Shown: positions 1 to 43,179 of the stretch, one piece after another
Position numbering within the stretch: position 1 is the stretch's first letter
Layout of the letters: every line of letters starts with the position of its first letter
Origin: a virus
Virus record (IMG/VR): IMGVR_UViG_3300042527_000430
Span: 1-43,179 of that record
DNA length: 43,179 nt
Reading direction: 5' to 3' (one strand)
The notes under the pieces: generated by a model
The model's input: only the letters and a program-made list of their open reading frames with translations
Database searches by the model: none
What the model was told of the DNA's origin: nothing
Made by a program: the position numbers and the translations under genes

Positions 1-127
1 AACAAGTTTCTACTTACCGCGCTTTTCCCTCGCTAATTTCAGAGCTTTTGTCATTTTCTTGCTATGTGCAATTCGCTCCTCAGGTGTAGTCTTTGCCCAT
101 CGCAGTGCGGCCATTTCTGATGCGGTG
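1..127. repeat. Terminal direct repeat, left copy (circular closure)
   Basis: The first 127 bases are repeated exactly at 43053-43179. A repeat of exactly 127 nt is a common assembler k-mer length, so it most simply means a circular contig (or a circularly permuted linear genome) of 43,052 bp, not true terminal repeats. The repeat cuts through a small minus-strand gene that is complete only here. Confidence 0.95.
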
Positions 128-141
128 TAGATTTTCTTCAT
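10..141 (-). CDS. Small basic protein, 43 aa, hypothetical
   Basis: This short frame encodes a 43-residue, lysine/arginine-rich, probably helical protein that starts MKKIYTASEMAALRW and ends in KREKRGK-like basic residues. On the circular genome it lies upstream of the pentapeptide-repeat gene on the same strand, so it is probably the first gene of the minus-strand block. No strong Shine-Dalgarno is visible. A small basic helical protein next to paired operators could bind DNA, but no fold is recognised. Its 3' part is duplicated at the right end of the window. Confidence 0.5.
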   Translation of the reverse strand: MKKIYTASEMAALRWAKTTPEERIAHSKKMTKALKLAREKRGK

Positions 142-185
142 GTCGTGTATGCTATATCAACTCTGACCAAGCGCAAGGTTGTCTG

Positions 186-212
186 TTGACATGGCTAGAC
201 CATGCGTATGGT
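186..212 (+). promoter_or_regulatory. Early promoter with palindromic operator
   Basis: A TTGACA -35 (186-191) is followed after 15 nt by TATGGT (207-212). The inverted repeat ACCATGCGTATGGT covers 199-212 and overlaps the -10. A near-identical palindrome (43038-43051) sits inside the minus-strand promoter at the other side of the junction, so one repressor could silence both. The first gene starts at 239 behind an AAGGA at 226-230. Confidence 0.55.
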
Positions 213-238
213 CCATGCATCCTGCAAGGACCCCTTAC

Positions 239-796
239 ATGCCTGACTCCACTCCTACCTACCCCTCCTTCCCCTCAATCCAGCGCCTAAGCTCGGAGAC
301 AATTACCATCACCGAAAAGATCGACGGCACCAACGGCCTGATACACGTCTCTGATGACGGCGTTGTCACCGCTGGCGCACGCAATGGCTGGATTACCCCC
401 GAGAAGGACAACTTTGGCTTCGCTCGCTGGGTTGCTGAACATGCCTCAGAGTTGGTCAAGCTCGGCCCCGGCTATCATTACGGGGAATGGTACGGCTCAG
501 GCATTCAACGCCGATACGGATTAACCGAGAGGCGATTCGCCAGCTTTGAATGGTGGCGCGATGACCTGATACCGATCGTTCAGAAGGTGCCGGTTCTTTA
601 TCAGGGCACCTGGAACCCCGGCCTATTTGATTCCATGGTTGACATGCTCTCGTCTGCCGGATCCGTCTTGGTCCCAGGCTTTATGGACCCGGAAGGGATT
701 GTCATTCAGTTCGAGAGCGAGTGCGCACGTCAGGCCAAGTTTAAGAAGTTCTGCAAGAATGACCTGATTCCAAAGAGCAAGCAGGTACACAAATGA
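239..796 (+). CDS. RNA ligase, short nucleotidyltransferase-only form
   Basis: The 185-residue product carries the ATP-dependent RNA ligase motifs in order: motif I EKIDGTN with nucleophile Lys27, a GEWYGSGIQ segment and FASFEW in the motif III region, PEGIVIQF (motif IV), and KFKKF near the C terminus (motif V). Such enzymes adenylate a lysine and seal 3'-OH/5'-phosphate RNA ends. It is much shorter than T4 Rnl2 (about 334 aa) and appears to lack a C-terminal domain. ATG 239 is chosen because AAGGA lies 8 nt upstream; an in-frame start at 179 would lie before the promoter elements. No polynucleotide kinase partner is seen. The family call is firm; the substrate is unknown. Confidence 0.85.
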   Translation: MPDSTPTYPSFPSIQRLSSETITITEKIDGTNGLIHVSDDGVVTAGARNGWITPEKDNFGFARWVAEHASELVKLGPGYHYGEWYGSGIQRRYGLTERRFASFEWWRDDLIPIVQKVPVLYQGTWNPGLFDSMVDMLSSAGSVLVPGFMDPEGIVIQFESECARQAKFKKFCKNDLIPKSKQVHK

Positions 797-993
797 CCAA
801 CACCGTCCTAGTCCAAGGTAAAACCTGCCGACCATGCGTGTCCATCCACCGCAACGGGCAGTTTACCTACTTTGATCCGCTCTTGTCCAAGTGGCTTACC
901 AAGGACACCGTGCCGACCTATGTTCGCAGTTTGCTGCCGGATGACGAGATGCACCGCGTTGAACGCAAGTTGCGGGAATTGGGGAGGATCTAA
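793..993 (+). CDS. Hypothetical protein, 66 aa
   Basis: The start codon overlaps the RNA ligase stop (ATGA), so translation is probably coupled. The protein has an early CRPC pair, an aromatic-rich middle (GQFTYFDPLLSKW) and a charged helical end. No family is recognised. The tight overlaps at both ends (its TAA shares a base with the next ATG) are the main support for it being real. Confidence 0.7.
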   Translation: MTNTVLVQGKTCRPCVSIHRNGQFTYFDPLLSKWLTKDTVPTYVRSLLPDDEMHRVERKLRELGRI

Positions 994-1340
994 TGCATAA
1001 GTACAAAGCAAAGCCCACCACGGTAGGCGACATCAAGTTCAGCAGTAAGGCCGAGGCGCAGCGGTATGCAACTCTGCGGATGCTGGAGAAATCCGGTCAT
1101 ATCTGGGGGTTAATGACACAGCCTAGATTCAAGCTTTTAGATAAGTTTACATGTCGCGGAAAGAATTACAGGGCTATTGAATATGTAGCTGACTTTCAGT
1201 ACAGGCTTGACGGAGATTGGATAGTCGAGGACGTCAAGGGCTTTAAAACACCTGTTTACGAGATTAAAAAAAAGCTCTTTCTATCTCTATACGGCAATCA
1301 ATTCACCTTCTGTGAAATACGTAATGGCAAGGTGGTGTAA
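993..1340 (+). CDS. DUF1064 protein, PD-(D/E)XK nuclease-like
   Basis: The 115-residue protein fits the phage DUF1064 family: an N-terminal KFSSKAEAQRYATLRMLEKSG helix, a QPRFKL strand, then YVADFQY and VEDVKGF. Asp67 and the D80-V81-K82 triplet form a PD-(D/E)XK-like active site, with Glu21 as a further candidate ligand. Family members resemble small Holliday-junction resolvases or endonucleases; activity is inferred, not shown. It starts with a TAATG overlap in the replication operon. Its local AT content (1130-1340) is higher than that of its neighbours. Confidence 0.8.
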   Translation: MHKYKAKPTTVGDIKFSSKAEAQRYATLRMLEKSGHIWGLMTQPRFKLLDKFTCRGKNYRAIEYVADFQYRLDGDWIVEDVKGFKTPVYEIKKKLFLSLYGNQFTFCEIRNGKVV

Positions 1341-1342
1341 CT

Positions 1343-1564
1343 ATGACCGACATCCGCACAGTTATCTTAGCACGCCTTAGATACAGCCCCCAGTCTGTGA
1401 AGCACCTCACATACTCCGCCTGCAATCTCACTGACGTAATGCCAGGGAAAGAATTGGCGCTTGAAGGCCTGGTGCAAGACGAGCTAAACAAGCTCAAGTC
1501 AGCTGGGCTAGTCCGCCAAGACGATTCCGGAATATGGATGCTCACTAGCGCGGCGAAAGTTTAA
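1343..1564 (+). CDS. Small winged-helix-like protein, 73 aa
   Basis: The product has three predicted helices followed by a DELNKLKSAGLVRQDDSGIWML stretch, the pattern of a winged-helix recognition helix and beta wing. That makes a DNA-binding role plausible, but no specific family can be named. It sits two bases after the nuclease-like gene in the same operon. Confidence 0.65.
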   Translation: MTDIRTVILARLRYSPQSVKHLTYSACNLTDVMPGKELALEGLVQDELNKLKSAGLVRQDDSGIWMLTSAAKV

Positions 1565-1586
1565 ACCAACCCTTTAAGGAAAGATT

Positions 1587-2645
1587 ATGAAAAACAAAGA
1601 TAAGCCGGTTTGCCCGATACCGAAAGATGCGAAGGCTGGTGACATTATTCAGAAACAACATCTAGCAAACATACTGCGCGACATCGAGTTTATGTGCGAA
1701 GGTGGCACGAAAGAGGAGCTTAACATAGCTGCATACATACAGTATGCACGCGACGGTAAGTCTCCCAATGACATCAGAGCCGCCATCTCCGCATCTGCCC
1801 AGCCTCCTCAATCCGAGAACGAACTACACGCCATAATCCGCCAGTTGGATACGCGCTGCATGGAGGCGGAGCTTGAGCTTTCGCATGCACATCAGGTTCT
1901 TGCCGACCTCCGCATCAAGGAATCCTCCATCGCAGCATCCGGCCAGACGCAGGGCGGTGGGGAGCTATCAATAGTGACCCACGGCATGACTCGTATTTTT
2001 TCTGGACCTGGACATGCCGTGATGTCTGAGGCCCAGATTGAGTTTAAGCGCCTAGAGGCCGAGATAGCCGACCTCCGCGCCCAGCTTGCCGAAAAAAGAA
2101 CGGCGCTATCTGGTCTAGAAAGTTTACACGAAATTACCATGTCGGTAGCGACGGCTAGCAATACGAAGAAGGAGATTGAGATAGCTGACCTCCGCGCTCA
2201 GCTCGCTGCGGCACAGGCTCAGGTCCATGATGCGGGTATGCAATTATCAACTTCGGAGGAGAATCTATACTGGTGCCAGCAGCGCGAGGATGCCGCACTG
2301 ATGGACGTAGACGACCTCCATGCCCAGCTTGCTGCGGCACAGGCTGAGCGCGATCAACTCAAAGCCGGATTACAAGAGTGCCGCGATGCGCTCGTAGTCG
2401 CCAAGGAAGCGCAATCTGGTGCTCGCGACGGGTATCGGGATGCAATAAAAAATATAACAGCCGAGCGCGACGACCTGCGGAGGCGGTTGGTGAAGGCCGT
2501 GGAATTGCTGGGCGAAGTTAAGACCAGATTATACGGTCATGTTCCGCTGGCGAACGCACAGCACATCGACCTATTCCGTAGGATCTGCGTTTTGGTGGAC
2601 GCCACCGAACAGCAGCGCGACGACGCGGGGGAGGCCGCGAAATGA
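1587..2645 (+). CDS. Long coiled-coil protein with DLRAQLA repeats
   Basis: This 352-residue acidic protein has an N-terminal globular part of about 75 residues (from MKNKDKPVCPIPKDAK), then an almost continuous coiled coil with recurring IADLRAQLA/DLHAQLAAAQAERDQL heptads (about residues 90-310). It ends in the DATEQQRDDAGEAAK tail encoded by a 37-bp DNA repeat (2598-2634) that recurs after the next gene. An AAGGAAAG precedes the ATG. Function is unknown; scaffolding or complex assembly is the most that can be inferred. Confidence 0.75.
   Translation: MKNKDKPVCPIPKDAKAGDIIQKQHLANILRDIEFMCEGGTKEELNIAAYIQYARDGKSPNDIRAAISASAQPPQSENELHAIIRQLDTRCMEAELELSHAHQVLADLRIKESSIAASGQTQGGGELSIVTHGMTRIFSGPGHAVMSEAQIEFKRLEAEIADLRAQLAEKRTALSGLESLHEITMSVATASNTKKEIEIADLRAQLAAAQAQVHDAGMQLSTSEENLYWCQQREDAALMDVDDLHAQLAAAQAERDQLKAGLQECRDALVVAKEAQSGARDGYRDAIKNITAERDDLRRRLVKAVELLGEVKTRLYGHVPLANAQHIDLFRRICVLVDATEQQRDDAGEAAK
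2598..2634 (+). repeat. 37-bp repeat with SD, copy 1 (R1)
   Basis: Copy 1 encodes the end of the coiled-coil protein and supplies the GGGGGAGG that precedes the next ATG at 2642. It matches copy 2 (2834-2870) at 36 of 37 positions and in the same reading frame. The two copies bracket the 2642-2884 gene. Confidence 0.9.
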
Positions 2646-2884
2646 TCGCAGTATCAATTTTCATCAAGCAGAACGGCGACAAAATCTCCATTTGCAGCCT
2701 TGCTGCCGATGATGTTATCAGCAAATTAATCGAGCGCATGCTACGTGAGCAGTCCGAATATGTTATCAAATACATAGACGCATCGCATTATTGCGCCGAT
2801 ACCATCGGACAAATTACAAAAACGCATGAGCCCGACGCCACCGAACAGCAGCGCGGCGACGCGGGGGAGGTTCCCCGTGGATAA
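2642..2884 (+). CDS. Hypothetical protein, 80 aa, repeat-flanked cassette
   Basis: ATGA overlap with the upstream gene and a GGGGGAGG from repeat R1 support this start. The N-terminal 60 residues (MIAVSIFIKQNGDKISI...) look like a small alpha/beta domain; the last 16 residues (DATEQQRGDAGEVPRG) are encoded by repeat R2 and copy the tail of the upstream coiled-coil protein. No family is recognised. The repeat on either side suggests the gene entered, or can leave, by recombination between R1 and R2. Confidence 0.6.
   Translation: MIAVSIFIKQNGDKISICSLAADDVISKLIERMLREQSEYVIKYIDASHYCADTIGQITKTHEPDATEQQRGDAGEVPRG
2834..2870 (+). repeat. 37-bp repeat with SD, copy 2 (R2)
   Basis: It differs from R1 at one base. 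It encodes the tail of the 80-aa protein and supplies GGGGGAGG for the GTG start at 2877. A shorter third copy of the core (15 identical bases in the same frame) lies at 6965-6979. Confidence 0.9.
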
Positions 2885-3098
2885 CGTTTCCGTCCCGCGT
2901 GAGTTGTTGGAGCGCATCAGAGAATTTGCAGAAAAGCGCTGCCCTGCTGGTATGCACACCTGTTCCATATGTGGATTCCGTGGCTTTTGGACTGACAGAT
3001 GGGCTTGGTACGGTTCATTAAAAGACGATGAAGAGGGTAGCCCGATTATTAAAACATGCTCCGACGAGTGCTTATCTAAAGCCAAGGTAAATCTATGA
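2877..3098 (+). CDS. Small zinc-ribbon-like protein, 73 aa
   Basis: The GTG at 2877 is preferred because GGGGGAGG lies 6 nt upstream; the longer in-frame ATG at 2826 would read through the repeat. The protein has a helix, then CPAGMHTCSICGF and a later KTCSDECL, giving paired cysteines that could bind one zinc ion. It ends in an ATGA overlap with the next gene. A phage zinc-ribbon of unknown role. Confidence 0.65.
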   Translation: MDNVSVPRELLERIREFAEKRCPAGMHTCSICGFRGFWTDRWAWYGSLKDDEEGSPIIKTCSDECLSKAKVNL

Positions 3099-3244
3099 CC
3101 CACCTCCTCGCCTCCACCACCGCCACCGTCGCGCATCAGGGCCAATCCGGCTTCTGGGCTTGGGTGCTGCTGATTGGGTTGATTGTCACTGCTGTTGCGA
3201 TTGCTTTTAAGGTTGCGCTGGCGATTTTTAGGGGTGGGAAGTAA
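3095..3244 (+). CDS. Small single-pass membrane protein, 49 aa
   Basis: An ATGA overlap links it to the zinc-ribbon gene and its stop abuts the next ATG at 3245. After about 19 polar residues a hydrophobic helix runs through FWAWVLLIGLIVTAVAIAF (about 20-44) and the C terminus is basic (FRGGK). Such proteins in early regions may target the membrane or act in lysis control; nothing in the sequence fixes the role. Confidence 0.6.
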   Translation: MTHLLASTTATVAHQGQSGFWAWVLLIGLIVTAVAIAFKVALAIFRGGK

Positions 3245-3874
3245 ATGATTGCTGCACTATTCGTAGAATCCGGTGGCTGCTACTTCAACACTCCTGGGAT
3301 TGATGCATGGGACATTAAGCGCGATGCCAGGAAGTATGATGGGCCGTATCCTGTTGTGGCGCATCCGCCATGCCAGCTATGGGGCCGTTTTGCAAAGATC
3401 AATTACGATCGATGGGGCTTTGAGCATAACAAGCCTGGGAATGATGGTGGGTGTTTTGAATCTGCGTTGCAAAGCGTCCGCACGTACGGCGGAATCCTGG
3501 AGCATCCGGCGCAATCCTATGCGTGGTCCGCGCATAGTTTAACTAAGCCAACTGTGATCGGATGGCAACCTAATGAATCCGGCGGTTGGGTCTGTGAGGT
3601 TTGGCAATCAGCGTATGGCCATAAGGCAAGGAAGCGCACATGGCTGTATTATAAGGAATTTCGTCACGTCGGTACGGCTCCGCCTGAATTGAATTGGACA
3701 CGGCCACCTGGAACACACCAGATAGGATTTCACGACCAGCGCGGAAAAAACAGAAATAAGCCCACGATCAGCGGCAAGGCGGCAAGCGCTACACCGATAC
3801 TATTCCGTGACGCTCTTATCAGGCTAGCTGAAAGTGCGGTAGCTCACGATTGCCAACTTAGGGAAGAAGGCTGA
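3245..3874 (+). CDS. PPCQ-motif phage protein, C5-methyltransferase-like
   Basis: The 209-residue protein has VVAHPPCQLWGRFA at about residues 37-50, with the Pro-Cys-Gln of the cytosine-C5 methyltransferase catalytic loop (Cys43), followed by GGCFESAL, YGGILEHPAQSYAW and a YGHKARKRTWLYY segment. These are shared by a widespread phage family of uncertain activity. The glycine-rich SAM-binding loop usual in C5 methyltransferases is not obvious, so it may be a divergent or non-methylating relative. GGGGTGGGAAG lies upstream of the ATG. Confidence 0.65.
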   Translation: MIAALFVESGGCYFNTPGIDAWDIKRDARKYDGPYPVVAHPPCQLWGRFAKINYDRWGFEHNKPGNDGGCFESALQSVRTYGGILEHPAQSYAWSAHSLTKPTVIGWQPNESGGWVCEVWQSAYGHKARKRTWLYYKEFRHVGTAPPELNWTRPPGTHQIGFHDQRGKNRNKPTISGKAASATPILFRDALIRLAESAVAHDCQLREEG

Positions 3875-4067
3875 GATGTAGTCAAGGATTGCTTGACGAC
3901 TGGTTTTATTGGTTAGATTCAAAATCAGCGGGGGCCAAAGGCGTCGAACCCTCCCCGTTGAACCACCGAAATTCTCCTCATACCCCGAGGAGTCTTTGCC
4001 GTGCTCTGTTTCGGGAGCGTTCGACCGGCAAAGTCTCATCGGGGTATTTTTTTTACCGAGGCAGACG
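3875..4067 (+). ncRNA. Structured intergenic leader ending in a terminator
   Basis: No convincing gene is seen in this 193-nt gap. It has a GTCAAG/CTTGAC hairpin (3881-3897), a nine-pair stem TCAGCGGGG/CCCCGTTGA (3925-3933 with 3953-3961, one G-U) capped by a GCCAAAGGC hairpin, and the terminator-type hairpin listed next. It could be an attenuator leader or a small RNA; both are inferences from complementarity only. Confidence 0.45.
3980..4054 (+). terminator. Rho-independent terminator or attenuator
   Basis: ATACCCCG (3980-3987) pairs with CGGGGTAT (4040-4047), and inside it CTTTGCCG (3994-4001) pairs with CGGCAAAG (4026-4033), with a short GAG/CTC helix between. Eight T residues follow (4047-4054). 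It lies between two same-strand gene groups, so it would separate or attenuate the replication genes downstream. Confidence 0.75.
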
Positions 4068-4271
4068 ATGGACATCAAGGCGCTTCAAGCTCAAATCAAG
4101 GCACTCCTGCTAGACGCAGATCGGGCCGAGATATACGGGCTGCATTCGCACGCGATCGGGTATCTGGCGGAGGCGGAGAAGTTGATTTGGAGGGTACGGG
4201 AGCTTGAGGAGGAGGCTTACCATGAACAGGATGTTAAGCATGATTTGGCGATGCTGGAGGTGGGGCAATGA
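4068..4271 (+). CDS. Small helical protein, 67 aa
   Basis: ATG 4068 has a GAGG 7 nt upstream, just past the terminator; longer in-frame starts would run through the hairpin. The product is an all-helical, acidic protein (MDIKALQAQIKALLLDADRAE...) that resembles one alpha-hairpin. It is coupled to the next gene by ATGA. No family is recognised. Confidence 0.6.
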   Translation: MDIKALQAQIKALLLDADRAEIYGLHSHAIGYLAEAEKLIWRVRELEEEAYHEQDVKHDLAMLEVGQ

Positions 4272-4501
4272 TCACTCCACAAGAACTCCAGGCAGCCAGA
4301 GCAACTAAACGCGCTGCCGACCTTCAGCGACAAGCCGAAAGCCGGACGACCTACAAGGCCTGGACTATCCAACTGGCCATCGGATCTACCGGAGGAGCGT
4401 TAAACGTCGGAGTGGAGGCATCAAGGACCGGGGAATGTGACCGTTATTTCTCCAACCTGGGCGAAGCTGAGGCTTGGATTGATAAGAGGCCCGTGAAATA
4501 A
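4268..4501 (+). CDS. Hypothetical protein, 77 aa
   Basis: It is coupled to both neighbours (ATGA at 4268; TAATG at 4501). The first 25 residues form a charged helix and the rest (TYKAWTIQLAIGS...GGALNVGVEAS) looks like a small beta sheet. It directly precedes the putative initiator gene. Function unknown. Confidence 0.6.
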   Translation: MITPQELQAARATKRAADLQRQAESRTTYKAWTIQLAIGSTGGALNVGVEASRTGECDRYFSNLGEAEAWIDKRPVK

Positions 4502-5139
4502 TGGGGCGCATTTTCCACGTCAGGATCAACCTAGACGCCGTGTCGGCAGATTTAAACACCCTTGTCGATGACAGGGAACGAGGGGAATGGTTGCGCGGCT
4601 TTATGGCTGGCGCATCTGGTGGCGCTAATAGATTCGTAGATACATCACCAAGCTATCTTGGTTGGCATCATGGGGCATCTGCTAGGGGACACGCTGAGAA
4701 GTTCCACGAGAAGCAAGCCGAGTATGGCGCGAAGTCAGCCAAGGTCAGAGGTGAGAAGTACGGCACATCCCAACCCTCGAAGGTGGTTCGAACGACCCTC
4801 GAAGGTGGCTCGAACGACCCTCGAACTACCCTCGAACCAAACTCGAACCTATCCAATAATCCAATAATCCATAAAGAGAATAAACCAAAAACGAATAAAC
4901 CACGTAACCAGGATTCACCAGAGACTCAGTGCCTCAAGCGGCACTCGTTTCGGATCAAGGGCGGAACACTTGATAAAAAATATGCGCTCATGGAAGCTAT
5001 TAAAATTCTAGGCATCGAAGAGGCAGACCGTCAGTTAGGCGCAATGGTCGGTGTTTGGGCTGGTGACCTCCTCGCTAGAATAATTCCACCTCCACCGGCT
5101 CGCCCACAAGCCCCGCCGCTCAACCTGGACATGGTATGA
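4501..5139 (+). CDS. Putative replication initiator (lambda O-like organisation)
   Basis: The 212-residue protein lies directly upstream of a DnaB-type helicase, joined by an ATGA overlap. Three parts are visible: an N-terminal domain (about 1-90, with RERGEWLRGFMAGASGG and HAEKFHEKQAEYG), a low-complexity linker rich in Thr/Asn/Pro/Lys (about 92-140), and a C-terminal helical domain ending in a proline-rich tail. The linker DNA is seven 11-bp iterons followed by AT-rich repeats, as in lambda O, where the origin lies inside the initiator gene. By analogy the N-terminal part would bind iterons and the C-terminal part would recruit the helicase; this is inferred from layout, not from sequence similarity to O. 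Confidence 0.6.
   Translation: MGRIFHVRINLDAVSADLNTLVDDRERGEWLRGFMAGASGGANRFVDTSPSYLGWHHGASARGHAEKFHEKQAEYGAKSAKVRGEKYGTSQPSKVVRTTLEGGSNDPRTTLEPNSNLSNNPIIHKENKPKTNKPRNQDSPETQCLKRHSFRIKGGTLDKKYALMEAIKILGIEEADRQLGAMVGVWAGDLLARIIPPPPARPQAPPLNLDMV
4776..4852 (+). repeat. Seven 11-bp iterons, core YTCGAA
   Basis: Seven units of exactly 11 bp abut without gaps, each starting CTCGAA (TTCGAA in unit 2): 4776, 4787, 4798, 4809, 4820, 4831 and 4842. The 3' five bases vary (GGTGG, CGACC, TACC-type). The 11-bp spacing is close to one helical turn, so a protein would meet every site on the same DNA face. The array is intragenic, in the linker of the putative initiator. Confidence 0.85.
4853..4902 (+). 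other. AT-rich block beside iterons (putative unwinding element)
   Basis: Directly after the last iteron come two CCAATAAT units (4853-4868) and two GAATAAACCA units (4878-4887, 4893-4902) in strongly AT-rich, purine-biased DNA. In lambda and iteron plasmids the duplex-unwinding element adjoins the iterons in this way. Together with 4776-4852 this is the best candidate replication origin in the window. Confidence 0.6.
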
Positions 5140-6662
5140 CCGTCCTGACTGACACTCACGAAGCGATTAGCTTGCTTGTCCTGGGCGATGCTCTGGAAAG
5201 CGTAGAATCGCTCCACCTCCTGGCAGAGTCCTGCCCTGCCCCGTCTCACCGATTCTTCGCTGGCCAGCGGAACAAGATCCTATCGCTTGCCCTGGATGCC
5301 ATGGAGCGCGGCGAGATCCCCCACGACCAGGGTGCGGCACTGGAATACCTGAGCCGGATTACCTGGCATGACGCATTGGACCATCTTGCTGGCAAGCCTC
5401 TCGCCATGTCGGCAGGCAAGAGTCATGCAGATACGGCCATGGCTGCGATTCAGGCCGCTTCCCTGGTCATTGACGCGGCTGGCGCTCGTCTGGCTGGCTC
5501 AGGACTGACCTACGGACCTCCCAAGCGGGCCATTCGGATGCTGCGTCATCTGGCCGACCGTGTTACCCTGATCGACAAGCTGGCCAAGACGACTTCCGCC
5601 CTGGCCAAGGTCTCCGTGACCGAGGACGCCACCCCTCTCATCGCATCCCTTGCCGATCTGTTGCGCGATACGGGCACAACAGCGGGCGAACGGTCTTTAG
5701 GTGACTCCCTGGCTACCGCTCTCGATAATTCTGCCAAGGAGGCGGCTTTGCGCGCAATTGGCAAGGATCGGCCAGCTACATGGGGCCTGTCTTCGCTCGA
5801 CAGGCATCTACCATTGTCTAAGGGGAGGTTTTTTGTAGTCGGGGCTAGGCCAGGTGGAGGCAAGACCTCGTTGGCGATTCAGGCGGCACACAGCACTGCC
5901 AAGAATCTCGGTCGGCGCTCAGTGGCTTATTTGTCCCTGGAGATGTCATCCGAAGAACTGGCTACCGTCCTTGCCTGCCGGGACGCCAAGGTGCCACGGG
6001 ACAAGGTAGCGAACGCATGGGAAACGCTCTTAGAGGCTGATCGGCAGGCGTTGCATCAGTTGGCTAGGGAATGGCAAAAAAGTGGCTCCATGTGGCTCCG
6101 TGATTCGACCGCTGGACCTCAGACGGTAGCGCATGTCGGGGCTTGGATCCGTTCGCAACGGGCAAGACACGGGGCGCTTGAACTTGTGGTGATAGATTAC
6201 CTTGGACTCATCAAAGGATCAAACCCTAAGCAATTTCTCACCGATCGCACAACGGAAATCACTTCCACCCTCAAACAAATCGCTCTAGCTGAAGGCGTGG
6301 CAATCATTTTACTGAGCCAACTTACCCGTGAAGGTCGCAAGCCGCCACGTTCAGCAGATGGCAAAATTGAAGCCGACCCCGTTCCTCGTGTTGAGGATCT
6401 ATACGGCGGCGGATCAATCGAAGCCGATGCCGATGGCGTTGTTATGCTTCACCCCATAGATCGTGAAGGCTTGGAAAGAAGGGTTGATTGCATTATCGCA
6501 AAAAACCGGCGCGGACCTTTCCCGATTACGCTACCAATGTGGTTTTATGGCAAATGGCAGCATTTCCAGGATGCGGCGAGTGATGCGGATGTTTCGGAGG
6601 AGGTTCAAGAAAGAAAGAAGCGAATGGACGCGCCACCCAGCGAAACTGAAAACGTTTTTTAA
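5136..6662 (+). CDS. Replicative DNA helicase, DnaB type
   Basis: The 508-residue protein has a DnaB/RecA-fold C-terminal half: Walker A GARPGGGKTS at residues 236-245 (Lys243), YLSLEMSSEEL (H1a), LVVIDYLGLIKG (Walker B/H2), AIILLSQLTRE (H3) and IAKNRRGPF (H4, arginine-finger region). The N-terminal 200 residues are helical and probably include the hexamer collar. It would unwind DNA 5'-3' at the phage fork. No separate primase or polymerase is seen, so the phage presumably borrows the host replisome. ATGA overlap with the putative initiator supports the start. Confidence 0.9.
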   Translation: MTVLTDTHEAISLLVLGDALESVESLHLLAESCPAPSHRFFAGQRNKILSLALDAMERGEIPHDQGAALEYLSRITWHDALDHLAGKPLAMSAGKSHADTAMAAIQAASLVIDAAGARLAGSGLTYGPPKRAIRMLRHLADRVTLIDKLAKTTSALAKVSVTEDATPLIASLADLLRDTGTTAGERSLGDSLATALDNSAKEAALRAIGKDRPATWGLSSLDRHLPLSKGRFFVVGARPGGGKTSLAIQAAHSTAKNLGRRSVAYLSLEMSSEELATVLACRDAKVPRDKVANAWETLLEADRQALHQLAREWQKSGSMWLRDSTAGPQTVAHVGAWIRSQRARHGALELVVIDYLGLIKGSNPKQFLTDRTTEITSTLKQIALAEGVAIILLSQLTREGRKPPRSADGKIEADPVPRVEDLYGGGSIEADADGVVMLHPIDREGLERRVDCIIAKNRRGPFPITLPMWFYGKWQHFQDAASDADVSEEVQERKKRMDAPPSETENVF

Positions 6663-6698
6663 CCCATTCCAACCCCAACCCCAGACCAAGGAAAGAAA

Positions 6699-6947
6699 AT
6701 GACTCAATGCGTCTACTGCGGCCATGTCTACACTGAGGCAGACAATCGGCCAATTTCTACCGTTAGGATTTGCTCTGCATGTAAGCCGCAGAGTAGCACC
6801 GTGACCATTTCCGCTGATTTGTCCGATGCGTATGTTAGGCTGCAACGGGCGGTGGAGGCATATCTTGAGCTTGGCAATTCCGCTAGGATGAAACGCATGA
6901 ACATGGCCCTTGAAGACGTGCGGAAGGCGGGAACCAATCATGCCTAA
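6699..6947 (+). CDS. Zinc-ribbon protein, 82 aa
   Basis: CVYCGH at residues 4-9 and CSACK near 28 form a four-cysteine zinc site; the remainder is an amphipathic helix-rich tail (DAYVRLQRAVEAYLELG). AAGGAAAG precedes the ATG. It follows the helicase by 36 nt in the same operon. Function unknown; DNA or protein binding is the usual guess for such ribbons. Confidence 0.65.
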   Translation: MTQCVYCGHVYTEADNRPISTVRICSACKPQSSTVTISADLSDAYVRLQRAVEAYLELGNSARMKRMNMALEDVRKAGTNHA

Positions 6948-6993
6948 TATCTTACTTAGCAAGAGCGGCGACGCGGGGGGGCAGGGGAAATGA
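6940..6993 (+). CDS. 17-codon mini-ORF carrying repeat core (R3)
   Basis: The frame encodes MPNILLSKSGDAGGQGK and ends in an ATGA overlap with the next gene. Its last third is the 15-base core of repeats R1/R2 (6965-6979) in the same frame, giving GDAG as in the other tails. It may be a remnant of a longer gene, or simply serve to bring ribosomes to the next start by coupling. Low confidence as a functional protein. Confidence 0.3.
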   Translation: MPNILLSKSGDAGGQGK

Positions 6994-7163
6994 TTAATAA
7001 AAACGAAAATTTGGAAAAGTTCATCCGTGAACTTGTATTGGAAATAAATATGGAAACCACAAGTGAAAACTATTTAGCCCGCATGGTGCATCTTGATAGC
7101 CGCATCAAGCAGGCTGCGGTTTGGCTCGCTAAGAAGTCGGCAGAAGAGGTGCCACATGCCTGA
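6990..7163 (+). CDS. Hypothetical helical protein, 57 aa
   Basis: ATG 6990 follows CAGGGGAA from the R3 repeat and is coupled to the mini-ORF by ATGA. The product (MINKNENLEKFIRELVLEINMETT...) is entirely helical and charged. Its end overlaps the next start by 8 nt. It is AT-richer than its neighbours. No family is recognised. Confidence 0.55.
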   Translation: MINKNENLEKFIRELVLEINMETTSENYLARMVHLDSRIKQAAVWLAKKSAEEVPHA

Positions 7164-7587
7164 CCCAACAAGACGTGAGCGCATTTTGGAAGCCATCGCA
7201 TTGCTGACTGAGCACAATCGATGGCGACGTGGGGATGAGAAGGAGATGCATAACCCCCACAAGATCGGCGTGGCGATTGATACACTGGCAGAGGTCAAGG
7301 AGGAGCTTGAAAGAGACGTGAATGCCAGCCCTACCATGGCTGATGACGATTTAACGACAGCCTATATGGCTGGATCAGCATCCCGCTTAGATGAGATCAG
7401 AAAACTAAAGGAAGAATTAAACAAAATGCGGCTGCAACGGAACGACTTGGCCAATGCCCTCTGGTGCGCGGAAGCCCAATGGGGAAGAGAATACCTGTGG
7501 TGGAAGTTGAAGCTTTCGGAGCAATTAACCGAGGAACTGAAGAAGGAGCTAGCCATTGGAAAAATGAAGACCAGATTGCTATGCTGA
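7156..7587 (+). CDS. Coiled-coil protein, 143 aa
   Basis: ATG 7156 has AGAGGTG upstream and overlaps the previous gene. The start MPDPTRRERILEAIALLTEH is a helix-turn-helix-like segment; residues 75-140 are a charged coiled coil (EIRKLKEELNKMRLQRNDL). The role is unknown. Its 3' end overlaps the next small gene. Confidence 0.55.
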   Translation: MPDPTRRERILEAIALLTEHNRWRRGDEKEMHNPHKIGVAIDTLAEVKEELERDVNASPTMADDDLTTAYMAGSASRLDEIRKLKEELNKMRLQRNDLANALWCAEAQWGREYLWWKLKLSEQLTEELKKELAIGKMKTRLLC

Positions 7588-7763
7588 AAGCCGACGTAGC
7601 CCGCGCCCAACAGGTCCTGGATGCGATGCCGGTAAAGCCAATTCGGAGGCTGGATGCGGCTTGGCATGCGGTGCACCGCCCAGCTTATTATTCGGTTGTG
7701 GTGGAGAAAAGGAATCAGCGGAAGGTGATGCCAAATGAACCAGGAGAAGATCATGCCGACTAA
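7581..7763 (+). CDS. Hypothetical protein, 60 aa
   Basis: ATG 7581 overlaps the previous stop (ATGCTGA); an in-frame ATG at 7464 would overlap the upstream gene by over 120 nt and is less likely. The product begins MLKADVARAQQVLDAMPVKP and is mixed helix/coil with a basic middle. The ribosome site is weak, so translation probably depends on coupling. Confidence 0.45.
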   Translation: MLKADVARAQQVLDAMPVKPIRRLDAAWHAVHRPAYYSVVVEKRNQRKVMPNEPGEDHAD

Positions 7764-8016
7764 ACGCCAAGAATACCACGAGCACTACCTACAGGGGTGC
7801 AAAGACGACTTGGACCGAAAAATCTGCGATCTTTGGGCGACTGGGATCAAGGACATTGCCATTGCTGCTAGATTGAAGATTAATCGCGGCATCGTCTGCA
7901 ATCGGCGTGCTCTGATCATCAAGCGTGCGACTACGACCTTTCCGAGCCTGGAAGAGCGGAGGAGTCGGGTTGTGGATCGGGATGCGGTGGCGGTTGCGAT
8001 GGGGTGGAGATCGTGA
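7753..8016 (+). CDS. Helix-turn-helix protein, putative regulator
   Basis: ATG 7753 is preferred over 7735 because CAGGAGAAG lies just upstream. The 87-residue protein has DLDRKICDLWATGIKDIAIAARL followed by KINRGIVCNRRALIIKR, the helix-turn-helix spacing seen in sigma-region-4-like and GcrA-like domains. It is the last gene of the left plus-strand block and the only clear HTH protein here, which makes it a candidate for controlling later promoters or the paired operators. That link is an inference. Confidence 0.55.
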   Translation: MPTKRQEYHEHYLQGCKDDLDRKICDLWATGIKDIAIAARLKINRGIVCNRRALIIKRATTTFPSLEERRSRVVDRDAVAVAMGWRS

Positions 8017-8086
8017 GAATCATTCAATTTCAAGTTACGTTTACATATCGTGCGTGAGTACATTGAGGGGGAGGGGTTATGAGACG

Positions 8087-8114
8087 AAAACCCCCAGGCG
8101 GTTAACCTGGGGGC
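8087..8114 (-). terminator. Intrinsic terminator of the minus-strand accessory operon
   Basis: CCCCCAGG (8092-8099) pairs with CCTGGGGG (8107-8114) across a 7-nt loop. Read on the minus strand the hairpin is followed by TTTTCGTC, so it ends transcripts coming from 11445-8148. On the plus strand no T run follows. The rest of 8017-8147 holds no gene. Confidence 0.75.
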
Positions 8115-8147
8115 GGTCGTAGAGCGGCGGTGCGGTTCAGAGGATCG

Positions 8148-8414
8148 CTATTCAAGAGCCAGCGCAAAGCCCCCAGGAAGCGTCAGGAGGAGATTCCCTT
8201 GCTGGTCTTGGTCCAGTTCAACGCCGTAGTCATCCTGGAGTCGGATGGACCAGCGGCATATGGCGTTCTTGAAGCCGGTTGTGTCTCGGTTATTGCCCTT
8301 GGTTAGGGAGTGGATTTTTGAGGCTATCATTGCCGTGGCGTGCGGTTCAGAGGATGGCCGTAGCGACTGGAGTAAGGACGATAGGGTGGCGCATGGATGG
8401 GGTTTGGTGCTCAT
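8148..8414 (-). CDS. Hypothetical protein, 88 aa
   Basis: ATG 8412-8414 overlaps the upstream stop (ATGA), so the shorter start (MSTKPHPCATLSSLL) is chosen over an in-frame ATG 24 nt earlier. The C-terminal half (RWSIRLQDDYGVELDQDQQGNLLLTLPGG) looks like a small beta-sheet domain. It is the last gene of the accessory operon, just before its terminator. No family is recognised. Confidence 0.55.
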   Translation of the reverse strand: MSTKPHPCATLSSLLQSLRPSSEPHATAMIASKIHSLTKGNNRDTTGFKNAICRWSIRLQDDYGVELDQDQQGNLLLTLPGGFALALE

Positions 8415-8716
8415 ACGGTTATCCCTAAGTGTTGGCACAAGTGGACCATGCGGTCTACTCCTGCCGGGGGTGGATTATTGCGGAGCCAAGCGTTATCATC
8501 TATGATTTTATTCAATTGCTTTTGAGTCGCACGGTAGCGTATGTCGGCACATTCTGCCAGCGTTTCTGGCGTGGTCTGGTCTGGTAATGCGTAGTGATGC
8601 CACTTAGTCGGAGAACATGCCGTTATCCGATCATCTGCATCTAATATCCAATAATCTACTCTAGGGTTTCCCTCGCGTTTGGAGTACGTTATGGCGCGTT
8701 TCTTTTTGATCATCAT
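8411..8716 (-). CDS. Hypothetical protein, 101 aa
   Basis: It is coupled to the upstream gene through a TGATG overlap at 8714-8718 and to the next by ATGA. The basic start MMIKKKRAITYSKREG is followed by YWILDADDRITACSP, a beta-rich stretch, and a helical C-terminal half. Unknown function. Confidence 0.55.
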   Translation of the reverse strand: MMIKKKRAITYSKREGNPRVDYWILDADDRITACSPTKWHHYALPDQTTPETLAECADIRYRATQKQLNKIIDDNAWLRNNPPPAGVDRMVHLCQHLGITV

Positions 8717-9204
8717 CAAGCCGTAGCCTTTTCCAGCATGGCCTTGATTTTGTCGTTCATCGCTTTGACGACTCCGGGCTTGTACGTCTCGTCTGATTCC
8801 ACTTCTTCCATATATGGAATCAGCTTGTAGATGGCGTCAACGAGTTCGTCATACTTGGGCTTCATGGTGTGTTCCTTGGTGCCGTTGGTTGCGACTGGTG
8901 GCGCGTAGACGTATACGTACCATCGGCCAAGTTCTGCTGTCTGACCATGGCACGCCGCACCCTCTACACGCTTAGGATCATCGGCAAACTTATGGAAGCG
9001 CTCTTCAGAGGTGAAGTACCAATGCCTACCGCCGGGGGTGTCCGATTTATGCGCCCCATGCTCACGCAACAAGTCTTTTATTTGGATAGGCTCCGCTCGC
9101 TTGCGCCAATAGCAGACATCGCAAAGGTCCAAGTCAATATCCTGGAGCCTGCTGTGGCAGTGTGGATTGATGGCCATAGATGAACAACGGGTGCATGCGC
9201 TCAT
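8716..9204 (-). CDS. Cysteine-rich accessory protein, 162 aa
   Basis: The N terminus has CTRCSS and a later LCDVCYW, a plausible four-cysteine zinc site; the middle (GGRHWYFTSEERFHKFADDP) is aromatic and charged, and the last 50 residues after an internal MKPKYDELVDAIYKL are helical. The internal Met could be an alternative start of a 49-residue protein. It lies downstream of the ArdC-methyltransferase gene in the same operon. Confidence 0.5.
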   Translation of the reverse strand: MSACTRCSSMAINPHCHSRLQDIDLDLCDVCYWRKRAEPIQIKDLLREHGAHKSDTPGGRHWYFTSEERFHKFADDPKRVEGAACHGQTAELGRWYVYVYAPPVATNGTKEHTMKPKYDELVDAIYKLIPYMEEVESDETYKPGVVKAMNDKIKAMLEKATA

Positions 9205-9281
9205 GATTAGGATCCTTTGCGGTTCCGATGGATACGGGAGAGGATGTGGGCTGAGGATAGGAAGAGGTGGAGGCGCATGGG

Positions 9282-10661
9282 TTATCCGATTACGAGGATG
9301 CAGGTACGGACAGCCGTCTGTCTGAAGCTGTCAGCACCATTGAATGCTGGCCCATCCACTTCTACCTCCAGCATTGACAACCCCATGTTTTCAATCGTGC
9401 GCAAGAGGTAGTCTGCGGCTTTCTTTTCTGACCAATTCAGAGGCATAACCGAGACGAGCTTTCCCCCCGGCTTGAGCCATAAAAGCGCGTGCAATACGTG
9501 GGCGGGTGCTGCATCTCGCTCAAAAGGCGGATTCATCAAAACAACGTCAACCCGTGCATGTGGTCCGACCGGCAATTCATTCAGAAAGTCGGCTTGCTGA
9601 GAGACGACGCATTGCGCACCAGTGGGACGCACGAAGGTTGCCAAATAATCGGCCAGTTTCGGAACAATCTCAAATGCTTTGACAGACTTTGCCCCGGCCT
9701 CAAGTGCGGCTCTAACTAAGTCCCCCTTTCCTGCCGACGGTTCCAAGACTGCCTTACTCCGTAGGTCGCCCGCCTGTTCCAGCATGATTTGCACAACGCT
9801 AGCAGGAGTCGGGAAGAAACCGGGAAAGTCACAAGTGCGCAAGTCAGCCTCTGCCCGTTCCTTGGCTATCTTTTCAGCCGATGCAGCAACGGCGCGAGGG
9901 TCAAGCAGCCCGCGCAAAGCGACGTGATGCGCTTCCGTGTATTGCGCGTCCGTAGTTTCGACGTGATAGCCATGATAGCCATTTGAAACCGGGGTGGCCT
10001 TATAGATAGCGGCTTCCTCAGACCATTGGAACAGGTCGCTAATGGTAGCACCTGGCAATGGGTTCTGGCCATCTTTACTGGCGAGCACGAAAGCCTTGAG
10101 GATGTGCGCCTGTCGTTCCATGCGCTGGCCTTCCATCCGCTTGTGCATGGCTTGCGCGAGACGCTTGGCGGTATTCTGGAGACGATCAGCAAAGCATGCC
10201 TCGGCTTTAATGATGAGCTTATCGGCTTTCGCGCTGATCTTGGCAAGGTCGATGGTAGGGCTTGGCTTGGCTATCTGCGCCACTGCAACAGGTTGAGCCT
10301 CTTCCGTATCTTCCTCCCTTGTGATGGTGGGAGACTGATCGGGTGTCCAGCCTTCAATCGCGTCAGTTTGTTCGATGGCGAACACGCAAAAGCCCTTCTT
10401 GAACTTGGCCTTGCCCTTGCCCTTCACTTCGCCCGATTCTGTTTCCTGTGTCTGCCCATCACTGAAGGCCAAGAGGCGAGCGGCACACGCTTCCCCCTTG
10501 CGCACGCAACGACCGATCGCCAGCCATTGGCGGAAGGTGGAAAATGCGCCAGTGACAAAGCGCGGGTCGCTATCCATCGCGTCTATGAGCTTAGCGACAT
10601 TGCCGCCAGAGTATGGCTTGCCGGTGACTGCATTAATGGGGTTGACGATAGTTTGCAGCAT
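9282..10661 (-). CDS. ArdC-like N domain fused to adenine methyltransferase
   Basis: The 459-residue protein joins two known modules. Residues about 1-75 (NPINAVTGKPYSGGN...FSTFRQWLAIGRCVRKGE) match the ArdC-type N-terminal domain of anti-restriction proteins, which bind single-stranded DNA. Residues about 290-459 are a SAM-dependent N6-adenine methyltransferase: GFFPTP, LEPSAGKGD (motif I, 306-314) and NPPF (motif IV, 377-380). Between them is a helical linker. ATG 10661 is chosen because AAAAGG lies before it; ATG 10676 has no such site. It likely protects entering or replicating phage DNA from host restriction, inferred from the two domains. Confidence 0.8.
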   Translation of the reverse strand: MLQTIVNPINAVTGKPYSGGNVAKLIDAMDSDPRFVTGAFSTFRQWLAIGRCVRKGEACAARLLAFSDGQTQETESGEVKGKGKAKFKKGFCVFAIEQTDAIEGWTPDQSPTITREEDTEEAQPVAVAQIAKPSPTIDLAKISAKADKLIIKAEACFADRLQNTAKRLAQAMHKRMEGQRMERQAHILKAFVLASKDGQNPLPGATISDLFQWSEEAAIYKATPVSNGYHGYHVETTDAQYTEAHHVALRGLLDPRAVAASAEKIAKERAEADLRTCDFPGFFPTPASVVQIMLEQAGDLRSKAVLEPSAGKGDLVRAALEAGAKSVKAFEIVPKLADYLATFVRPTGAQCVVSQQADFLNELPVGPHARVDVVLMNPPFERDAAPAHVLHALLWLKPGGKLVSVMPLNWSEKKAADYLLRTIENMGLSMLEVEVDGPAFNGADSFRQTAVRTCILVIG

Positions 10662-10727
10662 GATTTGCCTTTTCATGGGCTTGCCGGTCGGTCACCGGTG
10701 GGACTGTCAGCGTTTGCTGATGCTGGG

Positions 10728-10755
10728 ATTATGAAGCGTCCTAGAAAGAATGCAA
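10728..10755 (-). promoter_or_regulatory. Promoter P2 for the ArdC-methyltransferase gene
   Basis: On the minus strand TTGCAT (10750-10755) is followed after 16 nt by CATAAT (10728-10733). The 14-bp block AAAATACCTCTTGC covering the -35 (10752-10765) recurs exactly in promoter P1 (11517-11530), with the same 16-nt spacing. This suggests shared regulation. Confidence 0.55.
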
Positions 10756-10908
10756 GAGGTATTTTATTGCCTCATCTAATGTCTTGCCCTGACTGATGTT
10801 GAGACGATAGGCCAATAGCTCTAGGTTGCGTTTAGATTTTGGAGAGACCATCAGACGCAAGGGGACGCGCTTCTGGTCTAAAGGGATTGGCGGGCGACCG
10901 GGTTGCAC
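10741..10908 (-). CDS. Small ribbon-helix-helix-like protein, 55 aa
   Basis: This short gene has a GTG start with GAGG 8 nt upstream and follows the 177-aa gene by 3 nt. The protein runs from a basic strand (RPPIPLDQKRVPLRLMVSP) into helices (KRNLELLAYRL, GKTLDEAIKYLL), the pattern of a MetJ/Arc-type ribbon-helix-helix regulator. It lies between two promoters that share a 14-bp block and its own 3' end contains one of those blocks, so autoregulation and control of the ArdC gene are plausible inferences. Confidence 0.6.
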   Translation of the reverse strand: MQPGRPPIPLDQKRVPLRLMVSPKSKRNLELLAYRLNISQGKTLDEAIKYLLHSF

Positions 10909-10911
10909 GGC

Positions 10912-11445
10912 TCAGGCCTCCACTAGGCCGGCGTCATGCAGGAGCGAGTGAGCCCACACAGCGGGGCGCTGGGCCGCGTCAGCGCGGCACCGTGCGCGTT
11001 CGCTGATCAGGTGCTGCTCCGGGCTCAGGGTCTCGTCACCGTCCTCGGTGTCGTAGACGCCGTCCAGCGGTCCAGGGACCAGCACCTCGTCAGGGATATC
11101 CGCGATAGCCGCCGTGAGATCCGCGTAGAGGGCGTCACGCCTTGCGATCTGCTCCTCTGTCAGACGCAAGCGGAGCGTGCTCCTGGGGGCACTGCGGTAA
11201 GCGAGGTAGGCCGCGTGGAGTTTGCTGAGATTGTTCACAATCGCTCTCTCTTGCCCTGTCGTGCGCCCAGCTTGCACCGGGCGAGTGTCCGACAGGTCCG
11301 CGTCGTCGATCAGGGACAGTGCGTACCAGCCAAGGCCGGATTCCTGTGCCTCGATCACCTCTACAGCGTCGGATATATCCCGCGTGGCATTTGCGCGTTT
11401 TATGGTGATGACGGCTTCGTCGATTGATTCTTGTGAATAGGGCAT
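10912..11445 (-). CDS. Hypothetical acidic protein, 177 aa
   Basis: First gene of the accessory operon: a promoter with a perfect TATAAT lies about 50 nt upstream and AAGGAT precedes the ATG. The protein is acidic, helix-rich at the start (SQESIDEAVITIKRANATRD) and C-terminal (EQHLISERARCRADAAQ), with no recognised motif. Its place next to an ArdC fusion makes a counter-defence role possible, without direct evidence. Confidence 0.65.
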   Translation of the reverse strand: MPYSQESIDEAVITIKRANATRDISDAVEVIEAQESGLGWYALSLIDDADLSDTRPVQAGRTTGQERAIVNNLSKLHAAYLAYRSAPRSTLRLRLTEEQIARRDALYADLTAAIADIPDEVLVPGPLDGVYDTEDGDETLSPEQHLISERARCRADAAQRPAVWAHSLLHDAGLVEA

Positions 11446-11492
11446 GGTGCATCCTTGGTCGCTTGGACCTGTCGCGGCATTGCGATGGGTGT

Positions 11493-11520
11493 ATTATAGC
11501 CCCCGATTGTAATAGCGCAA
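11493..11520 (-). promoter_or_regulatory. Promoter P1 of the accessory operon
   Basis: Minus-strand TTGCGC (11515-11520) and a perfect TATAAT (11493-11498) are separated by 16 nt, giving a leader of about 40 nt to the ATG at 11445. The -35 lies in the 14-bp block shared with P2. Confidence 0.7.
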
Positions 11521-11544
11521 GAGGTATTTTTGGGAATGTGATTA

Positions 11545-11640
11545 GGGATGGGAAATGGGTGGAGGGGGGGGGAATGGGGATTGGGTTCACAGCTCCACCC
11601 ACGGGCGGGTGGAATAATAAAACACCCACTGGCGGGTGGA
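11545..11640 (+). promoter_or_regulatory. G-rich tract and two tandem hairpins
   Basis: Six runs of three or more G lie within 41 nt (11545-11585), enough for a G-quadruplex. They are followed by two similar hairpins, TCCACCC/GGGTGGA (11594-11613) and CACCC/GGGTG (11623-11638), which form a 19-bp direct repeat with one mismatch. The segment sits in the gene-free region between divergent operons. Role unknown. Confidence 0.5.
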
Positions 11641-11942
11641 ACGATGCCATTCATCGATGCAATTGCATTATCAATAGGCATCATAATACAGCCACCCCCC
11701 ATGCATAATAATATGTAAAGCTGTAAGTCGTTGAATTGCATATATATAATGAGTTTTTAAGAAGTTACGTATTGCACATTATCTGACTTCATAATCCATA
11801 GTAGGTAATTCGAGCCTCGCCGTTCCCGCCTGGCCCGATCCCAACCCGGGGGTCCACCCCATTTGCGGTTATATATAATCTAGCCCCCCCTCTAAAAATT
11901 TCCTACCATTTCCAACCACTTTCATTCCATAGACTTACCGAG
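11641..11942. other. Gene-free AT-rich spacer
   Basis: No credible gene is seen on either strand: the open frames here have no ribosome sites and low-complexity translations. The segment holds AT-rich patches such as TATATATAAT (near 11742) and TTATATATAATC (near 11870) and C runs. It lies between the G-rich tract and the DnaA boxes. I can assign no function to it. Confidence 0.5.
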
Positions 11943-12014
11943 TTATCCACATAAAAAAGTTTTCCACATTGACAATTTTTGTCAGTCTGTCTAGAGTACG
12001 CGCACGCGCGCACA
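11943..12014 (+). promoter_or_regulatory. DnaA boxes, strong promoter with palindrome, Z-DNA tract
   Basis: A perfect DnaA box TTATCCACA (11943-11951) and a one-mismatch copy TTTTCCACA (11960-11968) adjoin TTGACA (11969-11974), 17 nt, then TAGAGT (11992-11997), a strong sigma-70 match. TGACAA-TTT-TTGTCA (11970-11984) is a perfect inverted repeat over the -35, a likely operator. Nineteen alternating purine/pyrimidine bases (11996-12014) follow. Transcription would run toward the terminase genes. Confidence 0.65.
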
Positions 12015-12460
12015 ATAGACGGTTGACGTGTTGAATTTTCGCACAACATGCCCAATAGCACATCCGCAGCAGTCGCCGTATCCTGACTACCACCCAGTAC
12101 GGTAAAAGCTCTCTAAGCGGTCACTGTTTCTCTGAGCGAGATTGGTGATTAGCACGTAAGGGGAGCACAGTATGCCGTGTGCGAGGCATCCCGATGACCC
12201 TAAAGGGTGGAGCGGCAATCCAGGAATGGACCCGTCCCGGCAGGTGAGGGATGCATTGACATGACGGACGCGGGAAGTGTAGCCCTGACCAACCAGGGGA
12301 AGCCGGTGGCGCTCAGACGCCGGATACCAAGTACACTGACCAAGGCCGTTGTGTTGCTAAGGGGAGGCTGGTAGCGGGATCTAGTGATCTCGCGAGAGGG
12401 GTGGGGTGGGTAGAAACACAAAGGGTCAGCAAGCATGAAAGTACAAGAATTTTAGGATAG
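12004..12460 (+). ncRNA. Candidate multi-helix structured RNA upstream of terminase
   Basis: The segment downstream of the strong promoter has no credible gene but many complementary arms: GCATCCC/GGGATGC (12186-12192, 12248-12254) enclosing an ACCC-TAAA-GGGT hairpin; AGTGTA/TACACT (12276-12281, 12332-12337) enclosing two hairpins, CCCTG/CAGGG (12283-12298) and GGCG/CGCC (12308-12321), as a three-way junction; and an eight-pair hairpin GCGGGATC/GATCTCGC (12374-12393). No U-rich terminator separates it from the gene at 12466, so it could be a long leader or a processed RNA. I do not recognise a known RNA family. Confidence 0.5.
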
Positions 12461-12465
12461 ATTCT

Positions 12466-12681
12466 ATGACCATTAAACGCTATCTCGTGTTTGCCGGTCC
12501 CAGATATTACCCAGAAGGTGGATGGGGCGATTTCAGGAACGCCTACGACACACTTGAAGAGGCAATTGCTTTCAGTTCCCTTATGCCAACGGCAGACTAC
12601 TGGACGCATATAATCGACCTACAGGGGCTATGTGAAATTCAAGGTCTGCCCAATAGGCCAGTTGAGGAAGACCGTTCATGA
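12466..12681 (+). CDS. Hypothetical phage protein, 71 aa
   Basis: First gene of the structural operon. The start MTIKRYLVFAGPRYYPEGGW followed by DFRNAYDTLEEAIAF matches a small protein type common in phage genomes near terminase or structural genes; its role is not known. The site before the ATG (AGGATAG) is moderate. It is coupled to the next gene by ATGA. Confidence 0.65.
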   Translation: MTIKRYLVFAGPRYYPEGGWGDFRNAYDTLEEAIAFSSLMPTADYWTHIIDLQGLCEIQGLPNRPVEEDRS

Positions 12682-13052
12682 GCGTTTCCGCAACTTCCAT
12701 CACCGACCGGGGCATCAGTGAGGCCAACCTTTTAAGGCGCATGCGGTCTACCCATGCTCTCGCTAAGCGCCTCACCACTCTCAAGCTCTTCGGTGCTGAT
12801 CGCAGTGTAGTCACCGCAGAAGATCCCCCGGTTGTCCAGGTCCTCCTTCAGATGGCCAAGGAATTTGAGGAAGTCCCTGATCAGAAGCTCCGGGTCCAGC
12901 TCCTCACGGCCATGGCGAATCTCTCCTCCTCGCTCGATGCTGGTGACCAGAAAATGTTTGATCAGGTCCTCAAGGCCATCATCGCCCGTGACAAGAAGGA
13001 AGGCGACTCAGAACTCTCCGAAGCTGAGATGGAAAAGATCGCCAATGGGTAG
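12678..13052 (+). CDS. Putative terminase small subunit
   Basis: The 124-residue, mostly helical protein directly precedes and overlaps the large terminase gene, where a small subunit is expected. It begins with RGISEANLLRRMRSTHALAKRL (possibly DNA-binding helices) and ends in an acidic SELSEAEMEKIANG tail. No clear HTH is recognised, so the assignment rests on position and size. The start overlaps the previous stop (ATGA). Confidence 0.5.
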   Translation: MSVSATSITDRGISEANLLRRMRSTHALAKRLTTLKLFGADRSVVTAEDPPVVQVLLQMAKEFEEVPDQKLRVQLLTAMANLSSSLDAGDQKMFDQVLKAIIARDKKEGDSELSEAEMEKIANG

Positions 13053-14727
13053 GCCCACCAAGGCGGAAGCGGCCAAGCGTCTTCAGGAGATGCGCTCGCT
13101 CGATTCCTGTCGTCGCTTCATGGAAGAGCTGGCTACCACGACCCAGCAGGAGATTCTCAAGGACTCCACGCTCAATCGGCTGGTCACCACAGCCAATCAG
13201 GGTGGTAAAACCACCGTAGCCGTTGCCGAATGCGCAGCCATGCTCCGTGGTATCCATATCCACAAGCCCTGGTTTGGCCCTGTCAGCATCCTCGTCATCG
13301 TTCCAAGCCGCACTCAGGCAGCCGGTATCTGGGGTAAGCGCCTTATGACCGCCTCAGACATCCAGCACAAGGTTGGCGATGTCTCCCTAGCTGATCGTCC
13401 GCTCATTCCCAAGTCGGAAATCAAGCACATCTCCTGGAATTACAGCCCTCAGGGTAAATTCCCCGGTAAATTAAGCCTGAAAAACGGCTCCGAACTCCTG
13501 ATTATGCTCTCGGCGGATCCCCATGCTTGGGAACGCATCCAGGGCTTTCCGTTTGATGAAGTGTTTCAAGACGAAGCAGTCGGGAATGAAAGCCTTGGCG
13601 TTGAAATCACCCTGCGTCTCTCCAAGGCGCGTACCACCAGAGCCCGTGAAGGTCGTTCCTGGGGCGGAAGTCGCACTTGGGTAGCAACCGCAACCCTCGT
13701 CAACGATGAATTTGAGGAGTTTAAGCGCCGTTGCGATCAGAATCTTCCCGATCACCGGGTGTTCTGGATCCATCCCTCCGAAAACCCAGCCGTTTCCATG
13801 GATGTGCGCAATGCGATGCGTAATTCCATGTCGGATGAGGAGGCCGCGATCCGCCTCGATGGCACCGCTGGGGCAACGCACGATCTCCTGATCTTCCGGA
13901 ACCAATGGAGCCGCGAGCGCCACGTCATTCCTGCTGAAGAATACCACCCTAAGCAGAATATCTGGTGCGCCTGGGATCCGGGGTGGGATCACCCGTACGG
14001 CCTCGTCTTTGCCGTCCAGGATCAGTTCCACCCGAACCGTCTCCGGGTTGTCCAGTGCTACCGCGACCGCAAGAAAACCCTGGATTACGTGGCCAATCAA
14101 ATTGCCATGTGGCTCAATGGGCGCTGGCTTGAAGGGCTTGTCTTTGACCCCGCCTCCCTCAAGACCGAGCACAGCCGCGGCGAGTCACTTGCCTATCAAA
14201 TGGAAGAACTCCTGCGCCGTATGGAGGTGAAGTCCATGCGCGGCGTTATGATGGGACGCAATCGCTACGAAGATACCCTGCCCCTAATGCAGCGTTACCT
14301 GGACCCCGATCCGGTGGACAAGACCCGCGATCCCCTCCTGGTCATTGACACACCGAACGAGAAGAACGGCACCGGCATGCTGGTCGAGCAGCTGGCCAAG
14401 TACCGGCGCAAGATCGAGCAGAAGGGCGCATCCCTACGCGGCCACAACATCTACCGTCAGGATGACGATCTCGTTGACCCGGTGCGCTACCTCATTAGCC
14501 GGCAACCCGCCTGGGCTGACCGGGAGCCGAATACCCAGCGCTCCGTCCGACTTTCCCAAGGCCCCGGCAAGCCCCGCCATCCCGAAAAACCAGATCCTTT
14601 CCGCCTCACCGACGACATGGACCCAGAGCAGCGCCTCCATGTCATACGGCTACGCGAGTCAGCAAATCGCTCAATGTTTGAGCAGAACGGCATGAGGAGC
14701 CTGCCAACCGTTCCGCTAGGGTGGTAA
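13045..14727 (+). CDS. terL: Terminase large subunit
   Basis: The 560-residue protein has the two-domain terminase layout. The ATPase has a Walker A variant TANQGGKTT at residues 49-57 (Lys55), ILVIVPSRTQAAGIW, and FDEVFQDEA as the likely Walker B. The RNase-H-type nuclease has WDPGWDHP (Asp311), LVFDP (Asp368) and DDDLVDP (Asp473-475), a good acidic cluster. ATG 13045 overlaps the upstream stop by 8 nt; a longer in-frame start at 12832 would lie inside the small-subunit gene. It packages DNA into the prohead through the portal. Confidence 0.92.
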   Translation: MGRPTKAEAAKRLQEMRSLDSCRRFMEELATTTQQEILKDSTLNRLVTTANQGGKTTVAVAECAAMLRGIHIHKPWFGPVSILVIVPSRTQAAGIWGKRLMTASDIQHKVGDVSLADRPLIPKSEIKHISWNYSPQGKFPGKLSLKNGSELLIMLSADPHAWERIQGFPFDEVFQDEAVGNESLGVEITLRLSKARTTRAREGRSWGGSRTWVATATLVNDEFEEFKRRCDQNLPDHRVFWIHPSENPAVSMDVRNAMRNSMSDEEAAIRLDGTAGATHDLLIFRNQWSRERHVIPAEEYHPKQNIWCAWDPGWDHPYGLVFAVQDQFHPNRLRVVQCYRDRKKTLDYVANQIAMWLNGRWLEGLVFDPASLKTEHSRGESLAYQMEELLRRMEVKSMRGVMMGRNRYEDTLPLMQRYLDPDPVDKTRDPLLVIDTPNEKNGTGMLVEQLAKYRRKIEQKGASLRGHNIYRQDDDLVDPVRYLISRQPAWADREPNTQRSVRLSQGPGKPRHPEKPDPFRLTDDMDPEQRLHVIRLRESANRSMFEQNGMRSLPTVPLGW

Positions 14728-14744
14728 TTTTTTAATCGTTTGTT

Positions 14745-14774
14745 GTATTTTTATACGACGATGTATAGAAATAC
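14745..14774 (+). promoter_or_regulatory. AT-rich hairpin before the tail fibre gene
   Basis: GTATTTTTATAC (14745-14756) pairs with GTATAGAAATAC (14763-14774) over 12 positions with one T-G, loop GACGAT. The tail fibre ATG is at 14778 and no Shine-Dalgarno is visible, so the hairpin may control its translation. The AT-rich run TTTTTTAATCG upstream could also be promoter DNA. Confidence 0.5.
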
Positions 14775-14777
14775 GAC

Positions 14778-17180
14778 ATGTCCCTTGATCCCGTTGGTAC
14801 TGGCAACGCGATTACGCCCTCCAGTGGGTCGTTGACTTCCGGACGAATTCCGATTGCCACGGGCTTACTGACTCTCGGCGATACCTTTCTAGGCAGCACG
14901 GTTTCCGAAAACGTTCTTACCTTTACCGGCACCCTCACTGCGCTTCGCACGGTGACATTTCAGGATGCGACCGGAACCGTTCCGCTTCTAGAAGTCGGCA
15001 GCACATACACTGGAGCCAACACATTTCAAAACTCCAGTGGCGTCACCACGCGCCAAACCGCAACTCAGGACGGTGTTGCCCTCGTTGGCCGTGCTGGCGG
15101 AACTTCGTCGTTTACCGCGACGATTACCCCGACGACCCTGACTGCATCGCGTACCCTGACCGTCCCCGATGCATCAGGAACCATCGCGCTTACATCGCAA
15201 CTTTCCAATACGATTGGATGGAACAGAGCATTACAAGAGTTTTCAAGCCCATTTACGCAAATAGGCGGCTACACTTGGACATCAAGAACATTACCATCTT
15301 CTTCTGATTGGTTTTCGGTTTGTTACGGAAACGGAATATTTGTCGCTATTGCAACAGGGTCAACTGCAGCAGCCACTTCACCGGATGGTGTAACATGGAC
15401 CGCAAGAACGCTTCCCTCGTCATCGACATGGGCATCAGTTTGTTACGGAAACGGCGTATTTGTCGCTATTGCCAGCACCACAATAGCAGCCACTTCACCA
15501 GATGGAATAACGTGGACCGCTAGAACACTTCCAACATCAACAGGTTGGCGATCGGTTTGTTTTGGTAACGGCACGTTTGTAGCCATTTCGCAGACTAGCG
15601 GAACAATTGCCGCTACTTCTACCGATGGAATTACCTGGACTCAAAGAACGCTCCCAGCAACAGCATCATGGTGGTCTGTCGTATACGGAAACGGCGTATT
15701 TGTCGCTATTGCATTTTCAAGTTCTTCCGCCGCCATATCTTCAGATGGAATTACTTGGACTTTAACAACGCTTCCGTCGTCCAGTGGATGGTATTCAGTT
15801 TGTTACGGTAATGGATTGTTTGTTGCGGTGTCTAGTACCTCTGGAACCATAGCAGCCACATCGCCAAATGGCACAAATTGGACTACAAGGACATTGTCTG
15901 CAACCGCAAATTGGGTTTCTGTCTGCTATGGAAATGGGCTGTTTGTAGCAGTTGCCGGTAGCGGTGTTACAACCGCATCAAGCTCACCAGACGGAATAAC
16001 GTGGACCGCGAGGACTCTATCGTCTGCACAGGCATGGAACTCCAACTGTTATGGTAATGGAGTATTTGTAACGGTAGCTCAGGGCGGATCGAATACCGCT
16101 AGCACTTCAGGCGGAGCCCTCGCCCTTTCCGGTGACTTCACCGCCCCGCGTACCCATACCGTCCAAGACGCCACCGGCACCATCCCCCTCATCGAAGTCC
16201 AGCCATGCGCCAGCTTCCAAAACAAGCTGATCAATCCGCGTTTTGATATTTGGCAGCGCGGGACGAGCTTTGCGGCAATCGCAACCAATAGCTATCACGC
16301 CGATCGATGGACGCAAAACTTCGATGGAACCGGCGTAGCGACTATCAGCCGTCAGGCTCACACGCTGGGTGCTATCCCAACCGAGCCCGAGTACTTCCTG
16401 CGCTATCAGGTGACGAGTGCCGGGGCAGGCGGTACGTTTAGAAATCTCATTCAAGCCATTGAATCAGTGCGAACTTTGGCGGGTAAGCGTGTACAAGTCA
16501 CTTTTTGGGCAAAGGCTGACGCGGCTCGCAATGTCCTGCCGCAGTTTGCACAGGTTTTCGGCACTGGCGGCACTCCTTCTGGAGCCGTGTTCGCAAACGG
16601 AACAACCTGCGCACTGACGACCTCGTGGCAGCAATTCACCCAGACGATCACACTTCCATCAATCAGCGGTAAGACGGTCGGCACAAACCGCGACGACTAT
16701 CTGGGGCTTCTGCTGAATCTGCCTCTCAACACGACATGCACGATCGACTTTTCAGAAGTAGAAGTTAAAGAAGTTGCCCCATCCGGTCAGGTCAATACGC
16801 CGATGGAGATTCGGCCACCGCAGGTCGAGTTGGCTTTGTGCAAAAGGTATTACCGCCGAATCAATAGTACTGACGGACTTTTCCAGCCATTCGGATACGG
16901 CCTTGCAGCAACTACTGCCATTGTGGATGTGCTGATTCCGCCAGATGTCGAAATGCGTGCAAGCCCTACTTTGAGCTTCTCAGCCCTTGCTGATTTTAAC
17001 GTCAGCGATTCGAGCACGATTACGGCTGTCACCAGCATTAGTCTCAGCGGGACACAAGCAGGCCGACAATTGCAACAAGTGCAAATGAACACTGGCGGCG
17101 GACTTACTCAATTTCGCTCGATGCGACTTGAAGCGGCAAATCGTCTAACGGCTTGGCTGGCATTCTCGGCGGAATTATGA
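14778..17180 (+). CDS. Tail fibre with seven-unit beta-propeller insert
   Basis: The 800-residue protein has four parts: an N-terminal anchor and beta repeats of the RTLTVPDASGTIAL type (about 1-145); seven units of about 40 residues from 165 to 446, each built on TWTxRTLPSSxxWxSVCYGNGxFVAIA...SPDG, a pattern expected for a seven-bladed propeller; another RTHTVQDATGTIPL beta repeat; and a C-terminal domain from about 480 (NKLINPRFDIWQRGTSF...YHADRW) like the jelly-roll receptor-binding ends of other phage fibres. The propeller DNA (15240-16100) is AT-richer than its flanks and splits two copies of the beta repeat, suggesting acquisition. It probably binds the host surface. Confidence 0.8.
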   Translation: MSLDPVGTGNAITPSSGSLTSGRIPIATGLLTLGDTFLGSTVSENVLTFTGTLTALRTVTFQDATGTVPLLEVGSTYTGANTFQNSSGVTTRQTATQDGVALVGRAGGTSSFTATITPTTLTASRTLTVPDASGTIALTSQLSNTIGWNRALQEFSSPFTQIGGYTWTSRTLPSSSDWFSVCYGNGIFVAIATGSTAAATSPDGVTWTARTLPSSSTWASVCYGNGVFVAIASTTIAATSPDGITWTARTLPTSTGWRSVCFGNGTFVAISQTSGTIAATSTDGITWTQRTLPATASWWSVVYGNGVFVAIAFSSSSAAISSDGITWTLTTLPSSSGWYSVCYGNGLFVAVSSTSGTIAATSPNGTNWTTRTLSATANWVSVCYGNGLFVAVAGSGVTTASSSPDGITWTARTLSSAQAWNSNCYGNGVFVTVAQGGSNTASTSGGALALSGDFTAPRTHTVQDATGTIPLIEVQPCASFQNKLINPRFDIWQRGTSFAAIATNSYHADRWTQNFDGTGVATISRQAHTLGAIPTEPEYFLRYQVTSAGAGGTFRNLIQAIESVRTLAGKRVQVTFWAKADAARNVLPQFAQVFGTGGTPSGAVFANGTTCALTTSWQQFTQTITLPSISGKTVGTNRDDYLGLLLNLPLNTTCTIDFSEVEVKEVAPSGQVNTPMEIRPPQVELALCKRYYRRINSTDGLFQPFGYGLAATTAIVDVLIPPDVEMRASPTLSFSALADFNVSDSSTITAVTSISLSGTQAGRQLQQVQMNTGGGLTQFRSMRLEAANRLTAWLAFSAEL

Positions 17181-17587
17181 TTTATACCGATTACACAAAT
17201 TCTATCCGTCGTGAATCCGATAAGGCAAGCATTCCCAAAGATCCTGCCAACCGCGATTATCAAGAGGCATTGAAAAGCGGCACAATCAATCCAGCTTCAG
17301 CGGTCGATCCAATTCCAGTTAAACGCGCCGCGTTTGTCGCATCCATTCAACGTCTCCTCGACAGTGCCGCCCAGGCTCGTGGTTACGATGACATTTCGAC
17401 CGCCGTCACCTACGCCGACGAATCCGCCGTATTGAAATTCCAGACCGAGGGCCGCGCCTTCCGCGCTTGGCGCTCGTTGGTCTGGGCTGCGGCGTATCAG
17501 GTACTCGATGACGTTTTGAGCGGTCGTCGAACTGAGCCGACCATTGAATCACTCCTTAAAGAACTTCCACAGGTACAACTACCGTGA
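17177..17587 (+). CDS. Tail fibre assembly-like protein, 136 aa
   Basis: ATG 17177 overlaps the fibre stop (ATGA), so it is chosen over an in-frame start 24 nt earlier. It begins with an aromatic MIYTDYTNSIRRESD strand, then NRDYQEALKSG, and a C-terminal helix with RAFRAWRSLVWAAAYQVLDDV. Small proteins of this size right after the fibre gene are often fibre chaperones (DUF4376-like); that role is inferred from position. Confidence 0.55.
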   Translation: MIYTDYTNSIRRESDKASIPKDPANRDYQEALKSGTINPASAVDPIPVKRAAFVASIQRLLDSAAQARGYDDISTAVTYADESAVLKFQTEGRAFRAWRSLVWAAAYQVLDDVLSGRRTEPTIESLLKELPQVQLP

Positions 17588-17889
17588 CTAAGCCCAGCCT
17601 CACCCCCGGCGCTCTTCCAGCCCTCACTGAAGACACGCGGGTCAAAACCAACATAAAGACCATCATTGGCATAGGCAGCACGCTTATTGGCGCAGTTATC
17701 TGGTGCACAAATGTACATAACAATCTGAGCGATTTGCGTGACTCAAAAGAAAAGCAGGCCGCAAAAATGGAAGAGATGTCGGCCCGTCTCGCTAATATGG
17801 AAATCACCATCAATCGCATCGATGTCAGGACAGCCAGGGAAAGCAGATCCAGCTTCATAGAAGCTTACTCCATGGATGTGAAGAAATGA
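17584..17889 (+). CDS. Single-pass membrane protein with coiled coil, holin/spanin-like
   Basis: A GTG start overlaps the previous stop. Residues about 23-43 (NIKTIIGIGSTLIGAVIWC) form one transmembrane helix followed by a coiled coil (DLRDSKEKQAAKMEEMSARLANMEITI). This layout fits an inner-membrane spanin or a small holin. Together with the next gene it is the only lysis-like cluster in the genome. The function is inferred. Confidence 0.55.
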   Translation: MTKPSLTPGALPALTEDTRVKTNIKTIIGIGSTLIGAVIWCTNVHNNLSDLRDSKEKQAAKMEEMSARLANMEITINRIDVRTARESRSSFIEAYSMDVKK

Positions 17890-18344
17890 ATGATGCACAA
17901 AAGCCGCCATTTCGCGAGTTGGTTATTGCCAGCATTGGCGTTATTCTGCTTGCTGTGCTCTTGTGCGGATGCGCGCCCCGCATCGAACCTGGGCCTGGGG
18001 AGTTGCGCCCCGAAGTGGCCACCTGGGGCATCAGTGAATGGCTCGCCGGAATCGCCGGTCTTGCGGCCATCGGATGCTTCGTCGTCTTTGCCTTCCTCCG
18101 AGAATACGCAGCCGCCGCCACTGCCAGCCTTGGCTGCGTCGGCCTGGCAGCATGCTTCCTCGTACTGCCAACCATTGTTGCCGCCACCAAATGGGCCTTT
18201 ATTGCCAGCTTGGTGCTTGCCGTTGGTGGCATCGGTTATCTGGCTTTGTCGCGTGTCCATAATCCAGACGCGCCGCTTCCGAAATTCCTGAGTCGCTTGA
18301 AACGCGGCAAAAAGAATGTCGCACCATCAAAGCCAGGGCTCTGA
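17886..18344 (+). CDS. Multi-pass membrane protein, holin candidate
   Basis: The 152-residue protein has an N-terminal hydrophobic segment ending LLAVLLCGCAP (a near-lipobox at Cys29) and three more hydrophobic helices at about 52-71, 75-100 and 102-120, then a basic tail RLKRGKKNVAPSK. ATGA overlap with the previous gene suggests a joint role in lysis. A holin is the best guess; a lipoprotein signal is an alternative reading of the first segment. Confidence 0.5.
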   Translation: MNDAQKPPFRELVIASIGVILLAVLLCGCAPRIEPGPGELRPEVATWGISEWLAGIAGLAAIGCFVVFAFLREYAAAATASLGCVGLAACFLVLPTIVAATKWAFIASLVLAVGGIGYLALSRVHNPDAPLPKFLSRLKRGKKNVAPSKPGL

Positions 18345-18522
18345 CGTGCTGGCCGATTTAATCCGGAGCGTGTCGCGCCCTGGCGATCCCCATATCGCCA
18401 TCGCCCGCCAGATGGCCCGTGATGCAGCAGGAGCCGGTCGAGACGGTACAGCCGTCATCCTACGTAAGCGCAAGGCTCAGGAAGCCACAACCGTTATCAT
18501 TGCCAAAAAATTAGACAACTAG
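18316..18522 (+). CDS. Hypothetical protein, 68 aa
   Basis: Either ATG 18316 (29 nt inside the previous gene) or the in-frame GTG at 18345, directly after the previous stop, could start it. The product is a small basic protein with SRPGDPHIAIARQMARDAAGAGRDG and an RKRKAQE segment. No family is recognised. Confidence 0.45.
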   Translation: MSHHQSQGSDVLADLIRSVSRPGDPHIAIARQMARDAAGAGRDGTAVILRKRKAQEATTVIIAKKLDN

Positions 18523-18592
18523 CGCATTAAAATAAATTATCTGTTGATTTTTTAAACAAACTTTGTAGTCATACGTCTAAGAAAGCAACGCC
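18523..18592 (+). promoter_or_regulatory. AT-rich module boundary, possible promoter
   Basis: This 70-nt gap is AT-rich in otherwise GC-rich DNA and contains TTGATT (18543) and TTTTTTAAACAA (18548-18559). The same TTTTTAAACAA occurs at 24983-24993 before the scaffold gene. It may hold a promoter for the downstream decoration genes; no -10 is clear. Confidence 0.35.
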
Positions 18593-19066
18593 ATGACCGC
18601 TTCCGAAGCTATCTCTGAACTCCAGCGCATCGGGCGTGCCTTCTCGGCCCTGGCGTCGTTGGAGCAGATCGTCGAAGTGGCCGCCACCGCTGAATCCCGA
18701 CAGAAGGCCGTCGTGGCTGAGTTGGCCACCTCCCGCAAAGCGGTAGAGGACGCAAACGCCGACGCCGCCAAAGCGGTTGCCGACGCCAATGCGCGGGCGG
18801 CGGAGATCGTCAAGGGCGCGGACGACCACGCTGCCGCAGTCCAATTCGAGGTGGCGGCCCTCAAGGCCAAGCACGCCGACGAGATCAAGAAGGCCAAGGA
18901 CAAGCTGGAAGACATCAAGGAAGCCACCGATATTGCCGTTAAGACCTACGAGTCGAAGAACGCAGCGGCGGAGAAGAAGCTGGCCGACACCGAAGCCGCC
19001 ATCGTTGTGGCGGAGAAGAAGCTCGCCGACATTAACGCGGCCATCGCCGCCATTGCAGGGCGCTAA
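18593..19066 (+). CDS. Alanine-rich coiled-coil protein, 157 aa
   Basis: The protein is a near-continuous Ala/Lys/Glu coiled coil (about residues 40-150), with repeats such as AEKKLADTEAAIVVAEKKLADINAA. It starts MTASEAISELQRIGRAF. Such rods occur as phage tail or fibre accessory proteins. It is the first gene after an AT-rich boundary. Function not known. Confidence 0.6.
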   Translation: MTASEAISELQRIGRAFSALASLEQIVEVAATAESRQKAVVAELATSRKAVEDANADAAKAVADANARAAEIVKGADDHAAAVQFEVAALKAKHADEIKKAKDKLEDIKEATDIAVKTYESKNAAAEKKLADTEAAIVVAEKKLADINAAIAAIAGR

Positions 19067-19122
19067 CCCATTACTCGCCCTACATTCCCGTGGGCTGGTT
19101 TACCATACGAAAAGACTGAGCT

Positions 19123-19365
19123 ATGCAGGTGACTATCCAAGACCGTCCAGCCACGCCGCCTACTCGGGAAGAATTACAGATAGCGCTGAATCGCTATCAG
19201 AAGCGCATTCCGGCACAGCAGCAGCGAGTGATTGCGGCTCGCGCTGCCTCCGTCGCTGCAAAATCGGCTTTAGACCAAGCCCTGACCGAAGAGGCAGACG
19301 CAGAGGCAGCGCAGCAGCGGCTAGCCGCTTATATTGCCGAACTCACTGCAATTCTGGAGGCTTGA
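19123..19365 (+). CDS. Short coiled-coil protein, 80 aa
   Basis: A helical protein from MQVTIQDRPATPPTREE onward with heptads (ALDQALTEEADAEAAQQRLAAYIAEL). It follows the longer coiled-coil gene by 56 nt and may belong to the same structure. No family is recognised. Confidence 0.55.
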   Translation: MQVTIQDRPATPPTREELQIALNRYQKRIPAQQQRVIAARAASVAAKSALDQALTEEADAEAAQQRLAAYIAELTAILEA

Positions 19366-19368
19366 CCC

Positions 19369-19767
19369 ATGGCACTGCAAGGCACTACCAACCACGCGCT
19401 TGAAGATCGGGTATTCGATTCCGGCCTGTCAATCCTCGACACCGAAGTGGACAAGATCGTGCTGTGCTCGGCCAGCCCGACGACCTACACCGAGGCGAAC
19501 ACCACCTACAAACTCGCGGAAAAAACCAGCTACGCTATCGGATCGCCAGCAAACCGCTCCGGCGGCGGGCGCGAGGTGACCGCCCCGGCGGTGAGCGGCG
19601 GCACGATCACAAGCGCCGGCACCGCCACCCACGCTGCCTACGTCGACACGGTCAACACGCGCCTGCTGGCTGTGCGCCAGCTGTCGTCCAGCGTGGCCCT
19701 GGCCAGCCCCGGCACCAACACATGGTCTTGCTCATCGCATAAGATGGGCATCCCGGCGCCAACCTAA
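19369..19767 (+). CDS. Structural protein of the small beta type, 132 aa
   Basis: The start MALQGTTNHALEDRVFDSGL and a ASPTTYTEANTTYKLAEKTS segment resemble small proteins found in many phage structural operons, where they are annotated as hypothetical virion proteins. GAGG lies before the ATG. Rich in Thr/Ser/Gly and beta-forming residues. The exact role is unknown. Confidence 0.6.
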   Translation: MALQGTTNHALEDRVFDSGLSILDTEVDKIVLCSASPTTYTEANTTYKLAEKTSYAIGSPANRSGGGREVTAPAVSGGTITSAGTATHAAYVDTVNTRLLAVRQLSSSVALASPGTNTWSCSSHKMGIPAPT

Positions 19768-19785
19768 TCAGCTACAGGAGGCCGC

Positions 19786-20229
19786 ATGTCCACCTACAGC
19801 ACACTCGCCGCAGAGCTTGCTGACCCCGACTACAGTGGCCTCACCAACCAGCAGGCGCTTGAGGCCCTGCTGGCTCCGATCCCGATCAGGATCAACCCCG
19901 AGGTCAAGGCCCTGCGCCGGTATCTAATCACGACCGGCAAGATCGGTCTGATGAAAATTGCCGCAGAGGGGACCGATAGCGCGGCTGCCGTGTGCCGGAC
20001 GGCCTTTGAGGCGCTTGCGCCGGGTGGATTCGAAACTCTCGAATACACCTCGCCCGACGTGTACGCAGCGCTGACTGCAATGCTCGATGTCGTCGTCGCG
20101 GCGGGACTCCTGAGCCAAGCCGACAAGACTGCGATCCTTGCGCTCGGGGACTCGACCACTACTAGGGCAGCGCAGATCGGCTGGCCCCAAATCACCGTCT
20201 ACGACGTGGCCCACGCCAGGAGCCTCTAA
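19786..20229 (+). CDS. Hypothetical virion-region protein, 147 aa
   Basis: The start STYSTLAAELADPDYSGLTNQQALEALLA is typical of a helical protein type common near phage tail and decoration genes; the middle is helical (LRRYLITTGKIGLMKIAAEG) and the end beta (QIGWPQITVYDVAHAR). ACAGGAGG lies before the ATG. Its stop shares one base with the next ATG. Confidence 0.6.
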   Translation: MSTYSTLAAELADPDYSGLTNQQALEALLAPIPIRINPEVKALRRYLITTGKIGLMKIAAEGTDSAAAVCRTAFEALAPGGFETLEYTSPDVYAALTAMLDVVVAAGLLSQADKTAILALGDSTTTRAAQIGWPQITVYDVAHARSL

Positions 20230-20600
20230 TGCCAATCGATCGCACTGCCGGAACGGTCGCAATCTCCAGTCAATCGGTTTCTGCTGGCTCTTCGGTACAG
20301 TCGTCGAGTGTGACGATGCTGGACACTAACTTCGCGGCCACGGTCTATGGTCGTATCACCAACGGTGGCACGGGACCAACGATTCCGATGCGCGTCGCCT
20401 TGGAGGTGACGCCTGACGGCGGCACGACCTGGATCGACACGGGACTTGGGTTCTCTGGCGGCGGCGCGAATAGCGGTGTGTTTCAATTCTCGTTCGACGT
20501 GCCATTCCCGATCGGCCAGTGGAGGCTCAATGCTGGCGGTCACACTGGGCAGGCTGTCACAGTCGCGGCCTGGTACGACCTTGTTGTGACTCCGCAGTAA
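20229..20600 (+). CDS. Beta-rich structural protein, 123 aa
   Basis: A TAATG overlap links it to the upstream gene. The protein is all-beta, Ser/Thr/Gly-rich (AGTVAISSQSVSAGSSVQSSS, then PMRVALEVTPDGGTTWIDTG), consistent with a small virion decoration or fibre-associated domain. No family is named with confidence. Confidence 0.6.
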   Translation: MPIDRTAGTVAISSQSVSAGSSVQSSSVTMLDTNFAATVYGRITNGGTGPTIPMRVALEVTPDGGTTWIDTGLGFSGGGANSGVFQFSFDVPFPIGQWRLNAGGHTGQAVTVAAWYDLVVTPQ

Positions 20601-20612
20601 AGATCGTCAATC

Positions 20613-22133
20613 GTGGCCCGCACGTTCACAAAAAACACGTCGAACACGTTCACCACCGCGAGTGGTTTCTTCGACAATTCCACGTTTGGAACGGGGCGAT
20701 CCAGCGGCAGCGGGCCGACAGCGATCACGTATTCGATTTGGGCCAGGGCGCGCGGCACCTACGCCGCCACGGCGACCGCACTGACGGACGGACTGTGCGG
20801 CCTGGGCTTTTCGAGCACGGCGCACATCACGCTGAAAACCGACGCCTCTGGCAATCTCGGGTCGTCGAGTCGCGCATATTATTTTGACAGCGATCAGGTC
20901 GGCTACACGACCTACAAACTGCCGACTGAGCGCTGGGTTCACCTCGTTGCGATCTTCCACTTCGCCTCGCGTCGCGTGCGGTATTTTGCGGATGGCGTCT
21001 TTGTCGGATCAACCTCGGCTTCGGGCTGGTCACTCGATCGAATCGACACGTTTACCAATGCTGGCAGCCTCCGAATCGGCCAAGCGGGTAATCAGTCCAC
21101 CACTACCAGCACACAATTTGCCGGTGATCTTGCGCATTTTGCAGTCTGGAATAGGCAGCTCACTGAAACCGAGATTGGGCGCATCTCCAAGGGCCTCGAT
21201 CCCCGTGTCCTCCGGCCTCGCGTCTACTATCCGCTGACCAGCCTCAATGCAGGCGAGGTGGTCGTAAACGTTGTCGCGCCCATGTGCCAGGGAACGATTG
21301 CCGGCTCGTTGCCCGTCACTAACGATCCCATCGCGATCAGCGCCAATCTGCAACCGTATCTGCTGGCAATCAAGGCTGCGTCGGGTGCCCCCACCGACTA
21401 TGCGGTGGGTGTGCAGGGCATCACGACGGGTGCTCCGGTCGTGGACCAGATCACGGCCACGGAAAACACTGGGGCGATTGACTACGCCATAGGCGCACAA
21501 GACATCACAGCAGGCACCCCCGTCATCGGCCAACTGGCCTTGGTGCTGGATTACGTCGCAGGCGTGCAGGACGTCGCCAACGGCGTCCCGGTCGTGGATC
21601 AGATCACGGCAGCCACGGATGCCGTCCTTGCGCCGCAGGGCATCCTGGCTGGGGCGCCGGTCATCGACCAGATTACCGTCACCGAGAACACCGGGGCCGT
21701 CGACTATGTCGTAGAAGCGCAGGACATCGCCACCGGGGCGCCCGTGGTCGATCAGGTCGCCCTGGTGCTGGACTACTCAGCAGCGACGCAAGAGGTGTTA
21801 GCCGGAGCTTCGACCATCGAACAAATCCTGGCAGCTACCGAGATCGCAGCGGTCGTACAAGACATGCTGGCGGGTGCGCCCAATATCACGGCGATTGCAG
21901 TCACCTCCACAGGGAGCGGTGGGGCGGCGGACCCTGCTGCGGTCTGGAATTACGAAATCATCTCTGGATTCACGGCGGAGCGCCTGTTGCGCATTCTTGC
22001 CGCTTCCGTCGCCGGTAAGGTAAGTGGCGCGCCCAGCAACCCGGTTTTCCGCAGCGTAGACGATAGTCAGGACCAGATATATGGGACAGTTGACGCGAGC
22101 GGAAACCGCACAGCAGTGAGTTACGGGCCATGA
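20613..22133 (+). CDS. LamG-like lectin domain protein with seven TTGAPVVDQI repeats
   Basis: A GTG start. Residues about 35-190 have the laminin-G/concanavalin-like pattern (ERWVHLVAIFHF, RRVRYFADGVFVG, DLAHFAVWNRQLTETEI). From about 262 to 430 come seven units of about 22-27 residues such as VQGITTGAPVVDQI and AQDIATGAPVVDQV, a repeat type seen in alphaproteobacterial phage proteins. The last 65 residues (AAVWNYEIISGFTAERLLRIL...GKVSG) match a common C-terminal phage module. It is probably a virion-surface protein that binds host glycans or holds an adhesin; that is an inference. Confidence 0.7.
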   Translation: MARTFTKNTSNTFTTASGFFDNSTFGTGRSSGSGPTAITYSIWARARGTYAATATALTDGLCGLGFSSTAHITLKTDASGNLGSSSRAYYFDSDQVGYTTYKLPTERWVHLVAIFHFASRRVRYFADGVFVGSTSASGWSLDRIDTFTNAGSLRIGQAGNQSTTTSTQFAGDLAHFAVWNRQLTETEIGRISKGLDPRVLRPRVYYPLTSLNAGEVVVNVVAPMCQGTIAGSLPVTNDPIAISANLQPYLLAIKAASGAPTDYAVGVQGITTGAPVVDQITATENTGAIDYAIGAQDITAGTPVIGQLALVLDYVAGVQDVANGVPVVDQITAATDAVLAPQGILAGAPVIDQITVTENTGAVDYVVEAQDIATGAPVVDQVALVLDYSAATQEVLAGASTIEQILAATEIAAVVQDMLAGAPNITAIAVTSTGSGGAADPAAVWNYEIISGFTAERLLRILAASVAGKVSGAPSNPVFRSVDDSQDQIYGTVDASGNRTAVSYGP

Positions 22134-22300
22134 GCTGGTTCAGCCATTGGAACGGGTCTTGGTTCGGCGTGTGGTTCGGCCCTGTTATCCCGCCTGAGAG
22201 CGGTCTTGGCCTCCTCGACCCGCGTGTCACCCCAGGCCTCACCCCCTACCGCCGCCTCGGCGTCGTATCCCCATCAGCTGGCCTTCGTAACTACAAGTAA
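22130..22300 (+). CDS. Tryptophan-rich small protein, 56 aa
   Basis: ATGA overlap with the previous gene. The first 17 residues carry four tryptophans (MSWFSHWNGSWFGVWFG), followed by a proline/glycine-rich tail. Such tiny Trp-rich proteins follow large tail genes in several phages; function unknown. Confidence 0.6.
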   Translation: MSWFSHWNGSWFGVWFGPVIPPESGLGLLDPRVTPGLTPYRRLGVVSPSAGLRNYK

Positions 22301-22309
22301 GGATTCATC

Positions 22310-22600
22310 ATGCCGGACATCACCTGCAATGCGCTTGGGCAGAAAATCACCCGTCAAACCATTGGCGCGACCTCTGAGATTGCGCTGACTGTGCGCACCT
22401 CGCGACAGAGCGGCACTGTGGTGTTGCAAATCGTGCCGCTGGCCAACGTGCTCTACCATTCGACGGCTGGACAGGCTGCCACTGACGGCCTGACCGTCCA
22501 GGGCGCATCGCAGGGCCTGACGCTGCCGGTAAACGCAGATAGCACGTTCTACCTGTATTCGGTCGCTGGCACTACCGTTGACATCCTGGTGGTCGGGTAA
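22310..22600 (+). CDS. Small beta protein, 96 aa
   Basis: It begins 9 nt after the Trp-rich gene. The sequence (ITCNALGQKITRQTIGATSEIAL...SGTVVLQIVPLANVLYHS) is beta-rich with no charged helices, suiting a virion or capsid-associated protein. Not recognised. Confidence 0.6.
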   Translation: MPDITCNALGQKITRQTIGATSEIALTVRTSRQSGTVVLQIVPLANVLYHSTAGQAATDGLTVQGASQGLTLPVNADSTFYLYSVAGTTVDILVVG

Positions 22601-22606
22601 TCTGCC

Positions 22607-24439
22607 GTGAAAAATCCAAGAGATACGCAGGGCGCAATCCTCAAGCGCCTCTTGGACTCCGATAAGCGGGCCAAGAAGCGATTTGCCACTCAGGGGCTAG
22701 AGATAGCCCGTTACGGATGGGCACCCGACTATGGCTTTGAATACCAGACGCTGCCAGCACAGGCTTTTTTCCGGGCCAAGGTCGCGCTTACAGCCGAGGC
22801 TATCAAGGTTTTCGGCCCGTACCTGTACCAGAATAACCCGCATCGCACAGTGTCGCTCAAGCCGTGGGCTGATCAGCAGCTTCAAGCCAAGGCTTCCCTC
22901 ATTGAATCGTACCTGAACTACACTCCCAGCGAGTACGATTACTTTGGCAATTCCCGCCGTGCCATTGATGACTCCTTGTCCTGGGGACGTGGCGTGGTCT
23001 GGACGCATCGGCACCCGACCAAGAAGGGCGTCATCGTATCGACCCAGGACAGCGTGCGGAACCTGTGGGTTGATGGCGATGCCTCGTCTCCCGACAGCTG
23101 CACCCGCGTCTGGCGTCGCTGCGTCAAGCTGCGCGCTGAAGCAATGGCGGAATATGCGCAGTATCCGGAAGCACAGAAGAAGATCGCAGCGTTGCCAAAA
23201 TGCACGCAGCGCTGGCAGGCCAACCTCCTGATTCCAGGCGAGGAAAACACTCTATCGGGTGAAGGTGTCGAATACTACGAATGCTACAGCCTGTTGCCGC
23301 TGACTTCGTTTGAAGGCGGATCAGACCTGGCAGAAGCCGGAGCCGTAGTGGATCGCCCGCAGAAGTACGTGGTTTCGGCACAGGGCGAATTGCTCTGGTC
23401 TGGCGATTGGGAAATCCCGTACTACCTCGACAACGCATTCCCGTGCTCGTTGCTGGATTACTACCAGCACCCGGAAGGGTCGTGGTCGGTATCGCCGCTC
23501 GCTGACGGCCTTGGTTATCAACGTGCCATCAATTGGCTAATGACCCTGATGATGGGCAAGTACCGCTTCACCTCGCGTACAACGCTCGCCTTGGTCAATC
23601 AGAATGAGCAAGGAATTGGCGATGCTGACCGTGATAAAGTCCTCATGGGGAATGACATTGAGGCCATCTCGGTCAAGGTAAATGGCGAGCAAAAGCGGCT
23701 CCAGGACTTCATCCAGCAATTCGATTGGTCCAATGAATGGATTGGGGCGTCTATGCAGATGATGTCCGTATTCCAGGAACGGTACGAGAAATCGACAGGC
23801 CTGTACGGCATCCTCTATGCAGGCGAGACCCCGACCCAGGTTCGCTCTGCTACTGACGCCACGATGAAGGACCGCAATAGCCAGTCCCGCATCAACTTTA
23901 TGCGTGATCAGATCATTCGCTGGCAGGGTGAAGTAGCGCGCAAGGAAGCCCTGGGCGCTCGGTATCTCCTGGGTCGCCAGGAAATTACCGAGGTAATGGG
24001 CGAAGAGGCTGGTAAAGCCTGGGGCTTCCTCATCAAGCCGGAAATGGCCGATGGTAAAATCTGGATGCAAAGCCTGGTCGCTGAAGGCATGCCGCCAGAC
24101 GAGGCGCTTGCCCTAGTGCAGGAGAAACTAAAAGACGCGGTAGACCTGACCAAGTGGGCACGGGAAACCGAGTATGACATTGAGCCGGACAGCCTGCAAA
24201 AGCCCAACTCGGATACGCAGGTGGCCAGCTTCAAGGAAATGTCGAATCAGCTGATCCCGACCCTGGTGCAATCCGTCAATCCGCAGATGCAGGCGCTCGG
24301 CTTTGAGATGCAGGCTGCGTATCTGCGGCTCATTGGCGCTGATGCCGAAATGGTCGAGCAGGTCAAGCAGCTTGCTCAAATGTTGCGCACCACTCCTCCT
24401 CCAGTCATGCAACCACCCACCGGACAAACCGCAGCATAA
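22607..24439 (+). CDS. Portal protein
   Basis: A GTG start 6 nt after the previous stop. The 610-residue protein has the length and features of podovirus portals: helical clip/stem (AFFRAKVALTAEAIKVFGPYLYQNN), SLSWGRGVVWTHRHP, a central HP-rich segment (YYQHPEGSWSVSPLADGLGYQRAINW), and a long helical C-terminal half. It would form the dodecameric ring for DNA entry, next to TerL. Position before scaffold and coat genes supports this. Confidence 0.85.
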   Translation: MKNPRDTQGAILKRLLDSDKRAKKRFATQGLEIARYGWAPDYGFEYQTLPAQAFFRAKVALTAEAIKVFGPYLYQNNPHRTVSLKPWADQQLQAKASLIESYLNYTPSEYDYFGNSRRAIDDSLSWGRGVVWTHRHPTKKGVIVSTQDSVRNLWVDGDASSPDSCTRVWRRCVKLRAEAMAEYAQYPEAQKKIAALPKCTQRWQANLLIPGEENTLSGEGVEYYECYSLLPLTSFEGGSDLAEAGAVVDRPQKYVVSAQGELLWSGDWEIPYYLDNAFPCSLLDYYQHPEGSWSVSPLADGLGYQRAINWLMTLMMGKYRFTSRTTLALVNQNEQGIGDADRDKVLMGNDIEAISVKVNGEQKRLQDFIQQFDWSNEWIGASMQMMSVFQERYEKSTGLYGILYAGETPTQVRSATDATMKDRNSQSRINFMRDQIIRWQGEVARKEALGARYLLGRQEITEVMGEEAGKAWGFLIKPEMADGKIWMQSLVAEGMPPDEALALVQEKLKDAVDLTKWARETEYDIEPDSLQKPNSDTQVASFKEMSNQLIPTLVQSVNPQMQALGFEMQAAYLRLIGADAEMVEQVKQLAQMLRTTPPPVMQPPTGQTAA

Positions 24440-24443
24440 CTAT

Positions 24444-24725
24444 ATGCCCAGCTACGAATCCCGCTGTCTCTCCTGCGGCCTGGAACAAGAGTATTTCCAG
24501 ACCATCGCCAACCGCGATCAAGTATCTGATTGCATCAAATGCGGCGGCAGGTGTACGCGTGATATTCGCACCTGCGCAATGACCTACCCCGACCTCAACG
24601 ATTTTCATACCGAGAACAGAGGCAAGGGTCGATTCAATCATCAACTCAAGCAGTACGTCACCTCGGTTGATGACGCCAAGGCCAAGGCAGCCAAAAAGGG
24701 ATGGGGGGTGCTAGATGAGGCTTAA
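24444..24725 (+). CDS. FmdB-like zinc-ribbon protein, 93 aa
   Basis: ATG 24444 lies 4 nt after the portal stop; earlier in-frame starts lie inside the portal gene. The start MPSYESRCLSCG and a later CIKCGG give two CxxC pairs, as in FmdB-type zinc ribbons. It overlaps the next gene by 11 nt. Phage structural operons often carry such a ribbon between portal and scaffold; its role is not known. Confidence 0.7.
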   Translation: MPSYESRCLSCGLEQEYFQTIANRDQVSDCIKCGGRCTRDIRTCAMTYPDLNDFHTENRGKGRFNHQLKQYVTSVDDAKAKAAKKGWGVLDEA

Positions 24726-24933
24726 CGATCAATACAAATCGGTGACTCGCGACGACCTCGTCCATCGGGTTTTCACGCTAAAACAGACCCGGTACGATGC
24801 CGTGGTTTGTAGCGGATGCGGCATGGAGCATTCCGGCTTTATTCAAAGTAATGCTGACAGCACCCCGTTGCCAGCCTGTCACGTCTGCGGAGCCCGGTGC
24901 ATAGAACGAATCGTATTTAGATTATGTGGCTAA
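24715..24933 (+). CDS. Second zinc-ribbon protein, 72 aa
   Basis: A second four-cysteine protein: CSGCGMEHSGF and CHVCGARC. It overlaps the previous ribbon gene and ends just before an AT-rich hairpin. The two adjacent ribbons may act together; nothing more can be read from the sequence. Confidence 0.65.
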   Translation: MRLNDQYKSVTRDDLVHRVFTLKQTRYDAVVCSGCGMEHSGFIQSNADSTPLPACHVCGARCIERIVFRLCG

Positions 24934-24934
24934 T

Positions 24935-24966
24935 ATATACAAACACGCATGTCTGTATATTTTTTT
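24935..24966 (+). terminator. AT-rich hairpin with T run, terminator-like
   Basis: ATATACA (24935-24941) pairs with TGTATAT (24954-24960); after one mismatch ACA pairs with TGT around loop CGCA. Six more T follow (24961-24966). It separates portal/ribbon genes from the scaffold gene. Confidence 0.55.
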
Positions 24967-25023
24967 GTCATATGATGTCCAATTTTTAAACAATAATGTC
25001 TTGATTTTCACCAAGGAACCATT

Positions 25024-26082
25024 ATGGATACCATGACTGATACCGGGAGCGCGGAAGCTACCTCCCTTACGTCCACGGCCTCGCCAACTCCGGACGCGGT
25101 TTCTACCGCCACTCCACCCGCTCCTTCTCAATCTGAGACACGTAGCGCATCCCCCGCCTCTGATGCCGCGTCTGCTGCTGCCCCCGATCGGGCGGTAGTC
25201 AATGCCGCATCCGCCACGCCGACTTCCCCTGATCCGGAAGCCGCTGGTGCAGCCCAACCGGAGCACGACTGGAAGCGTCGCTATGGCGACCTCCAGAGTT
25301 ATGCCCAGAAGCTGAAGGCTGAAGCGGAACAAGTCCGCAAGCAGTATGACGGACTCGGCAAGCCTGACGAATTACGCGCCATCATGGCAGAACGTAAGAA
25401 GCAGGAAGAAGCCGCCCGTCTCAAACCGTGGAACTCTGGCCATCAGGAGCACAGCCGTTTTCAGCAGCTGCGTTCTAAGGCCGAGGATTTTCGGGCCAAA
25501 CTTGCCAGGGCTGATACCCCTGAAAAGAAGGCCATGGTGCAGGAATTATATGCCGATGACTTCACTCCTGAAGACATTGCGCTCATTACTGAAGCGGAAC
25601 GGGACAGCAAACAGCTGAGTCAAAACTTCCATTCAGACCCACGTGGATTCCTTGCGGAACATGTGATTCCCCTGATTCGTGGTGAGTTTCAGCAGATTAT
25701 GCAGTTCCAGCAAACCCAGATGGCCGCTCAAAACTGGCTGTCTGATCCCACGAATAACCAGCTGCTTGATAAGTATGCCCCCGACATGGAGCGCATGCTG
25801 GACCCGGAAATCCCAGCCCGTGAAAAGGCTGTGGAGTTCGCCCGTATGCGGGCCGAATTGGATGCGCTCAAGGCCAAACTTGGCACTCAGATGGAGACTC
25901 AGGCGCATTCCGAGGCGCAACGTGACGCACTGTCACGCGGACCCCGCAGTCCGGCAACCGCCCGTGGAACGTCAGTTCCGATCCGTGACCCCGTGGCGCA
26001 TCTCATCGCCAAGGGTTTCAAGCAGGGAACCGAAGAGTTCTCTGTCCAACTCCAAAAAATCAACGCGGCTAATCGCCGTTAA
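25024..26082 (+). CDS. Scaffold protein
   Basis: A 352-residue protein directly before the coat gene. The first 85 residues are Ala/Ser/Thr/Pro-rich and disordered; then a charged coiled coil (KRRYGDLQSYAQKLKAEAEQVRKQYDGL) and further helices (EDIALITEAERDSKQL), and a C-terminal helix-turn-helix-like end (DPVAHLIAKGFKQGTEEF). This matches tailed-phage scaffolds in layout and place. AAGGAACC precedes the ATG. Confidence 0.8.
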   Translation: MDTMTDTGSAEATSLTSTASPTPDAVSTATPPAPSQSETRSASPASDAASAAAPDRAVVNAASATPTSPDPEAAGAAQPEHDWKRRYGDLQSYAQKLKAEAEQVRKQYDGLGKPDELRAIMAERKKQEEAARLKPWNSGHQEHSRFQQLRSKAEDFRAKLARADTPEKKAMVQELYADDFTPEDIALITEAERDSKQLSQNFHSDPRGFLAEHVIPLIRGEFQQIMQFQQTQMAAQNWLSDPTNNQLLDKYAPDMERMLDPEIPAREKAVEFARMRAELDALKAKLGTQMETQAHSEAQRDALSRGPRSPATARGTSVPIRDPVAHLIAKGFKQGTEEFSVQLQKINAANRR

Positions 26083-26093
26083 GAAAGTCAATC

Positions 26094-27305
26094 ATGCCCG
26101 CAGCCGCTCCCACCAATAACAACTATTCGTCCATCGTTGACGTTGTCACGACCCAGCAGTTCATGCGGGGTGAGTTCGACAACACCAAGAAGCGCAACGT
26201 CCTCCTCGCCAAGCTCGACGAGAAGGGCAACATCAAGGCTGATGCCGCTGGCAAGTTCTTCGAACGCAATGCCCGCGTCGGTCAGTTCCAGTCCGCCACC
26301 CGTGCTGATCTGGTCGAGCGTCAGTTCGCTCGCAAGCAGCAGCGCGTCACCTGGGCCTGTCCGTGGGCCTGGAAGGAAGTCACCGGCGCTATCGGTGAGC
26401 AGGACGTGGTTTTCAACTCGGGCGAGCAGGCGCTCGTCAAGCTGAACGCTGTCATGATGAAGAACATGGCCGACGACTTCCGCAAGGACATCGTTACCGA
26501 TCTTCTCCGCAACAATGCCGGCGCCAATGCCGTGTTTGGCCAGGCCGCTGTTGCCGGTTCGCCGGTGCCGATCTTCGGTCTTCCGACCATGATGGGTTAC
26601 GGCGCTGCCGCTGCGAACTACAACCCAGACACCCAGACGACCTCTGGTGCCGTTGGCGCTGGCGACCGTGAAGTGCTGCCCAACGTCAGCTATTGCGGCA
26701 TCAGCACCCATCCGACCAACCCCATTGCCGGTGTCGATAATAAGACCCCGGAAGCCACCAGCCCCGTGCTGGTCAACTGGAGTTCGACCGCCTGGACCGG
26801 CACTGCGACCTTCCGCAGCACCTGTCTGAACGTGCTTGATCACACGATCAACCGCCTTGCCCGTTCGCCTGAAGCGATGGACAATGTGGACCTGATCCTG
26901 GCGACCCGTACGATGTTCACCGACATCTCGCAGGCTTTCATCTCTGGTGGACCCAGTGGCCTTGGTGGTCGCGTGGTGTTTAGTGCAGACAGCCAGGCTC
27001 CAAATACCCGCCTGTACAAGGACAACCGCATTCCTTACGGCAACGCGGAAATCGTGTGGGACGTTTCGATGCCCGCTAACGTCATGTACTTCCTGAACAC
27101 CAACTACCTGGAGTTCGATTACTTCCCCCAGAAGTCGATCATCCAGCAGGGGGCCATTGAAACCGGCACTGGCGAAGGGACCGAGATTTTCAGCGTTCGT
27201 TCGGATTACGACATCAAGCAAGGTGGCCACCTCGCGGCTGCTGTCCTGTGCGCAAACCTGTGGGGCAACCCGTTCTACCACGGTGCTGCGTACAACTTCG
27301 CCTAA
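26094..27305 (+). CDS. Major capsid protein
   Basis: The 403-residue protein follows the scaffold by 11 nt and has strong codon bias toward C/G-ending codons (CTC, GTC, AAC), as highly expressed coat genes do. It starts PAAAPTNNNYSSIVDVVTTQQ and has a central helical spine (NMADDFRKDIVTDLLRNN) and a conserved-looking YFPQKSIIQQGAIETGTGEG near the end. An HK97-type fold is expected from context. Position between scaffold and decoration genes is the main evidence. Confidence 0.85.
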   Translation: MPAAAPTNNNYSSIVDVVTTQQFMRGEFDNTKKRNVLLAKLDEKGNIKADAAGKFFERNARVGQFQSATRADLVERQFARKQQRVTWACPWAWKEVTGAIGEQDVVFNSGEQALVKLNAVMMKNMADDFRKDIVTDLLRNNAGANAVFGQAAVAGSPVPIFGLPTMMGYGAAAANYNPDTQTTSGAVGAGDREVLPNVSYCGISTHPTNPIAGVDNKTPEATSPVLVNWSSTAWTGTATFRSTCLNVLDHTINRLARSPEAMDNVDLILATRTMFTDISQAFISGGPSGLGGRVVFSADSQAPNTRLYKDNRIPYGNAEIVWDVSMPANVMYFLNTNYLEFDYFPQKSIIQQGAIETGTGEGTEIFSVRSDYDIKQGGHLAAAVLCANLWGNPFYHGAAYNFA

Positions 27306-27334
27306 TTAACCACCCACTACGAAAGAATTATCCC

Positions 27335-27841
27335 ATGTCTGATATTCAACCGCTTACGGTGGGGCAGACCTCCACCGATGCATCCCTCGAAGGCCTGCTG
27401 GGCACCGTGACCGAGGTGGATAACCTCCTCGGTACCGTGCCGTCCAGTACGGTTATTCTTGGCACTACCAACCTGCGTCTGGTGAAAGCCTCGGCCACCA
27501 TTTCAGTGGTTCCTGGTTCGCCGGTCAGCTACTCCGCTACCAACAACTACACGGTTGGCACGCTTTCGGGCGCTGCCGCTGATCGTGCGATTGTGGCTGG
27601 TTTCGCGGTTGTGCCGACTGGCACCACTTCGATTGCCTCCGGCACGTATTTCTGGGTCGCCTTCCAGGGACCGTGCTTGGCTCTGTGTGTTGGTGCTATT
27701 GCGGCCAACGTCCGTGCTGCTGTCCATGCCGGTAACGGCTTGGATGACACCACGGTAACCTCGGACACCTCGATCGCCTACACCCGCGCTGCGGTTGCCG
27801 GCGCTTCGACCGTGGCCGTGATCGCGGCTCTCCCCGCGTAA
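27335..27841 (+). CDS. Head decoration-like protein, 168 aa
   Basis: ATG 27335 is chosen because the longer in-frame start lies inside the coat gene. The product is beta-rich (VLLGTTNLRL-type strands, SATISVVPGSPVSYSATNNY, GTYFWVAFQGPCLALC) and Gly/Thr/Val-rich, like head decoration or stabilising proteins coded after coat genes. GAAAGAATT before the ATG is a weak ribosome site. It is followed by a hairpin. Confidence 0.65.
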   Translation: MSDIQPLTVGQTSTDASLEGLLGTVTEVDNLLGTVPSSTVILGTTNLRLVKASATISVVPGSPVSYSATNNYTVGTLSGAAADRAIVAGFAVVPTGTTSIASGTYFWVAFQGPCLALCVGAIAANVRAAVHAGNGLDDTTVTSDTSIAYTRAAVAGASTVAVIAALPA

Positions 27842-27848
27842 TGACCTG

Positions 27849-27874
27849 CCGGGGTAGTCACTAGATTACCCCGG
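27849..27874 (+). terminator. Hairpin after coat/decoration genes
   Basis: CCGGGGTA (27849-27856) pairs perfectly with TACCCCGG (27867-27874) around a 10-nt loop. No T run follows, so it may be a partial terminator or an RNA-processing site between coat genes and the tRNA. Confidence 0.6.
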
Positions 27875-27880
27875 CTTCAT

Positions 27881-27957
27881 TGCGGGAGGGCAAGGTAGGG
27901 CTACCTGATCGGCTTCATGCGCCGAGGACACCGGCTCGACTCCGGTCCCCGCATCCA
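27881..27957 (+). tRNA. tRNA-Met-like (CAT anticodon), atypical D arm
   Basis: A 77-nt stretch fits a tRNA with encoded CCA: acceptor TGCGGG with CCCGCA (six pairs, position 7 mismatched); anticodon stem TCGGC/GCCGA with loop TTCATGC; variable GGAC; T stem ACCGG/CCGGT with loop CTCGACT. The D arm does not fold in the standard way (AGGTA-GGGC-TACCT is the best hairpin), so it is either divergent or damaged. It lies right before the adaptor gene. Confidence 0.6.
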
Positions 27958-27981
27958 CTTCTCTAGGACGAATGACCAACG

Positions 27982-29463
27982 ATGCCACCTCCCGCAGCCA
28001 AGCCCGTAGGTGTTGCCATCACCGATTCTTTCCAGTATTCGACGGCTTCCGTTGCGGATGGGTCGTTTACCAAGTTGGTCTATAAGAATGGCGTGGCTGT
28101 TGCCAATACCGGCATCACGGTCACTTACGTAACGGATTGGGAATATAAGATCGACATCAATGGAGCGACTGGCTTCCCCGCAACGGCAGGTATCTACGAC
28201 CTTGTTGTCTATGTAACGGCAAGCCCAACGAACCGCTGGATTGCCACGTATGATGTGACTCCGGCCTACTACCAAGTACAAGGCGGGTTTAATCAGCCAG
28301 TTGCGGTGTTCACTGCATCCGCCTCCAACCTGCGTGTCATGTCTGGCGGCTCGCCACTGGCAGGCGCAACGGTAACCGTCACGCGGCCTACTGGCACTGT
28401 CCTGACGCAGCAGATTACGGACACCAACGGCCTATGGGGCACCATTGCCATGGATGTGGCCGGTACCTATACGGTAGTTGCTCAAAAATCGAGCTATACT
28501 GCTGCGCAAGGAACCATCCTTGTTTCCGGATCTACTGCAACCGGATCTGGCGCTGACCTCAGCTTGACCGGCACTATCACTGCGTCTGGCGTTACCGCAT
28601 CGGCGCTCTGGGGCTATGCCCGGCGTCAGTACCAGGACCACGTTGGCACCAAGGCTGACACGGAAGTCCGTGAAGCCGTGGATGACGCCCTCTACCTCAT
28701 CGCATCCCAGCCGATGCCGGATCCGTGGTATCTCACGCTTGGCGGGGTGGCACTCAATGCCGCCTATCAGACCGGCACCGTTGCAGTCACCAACCTGTCT
28801 GCCACCGTCACCCTGACCAGTGGCACGTGGCCTTCATGGGCTGCGACCAATGCCGAAATCCTCCTGACTGATGGCGTCTGGTATAAGATCCTGACACGTG
28901 ATTCAGGTACCGCCCTGACCCTGGCACAGCCATTCCAGGGCAATACCGGAACCGGCCTGTCCTACACGCTGGCGCAAATGCAAATCACGTTGCCCAGCGA
29001 CTGCCGCAAGATCAGTGAAGTCATCCGCTCGCAGTACTGGATCTGGGGCCCTGACCCCGTATCCCGCGCTTTGCTGGAGATGAACAAGCAGACTTGGGTG
29101 CTGGGTAGCAGCGGCATCAGCCTCTGGTCTATCGAGCGCGATCGCATCGTCATCTGGCCCTACTCGACTACCACCTCTGCGGTCAACCTACTCTATTACC
29201 GCGCCCCGGCTCGCCTGGTCAGCGATTCGGACACTGCCGATTGGGATCCGTTGCGCCTGGAAGTCCTGGAGCGAGCCATTGATTACGCTGTTGCCGCCCG
29301 TGGAACCTGTGTCGCTGGCGACCGCAAGACTTGCCTTGCCGCCTTTGAGGAAGCATACAGTCGCGCATCGCAGCAGGATCGCACTTCGACCACTGCACGC
29401 ATCGGCCTCGGTGGTAGCGGCTCGTCGCTCGACAACCTTCGTTACAATGCGCGGATAACCTAA
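27982..29463 (+). CDS. Head-tail adaptor protein with N-terminal Ig-like domains
   Basis: The 493-residue protein has two parts. Residues about 1-190 are beta sandwiches (TGITVTYVTDWEYKIDINGA; LAGATVTVTRPTGTVLTQQ ... TYTVVAQKSSY, a carboxypeptidase-regulatory/Ig-like pattern). Residues about 205-493 fit a podovirus adaptor: helices (EVREAVDDALYLIAS), a beta hairpin of the TGTVAVTNLSATVTLTSGTW type, LLYYRAPARLVSDSD and a final RLEVLERAIDYAVAARG helix. It would dock under the portal. The ATG has no strong site, and its stop overlaps the next ATG. Confidence 0.7.
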   Translation: MPPPAAKPVGVAITDSFQYSTASVADGSFTKLVYKNGVAVANTGITVTYVTDWEYKIDINGATGFPATAGIYDLVVYVTASPTNRWIATYDVTPAYYQVQGGFNQPVAVFTASASNLRVMSGGSPLAGATVTVTRPTGTVLTQQITDTNGLWGTIAMDVAGTYTVVAQKSSYTAAQGTILVSGSTATGSGADLSLTGTITASGVTASALWGYARRQYQDHVGTKADTEVREAVDDALYLIASQPMPDPWYLTLGGVALNAAYQTGTVAVTNLSATVTLTSGTWPSWAATNAEILLTDGVWYKILTRDSGTALTLAQPFQGNTGTGLSYTLAQMQITLPSDCRKISEVIRSQYWIWGPDPVSRALLEMNKQTWVLGSSGISLWSIERDRIVIWPYSTTTSAVNLLYYRAPARLVSDSDTADWDPLRLEVLERAIDYAVAARGTCVAGDRKTCLAAFEEAYSRASQQDRTSTTARIGLGGSGSSLDNLRYNARIT

Positions 29464-31880
29464 TGCGCCAGTGGCCCGGAATGGAGGAGAACAAGACGGC
29501 GGTTGGCTCCGGCTTCACCTCCATTGAAAATGTCAGCTATGCAGTTGATGGCGAAATGCGTCGGCGTCCCGTGCTGGCAAATCGGAAGGCGGTTGGCGGT
29601 CCGTGGACTCGGTTGTCGTATGTGGAAAGCGCATCAAGCAACTATCCCAATCTTCCATCGCCTGTACTCATCTCTGTTGGCGCTGCGCTCACGGGCGGGT
29701 CAGTAACCACCGGAACGCATAAATTGCGTGCTCGTTTTCGGTCCACCATCTCAGGGATGTACGGGCCGCCGTCCGTGGAGTACACTTTCGCGGTCGTGGC
29801 AAATGCTATTTGGGATGTGACATCGGAAGCATTCCCGCCCTATGTAGATCGCTTAATGCTGGAGATTACCCTAGCTGGCGGATCAACGTATTACGCGGCG
29901 GGTGAAGCTTCAATTACCCGCATCACTTCGTCGGCATCTGATGCGACCTTAACATCCAACGGCGTGGCTTATTCTGGCCCCGTAAATGCATCTACCGCAT
30001 TGCTTCCAGCTGGAAATTGGCTCATCGGGTCAACATCAACCACGGTCTCCAGCTATAATCTGAATACCTTCGCAACGCAAAACGTCTTGACCGGACTGAC
30101 CAATTCCACCTACGGCCCGACGTTCGCCTTTTGCTCCAACAAGCTCTACCTGCAAAACGGGGTAGACGGCATGCAGGTGGTGAATAGCGGTAATGCGACT
30201 GGCTATTCCGCTGGCATTCCGGCTCCCGCAATCGCTCCCACCGTCACTGCCACCGGAAGCGGCTATGTTACCGCTGGTACGCACCTCGTTCGCTATCGCT
30301 ATTACGACAGCGTTCGGCAGCGATATTCAAACCCCAGCCCTGCCGCCTCAATTACTGCTGGCACCAGTCAGACGCTCAGTGCGGTGTGTGTCGCCTCAAC
30401 GACCACATCGGTGGACACAATCCTACTAGAAGTCACTCTGGCATCCGGCTCGGAATACTTCCGCGCTACCGTTGGGCCTAACTCCACGGCTGCCATTGTC
30501 GTCTCCATCAATGACAACACGCTGTCAGTTCAATTGGCCGCCAACTCCTACGCTGGCCCTGACGGCTTCGGCCATGAAGTGCCGCCAGTCTGCCGCCTCG
30601 TAGCAGAATGCCGTGGGCGCACCTTCTCGTGGGGGCCGACTCAGGGCACTGTCCCCGACATGCTGTACTGGTCTCGCGTGGATTTCCCGGAATCCTACAA
30701 GGCCAACGAATGGGCGCGACGCGGCTTGAATGGCACGTTTGATTCCCCGTCCGCCATCTTCGCCTTCCAGGACGACCTCTACCTCTGCGGCCGTCAGTCC
30801 ATGCGCCGACTGGTCTACACCTACGACCCGGCCAATGGCATGTTGGTGCCTATCCCGACCGATCTCGGTGCATTCAATCAGCAGTGCATCGTTCGCGTAG
30901 ATAGCGCTGTCTATGGCTTTGGCCGCACTGGCGTCTGGCGATTGGCCGGAATCTCGCCACAGCGCATCAGCCAGCCTATTGATCCTTTCTGGCGTGCCGA
31001 CGCCGACTTTGCGCAGTCGAGCCTGTTCTTTGCCGACTACGACCCGACTGACCGCTGCGTGACGTTCTATTACGCACGGCTAGGCGATACGGGCGTCCGC
31101 GGTGCCATCTCGTTTGACATCGATGGTCAGCGCTGGTTTATCAAGCGATTCCGCAATGTGCTGAATGCTGCCGCGCTCGTCTCGACTGCTGCCACGAATG
31201 CCACCGCATACATTGCGGACGGCGATGGCGGCTACGTCTGGAACTGGCAGCAGGCCGGTATTGCTGACTGTGTGCCTACCGGATCCACGTCTACCGCAAT
31301 GACCACGACCGCAGGCAGCACGACAACGGTAATCCAGTTGACCGCCAGCCCCGGTGACTGCCTTGGCGCTATCGCCTACTTCCCGGCCACGGGCGAGGAA
31401 CGACGTATCACGGTTTCAGCTGGCAGCACCGTAACACTAGCGTCAGCTTTAGCCACGGCCCCAGCCGCTGGCGTTGCGGTGTATATCGGCAGCGTGCGGA
31501 CTCGCTTCCTGTCCGACCGGAACACCCTATCCGGTGACAAGGTGACACGCGGTCGCCCGAATTATCTGATGCTGGAACAGGTCAACGAAACGACCGCACC
31601 GGAAGTTGCCGTACAGTATTACACTGATTCCAGCACTACTCCTGCGGCAATCACGAGCCCTGTTGGCGGCACCAATCCGAACGGGGTAACGTCCATTAGC
31701 GGGAATACGATATACGCAGACCTTTCCCCGGTCGTCGTGGCCGTGCCGGTGCTTTCGTCGTACAATCGCTTTATCCAGTTCAGCCTAGTACAGGAAAAGC
31801 CAGCTGGAACCTTGCAGCTTCTGGACGCCTCGTTTAGCGAGTCGGCAGACAGTAACCTCAAAGAGCGGAGTCAGGCGTAA
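29463..31880 (+). CDS. Tail nozzle-like protein (tubular B type)
   Basis: The 805-residue, all-beta protein follows the adaptor with a TAATG-like overlap. It has fibronectin-like repeats (GTHKLRARFRS, GTHLVRYRYYDSV) and propeller-like segments (DLYLCGRQSMRRLVYTYD, SAVYGFGRTGVWRLAG, GAISFDIDGQRWFIKRF), typical of phage nozzle or stabilisation proteins that close the tail tube below the adaptor. Function is assigned by pattern and gene order. Confidence 0.7.
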   Translation: MRQWPGMEENKTAVGSGFTSIENVSYAVDGEMRRRPVLANRKAVGGPWTRLSYVESASSNYPNLPSPVLISVGAALTGGSVTTGTHKLRARFRSTISGMYGPPSVEYTFAVVANAIWDVTSEAFPPYVDRLMLEITLAGGSTYYAAGEASITRITSSASDATLTSNGVAYSGPVNASTALLPAGNWLIGSTSTTVSSYNLNTFATQNVLTGLTNSTYGPTFAFCSNKLYLQNGVDGMQVVNSGNATGYSAGIPAPAIAPTVTATGSGYVTAGTHLVRYRYYDSVRQRYSNPSPAASITAGTSQTLSAVCVASTTTSVDTILLEVTLASGSEYFRATVGPNSTAAIVVSINDNTLSVQLAANSYAGPDGFGHEVPPVCRLVAECRGRTFSWGPTQGTVPDMLYWSRVDFPESYKANEWARRGLNGTFDSPSAIFAFQDDLYLCGRQSMRRLVYTYDPANGMLVPIPTDLGAFNQQCIVRVDSAVYGFGRTGVWRLAGISPQRISQPIDPFWRADADFAQSSLFFADYDPTDRCVTFYYARLGDTGVRGAISFDIDGQRWFIKRFRNVLNAAALVSTAATNATAYIADGDGGYVWNWQQAGIADCVPTGSTSTAMTTTAGSTTTVIQLTASPGDCLGAIAYFPATGEERRITVSAGSTVTLASALATAPAAGVAVYIGSVRTRFLSDRNTLSGDKVTRGRPNYLMLEQVNETTAPEVAVQYYTDSSTTPAAITSPVGGTNPNGVTSISGNTIYADLSPVVVAVPVLSSYNRFIQFSLVQEKPAGTLQLLDASFSESADSNLKERSQA

Positions 31881-32149
31881 TGGCTGGCATTCTCGCATCC
31901 AATGCGGACCTCTCGAAAGAAGAGGGACAGGCTGCGGTGATCCGTGACCTGGAACGGCATCAGCTTATCTTAGATTCGTTGGTGAATACGGGTGATAGCG
32001 CGTCGAATCAGTCCACTATTGCCGGCACAAATAACCAAGACACAAATGTTGGAAGTGGCATCCCTGATGGGTTTTCTATTGTCACTATAACGGTATGTGT
32101 TGGCGGAGTATCTAAATCTCTGGATGTAATAGGCAGAGGCCCGTACTAA
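31880..32149 (+). CDS. Hypothetical protein, 89 aa
   Basis: A TAATG overlap connects it to the nozzle gene. The first 40 residues are helical (ADLSKEEGQAAVIRDLERHQ) and the rest is low-charge beta (FSIVTITVCVGGVSKSLDV). The second half is AT-rich and marks the start of a patch unlike the flanking genes. No family is recognised. Confidence 0.55.
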   Translation: MAGILASNADLSKEEGQAAVIRDLERHQLILDSLVNTGDSASNQSTIAGTNNQDTNVGSGIPDGFSIVTITVCVGGVSKSLDVIGRGPY

Positions 32150-32150
32150 T

Positions 32151-32615
32151 ATGGTACAGATAATTGTAGCAGATTGTACATCGTGCTCATTTGCCTATGC
32201 AATAATGACATGTAATTCAAATGGAGTAAGGGATGATAACTGGGATGTAGAGTTTGACGGTAACTATATTGGAACAGTTGATATTGACACAAATAATTTC
32301 TGGGCAGATGTCATGTTGCCAAGTAGTTTTTCTGCTTATCCTCTAGCCGCTGCAATTTATTCTCCGTGCGTCTTAGTTAAGACACGTTACGACTCAGCGT
32401 ATTTAAATACCGTTGATTTTGTCGGATCTCATGTTTTGAAACTAACCTGCACGCAAATAAACGGGTTAGGAAATTTTTTTGAACTAAAAGCAATTCGGAT
32501 TCAACTAAGTGGAGGATCTGTAGATATAATAAGTTCACAAACATTAACGTCAGTAAGTGGAACATACATCTTAGGCGACGTATTAACTCGTAATATAAAC
32601 ATTTCACAATGTTAA
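32151..32615 (+). CDS. AT-rich acquired protein, 154 aa
   Basis: Its DNA is clearly AT-richer than the structural genes around it, with AT-ending codons (AAT, ATA, TTA). The product (IIVADCTSCSFAYAIMTCNSNGVRDDNWDVEF) has a CxxC near the start and a beta-rich, low-charge body consistent with a small secreted- or virion-type beta domain, but I recognise no family. It looks recently acquired. Confidence 0.6.
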   Translation: MVQIIVADCTSCSFAYAIMTCNSNGVRDDNWDVEFDGNYIGTVDIDTNNFWADVMLPSSFSAYPLAAAIYSPCVLVKTRYDSAYLNTVDFVGSHVLKLTCTQINGLGNFFELKAIRIQLSGGSVDIISSQTLTSVSGTYILGDVLTRNINISQC

Positions 32616-32977
32616 AAGAATACAGTCTAAGCATTGATATAGATGGCGATGGTTTCTATGTTGAAACAGCCGATGACGGCGCATGGCTTTTATTCCCTGG
32701 CGGGTCTTTATTTAGGCCAGGTGTAAAATCTATTCCAGATGCCCATTTACTGATTCCACCTGACGTTATTCCTATTAAAAAAATATCCATAACTGAATCA
32801 TCTGTTCGCCACGCCATCTGCAAGACATGTCCAAAGTACCAAGCCGAAACTGACAAATGCGGCACCTGTGGGTGTTCATCGACCATGCACGAAGCATCCA
32901 TGAGCCCATGGCGTAAGTGCCCTGAACGCAAGTGGCCAGAGCATCAAACCGCTTCCTCAACTAAACCATTGACATAG
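32609..32977 (+). CDS. Cysteine-rich protein with DUF6171-like C terminus
   Basis: It overlaps the previous gene by 7 nt and shares its AT-rich composition. Residues about 70-115 carry CKTCPKYQAETDKCGTCGCS followed by SMSPWRKCPERKWP, the cysteine pattern and CP-x-x-KWP ending of a small zinc-binding phage family (DUF6171-type). The N-terminal 60 residues are beta-rich. Function unknown. Confidence 0.6.
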   Translation: MLKEYSLSIDIDGDGFYVETADDGAWLLFPGGSLFRPGVKSIPDAHLLIPPDVIPIKKISITESSVRHAICKTCPKYQAETDKCGTCGCSSTMHEASMSPWRKCPERKWPEHQTASSTKPLT

Positions 32978-32989
32978 GATACACCAATC

Positions 32990-33757
32990 ATGGCACGCAA
33001 CTGGAAAGATGACCCGTTCTTTAGCCGCAACCGCAATAGCGGCGGCGGATTTTACCACAGCGTCTCGCCTGACCGGATCCCAAGCGATCCCAGCCAAGCC
33101 GATTTCAATCAGGGCTATTGGGCACAGGCCAACAACCTGCAAGCCTATAACCAGATGCAGGCCAATCAGCAGGCTGCGCTTGAGAACTCCCAGCAGATGC
33201 AGGGGAGCCTGGGCACCTCTGACATTGATAAGCTGATTCTGGACAATATCCGCAGCACGTCCGGCCCCGGCTACGAGAATGCCCTGTTTACGCAGGGGGC
33301 TGACATGGCTGCTGCCGCTGAAACAGCCCGTGGCCAGCAGCTACAAGAGCAGATGGGTCGCCGTGGCATGTCCATGAATGATCCGGCTGCACAGGCTGCC
33401 ATGAATCAGAACATGGGGCAGCGTCAGCAGGATGCTCAGAAAGCTGCCCTGAATGCCAAGTTAGGGGCTGCGAACATGACCCAGGGCGCGACTGGGCAGG
33501 CAATTGGCTACCAGAGCGGGCTAAATAGCCAGCGCCTCCAGGCCACCAATGCCACCAATCAGCAGCTATCTAAGCCTGTCACTGCCCGCCCTACCGCGAA
33601 CGTCAATGGTGCCACCGGATCGGCTGGCGCTCAAGCTGCCATCAATGCCACGCAGGCGACCAAGCCCGGCTATCAGCTTGGCGCGTTAAACTCTGGCGAC
33701 GCATATCAGCAATTCCTTAACAGCACCAAGAAGCCTAAAAAGCCCTGGGAGTTTTAA
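32990..33757 (+). CDS. Gln/Ala/Asn-rich internal virion protein candidate
   Basis: A 255-residue protein, very rich in Q, A, N and M (NQMQANQQAALENSQQMQGS), helical and without a clear fold, located before two large structural genes. This composition and place resemble ejection or internal virion proteins of podoviruses. It ends in basic KKPKKPWEF. The assignment is contextual. Confidence 0.55.
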   Translation: MARNWKDDPFFSRNRNSGGGFYHSVSPDRIPSDPSQADFNQGYWAQANNLQAYNQMQANQQAALENSQQMQGSLGTSDIDKLILDNIRSTSGPGYENALFTQGADMAAAAETARGQQLQEQMGRRGMSMNDPAAQAAMNQNMGQRQQDAQKAALNAKLGAANMTQGATGQAIGYQSGLNSQRLQATNATNQQLSKPVTARPTANVNGATGSAGAQAAINATQATKPGYQLGALNSGDAYQQFLNSTKKPKKPWEF

Positions 33758-33759
33758 TC

Positions 33760-34830
33760 ATGCCTTGGACTACCTTTGACCCAAACTATGGCGTGCGTGA
33801 GGATGCGACCGAGCAGGAAAAATCTGCCGAGCGCATGCGGGATTTCTTGTTTCGGAAGGAGCTTACAGACCGTCGAATGCGGGAGCAACAAGACGCCTTC
33901 TCTACTCAAGAGCGCATGGCAAATACAGAATTGGCAACCAAGGCAGCGATGCAGTCTCAGGCACTGGACGCTGACGAACGCATCAAAGGTGCTTTTGGCG
34001 ACAGGGCAGCCCATGAGTCTTCCATGCTGGACCGCGACATCGGCGGTAGGAAAGACCTCGCGCACATCGGCGGCACTTACGACCTAGAAGGGAAAAGGGT
34101 CGCTATTCAGCCTGAGATGATGGGGCAAGCACGCGAGGACCGTAAGTTTGGGTTAACAGAGAAGTTGGCTGCCCCCGATCTTGCAGAGGCGGAGATGCTC
34201 GCTGGGTCAATGCGTGGCGGCGAAGGTGTTCGTGGCGACCTCCAGGACCAGATGATTCGCGGCATGATGCGTAAGCGTTATGGCGAAGAGCCTGATGCGG
34301 TCGTTAAGCGGGATCAGGAAAAGGAAAACCGCGCTGCACAGCTACGTGTCTTTGAGCTTTTAGCCGCTCAAGATCCTGCCATGGCTAGTGCTCTTGGGCA
34401 AAAGTTGGGAGTTGTTCCGGAAGGATTCTCGCTTCCAGCATTGCCTAGGGCACAGCAAATGGCTAAGCGGGCCAATGAAATTGCGGCTGGAAGCCAGGCA
34501 AGTGCTGCCATTGGCGAGGCGCTGGCGCAAAACCCGCTCATCACTAATTGGTCGGCAAAAATACTATCTTCTTTTGAGGGTGGCGCTCCAAACGATCAGA
34601 TTAAGAAATACTTTGATGACGCAGTTATTTATCTCGCTTCGCAAACCGGAGCTGAACCAAGTGAAGTCAGGAACGCGCTCCTCGCTCGTATGGGCGGCAA
34701 TTTGGATAACACTACTGGCGCTAATCTGGAGCAATTCTTTAGCTATCCAATCTCCTCAATAGGCTATAGCATTGCAGGTAAAAAACTGCCAGGAGCGAAG
34801 ACCAAATACGACATCCTTGCTGGTCAATAA
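33760..34830 (+). CDS. Internal virion protein candidate, 356 aa
   Basis: It starts 2 nt after the previous gene. The product is long and helical (EKSAERMRDFLFRKELTDRRMREQQ ...), charged, with no signal peptide. It probably forms part of the ejection apparatus with its neighbours; no family is recognised. Confidence 0.5.
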   Translation: MPWTTFDPNYGVREDATEQEKSAERMRDFLFRKELTDRRMREQQDAFSTQERMANTELATKAAMQSQALDADERIKGAFGDRAAHESSMLDRDIGGRKDLAHIGGTYDLEGKRVAIQPEMMGQAREDRKFGLTEKLAAPDLAEAEMLAGSMRGGEGVRGDLQDQMIRGMMRKRYGEEPDAVVKRDQEKENRAAQLRVFELLAAQDPAMASALGQKLGVVPEGFSLPALPRAQQMAKRANEIAAGSQASAAIGEALAQNPLITNWSAKILSSFEGGAPNDQIKKYFDDAVIYLASQTGAEPSEVRNALLARMGGNLDNTTGANLEQFFSYPISSIGYSIAGKKLPGAKTKYDILAGQ

Positions 34831-34836
34831 TTTAAC

Positions 34837-37800
34837 ATGGTTTCGCCACTCCAGATTGACCAGCCGAGTGCCTTTGAAGAGGTGCTCCGCTATCTCGGGC
34901 GTCCGGCTTATGCTCTGCGCAATGCTGCCACCGGAAACCTGGGTGGGGCATTGCGTCAGGGCGCTGACTTGGTTGGCGACACGTTGGACGCATTCCTCCC
35001 CGGCGATTTGATCCCCGAACTCAGCCAGCAAGAAGATAGCCCAGAGTTCAGCGACATGCTGGCGAAGTGGGGCGCTCCCAAGATGGACCCCGGCCTACTC
35101 AAAACGGGCGTTGACATCCTTGGCGGTATCGCCACGGATCCGCTGACCTATGTCGGTCCAGGTCTGTTCACGACTCCGCTCAAGTCGGCTGCATCCGGCG
35201 CTCGTACCGCAATCAGCAAGGTGCCAAAAGGCGTAGAGGCCCTGGCTAAACTGGACAGCGGATTTGATTCAGGCTCCGCTTTCGTGCGTCGTCTCGCTGG
35301 CGCTGAAAGGGTCAGCCCGGTTGCCCGTGACGCCATTGATGCACTCAGCAACACTTCGTCAACCGCTGGTGAAGTGGCCGCAGCCGGTGCCCGTGAAGCC
35401 CTGTCTGGCCTAGCGCCAGAAGACCTGGAGGCTTTCGGCAAGGTCATGCGGAATGTGTCGCAGGATGGCGAGCGTGTACTGGTGCCATCGGTGCCCAATA
35501 CAGCCCGTGCTGTCCAGACGCAAAAGGTACTGGAGCGCCTGGAGCCCTATCAATCGCCGGGGTCGGTGCCGCTTGCTGAGGACGTGTACAAAGGCGTTAC
35601 CAAGCCGACCCGTGTTGAAGAGCTGTCAGACCTGGACCAGATGCTGGGGCGCGCACCACAGAAGGGCGCTGCCGCCGACCCCACACAGTACGCCGTGCGG
35701 CCCATTGAGGGCAAGTTCTCCAACGGCGTGGACATCGCCAATGATCCATTCCTGACTGACCTGCCGATCCCTCGCATCAAGGGATCGACTCCCATTGGCC
35801 CGGTTGTCAAAGGTGCCGTCAACGTCCCTGAAGACTTTGCCACCCTCTTCAAGCGCAACGCTGAAACCGTATCTACCCCGGGATCTACCCCCGACGCCGT
35901 AGCTGGAATGCTTGGTGCCACTGGCATCCCCCGTGCCGCCCGTGAAGGCGTGGATTTAGTCAAGAATCCCGGAGAAGCGGCAGCGTTCACCAGCGGCATG
36001 TCCAAGACCGTACCGGAAATGGTACGTGTTGCCCCTGACGATCTGGAGAAAGCCCTGTTCACTAATCGCGGGGAACGGGATCAGGTCATCAATGGCATTC
36101 TGGCCAGGGTGGACGCATCGGGCCTTCCTCCGGAACAGGCTGCCCGCCTCAAGGAAGCCATCCCCAAGTACGTCGATCTAAAGCATCAGCAGTGGCAGGA
36201 GCGCATTCGGCGCGGCGTCATGAGCGTTGGCCCTGGTGAATCTGCGGCCAAGTCTTTTGCCGACTACATGCCGCGCATGCTCAAGGAAGAGGACGATCTA
36301 GGGAAGATCTTTGCCCAAGGCGGTAGCGGTAGCCTCAGCTCTGCCATGGCGCGTAAGTACCCCACTGAGGAAGCCTACATGGCAGCCATCAAGGCCAGTG
36401 GCAAGACTCCAGAGTACGACATTGCCAAGGTTGAGGGCAAGTACGCACAGCAGCAGGCCGGACTTCTTGGTAAGGCCGAGTTTGCCAAGGTGCTTTCTGG
36501 CCCCTTCATCGCCTCTGCGGAAGAGAAGCTGGCCAATGCTGGCAAGTCCATTGAGAAGTGGACCCAGATGGATGCCAAGGAACGTCTGGAATTGGTCGGA
36601 CTGACTCCCGCTGAACGTGCCGCACTAGACGCTAAGGGGGCATCGCTCTTTGGTATGGAAAATGGTCCAGCCTTGAAGGACGCCATCCCCAAGATCATTG
36701 ATGAAATTGCCCTAACTGACCGTGAGTCAGCCGATGCGCTGGCCCGTGCATGGTCTGGCCTGCCAGGTCGCGGTGGCTTTGAACAGGCTTTGGCCATGGT
36801 CAACAACAAGTTCAAGCCGTTTGCTACGGCTGGCGCATTTATCCCGCGCATCAATTTTAATACCAGAAACATCGTTGGCGGCATGTTCCAGGTGCTGTCC
36901 AATCCAGCCGCCCGCGCACAGTGGCCGAAGTATGCACGGGAATCGGCGGATATGCTTTGGGGCTCCGTTAATGACGGCATCAACCACATCCTGGGCAGAC
37001 GCATCGCCAGTGAGGACATCTTTAAACAATTGAATACGGCCATCAAAGGAGCCAATGGCAGCCTGGATAACGCCATCAATGCGCTGCCGCCTGGATCTAT
37101 GCAGGAAGCCCTGCGGCATGGCGTTATTGCCAATACGTTTGCTGATTCCGAACTCCTCTCTAAGGAGATTGCCAAGAGTGGCTGGAGAAAGATCTATGCC
37201 GATCTACGCGATTGGCCTGCCAAGATCGCACAGGGTGCCGAAATGCGTATGCGCTTCTCGGTATTCGATGGGCTATTGAAGAGCGGCATGGACCCCAAGC
37301 AGGCAGCTCAGGTGGTCAGCGATACCTTCTACGATTACGCCTACAACAGCGTAGCCAATCGTCGGGCGCGTGACATTATCCCATTCTTCCAGTTCACGGC
37401 TAAGGCAGTTCCGCAAGTTGTCAAGGCCATGAAAGACAACCCGTTCCTGATCCCGGCAACGCGTCCGCTCTTCACGCAGGACGATGCTGGCGAGAATCCC
37501 CTACCGCCATGGCTTCAGAAGCAGGTGGCTATTCCGCTAGGGGATGCACCTAATGGTGATCCCACGTACCTGACCAGCCTTGGCATGCCCATTGAAGTGC
37601 TCTCGTCCCTGCCTAACCCCAGCGTGGATATAGGGCAGCTTGGCCGTCAGCTACGGCAAAACGTTGTTGGTTCCGCCAACCCTGCACTAAAGACCGTATA
37701 CTCGGTATTTACCGGAGAGGATCCCTACTTCGGAACCAAGTGGGGATCCTACGACAAGGCTCCGGGCATTGCCCAGGCGTTGGGGGCTGATGAACGGTCT

Positions 37801-38148
37801 GATGCTGCGGCCCTGTACAACATGCTGGCAGGGACCGGGGTCATTCAGCCCATCGCCTCCCCCATCAGCACGCTTTCTAGCCTCTTCTCGCCCGATGAAT
37901 CCACCGGCGCTTCACTCTTGAACACCCTAACCGGGGCCAAGGTGAAGACCGTAGATGAACAAGCTGCGTTGCGTCAGCTCCTGAGCGACTACCTAGCTGC
38001 TAGCCCTGATGTGCAGTCGTACCAGTCTTTTTATCAGCAGTCGAAAGACCCTGAGATTCAGGCTTTGATGAAGCAGCTTTTGCAGGTGAAGCAGGCGATG
38101 AAGGAGCGGAAACTTTCTGAAGCAGCTGCACCTGCTGCTCCTCCTTAA
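34837..38148 (+). CDS. Large internal virion (ejection-type) protein, 1103 aa
   Basis: The longest gene in the window and last of the structural operon. The N-terminal region has LGGIATDPLTYVGPG, a motif common in large phage ejection proteins; the middle is helical; the C-terminal part has IPFFQFTAKAVPQVVKAMKDNP, typical of large polyvalent phage proteins. It probably enters the cell envelope with the DNA. Its last 149 nt overlap a minus-strand gene. No lytic transglycosylase or other enzyme motif is evident. Confidence 0.65.
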   Translation: MVSPLQIDQPSAFEEVLRYLGRPAYALRNAATGNLGGALRQGADLVGDTLDAFLPGDLIPELSQQEDSPEFSDMLAKWGAPKMDPGLLKTGVDILGGIATDPLTYVGPGLFTTPLKSAASGARTAISKVPKGVEALAKLDSGFDSGSAFVRRLAGAERVSPVARDAIDALSNTSSTAGEVAAAGAREALSGLAPEDLEAFGKVMRNVSQDGERVLVPSVPNTARAVQTQKVLERLEPYQSPGSVPLAEDVYKGVTKPTRVEELSDLDQMLGRAPQKGAAADPTQYAVRPIEGKFSNGVDIANDPFLTDLPIPRIKGSTPIGPVVKGAVNVPEDFATLFKRNAETVSTPGSTPDAVAGMLGATGIPRAAREGVDLVKNPGEAAAFTSGMSKTVPEMVRVAPDDLEKALFTNRGERDQVINGILARVDASGLPPEQAARLKEAIPKYVDLKHQQWQERIRRGVMSVGPGESAAKSFADYMPRMLKEEDDLGKIFAQGGSGSLSSAMARKYPTEEAYMAAIKASGKTPEYDIAKVEGKYAQQQAGLLGKAEFAKVLSGPFIASAEEKLANAGKSIEKWTQMDAKERLELVGLTPAERAALDAKGASLFGMENGPALKDAIPKIIDEIALTDRESADALARAWSGLPGRGGFEQALAMVNNKFKPFATAGAFIPRINFNTRNIVGGMFQVLSNPAARAQWPKYARESADMLWGSVNDGINHILGRRIASEDIFKQLNTAIKGANGSLDNAINALPPGSMQEALRHGVIANTFADSELLSKEIAKSGWRKIYADLRDWPAKIAQGAEMRMRFSVFDGLLKSGMDPKQAAQVVSDTFYDYAYNSVANRRARDIIPFFQFTAKAVPQVVKAMKDNPFLIPATRPLFTQDDAGENPLPPWLQKQVAIPLGDAPNGDPTYLTSLGMPIEVLSSLPNPSVDIGQLGRQLRQNVVGSANPALKTVYSVFTGEDPYFGTKWGSYDKAPGIAQALGADERSDAAALYNMLAGTGVIQPIASPISTLSSLFSPDESTGASLLNTLTGAKVKTVDEQAALRQLLSDYLAASPDVQSYQSFYQQSKDPEIQALMKQLLQVKQAMKERKLSEAAAPAAPP

Positions 38149-38290
38149 ACTTGATGATTCCGATGGCCTTGTCGAAGAGCTGCCTTACGTCAACTTCTTC
38201 CTCGCCGTCAATGGAAAAATGCTTCGGTCCGCCCTGCAAGAGCAAGGCGTCGATGAACAGGGAGAGTTTTTCTGAGACAGTAGTGGCCAC
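38000..38290 (-). CDS. Minus-strand protein overlapping the ejection gene 3' end
   Basis: The GTG start has AAGGAAA upstream. The 96-residue protein has a first half with SEKLSLFIDALLLQGG and EEEVDVRQLFDKAIGIIKFKEEQ and an Ala/Ser/Pro-rich second half. The second half (149 nt) is read from the opposite strand of the last codons of the 1103-aa gene, so both sequences constrain each other. It is the terminal gene of the minus block. Confidence 0.55.
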   Translation of the reverse strand: MATTVSEKLSLFIDALLLQGGPKHFSIDGEEEVDVRQLFDKAIGIIKFKEEQQVQLLQKVSAPSSPASPAKAASSKPESQGLSTADKKTGTTAHQG

Positions 38291-38309
38291 GGGGTTTCCT
38301 TTCGTGGAA

Positions 38310-38429
38310 TCATGGTTTACGTAAGCGTTTTAGCAACAACCGCACAATCTCCCTAGGCCTATCAAAGCACCGGAATGGCCATATTGCGCGGAGTCCGGCG
38401 ATTAGGTCGGAGTCGTCATTGGGTGGCAT
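38310..38429 (-). CDS. Small basic protein, 39 aa
   Basis: The short frame starts inside the end of the upstream gene (14-nt overlap) and ends 20 nt before the next start, filling what would otherwise be a gap. It encodes MPPNDDSDLIAGLRAIW followed by an arginine/leucine-rich amphipathic helix (REIVRLLLKRLRKP). No strong ribosome site is seen, so it would depend on coupling. Confidence 0.4.
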   Translation of the reverse strand: MPPNDDSDLIAGLRAIWPFRCFDRPREIVRLLLKRLRKP

Positions 38430-38814
38430 TGGGATCTGGCGCTTCGACGAGGCTGGCTAGCAATTTGCGGGCGTCTACAACGGTTCCGATAAACGCACCT
38501 TGCACAACGCCAACAGCTACCTGACTGCGCGATATGGGAGATTCATTCATTAGGATGTCATATGACTCAAGTAGGCTTCTGACCGTTGCCACCGCCGCAT
38601 CCCGTTGCGCAGCCGTCTCTGCGAGTGCGGCTTTGGCGTCGTCGCACTGTGTCTGTAATTCACTCATACGTGCAAGCGCCGCATTAAACGCAGACATGAT
38701 AGAATCCGATGTCTTACGCTCTTTAATGAGTTCCCGCGCCACCTCCGCCAATTCCCCATGAAGCGGGGATGGGTTGGTGGCGTATGATTCTAGTTGGGTG
38801 GGGGTGATGGTCAT
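38416..38814 (-). CDS. Coiled-coil protein, 132 aa
   Basis: The start ATG 38812-38814 overlaps the upstream stop (ATGA), so it is preferred over a longer in-frame start. It begins MTITPTQLESYATNPSPLHGELAE and contains a coiled coil (ALARMSELQTQCDDAKAALAETAAQRDAA). No family is recognised. Confidence 0.6.
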   Translation of the reverse strand: MTITPTQLESYATNPSPLHGELAEVARELIKERKTSDSIMSAFNAALARMSELQTQCDDAKAALAETAAQRDAAVATVRSLLESYDILMNESPISRSQVAVGVVQGAFIGTVVDARKLLASLVEAPDPNATQ

Positions 38815-39065
38815 GGGGTGGCCAGTTCGTCTTTGACTATACGTGATGAGAACAACTCTTTCCCGTTGCAAATAGGCGTGACATTACCAAGCCCATCAGC
38901 AATCCAATCAAGATGCGGAATTGCCTTTTTAAGTTCAGTTCCTGGCGGAAATGCGGCTTTAATGAGTATTAGCGACGCATAAAAAGCGCGCATATCAGAC
39001 AGGAACTCATCCAAGTTCTCTGGCGGTATTTTAGCAATGTCAGAAATATGTGATATTTGAATCAT
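38811..39065 (-). CDS. Hypothetical protein, 84 aa
   Basis: ATG 39065 has GGAGGT 9 nt upstream; an in-frame GTG two codons earlier is less well spaced. The protein starts MIQISHISDIAKIPPENLDE and is mixed helix/strand with a predicted helix FLSDMRAFYASLILIKA. It is AT-richer than its neighbours. No family is recognised. Confidence 0.55.
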   Translation of the reverse strand: MIQISHISDIAKIPPENLDEFLSDMRAFYASLILIKAAFPPGTELKKAIPHLDWIADGLGNVTPICNGKELFSSRIVKDELATP

Positions 39066-39120
39066 CGTCACGCCACCTCCCGCCGCAACTGGCGGCGATA
39101 AGAGTTATACATGGTTAGGG

Positions 39121-39600
39121 TCATGGGTTTGAAATACTTATTGTGGTTTCTACGGACCTGCCTGCATTTGATTCGTAAATTTTTGCCATAGTCCTGAGCC
39201 TGCCAAGTTCCTTGTGCCTTGCGGCGTGGCAGATAGGGCAAAGCCACATGACATCAAGCAGCTTACTATGGTCGTCGTGATGCGCTTCTATATCACCAGT
39301 TGCCGGGCACCTCTGGCACTTATCAGGACGCACAAGTCGGCCTTTTTTGACCGCTCGTGCGACCGCATTGTGTGCTCTTCCTGCACCAGATGCCCGGATT
39401 CGCCTCGTCTTGGCAAGCATGGTCTCCTTCCGCTTTGGATCACTGGCCCTCTTCCGGTCGTGCTCCCGGTAGTATTCAACGTTTCTATTGCGGTTCTCAG
39501 TAACCCGCTGCCGAGTACACTCCTTGCACTCCTTTAATTGATAAGGGTAAAACGCAGCGAGGTCGGAACAGGAGCACTTTTTACAGAGGGCAGTTAACAT
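39121..39600 (-). CDS. HNH endonuclease
   Basis: The 159-residue protein has zinc-type cysteine pairs (ALCKKCSCSD, LKECKECTRQR), then CQRCPATGDIEAHHDDH, KLLDVMWLCPICHAARH, the HNH core with its structural CxxC pairs. Such free-standing HNH genes are often homing endonucleases. It lies between the SSB-like gene and small genes of the recombination block, 2 nt after the SSB-like stop, so it could be an insertion into that operon. Confidence 0.75.
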   Translation of the reverse strand: MLTALCKKCSCSDLAAFYPYQLKECKECTRQRVTENRNRNVEYYREHDRKRASDPKRKETMLAKTRRIRASGAGRAHNAVARAVKKGRLVRPDKCQRCPATGDIEAHHDDHSKLLDVMWLCPICHAARHKELGRLRTMAKIYESNAGRSVETTISISNP

Positions 39601-39602
39601 GA

Positions 39603-40079
39603 TTAGAACGGGATTTCCTCATCACCGCCAGCGGCCGGGGCAACCGGACGCGCCCGGGCAGGCGCTGGCCTATGCGCCTCCTCCCGTCCGATAGGCGGCT
39701 CACCCGCATCATCAGACTTGGGCTTGTAGTAATCCTTCACGTCATTGGACTCCGGGAAGTCGCCCTTGGCGGGCTTCTTTCCGATCTTGGCATTCATAGA
39801 CTTGCCCATCAGATCCTGCGCCATGATCTCGCCATTGACCTCCAGGCCAACGGCAACCGCGAGGCTCTTGAGCTTCCAGTCGCTGGGGTATTCGCCACCA
39901 GTGACAATGTAGTCCTTGACGAACTTGGACTTGCCGGAAGGGAGAAAAACCTCCAGTTCGATGAACATCATGGGATCACCGGCGCGGGTGGTCTTCTCCT
40001 CGGCCTTGTTGACGGTCGCCGGGTAGATGCCTGGGTCAATGAGGTAAACGGGCTTTGAGACAGTGGTGTCGTAACGCAT
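39603..40079 (-). CDS. SSB-like DNA-binding protein (DUF669-type)
   Basis: The 158-residue protein has a beta-rich N-terminal body (YLIDPGIYPATVNKAEEKTT, MMFIELEVFLPSGKSKFVKDY) and a disordered acidic tail ending DEEIPF, the C-terminal signature by which single-strand-binding proteins contact partners. It lies directly downstream of the Sak4-like ATPase, the usual pairing in phage recombination modules. Confidence 0.7.
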   Translation of the reverse strand: MRYDTTVSKPVYLIDPGIYPATVNKAEEKTTRAGDPMMFIELEVFLPSGKSKFVKDYIVTGGEYPSDWKLKSLAVAVGLEVNGEIMAQDLMGKSMNAKIGKKPAKGDFPESNDVKDYYKPKSDDAGEPPIGREEAHRPAPARARPVAPAAGGDEEIPF

Positions 40080-40091
40080 GGTAGGGCTTTC

Positions 40092-41006
40092 TTAGGCGGC
40101 TGCGGTTTGAGCGGCGAGTTGTTTGTTGAGCCAATCCAGGCGCTTTTGCATGGAATCGGCATCGAGGAGGGCGATGTCAGGGGTTGCGGCTTCCCACTTG
40201 CTGAGGGTGTCGGGCTGGACTTTCACCCTGAGCAGGAGCGCGTTGTAGTCCGCCTTTTGTTCATCAGTGCAGAGGTTTGCCCGGACCGACTTCCGGCCAA
40301 TGACCTCTTCGCCGTAGCGCTTGGCGAACTCAGCGAAGGACCAGAGGAAGCTGGAGCCATCAGGGAACTGTTCCAGGCGGGTCTTGCCGACGTAGGCGCG
40401 ACGCTCCGGGCCGTTCTTCATAACGCGGATGACCAAGTGGAGTTCGTATTCGAGCTTGTCCCAGGAATCAAATGTGGTCCCGACTTCCTTGCCGTCCTTC
40501 CAGGTGCTCTTTTCGTGATGAATCAGAATCACGTTCATGTCCAGGCGATCCAACCACGCAACCATCCGGCGCATGTGGCCGATGGCTTCCTTCTTGGATG
40601 CGCCGAAATCTGCGGTGGGGTCGTATTCCTTCCCCTTGGCTGCGGCATCGCGAACCATGCGGTCCTGAGTGACGCTGATTTGGTTATTGAACAGCTTGGA
40701 CAGGGAATCGATGACCAGCGTCTTGCGGTCATGGTCTTCCGTGGCGAGCGCCTGCACCTGCTCAATGACCTCGTTGAAGTCAAGGGAGCCATCATCGGGG
40801 CCAAAGTAGACCGCGCCAGAATCGCGCAACTTCTTGCGGTAGTGATCAAGATCGGCACCGCCCTCGGTGTCGATATAGAAGACGTTGGGGAAGTCGAGTG
40901 CTGCCCAGGTTTTGCCCACGCCGGGCTTTCCGTAGACGACAATCTTGGGTTTACTCGGTTCGACCGTTGCCGGGTCGCGTCCCTTGAGTTTGGATTTGGT
41001 AGCCAT
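40092..41006 (-). CDS. Sak4-like RecA-fold ATPase
   Basis: The 304-residue protein has Walker A GKPGVGKT at 26-33, a TLVIDS Walker B around 96-101 and VILIHHEKS further on, the layout of Sak4-type single-strand annealing/RecA-core proteins of phages. It likely works with the SSB-like protein made by the next gene. AAAGG lies 6 nt before the ATG at 41004-41006. Confidence 0.8.
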   Translation of the reverse strand: MATKSKLKGRDPATVEPSKPKIVVYGKPGVGKTWAALDFPNVFYIDTEGGADLDHYRKKLRDSGAVYFGPDDGSLDFNEVIEQVQALATEDHDRKTLVIDSLSKLFNNQISVTQDRMVRDAAAKGKEYDPTADFGASKKEAIGHMRRMVAWLDRLDMNVILIHHEKSTWKDGKEVGTTFDSWDKLEYELHLVIRVMKNGPERRAYVGKTRLEQFPDGSSFLWSFAEFAKRYGEEVIGRKSVRANLCTDEQKADYNALLLRVKVQPDTLSKWEAATPDIALLDADSMQKRLDWLNKQLAAQTAAA

Positions 41007-41048
41007 GATAACCTTTGACCTTAATTATTACGCCCTGGTCAGGGGCTT

Positions 41049-41176
41049 TGGTGGGGGATCCCGAATCGAACGGGCTCGTCTCCGCGAAAGGAGTCTGAAT
41101 GGCGCTATCACTTTGGATTGGTACCGCACCAAAGCCTTAGCCACTTCTCACATCAGCCAACGATGCTTCATCCCCC
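41049..41176 (-). tRNA. tRNA-like element with about 50 extra nt
   Basis: On the minus strand GGGGGAT (41170-41176) and ATCCCCC (41053-41059) form a perfect seven-pair acceptor, followed by A and an encoded CCA. A T arm CCCG-TTCGATT-CGGG, a short variable loop and a CTCC-TTTCGC-GGAG arm match the 3' half of a tRNA. The 5' half is about 50 nt too long and does not fold as a D arm. GGCTTTGGTG/CACCAAAGCC (41044-41053, 41127-41136) is a competing 10-bp inverted repeat. It could be a decayed tRNA or a mimic. Confidence 0.35.
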
Positions 41177-41209
41177 ATATGTGCCGGGTTTGAGCCCCCG
41201 GCGAGGCTG

Positions 41210-41362
41210 TCATCGATAAAGAAAGTAAATAGCCACAGAAGCGGCAGAAAGAGACGAAAGAATATTTAAGCCCATTGGCGCATACTTCTTTGAAATTGCC
41301 GACATAAACTCTACGAAGATCCAACCAAGACCCATTACTCCGAAAATAAAAAAAGCGTTCAT
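41210..41362 (-). CDS. Small membrane protein, 50 aa
   Basis: AAGGA precedes the ATG at 41360-41362. Two hydrophobic stretches (NAFFIFGVMGLGWIFVEFM and LNILSSLSAASVAIYFLY) flank a KKYAPMG turn, a helical hairpin typical of small phage membrane proteins. It is AT-rich. The role is unknown. Confidence 0.6.
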   Translation of the reverse strand: MNAFFIFGVMGLGWIFVEFMSAISKKYAPMGLNILSSLSAASVAIYFLYR

Positions 41363-41395
41363 GTTAATCCTTCCGCCCATTCGGGCATTGTTTAT

Positions 41396-41755
41396 TTAAG
41401 TTATGCGCTTAACCGTAACCCACCCAGCCACGCCACATACGGCAGCACTCAGCACCGCACAGACGCCACACGCGATCAGGCCGGAACCTTCCAGTTCAAG
41501 CCACGCCTGGATGCAGATACCGCACAACATCATGGTCAGGATAAACGAAACGGTGACGATAAGCAGTAGGCACCAGTCGATGATGAGATCCCAGTTCAGG
41601 GTTGGCGCTGCATGCATACTCAGAATCGGCGTTGGCTCGCATTCCTTCTTCGCCTCACGCTCAATTGCGACGCGTTCGCAGTGGTCGCGGAGGTGGTCGT
41701 GGTCGTCTTCTAGGGCCATGATCAGGGTGGAGTCGTCGGAGTAGTCGATTTTCAT
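41396..41755 (-). CDS. Two-pass membrane protein, 119 aa
   Basis: The first 50 residues are acidic and soluble (DDSTLIMALEDDHDHLRDHCER); then two membrane helices (WCLLLIVTVSFILTMMLCGI and ACGVCAVLSAAVCGVAGWV). It overlaps the upstream gene (ATGA). An anti-superinfection or lysis role is possible, without direct evidence. Confidence 0.6.
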   Translation of the reverse strand: MKIDYSDDSTLIMALEDDHDHLRDHCERVAIEREAKKECEPTPILSMHAAPTLNWDLIIDWCLLLIVTVSFILTMMLCGICIQAWLELEGSGLIACGVCAVLSAAVCGVAGWVTVKRIT

Positions 41756-42177
41756 GCCACAGCTCCAAACGGCATAGCCTGATTAACCATCGCCTGAAGG
41801 TTGTCCTCCTCGGCGTCCAGCGTTTTGCGGGCATCGGTGGTCAGCACCGAGAAGCCAGCCAGCGAATCGCGCACAGTCCGGGGATCGACCAGCACCTTGC
41901 GGATCGACTGGTCCAGACGCTCGGCGAGACCGGCCAGTGCAGTGAGTCCAGCGCTGTTGCACTTAACCGACACGTCCCACGCCTCGTCTGCCAGGTCGGA
42001 AAGGTGTTCCGTGGTGTCGAGCGCCGGGGCAAGCGAGCCGTATGCCTTGTCGGGCGTGAAAGTCCACTTGCCGGACTGCAACGCCTTTAACGCTTCGACT
42101 AGGCTATGGTCCTCGGTGAAGAGGGCGGTGGCGGCGTTTAGGGCTTCGGTGCGTTGGTCGAGTTCGGAGGTGGTCAT
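41752..42177 (-). CDS. Hypothetical helical protein, 141 aa
   Basis: A mainly helical, acidic protein (TTSELDQRTEALNAATALFTEDH, EDNLQAMVNQAMPFG). It begins 2 nt after the pentapeptide gene and is coupled to the next gene by ATGA. No family is recognised. Confidence 0.55.
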   Translation of the reverse strand: MTTSELDQRTEALNAATALFTEDHSLVEALKALQSGKWTFTPDKAYGSLAPALDTTEHLSDLADEAWDVSVKCNSAGLTALAGLAERLDQSIRKVLVDPRTVRDSLAGFSVLTTDARKTLDAEEDNLQAMVNQAMPFGAVA

Positions 42178-42179
42178 AA

Positions 42180-42998
42180 TTAGCCCTTCCGCTTCTTAGT
42201 GGCCTTCTTTGCCATCTTTTTGACCGCCGATTTGCGCTTGGCTTTTGTCTTACTGATAACTACCTGCGCGGCCTCCTTTGCCTTTTCTAAGTCTTCTGCG
42301 GTGTCATTCTCCACCGACAAAAGCATTAGGGCGGTGTCTAGCGCCAGGGTTCGCGTTTTGCGGTAGATGGCTTCATTGCAATCAATCCATGCACGTAGTT
42401 CGTCTGGCGTGCCATTGAAGCAGCCGCAGAAGATGCGCGTCGTCTTCTCGGCCTGTACGGCCAGCAGATTGCGACCGCAGACGCCGTGTCCGGTGAACTG
42501 GACTGAGGCGGTGGATAGGATTTTGCCGTCATCGCCCAGGTTCGCGTCGCCCAGGTACGCGCCGCCCAGGCACGCGTCGCCCAGGTACGCGCCGCGCAGG
42601 CACGCGCCGCGCAGGCACGCGCCGCGCAGGTTCGCGCCGCCCAGGTTCGCGTCGCCCAGGTACGCGTCGCCCAGGTACGCGTCGCCCAGGCACGCGCCGC
42701 GCAGGTTCGCGTCGCCCAGGCACGCGCCGCGCAGGCACGCGCCGCGCAGGTTCGCGTCGCCCAGGTACGCGCCGCGCAGGTTCGCGCCGCGCAGGCACGC
42801 GCCGCGCAGGCACGCGCCGCGCAGGTTCGCGTCGCCCAGGTACGCGTCGCCCAGGTACGCGTCGCCCAGGTACGCGCCAGACTCCACCGCCTCTACCAGC
42901 GTATCTTTGATGGTCTTGGCCGCGTTCGATTTATATATCACCGAGTTGTCGTATCGGTTTCTGATTTCGTTCGGCAAGGATTGGGAGGTGTCGGTCAT
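42180..42998 (-). CDS. Pentapeptide-repeat protein with basic tail
   Basis: ATG 42996-42998 with an AAGG 8 nt upstream is chosen; the longer ATG at 43031 overlaps the -10 of the promoter. The 272-residue protein has 23 perfect pentapeptides (AYLGD, ANLRG, ACLRG, ACLGD and variants) at about residues 42-156, expected to form a right-handed quadrilateral helix, then a domain with GHGVCGRN and AWIDCNEAIYRKTR, and a lysine-rich end (KTKAKRKSAVKKMAKKATKK). Pentapeptide proteins can mimic DNA and inhibit gyrase; the basic tail here is unlike that, so the role is open. Confidence 0.75.
   Translation of the reverse strand: MTDTSQSLPNEIRNRYDNSVIYKSNAAKTIKDTLVEAVESGAYLGDAYLGDAYLGDANLRGACLRGACLRGANLRGAYLGDANLRGACLRGACLGDANLRGACLGDAYLGDAYLGDANLGGANLRGACLRGACLRGAYLGDACLGGAYLGDANLGDDGKILSTASVQFTGHGVCGRNLLAVQAEKTTRIFCGCFNGTPDELRAWIDCNEAIYRKTRTLALDTALMLLSVENDTAEDLEKAKEAAQVVISKTKAKRKSAVKKMAKKATKKRKG
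42531..42875 (-). repeat. 15-bp minisatellite encoding 23 pentapeptides
   Basis: Twenty-three units of 15 bp run without interruption. Units differ almost only in codon 2 (TGC, TAC or AAC) and in codons 4-5 (CGC GGC or GGC GAC), while the synonymous positions are identical, showing recent expansion or gene conversion. Read length may affect copy number in assembly. Confidence 0.9.
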
Positions 42999-43026
42999 TT
43001 GCTGGCCTTGGGTGGGTGATGGGCGG

Positions 43027-43054
43027 AACATAGCAACACCATGCGCATGGTCAA
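43027..43054 (-). promoter_or_regulatory. Minus-strand early promoter with palindromic operator
   Basis: On the minus strand TTGACC (43049-43054) is followed after 16 nt by TATGTT (43027-43032). The perfect palindrome ACCATGCGCATGGT (43038-43051) fills the spacer and the end of the -35. It matches the operator at 199-212 at 13 of 14 positions. Confidence 0.6.
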
Positions 43055-43179
43055 CAAGTTTCTACTTACCGCGCTTTTCCCTCGCTAATTTCAGAGCTTT
43101 TGTCATTTTCTTGCTATGTGCAATTCGCTCCTCAGGTGTAGTCTTTGCCCATCGCAGTGCGGCCATTTCTGATGCGGTG
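43053..43179. repeat. Terminal direct repeat, right copy
   Basis: Exact copy of positions 1-127. It contains the 3' part of the small basic gene (43062-43179, minus strand), whose start lies only in the left copy. The copy is an effect of circular assembly. Confidence 0.95.

Follow-up and report, generated by a model that had tools for sequence, protein, structure and literature searches.

Phage replication origins that lie inside a gene have biochemical precedents in lambda O (PMC7466680) and in SPP1 (PMC6316719), where gene 38 contains oriL and a second origin, oriR, lies some 13 kb from it. Lambda oriO, phi80 gene 15 and P22 gene 18 share a layout in which the initiator gene contains the origin, with iterons followed by AT-rich DNA; in P22 and lambda respectively the gene directly downstream, encoding the helicase gp12 or the loader P, overlaps it by 4 bp. 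Six 11-bp repeats (TGTCCAACGGA) within gene 18 of Salmonella phage L, beside a DnaB gene, have been reported as a likely origin (PMC8022706; MW013503). As we read them, these repeats form two gapless blocks of three in a common 11-bp register with AT-rich DNA on their 3′ side. In the open literature (subscription reviews lay outside the scope of the search) we found no report of 11-bp iterons within phage genes other than that on phage L. The rep gene (orf16) of Lactococcus phage Tuc2009, annotated as "contains origin of replication", holds further repeats of this length.

The window analysed here is one strand of the IMG/VR virus record IMGVR_UViG_3300042527_000430, positions 1 to 43,179, in its entirety. 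Approximately 127 bases are identical at its start and end, indicating a circular assembly of ~43,052 bp. We identified at 4773-4902 what is very probably a lambda/P22-style replication origin located within the gene of its own initiator, which would bind a set of iterons, whereupon an adjacent AT-rich tract would open and the phage DnaB be loaded. The gene, at 4501-5139 on the + strand, encodes 212 amino acids and starts in a TAATG overlap with the gene preceding it; its proposed role as the replication initiator derives from its position, its iterons and its relatives. It can be subdivided approximately into an N-part (aa 1-90), a part carrying the iterons and AT-rich tract (aa 91-134), for which "linker" is a fair, if putative, label, and a C-part (aa 135-212). 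The overlap with a DnaB-type helicase gene proposed in an earlier note on this DNA was borne out: the gene at 5136-6662 (+ strand) shares 4 bp (ATGA) with the initiator gene, and its product matches DnaB_C (2.1e-37), the C-terminal ATPase domain of DnaB, as well as PHROG 19 (8e-47) and solved DnaB structures (3e-18).

The 4501-5139 product has no match in Pfam, PHROG or PDB and no recognisable DNA-binding domain. Protein searches for homologues returned none from phage records and a single near-identical sibling from IMG/VR, and a profile search gave one distant match; the relatives found number only two, one of which is 94 % identical. Comparisons by phmmer with lambda O, phi80 gp15, P22 gp18, L gp18 and Tuc2009 rep were all non-significant, in agreement with the earlier note, which had seen no obvious similarity to lambda O, and by sequence the protein does not appear to be a detectable member of the lambda O family. 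Its AlphaFold2 model (pLDDT 32) is unusable and the fold is not readable from it. The initiator is therefore an orphan in the collections searched and may, as judged from its sequence, represent a new family.

Seven gapless 11-bp iterons with a YTCGAA core occupy 4773-4849 on the + strand (4776-4852 when started at YTCGAA), their TCGAA cores falling at 4777 + 11k. The units are, in order, ACCCTCGAAGG, TGGTTCGAACG, ACCCTCGAAGG, TGGCTCGAACG, ACCCTCGAACT, ACCCTCGAACC and AAACTCGAACC. This is the sole 11-bp run of more than three copies in the 43 kb, and in 40 dinucleotide shuffles no 5-mer, at whatever period between 5 and 24, formed a run of more than three copies. We recoded the same protein synonymously 20,000 times using the codon usage of the genome; the longest phased TCGAA run obtained was four, reached three times, against the seven of the real gene, and the protein sequence thus does not account for the array. 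Repeat analysis, shuffles and recoding together confirm that the array, first described in the earlier note, is real and in excess of both chance and codon needs.

A sibling phage in IMG/VR (3300017754_002612), the only near relative found, shares 94 % protein identity in the initiator. Between the two phages 43 of 270 bp have changed in the region coding for the N-part and 6 of 81 bases in the iteron region, the latter affecting three codons synonymously and three non-synonymously. All seven iterons nevertheless keep their register, and 34 of the 35 core bases are unchanged. The same data bear on the reading that the repeats are nothing other than a low-complexity coding linker (SNxxRTxLEP-like) with no function at the DNA level. 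The linker that the repeats encode is indeed polar and repetitive; however, 11 is not divisible by 3 and the amino acid repeat therefore recurs only every 33 bp, synonymous recodings yield at most four phased cores, and the sibling carries three amino acid changes yet has its cores almost intact. We consider this explanation extremely improbable.

Immediately downstream of the iterons lies an AT-rich tract (4851-4902, + strand), the proposed unwinding element, with direct repeats and low duplex stability. Its G+C content is 27 %, against ~55 % for the genome, and it falls within the least stable 0.29 % of the genome's 52-bp windows. An 8-bp repeat, ATCCAATA, is present twice, at 4851 and 4859, and a 15-bp repeat twice, at 4873 and 4888. 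The two 8-bp and two 10-bp AT-rich repeats initially described here are therefore both present, the 10-mer GAATAAACCA being contained within the 15-bp repeats. In the sibling there is one change in 51 bp of this tract, although conservation here is weak evidence, since the two phages are nearly identical from the AT-rich tract onward and this may reflect recent common descent.

We infer from this arrangement that 4773-4902 is where the initiator binds, the duplex opens, the helicase is loaded and replication starts. The N-part of the initiator would bind the seven iterons with roughly one monomer or half-site to each turn of the helix, all on the same face of the DNA. The nucleoprotein complex thus formed would melt the AT-rich tract, and the C-part would recruit the phage's own DnaB onto the opened strands. 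GC skew follows the gene strand and gives no pointer to 4.8 kb. Direct repeats are commonly the binding sites of autoregulating proteins, and the helicase gene lies downstream of the array, so the iterons might instead form an operator through which the protein regulates transcription of its own gene and of the helicase, rather than a start site of replication. Against this, the array is situated about 270 bp inside the gene and beside a tract prone to melting, and annotated initiator genes, as well as Tuc2009 rep with its annotated origin, show this layout too; an operator is accordingly an unlikely reading of the array.

The in-gene origin gains a further point of comparison from a distant relative, 3300032280_000504 (L042/L435), found through its repeats. 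It carries nine 11-bp iterons (YTCGAACAYAY-like) and shares with the window initiator a stretch preceding the linker, RGxxExF...SxxxRxxKYGTxQP; its initiator gene likewise overlaps a DnaB gene by 4 bp. The relative differs in having a longer N-terminal region, for which we found no phage match, and a C-part that matches replisome-organizer and DnaD-like loader families. The shared motif and layout, in combination with this recognisable C-part, link the window's orphan initiator to a replication protein that can be recognised as such. In the window the common stretch, RGHAEKFHEKQAEYGAKSAKVRGEKYGTSQP, is encoded at 4684-4776 (+ strand), just 5′ of the iterons, and could, speculatively, be a candidate iteron-binding element. 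The order of N-part, iterons, AT-rich DNA, C-part and helicase originally proposed for the locus is supported by the sibling, by this distant relative and by the occurrence of TCGAA/11-bp arrays in genes that PHROG annotates as replication initiation, DnaD-like loader or primosomal.

Two DnaA-box-like sites, TTATCCACA (11943) and TTTTCCACA (11960), lie 17 bp apart on the + strand in non-coding DNA (11943-11968); the earlier note had given the vicinity of 11943 as an example of where a replication peak might instead be found. AT-rich DNA lies nearby and both sites are kept in the sibling, and two origins in one phage genome have a precedent in SPP1 (PMC6316719). The main origin might thus be DnaA-dependent and located in the non-coding region near 11.94 kb, with the in-gene iterons serving another purpose or a second, SPP1-like origin. 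However, the three DnaA-box matches in the window compare with 1.8 expected by chance, the 11.94-kb sites have neither an initiator gene nor a repeat array beside them, and an origin there would leave seven phased repeats in a helicase-coupled gene unexplained. We therefore regard a main origin at 11.94 kb as improbable, somewhat less so than an operator, and retain 4773-4902 as the favoured location; the conserved sites at 11943 and 11960, 7 kb from the iterons, could be a second origin element. The surrounding non-coding region (11640-12480) is 94 % identical in the sibling, lies between oppositely oriented gene blocks and has no Rfam match; Rfam and tRNA searches gave nothing.

Tandem repeats at 42533-42878 were also considered as a rival origin and were rejected as part of a pentapeptide-repeat protein (AYLGDANLRGA...), encoded on the - strand at 42180-43031 with 23 copies of a 15-bp tandem repeat. 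A 117-bp tandem repeat of 3.3 copies is present at 15315-15713; its length is a multiple of 3 and it is presumably coding. Separately, an ArdC-like antirestriction N-domain is fused to a DNA methyltransferase domain at 9282-10676 (- strand).

Four copies of TCGAA at 11-bp spacing were found at 58 viral loci. By PHROG scan 20 of these lie in replication initiation, DnaD-like helicase loader, primosomal (DUF1376) or replisome-organizer genes, the PHROG annotations that name such neighbours "initiators" being themselves predictions. Three more loci (L013, L044 and L055) directly match one of these replication families and another (L057) carries the same gene as L014, bringing initiator-type genes to about 24 of the 58. 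Control searches with the same core gave 12 loci at 10-bp spacing, none initiator-like on inspection, and 105 loci at 12-bp spacing, of which the ten inspected were mostly coding repeats, with one DUF1376-like protein. As a marker in bacterial genomes the TCGAA/11-bp array was rejected: at least 118 matches were obtained, mostly intergenic or in spurious frames, with only two in phage initiators. Since the bacterial matches are mostly unrelated, the pattern is informative in phages and not in chromosomes. Arrays of TCGAANNNNNN with an 11-bp period are common in bacterial genomes, many of them Bacteroidota (L181-L260), as apparently non-coding tandem repeats; some form inverted pairs ~44 bp apart and are unrelated to initiators.

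To avoid selecting for repeats, initiators for a survey of period 11 were collected by protein family. Among prophage initiators 12 of 49 contain period 11 (at least three copies of a 5-mer), where codon shuffles expect about none. In a non-redundant viral family related to phrog_1408/2149 (family A) the period is found in 12 of 32 initiators, a proportion that may run somewhat high because the profile was seeded with four array-bearing members; the DNA flanking these genes (145 kb) contains no period-11 run. Autocorrelation in the family-A linkers peaks at 11 and 22, persists at 11 bp in linkers lacking TCGA cores and is absent from the N-domain and the region following the linker. A second, phrog_1701-like family (family B) includes 39 period-11 genes among those parsed, many of them near-duplicates, with the iteron consensus AAGCCCCTTCG; apart from 11, all strong periods in this family are multiples of 3. 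Core sequences vary even within one family, and include TTCGA, ACTCA, AATCA, GACTC, AAGTA (13 copies) and TTCTT, as expected where sites co-evolve with the protein that binds them. A confident structural model of one family-A initiator (L041, pLDDT 78), a member of another family than the window initiator, shows a winged helix at the N-terminus, disorder at the iterons and helices in the C-part; the solved structures that match it best are winged-helix regulators, with weak E-values.

Two further repeat types accompany these arrays. Phased 5-bp repeats (GGAAGGGAAG..., AGAATAGAAT...) lie directly 3′ of the iterons in 13 of 32 family-A initiators; carriers include L451, L455, L462, L474, L482, L487, L502, L507, L508, L510, L512 and L516. 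This 5-bp period is not codon-driven and is absent from the 145 kb of flanking DNA. In Tuc2009 rep (L429, about 4480-4560) the pentamer GGATAGGATA is likewise located 3′ of the iterons. The phased pentamers are possibly an unwinding or loading element. In family B a second 11-bp TCGAA array (ETGLGIEGASKGLRSCIE) is embedded in the codons of the winged helix, at about codons 60-73 and upstream of the linker iterons, in L013, L018, L021, L044, L047 and L055.

The families with such arrays are unrelated, and comprise replication-initiation wHTH proteins, DnaD-like loaders, DUF1376 proteins, DUF6291-like proteins and the orphan of the window. We put forward, with the balance of probability even, that gapless one-turn (11-bp) linker iterons with core variation within families are a general and largely unrecognised design of phage initiators, whether shared or convergent, supplemented in one family by 3′ phased pentamers (GGAAG/AGAAT/GGATA), and that the window exemplifies this design with a new initiator family and a DnaB of its own. 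The 11-bp phased linker array appears to be a signature of phage initiators that is independent of their sequence, and could help to locate origins and identify initiators in the many phages without recognisable replication homologues. The variation of cores and N-domains within one family, with the one-turn geometry kept, offers a testable system for changes in origin specificity.

The window locus is a clear further example, with an orphan initiator, of a phage origin probably hidden in an initiator gene, and its likeness to the described systems is of two kinds. With lambda oriO, phi80 gene 15 and P22 gene 18 it shares direct repeats inside the initiator gene, adjacent meltable AT-rich DNA and a gene directly downstream with a 4-bp overlap, in this case for a DnaB-type helicase as for P22 gp12. 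Its array, however, is not of the lambda type, in which iterons of about 18 bp are spaced 20-24 bp apart; the distance from one iteron start to the next is 20-24 bp in lambda and 20-21 bp in phi80, or some two turns of the helix, as against 11 bp in the window. Exact 11-bp tandem repeats in an initiator linker are instead the arrangement of phage L and Tuc2009. Phage L (genes 18 and 12) resembles the window in its in-gene 11-bp repeats, in the AT-rich DNA 3′ of them and in the DnaB-type helicase gene that comes next, and differs in its core and in having two blocks of three repeats rather than one of seven; its origin is, as in the window, a prediction only. Tuc2009 rep has four gapless in-gene 11-bp iterons with a CAACC core, and differs in belonging to the DnaD-like loader family, in lacking a DnaB gene directly downstream and in having purine-rich GGATA pentamers after the iterons where the window has an A/C-rich tract. 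The 11-bp period differs from the longer lambda iterons, as the earlier note had it, but its suggestion that the period could define a new initiator family is not supported, as phage L, Tuc2009 rep and several unrelated families share it. A new family remains a possibility that comes from the orphan protein and not from the spacing of its iterons. With phage L published and Tuc2009 rep as a precedent, the 11-bp period alone is no novelty; what is added here is its breadth, period 11 leading among the non-codon periods in the linkers of several unrelated initiator families.
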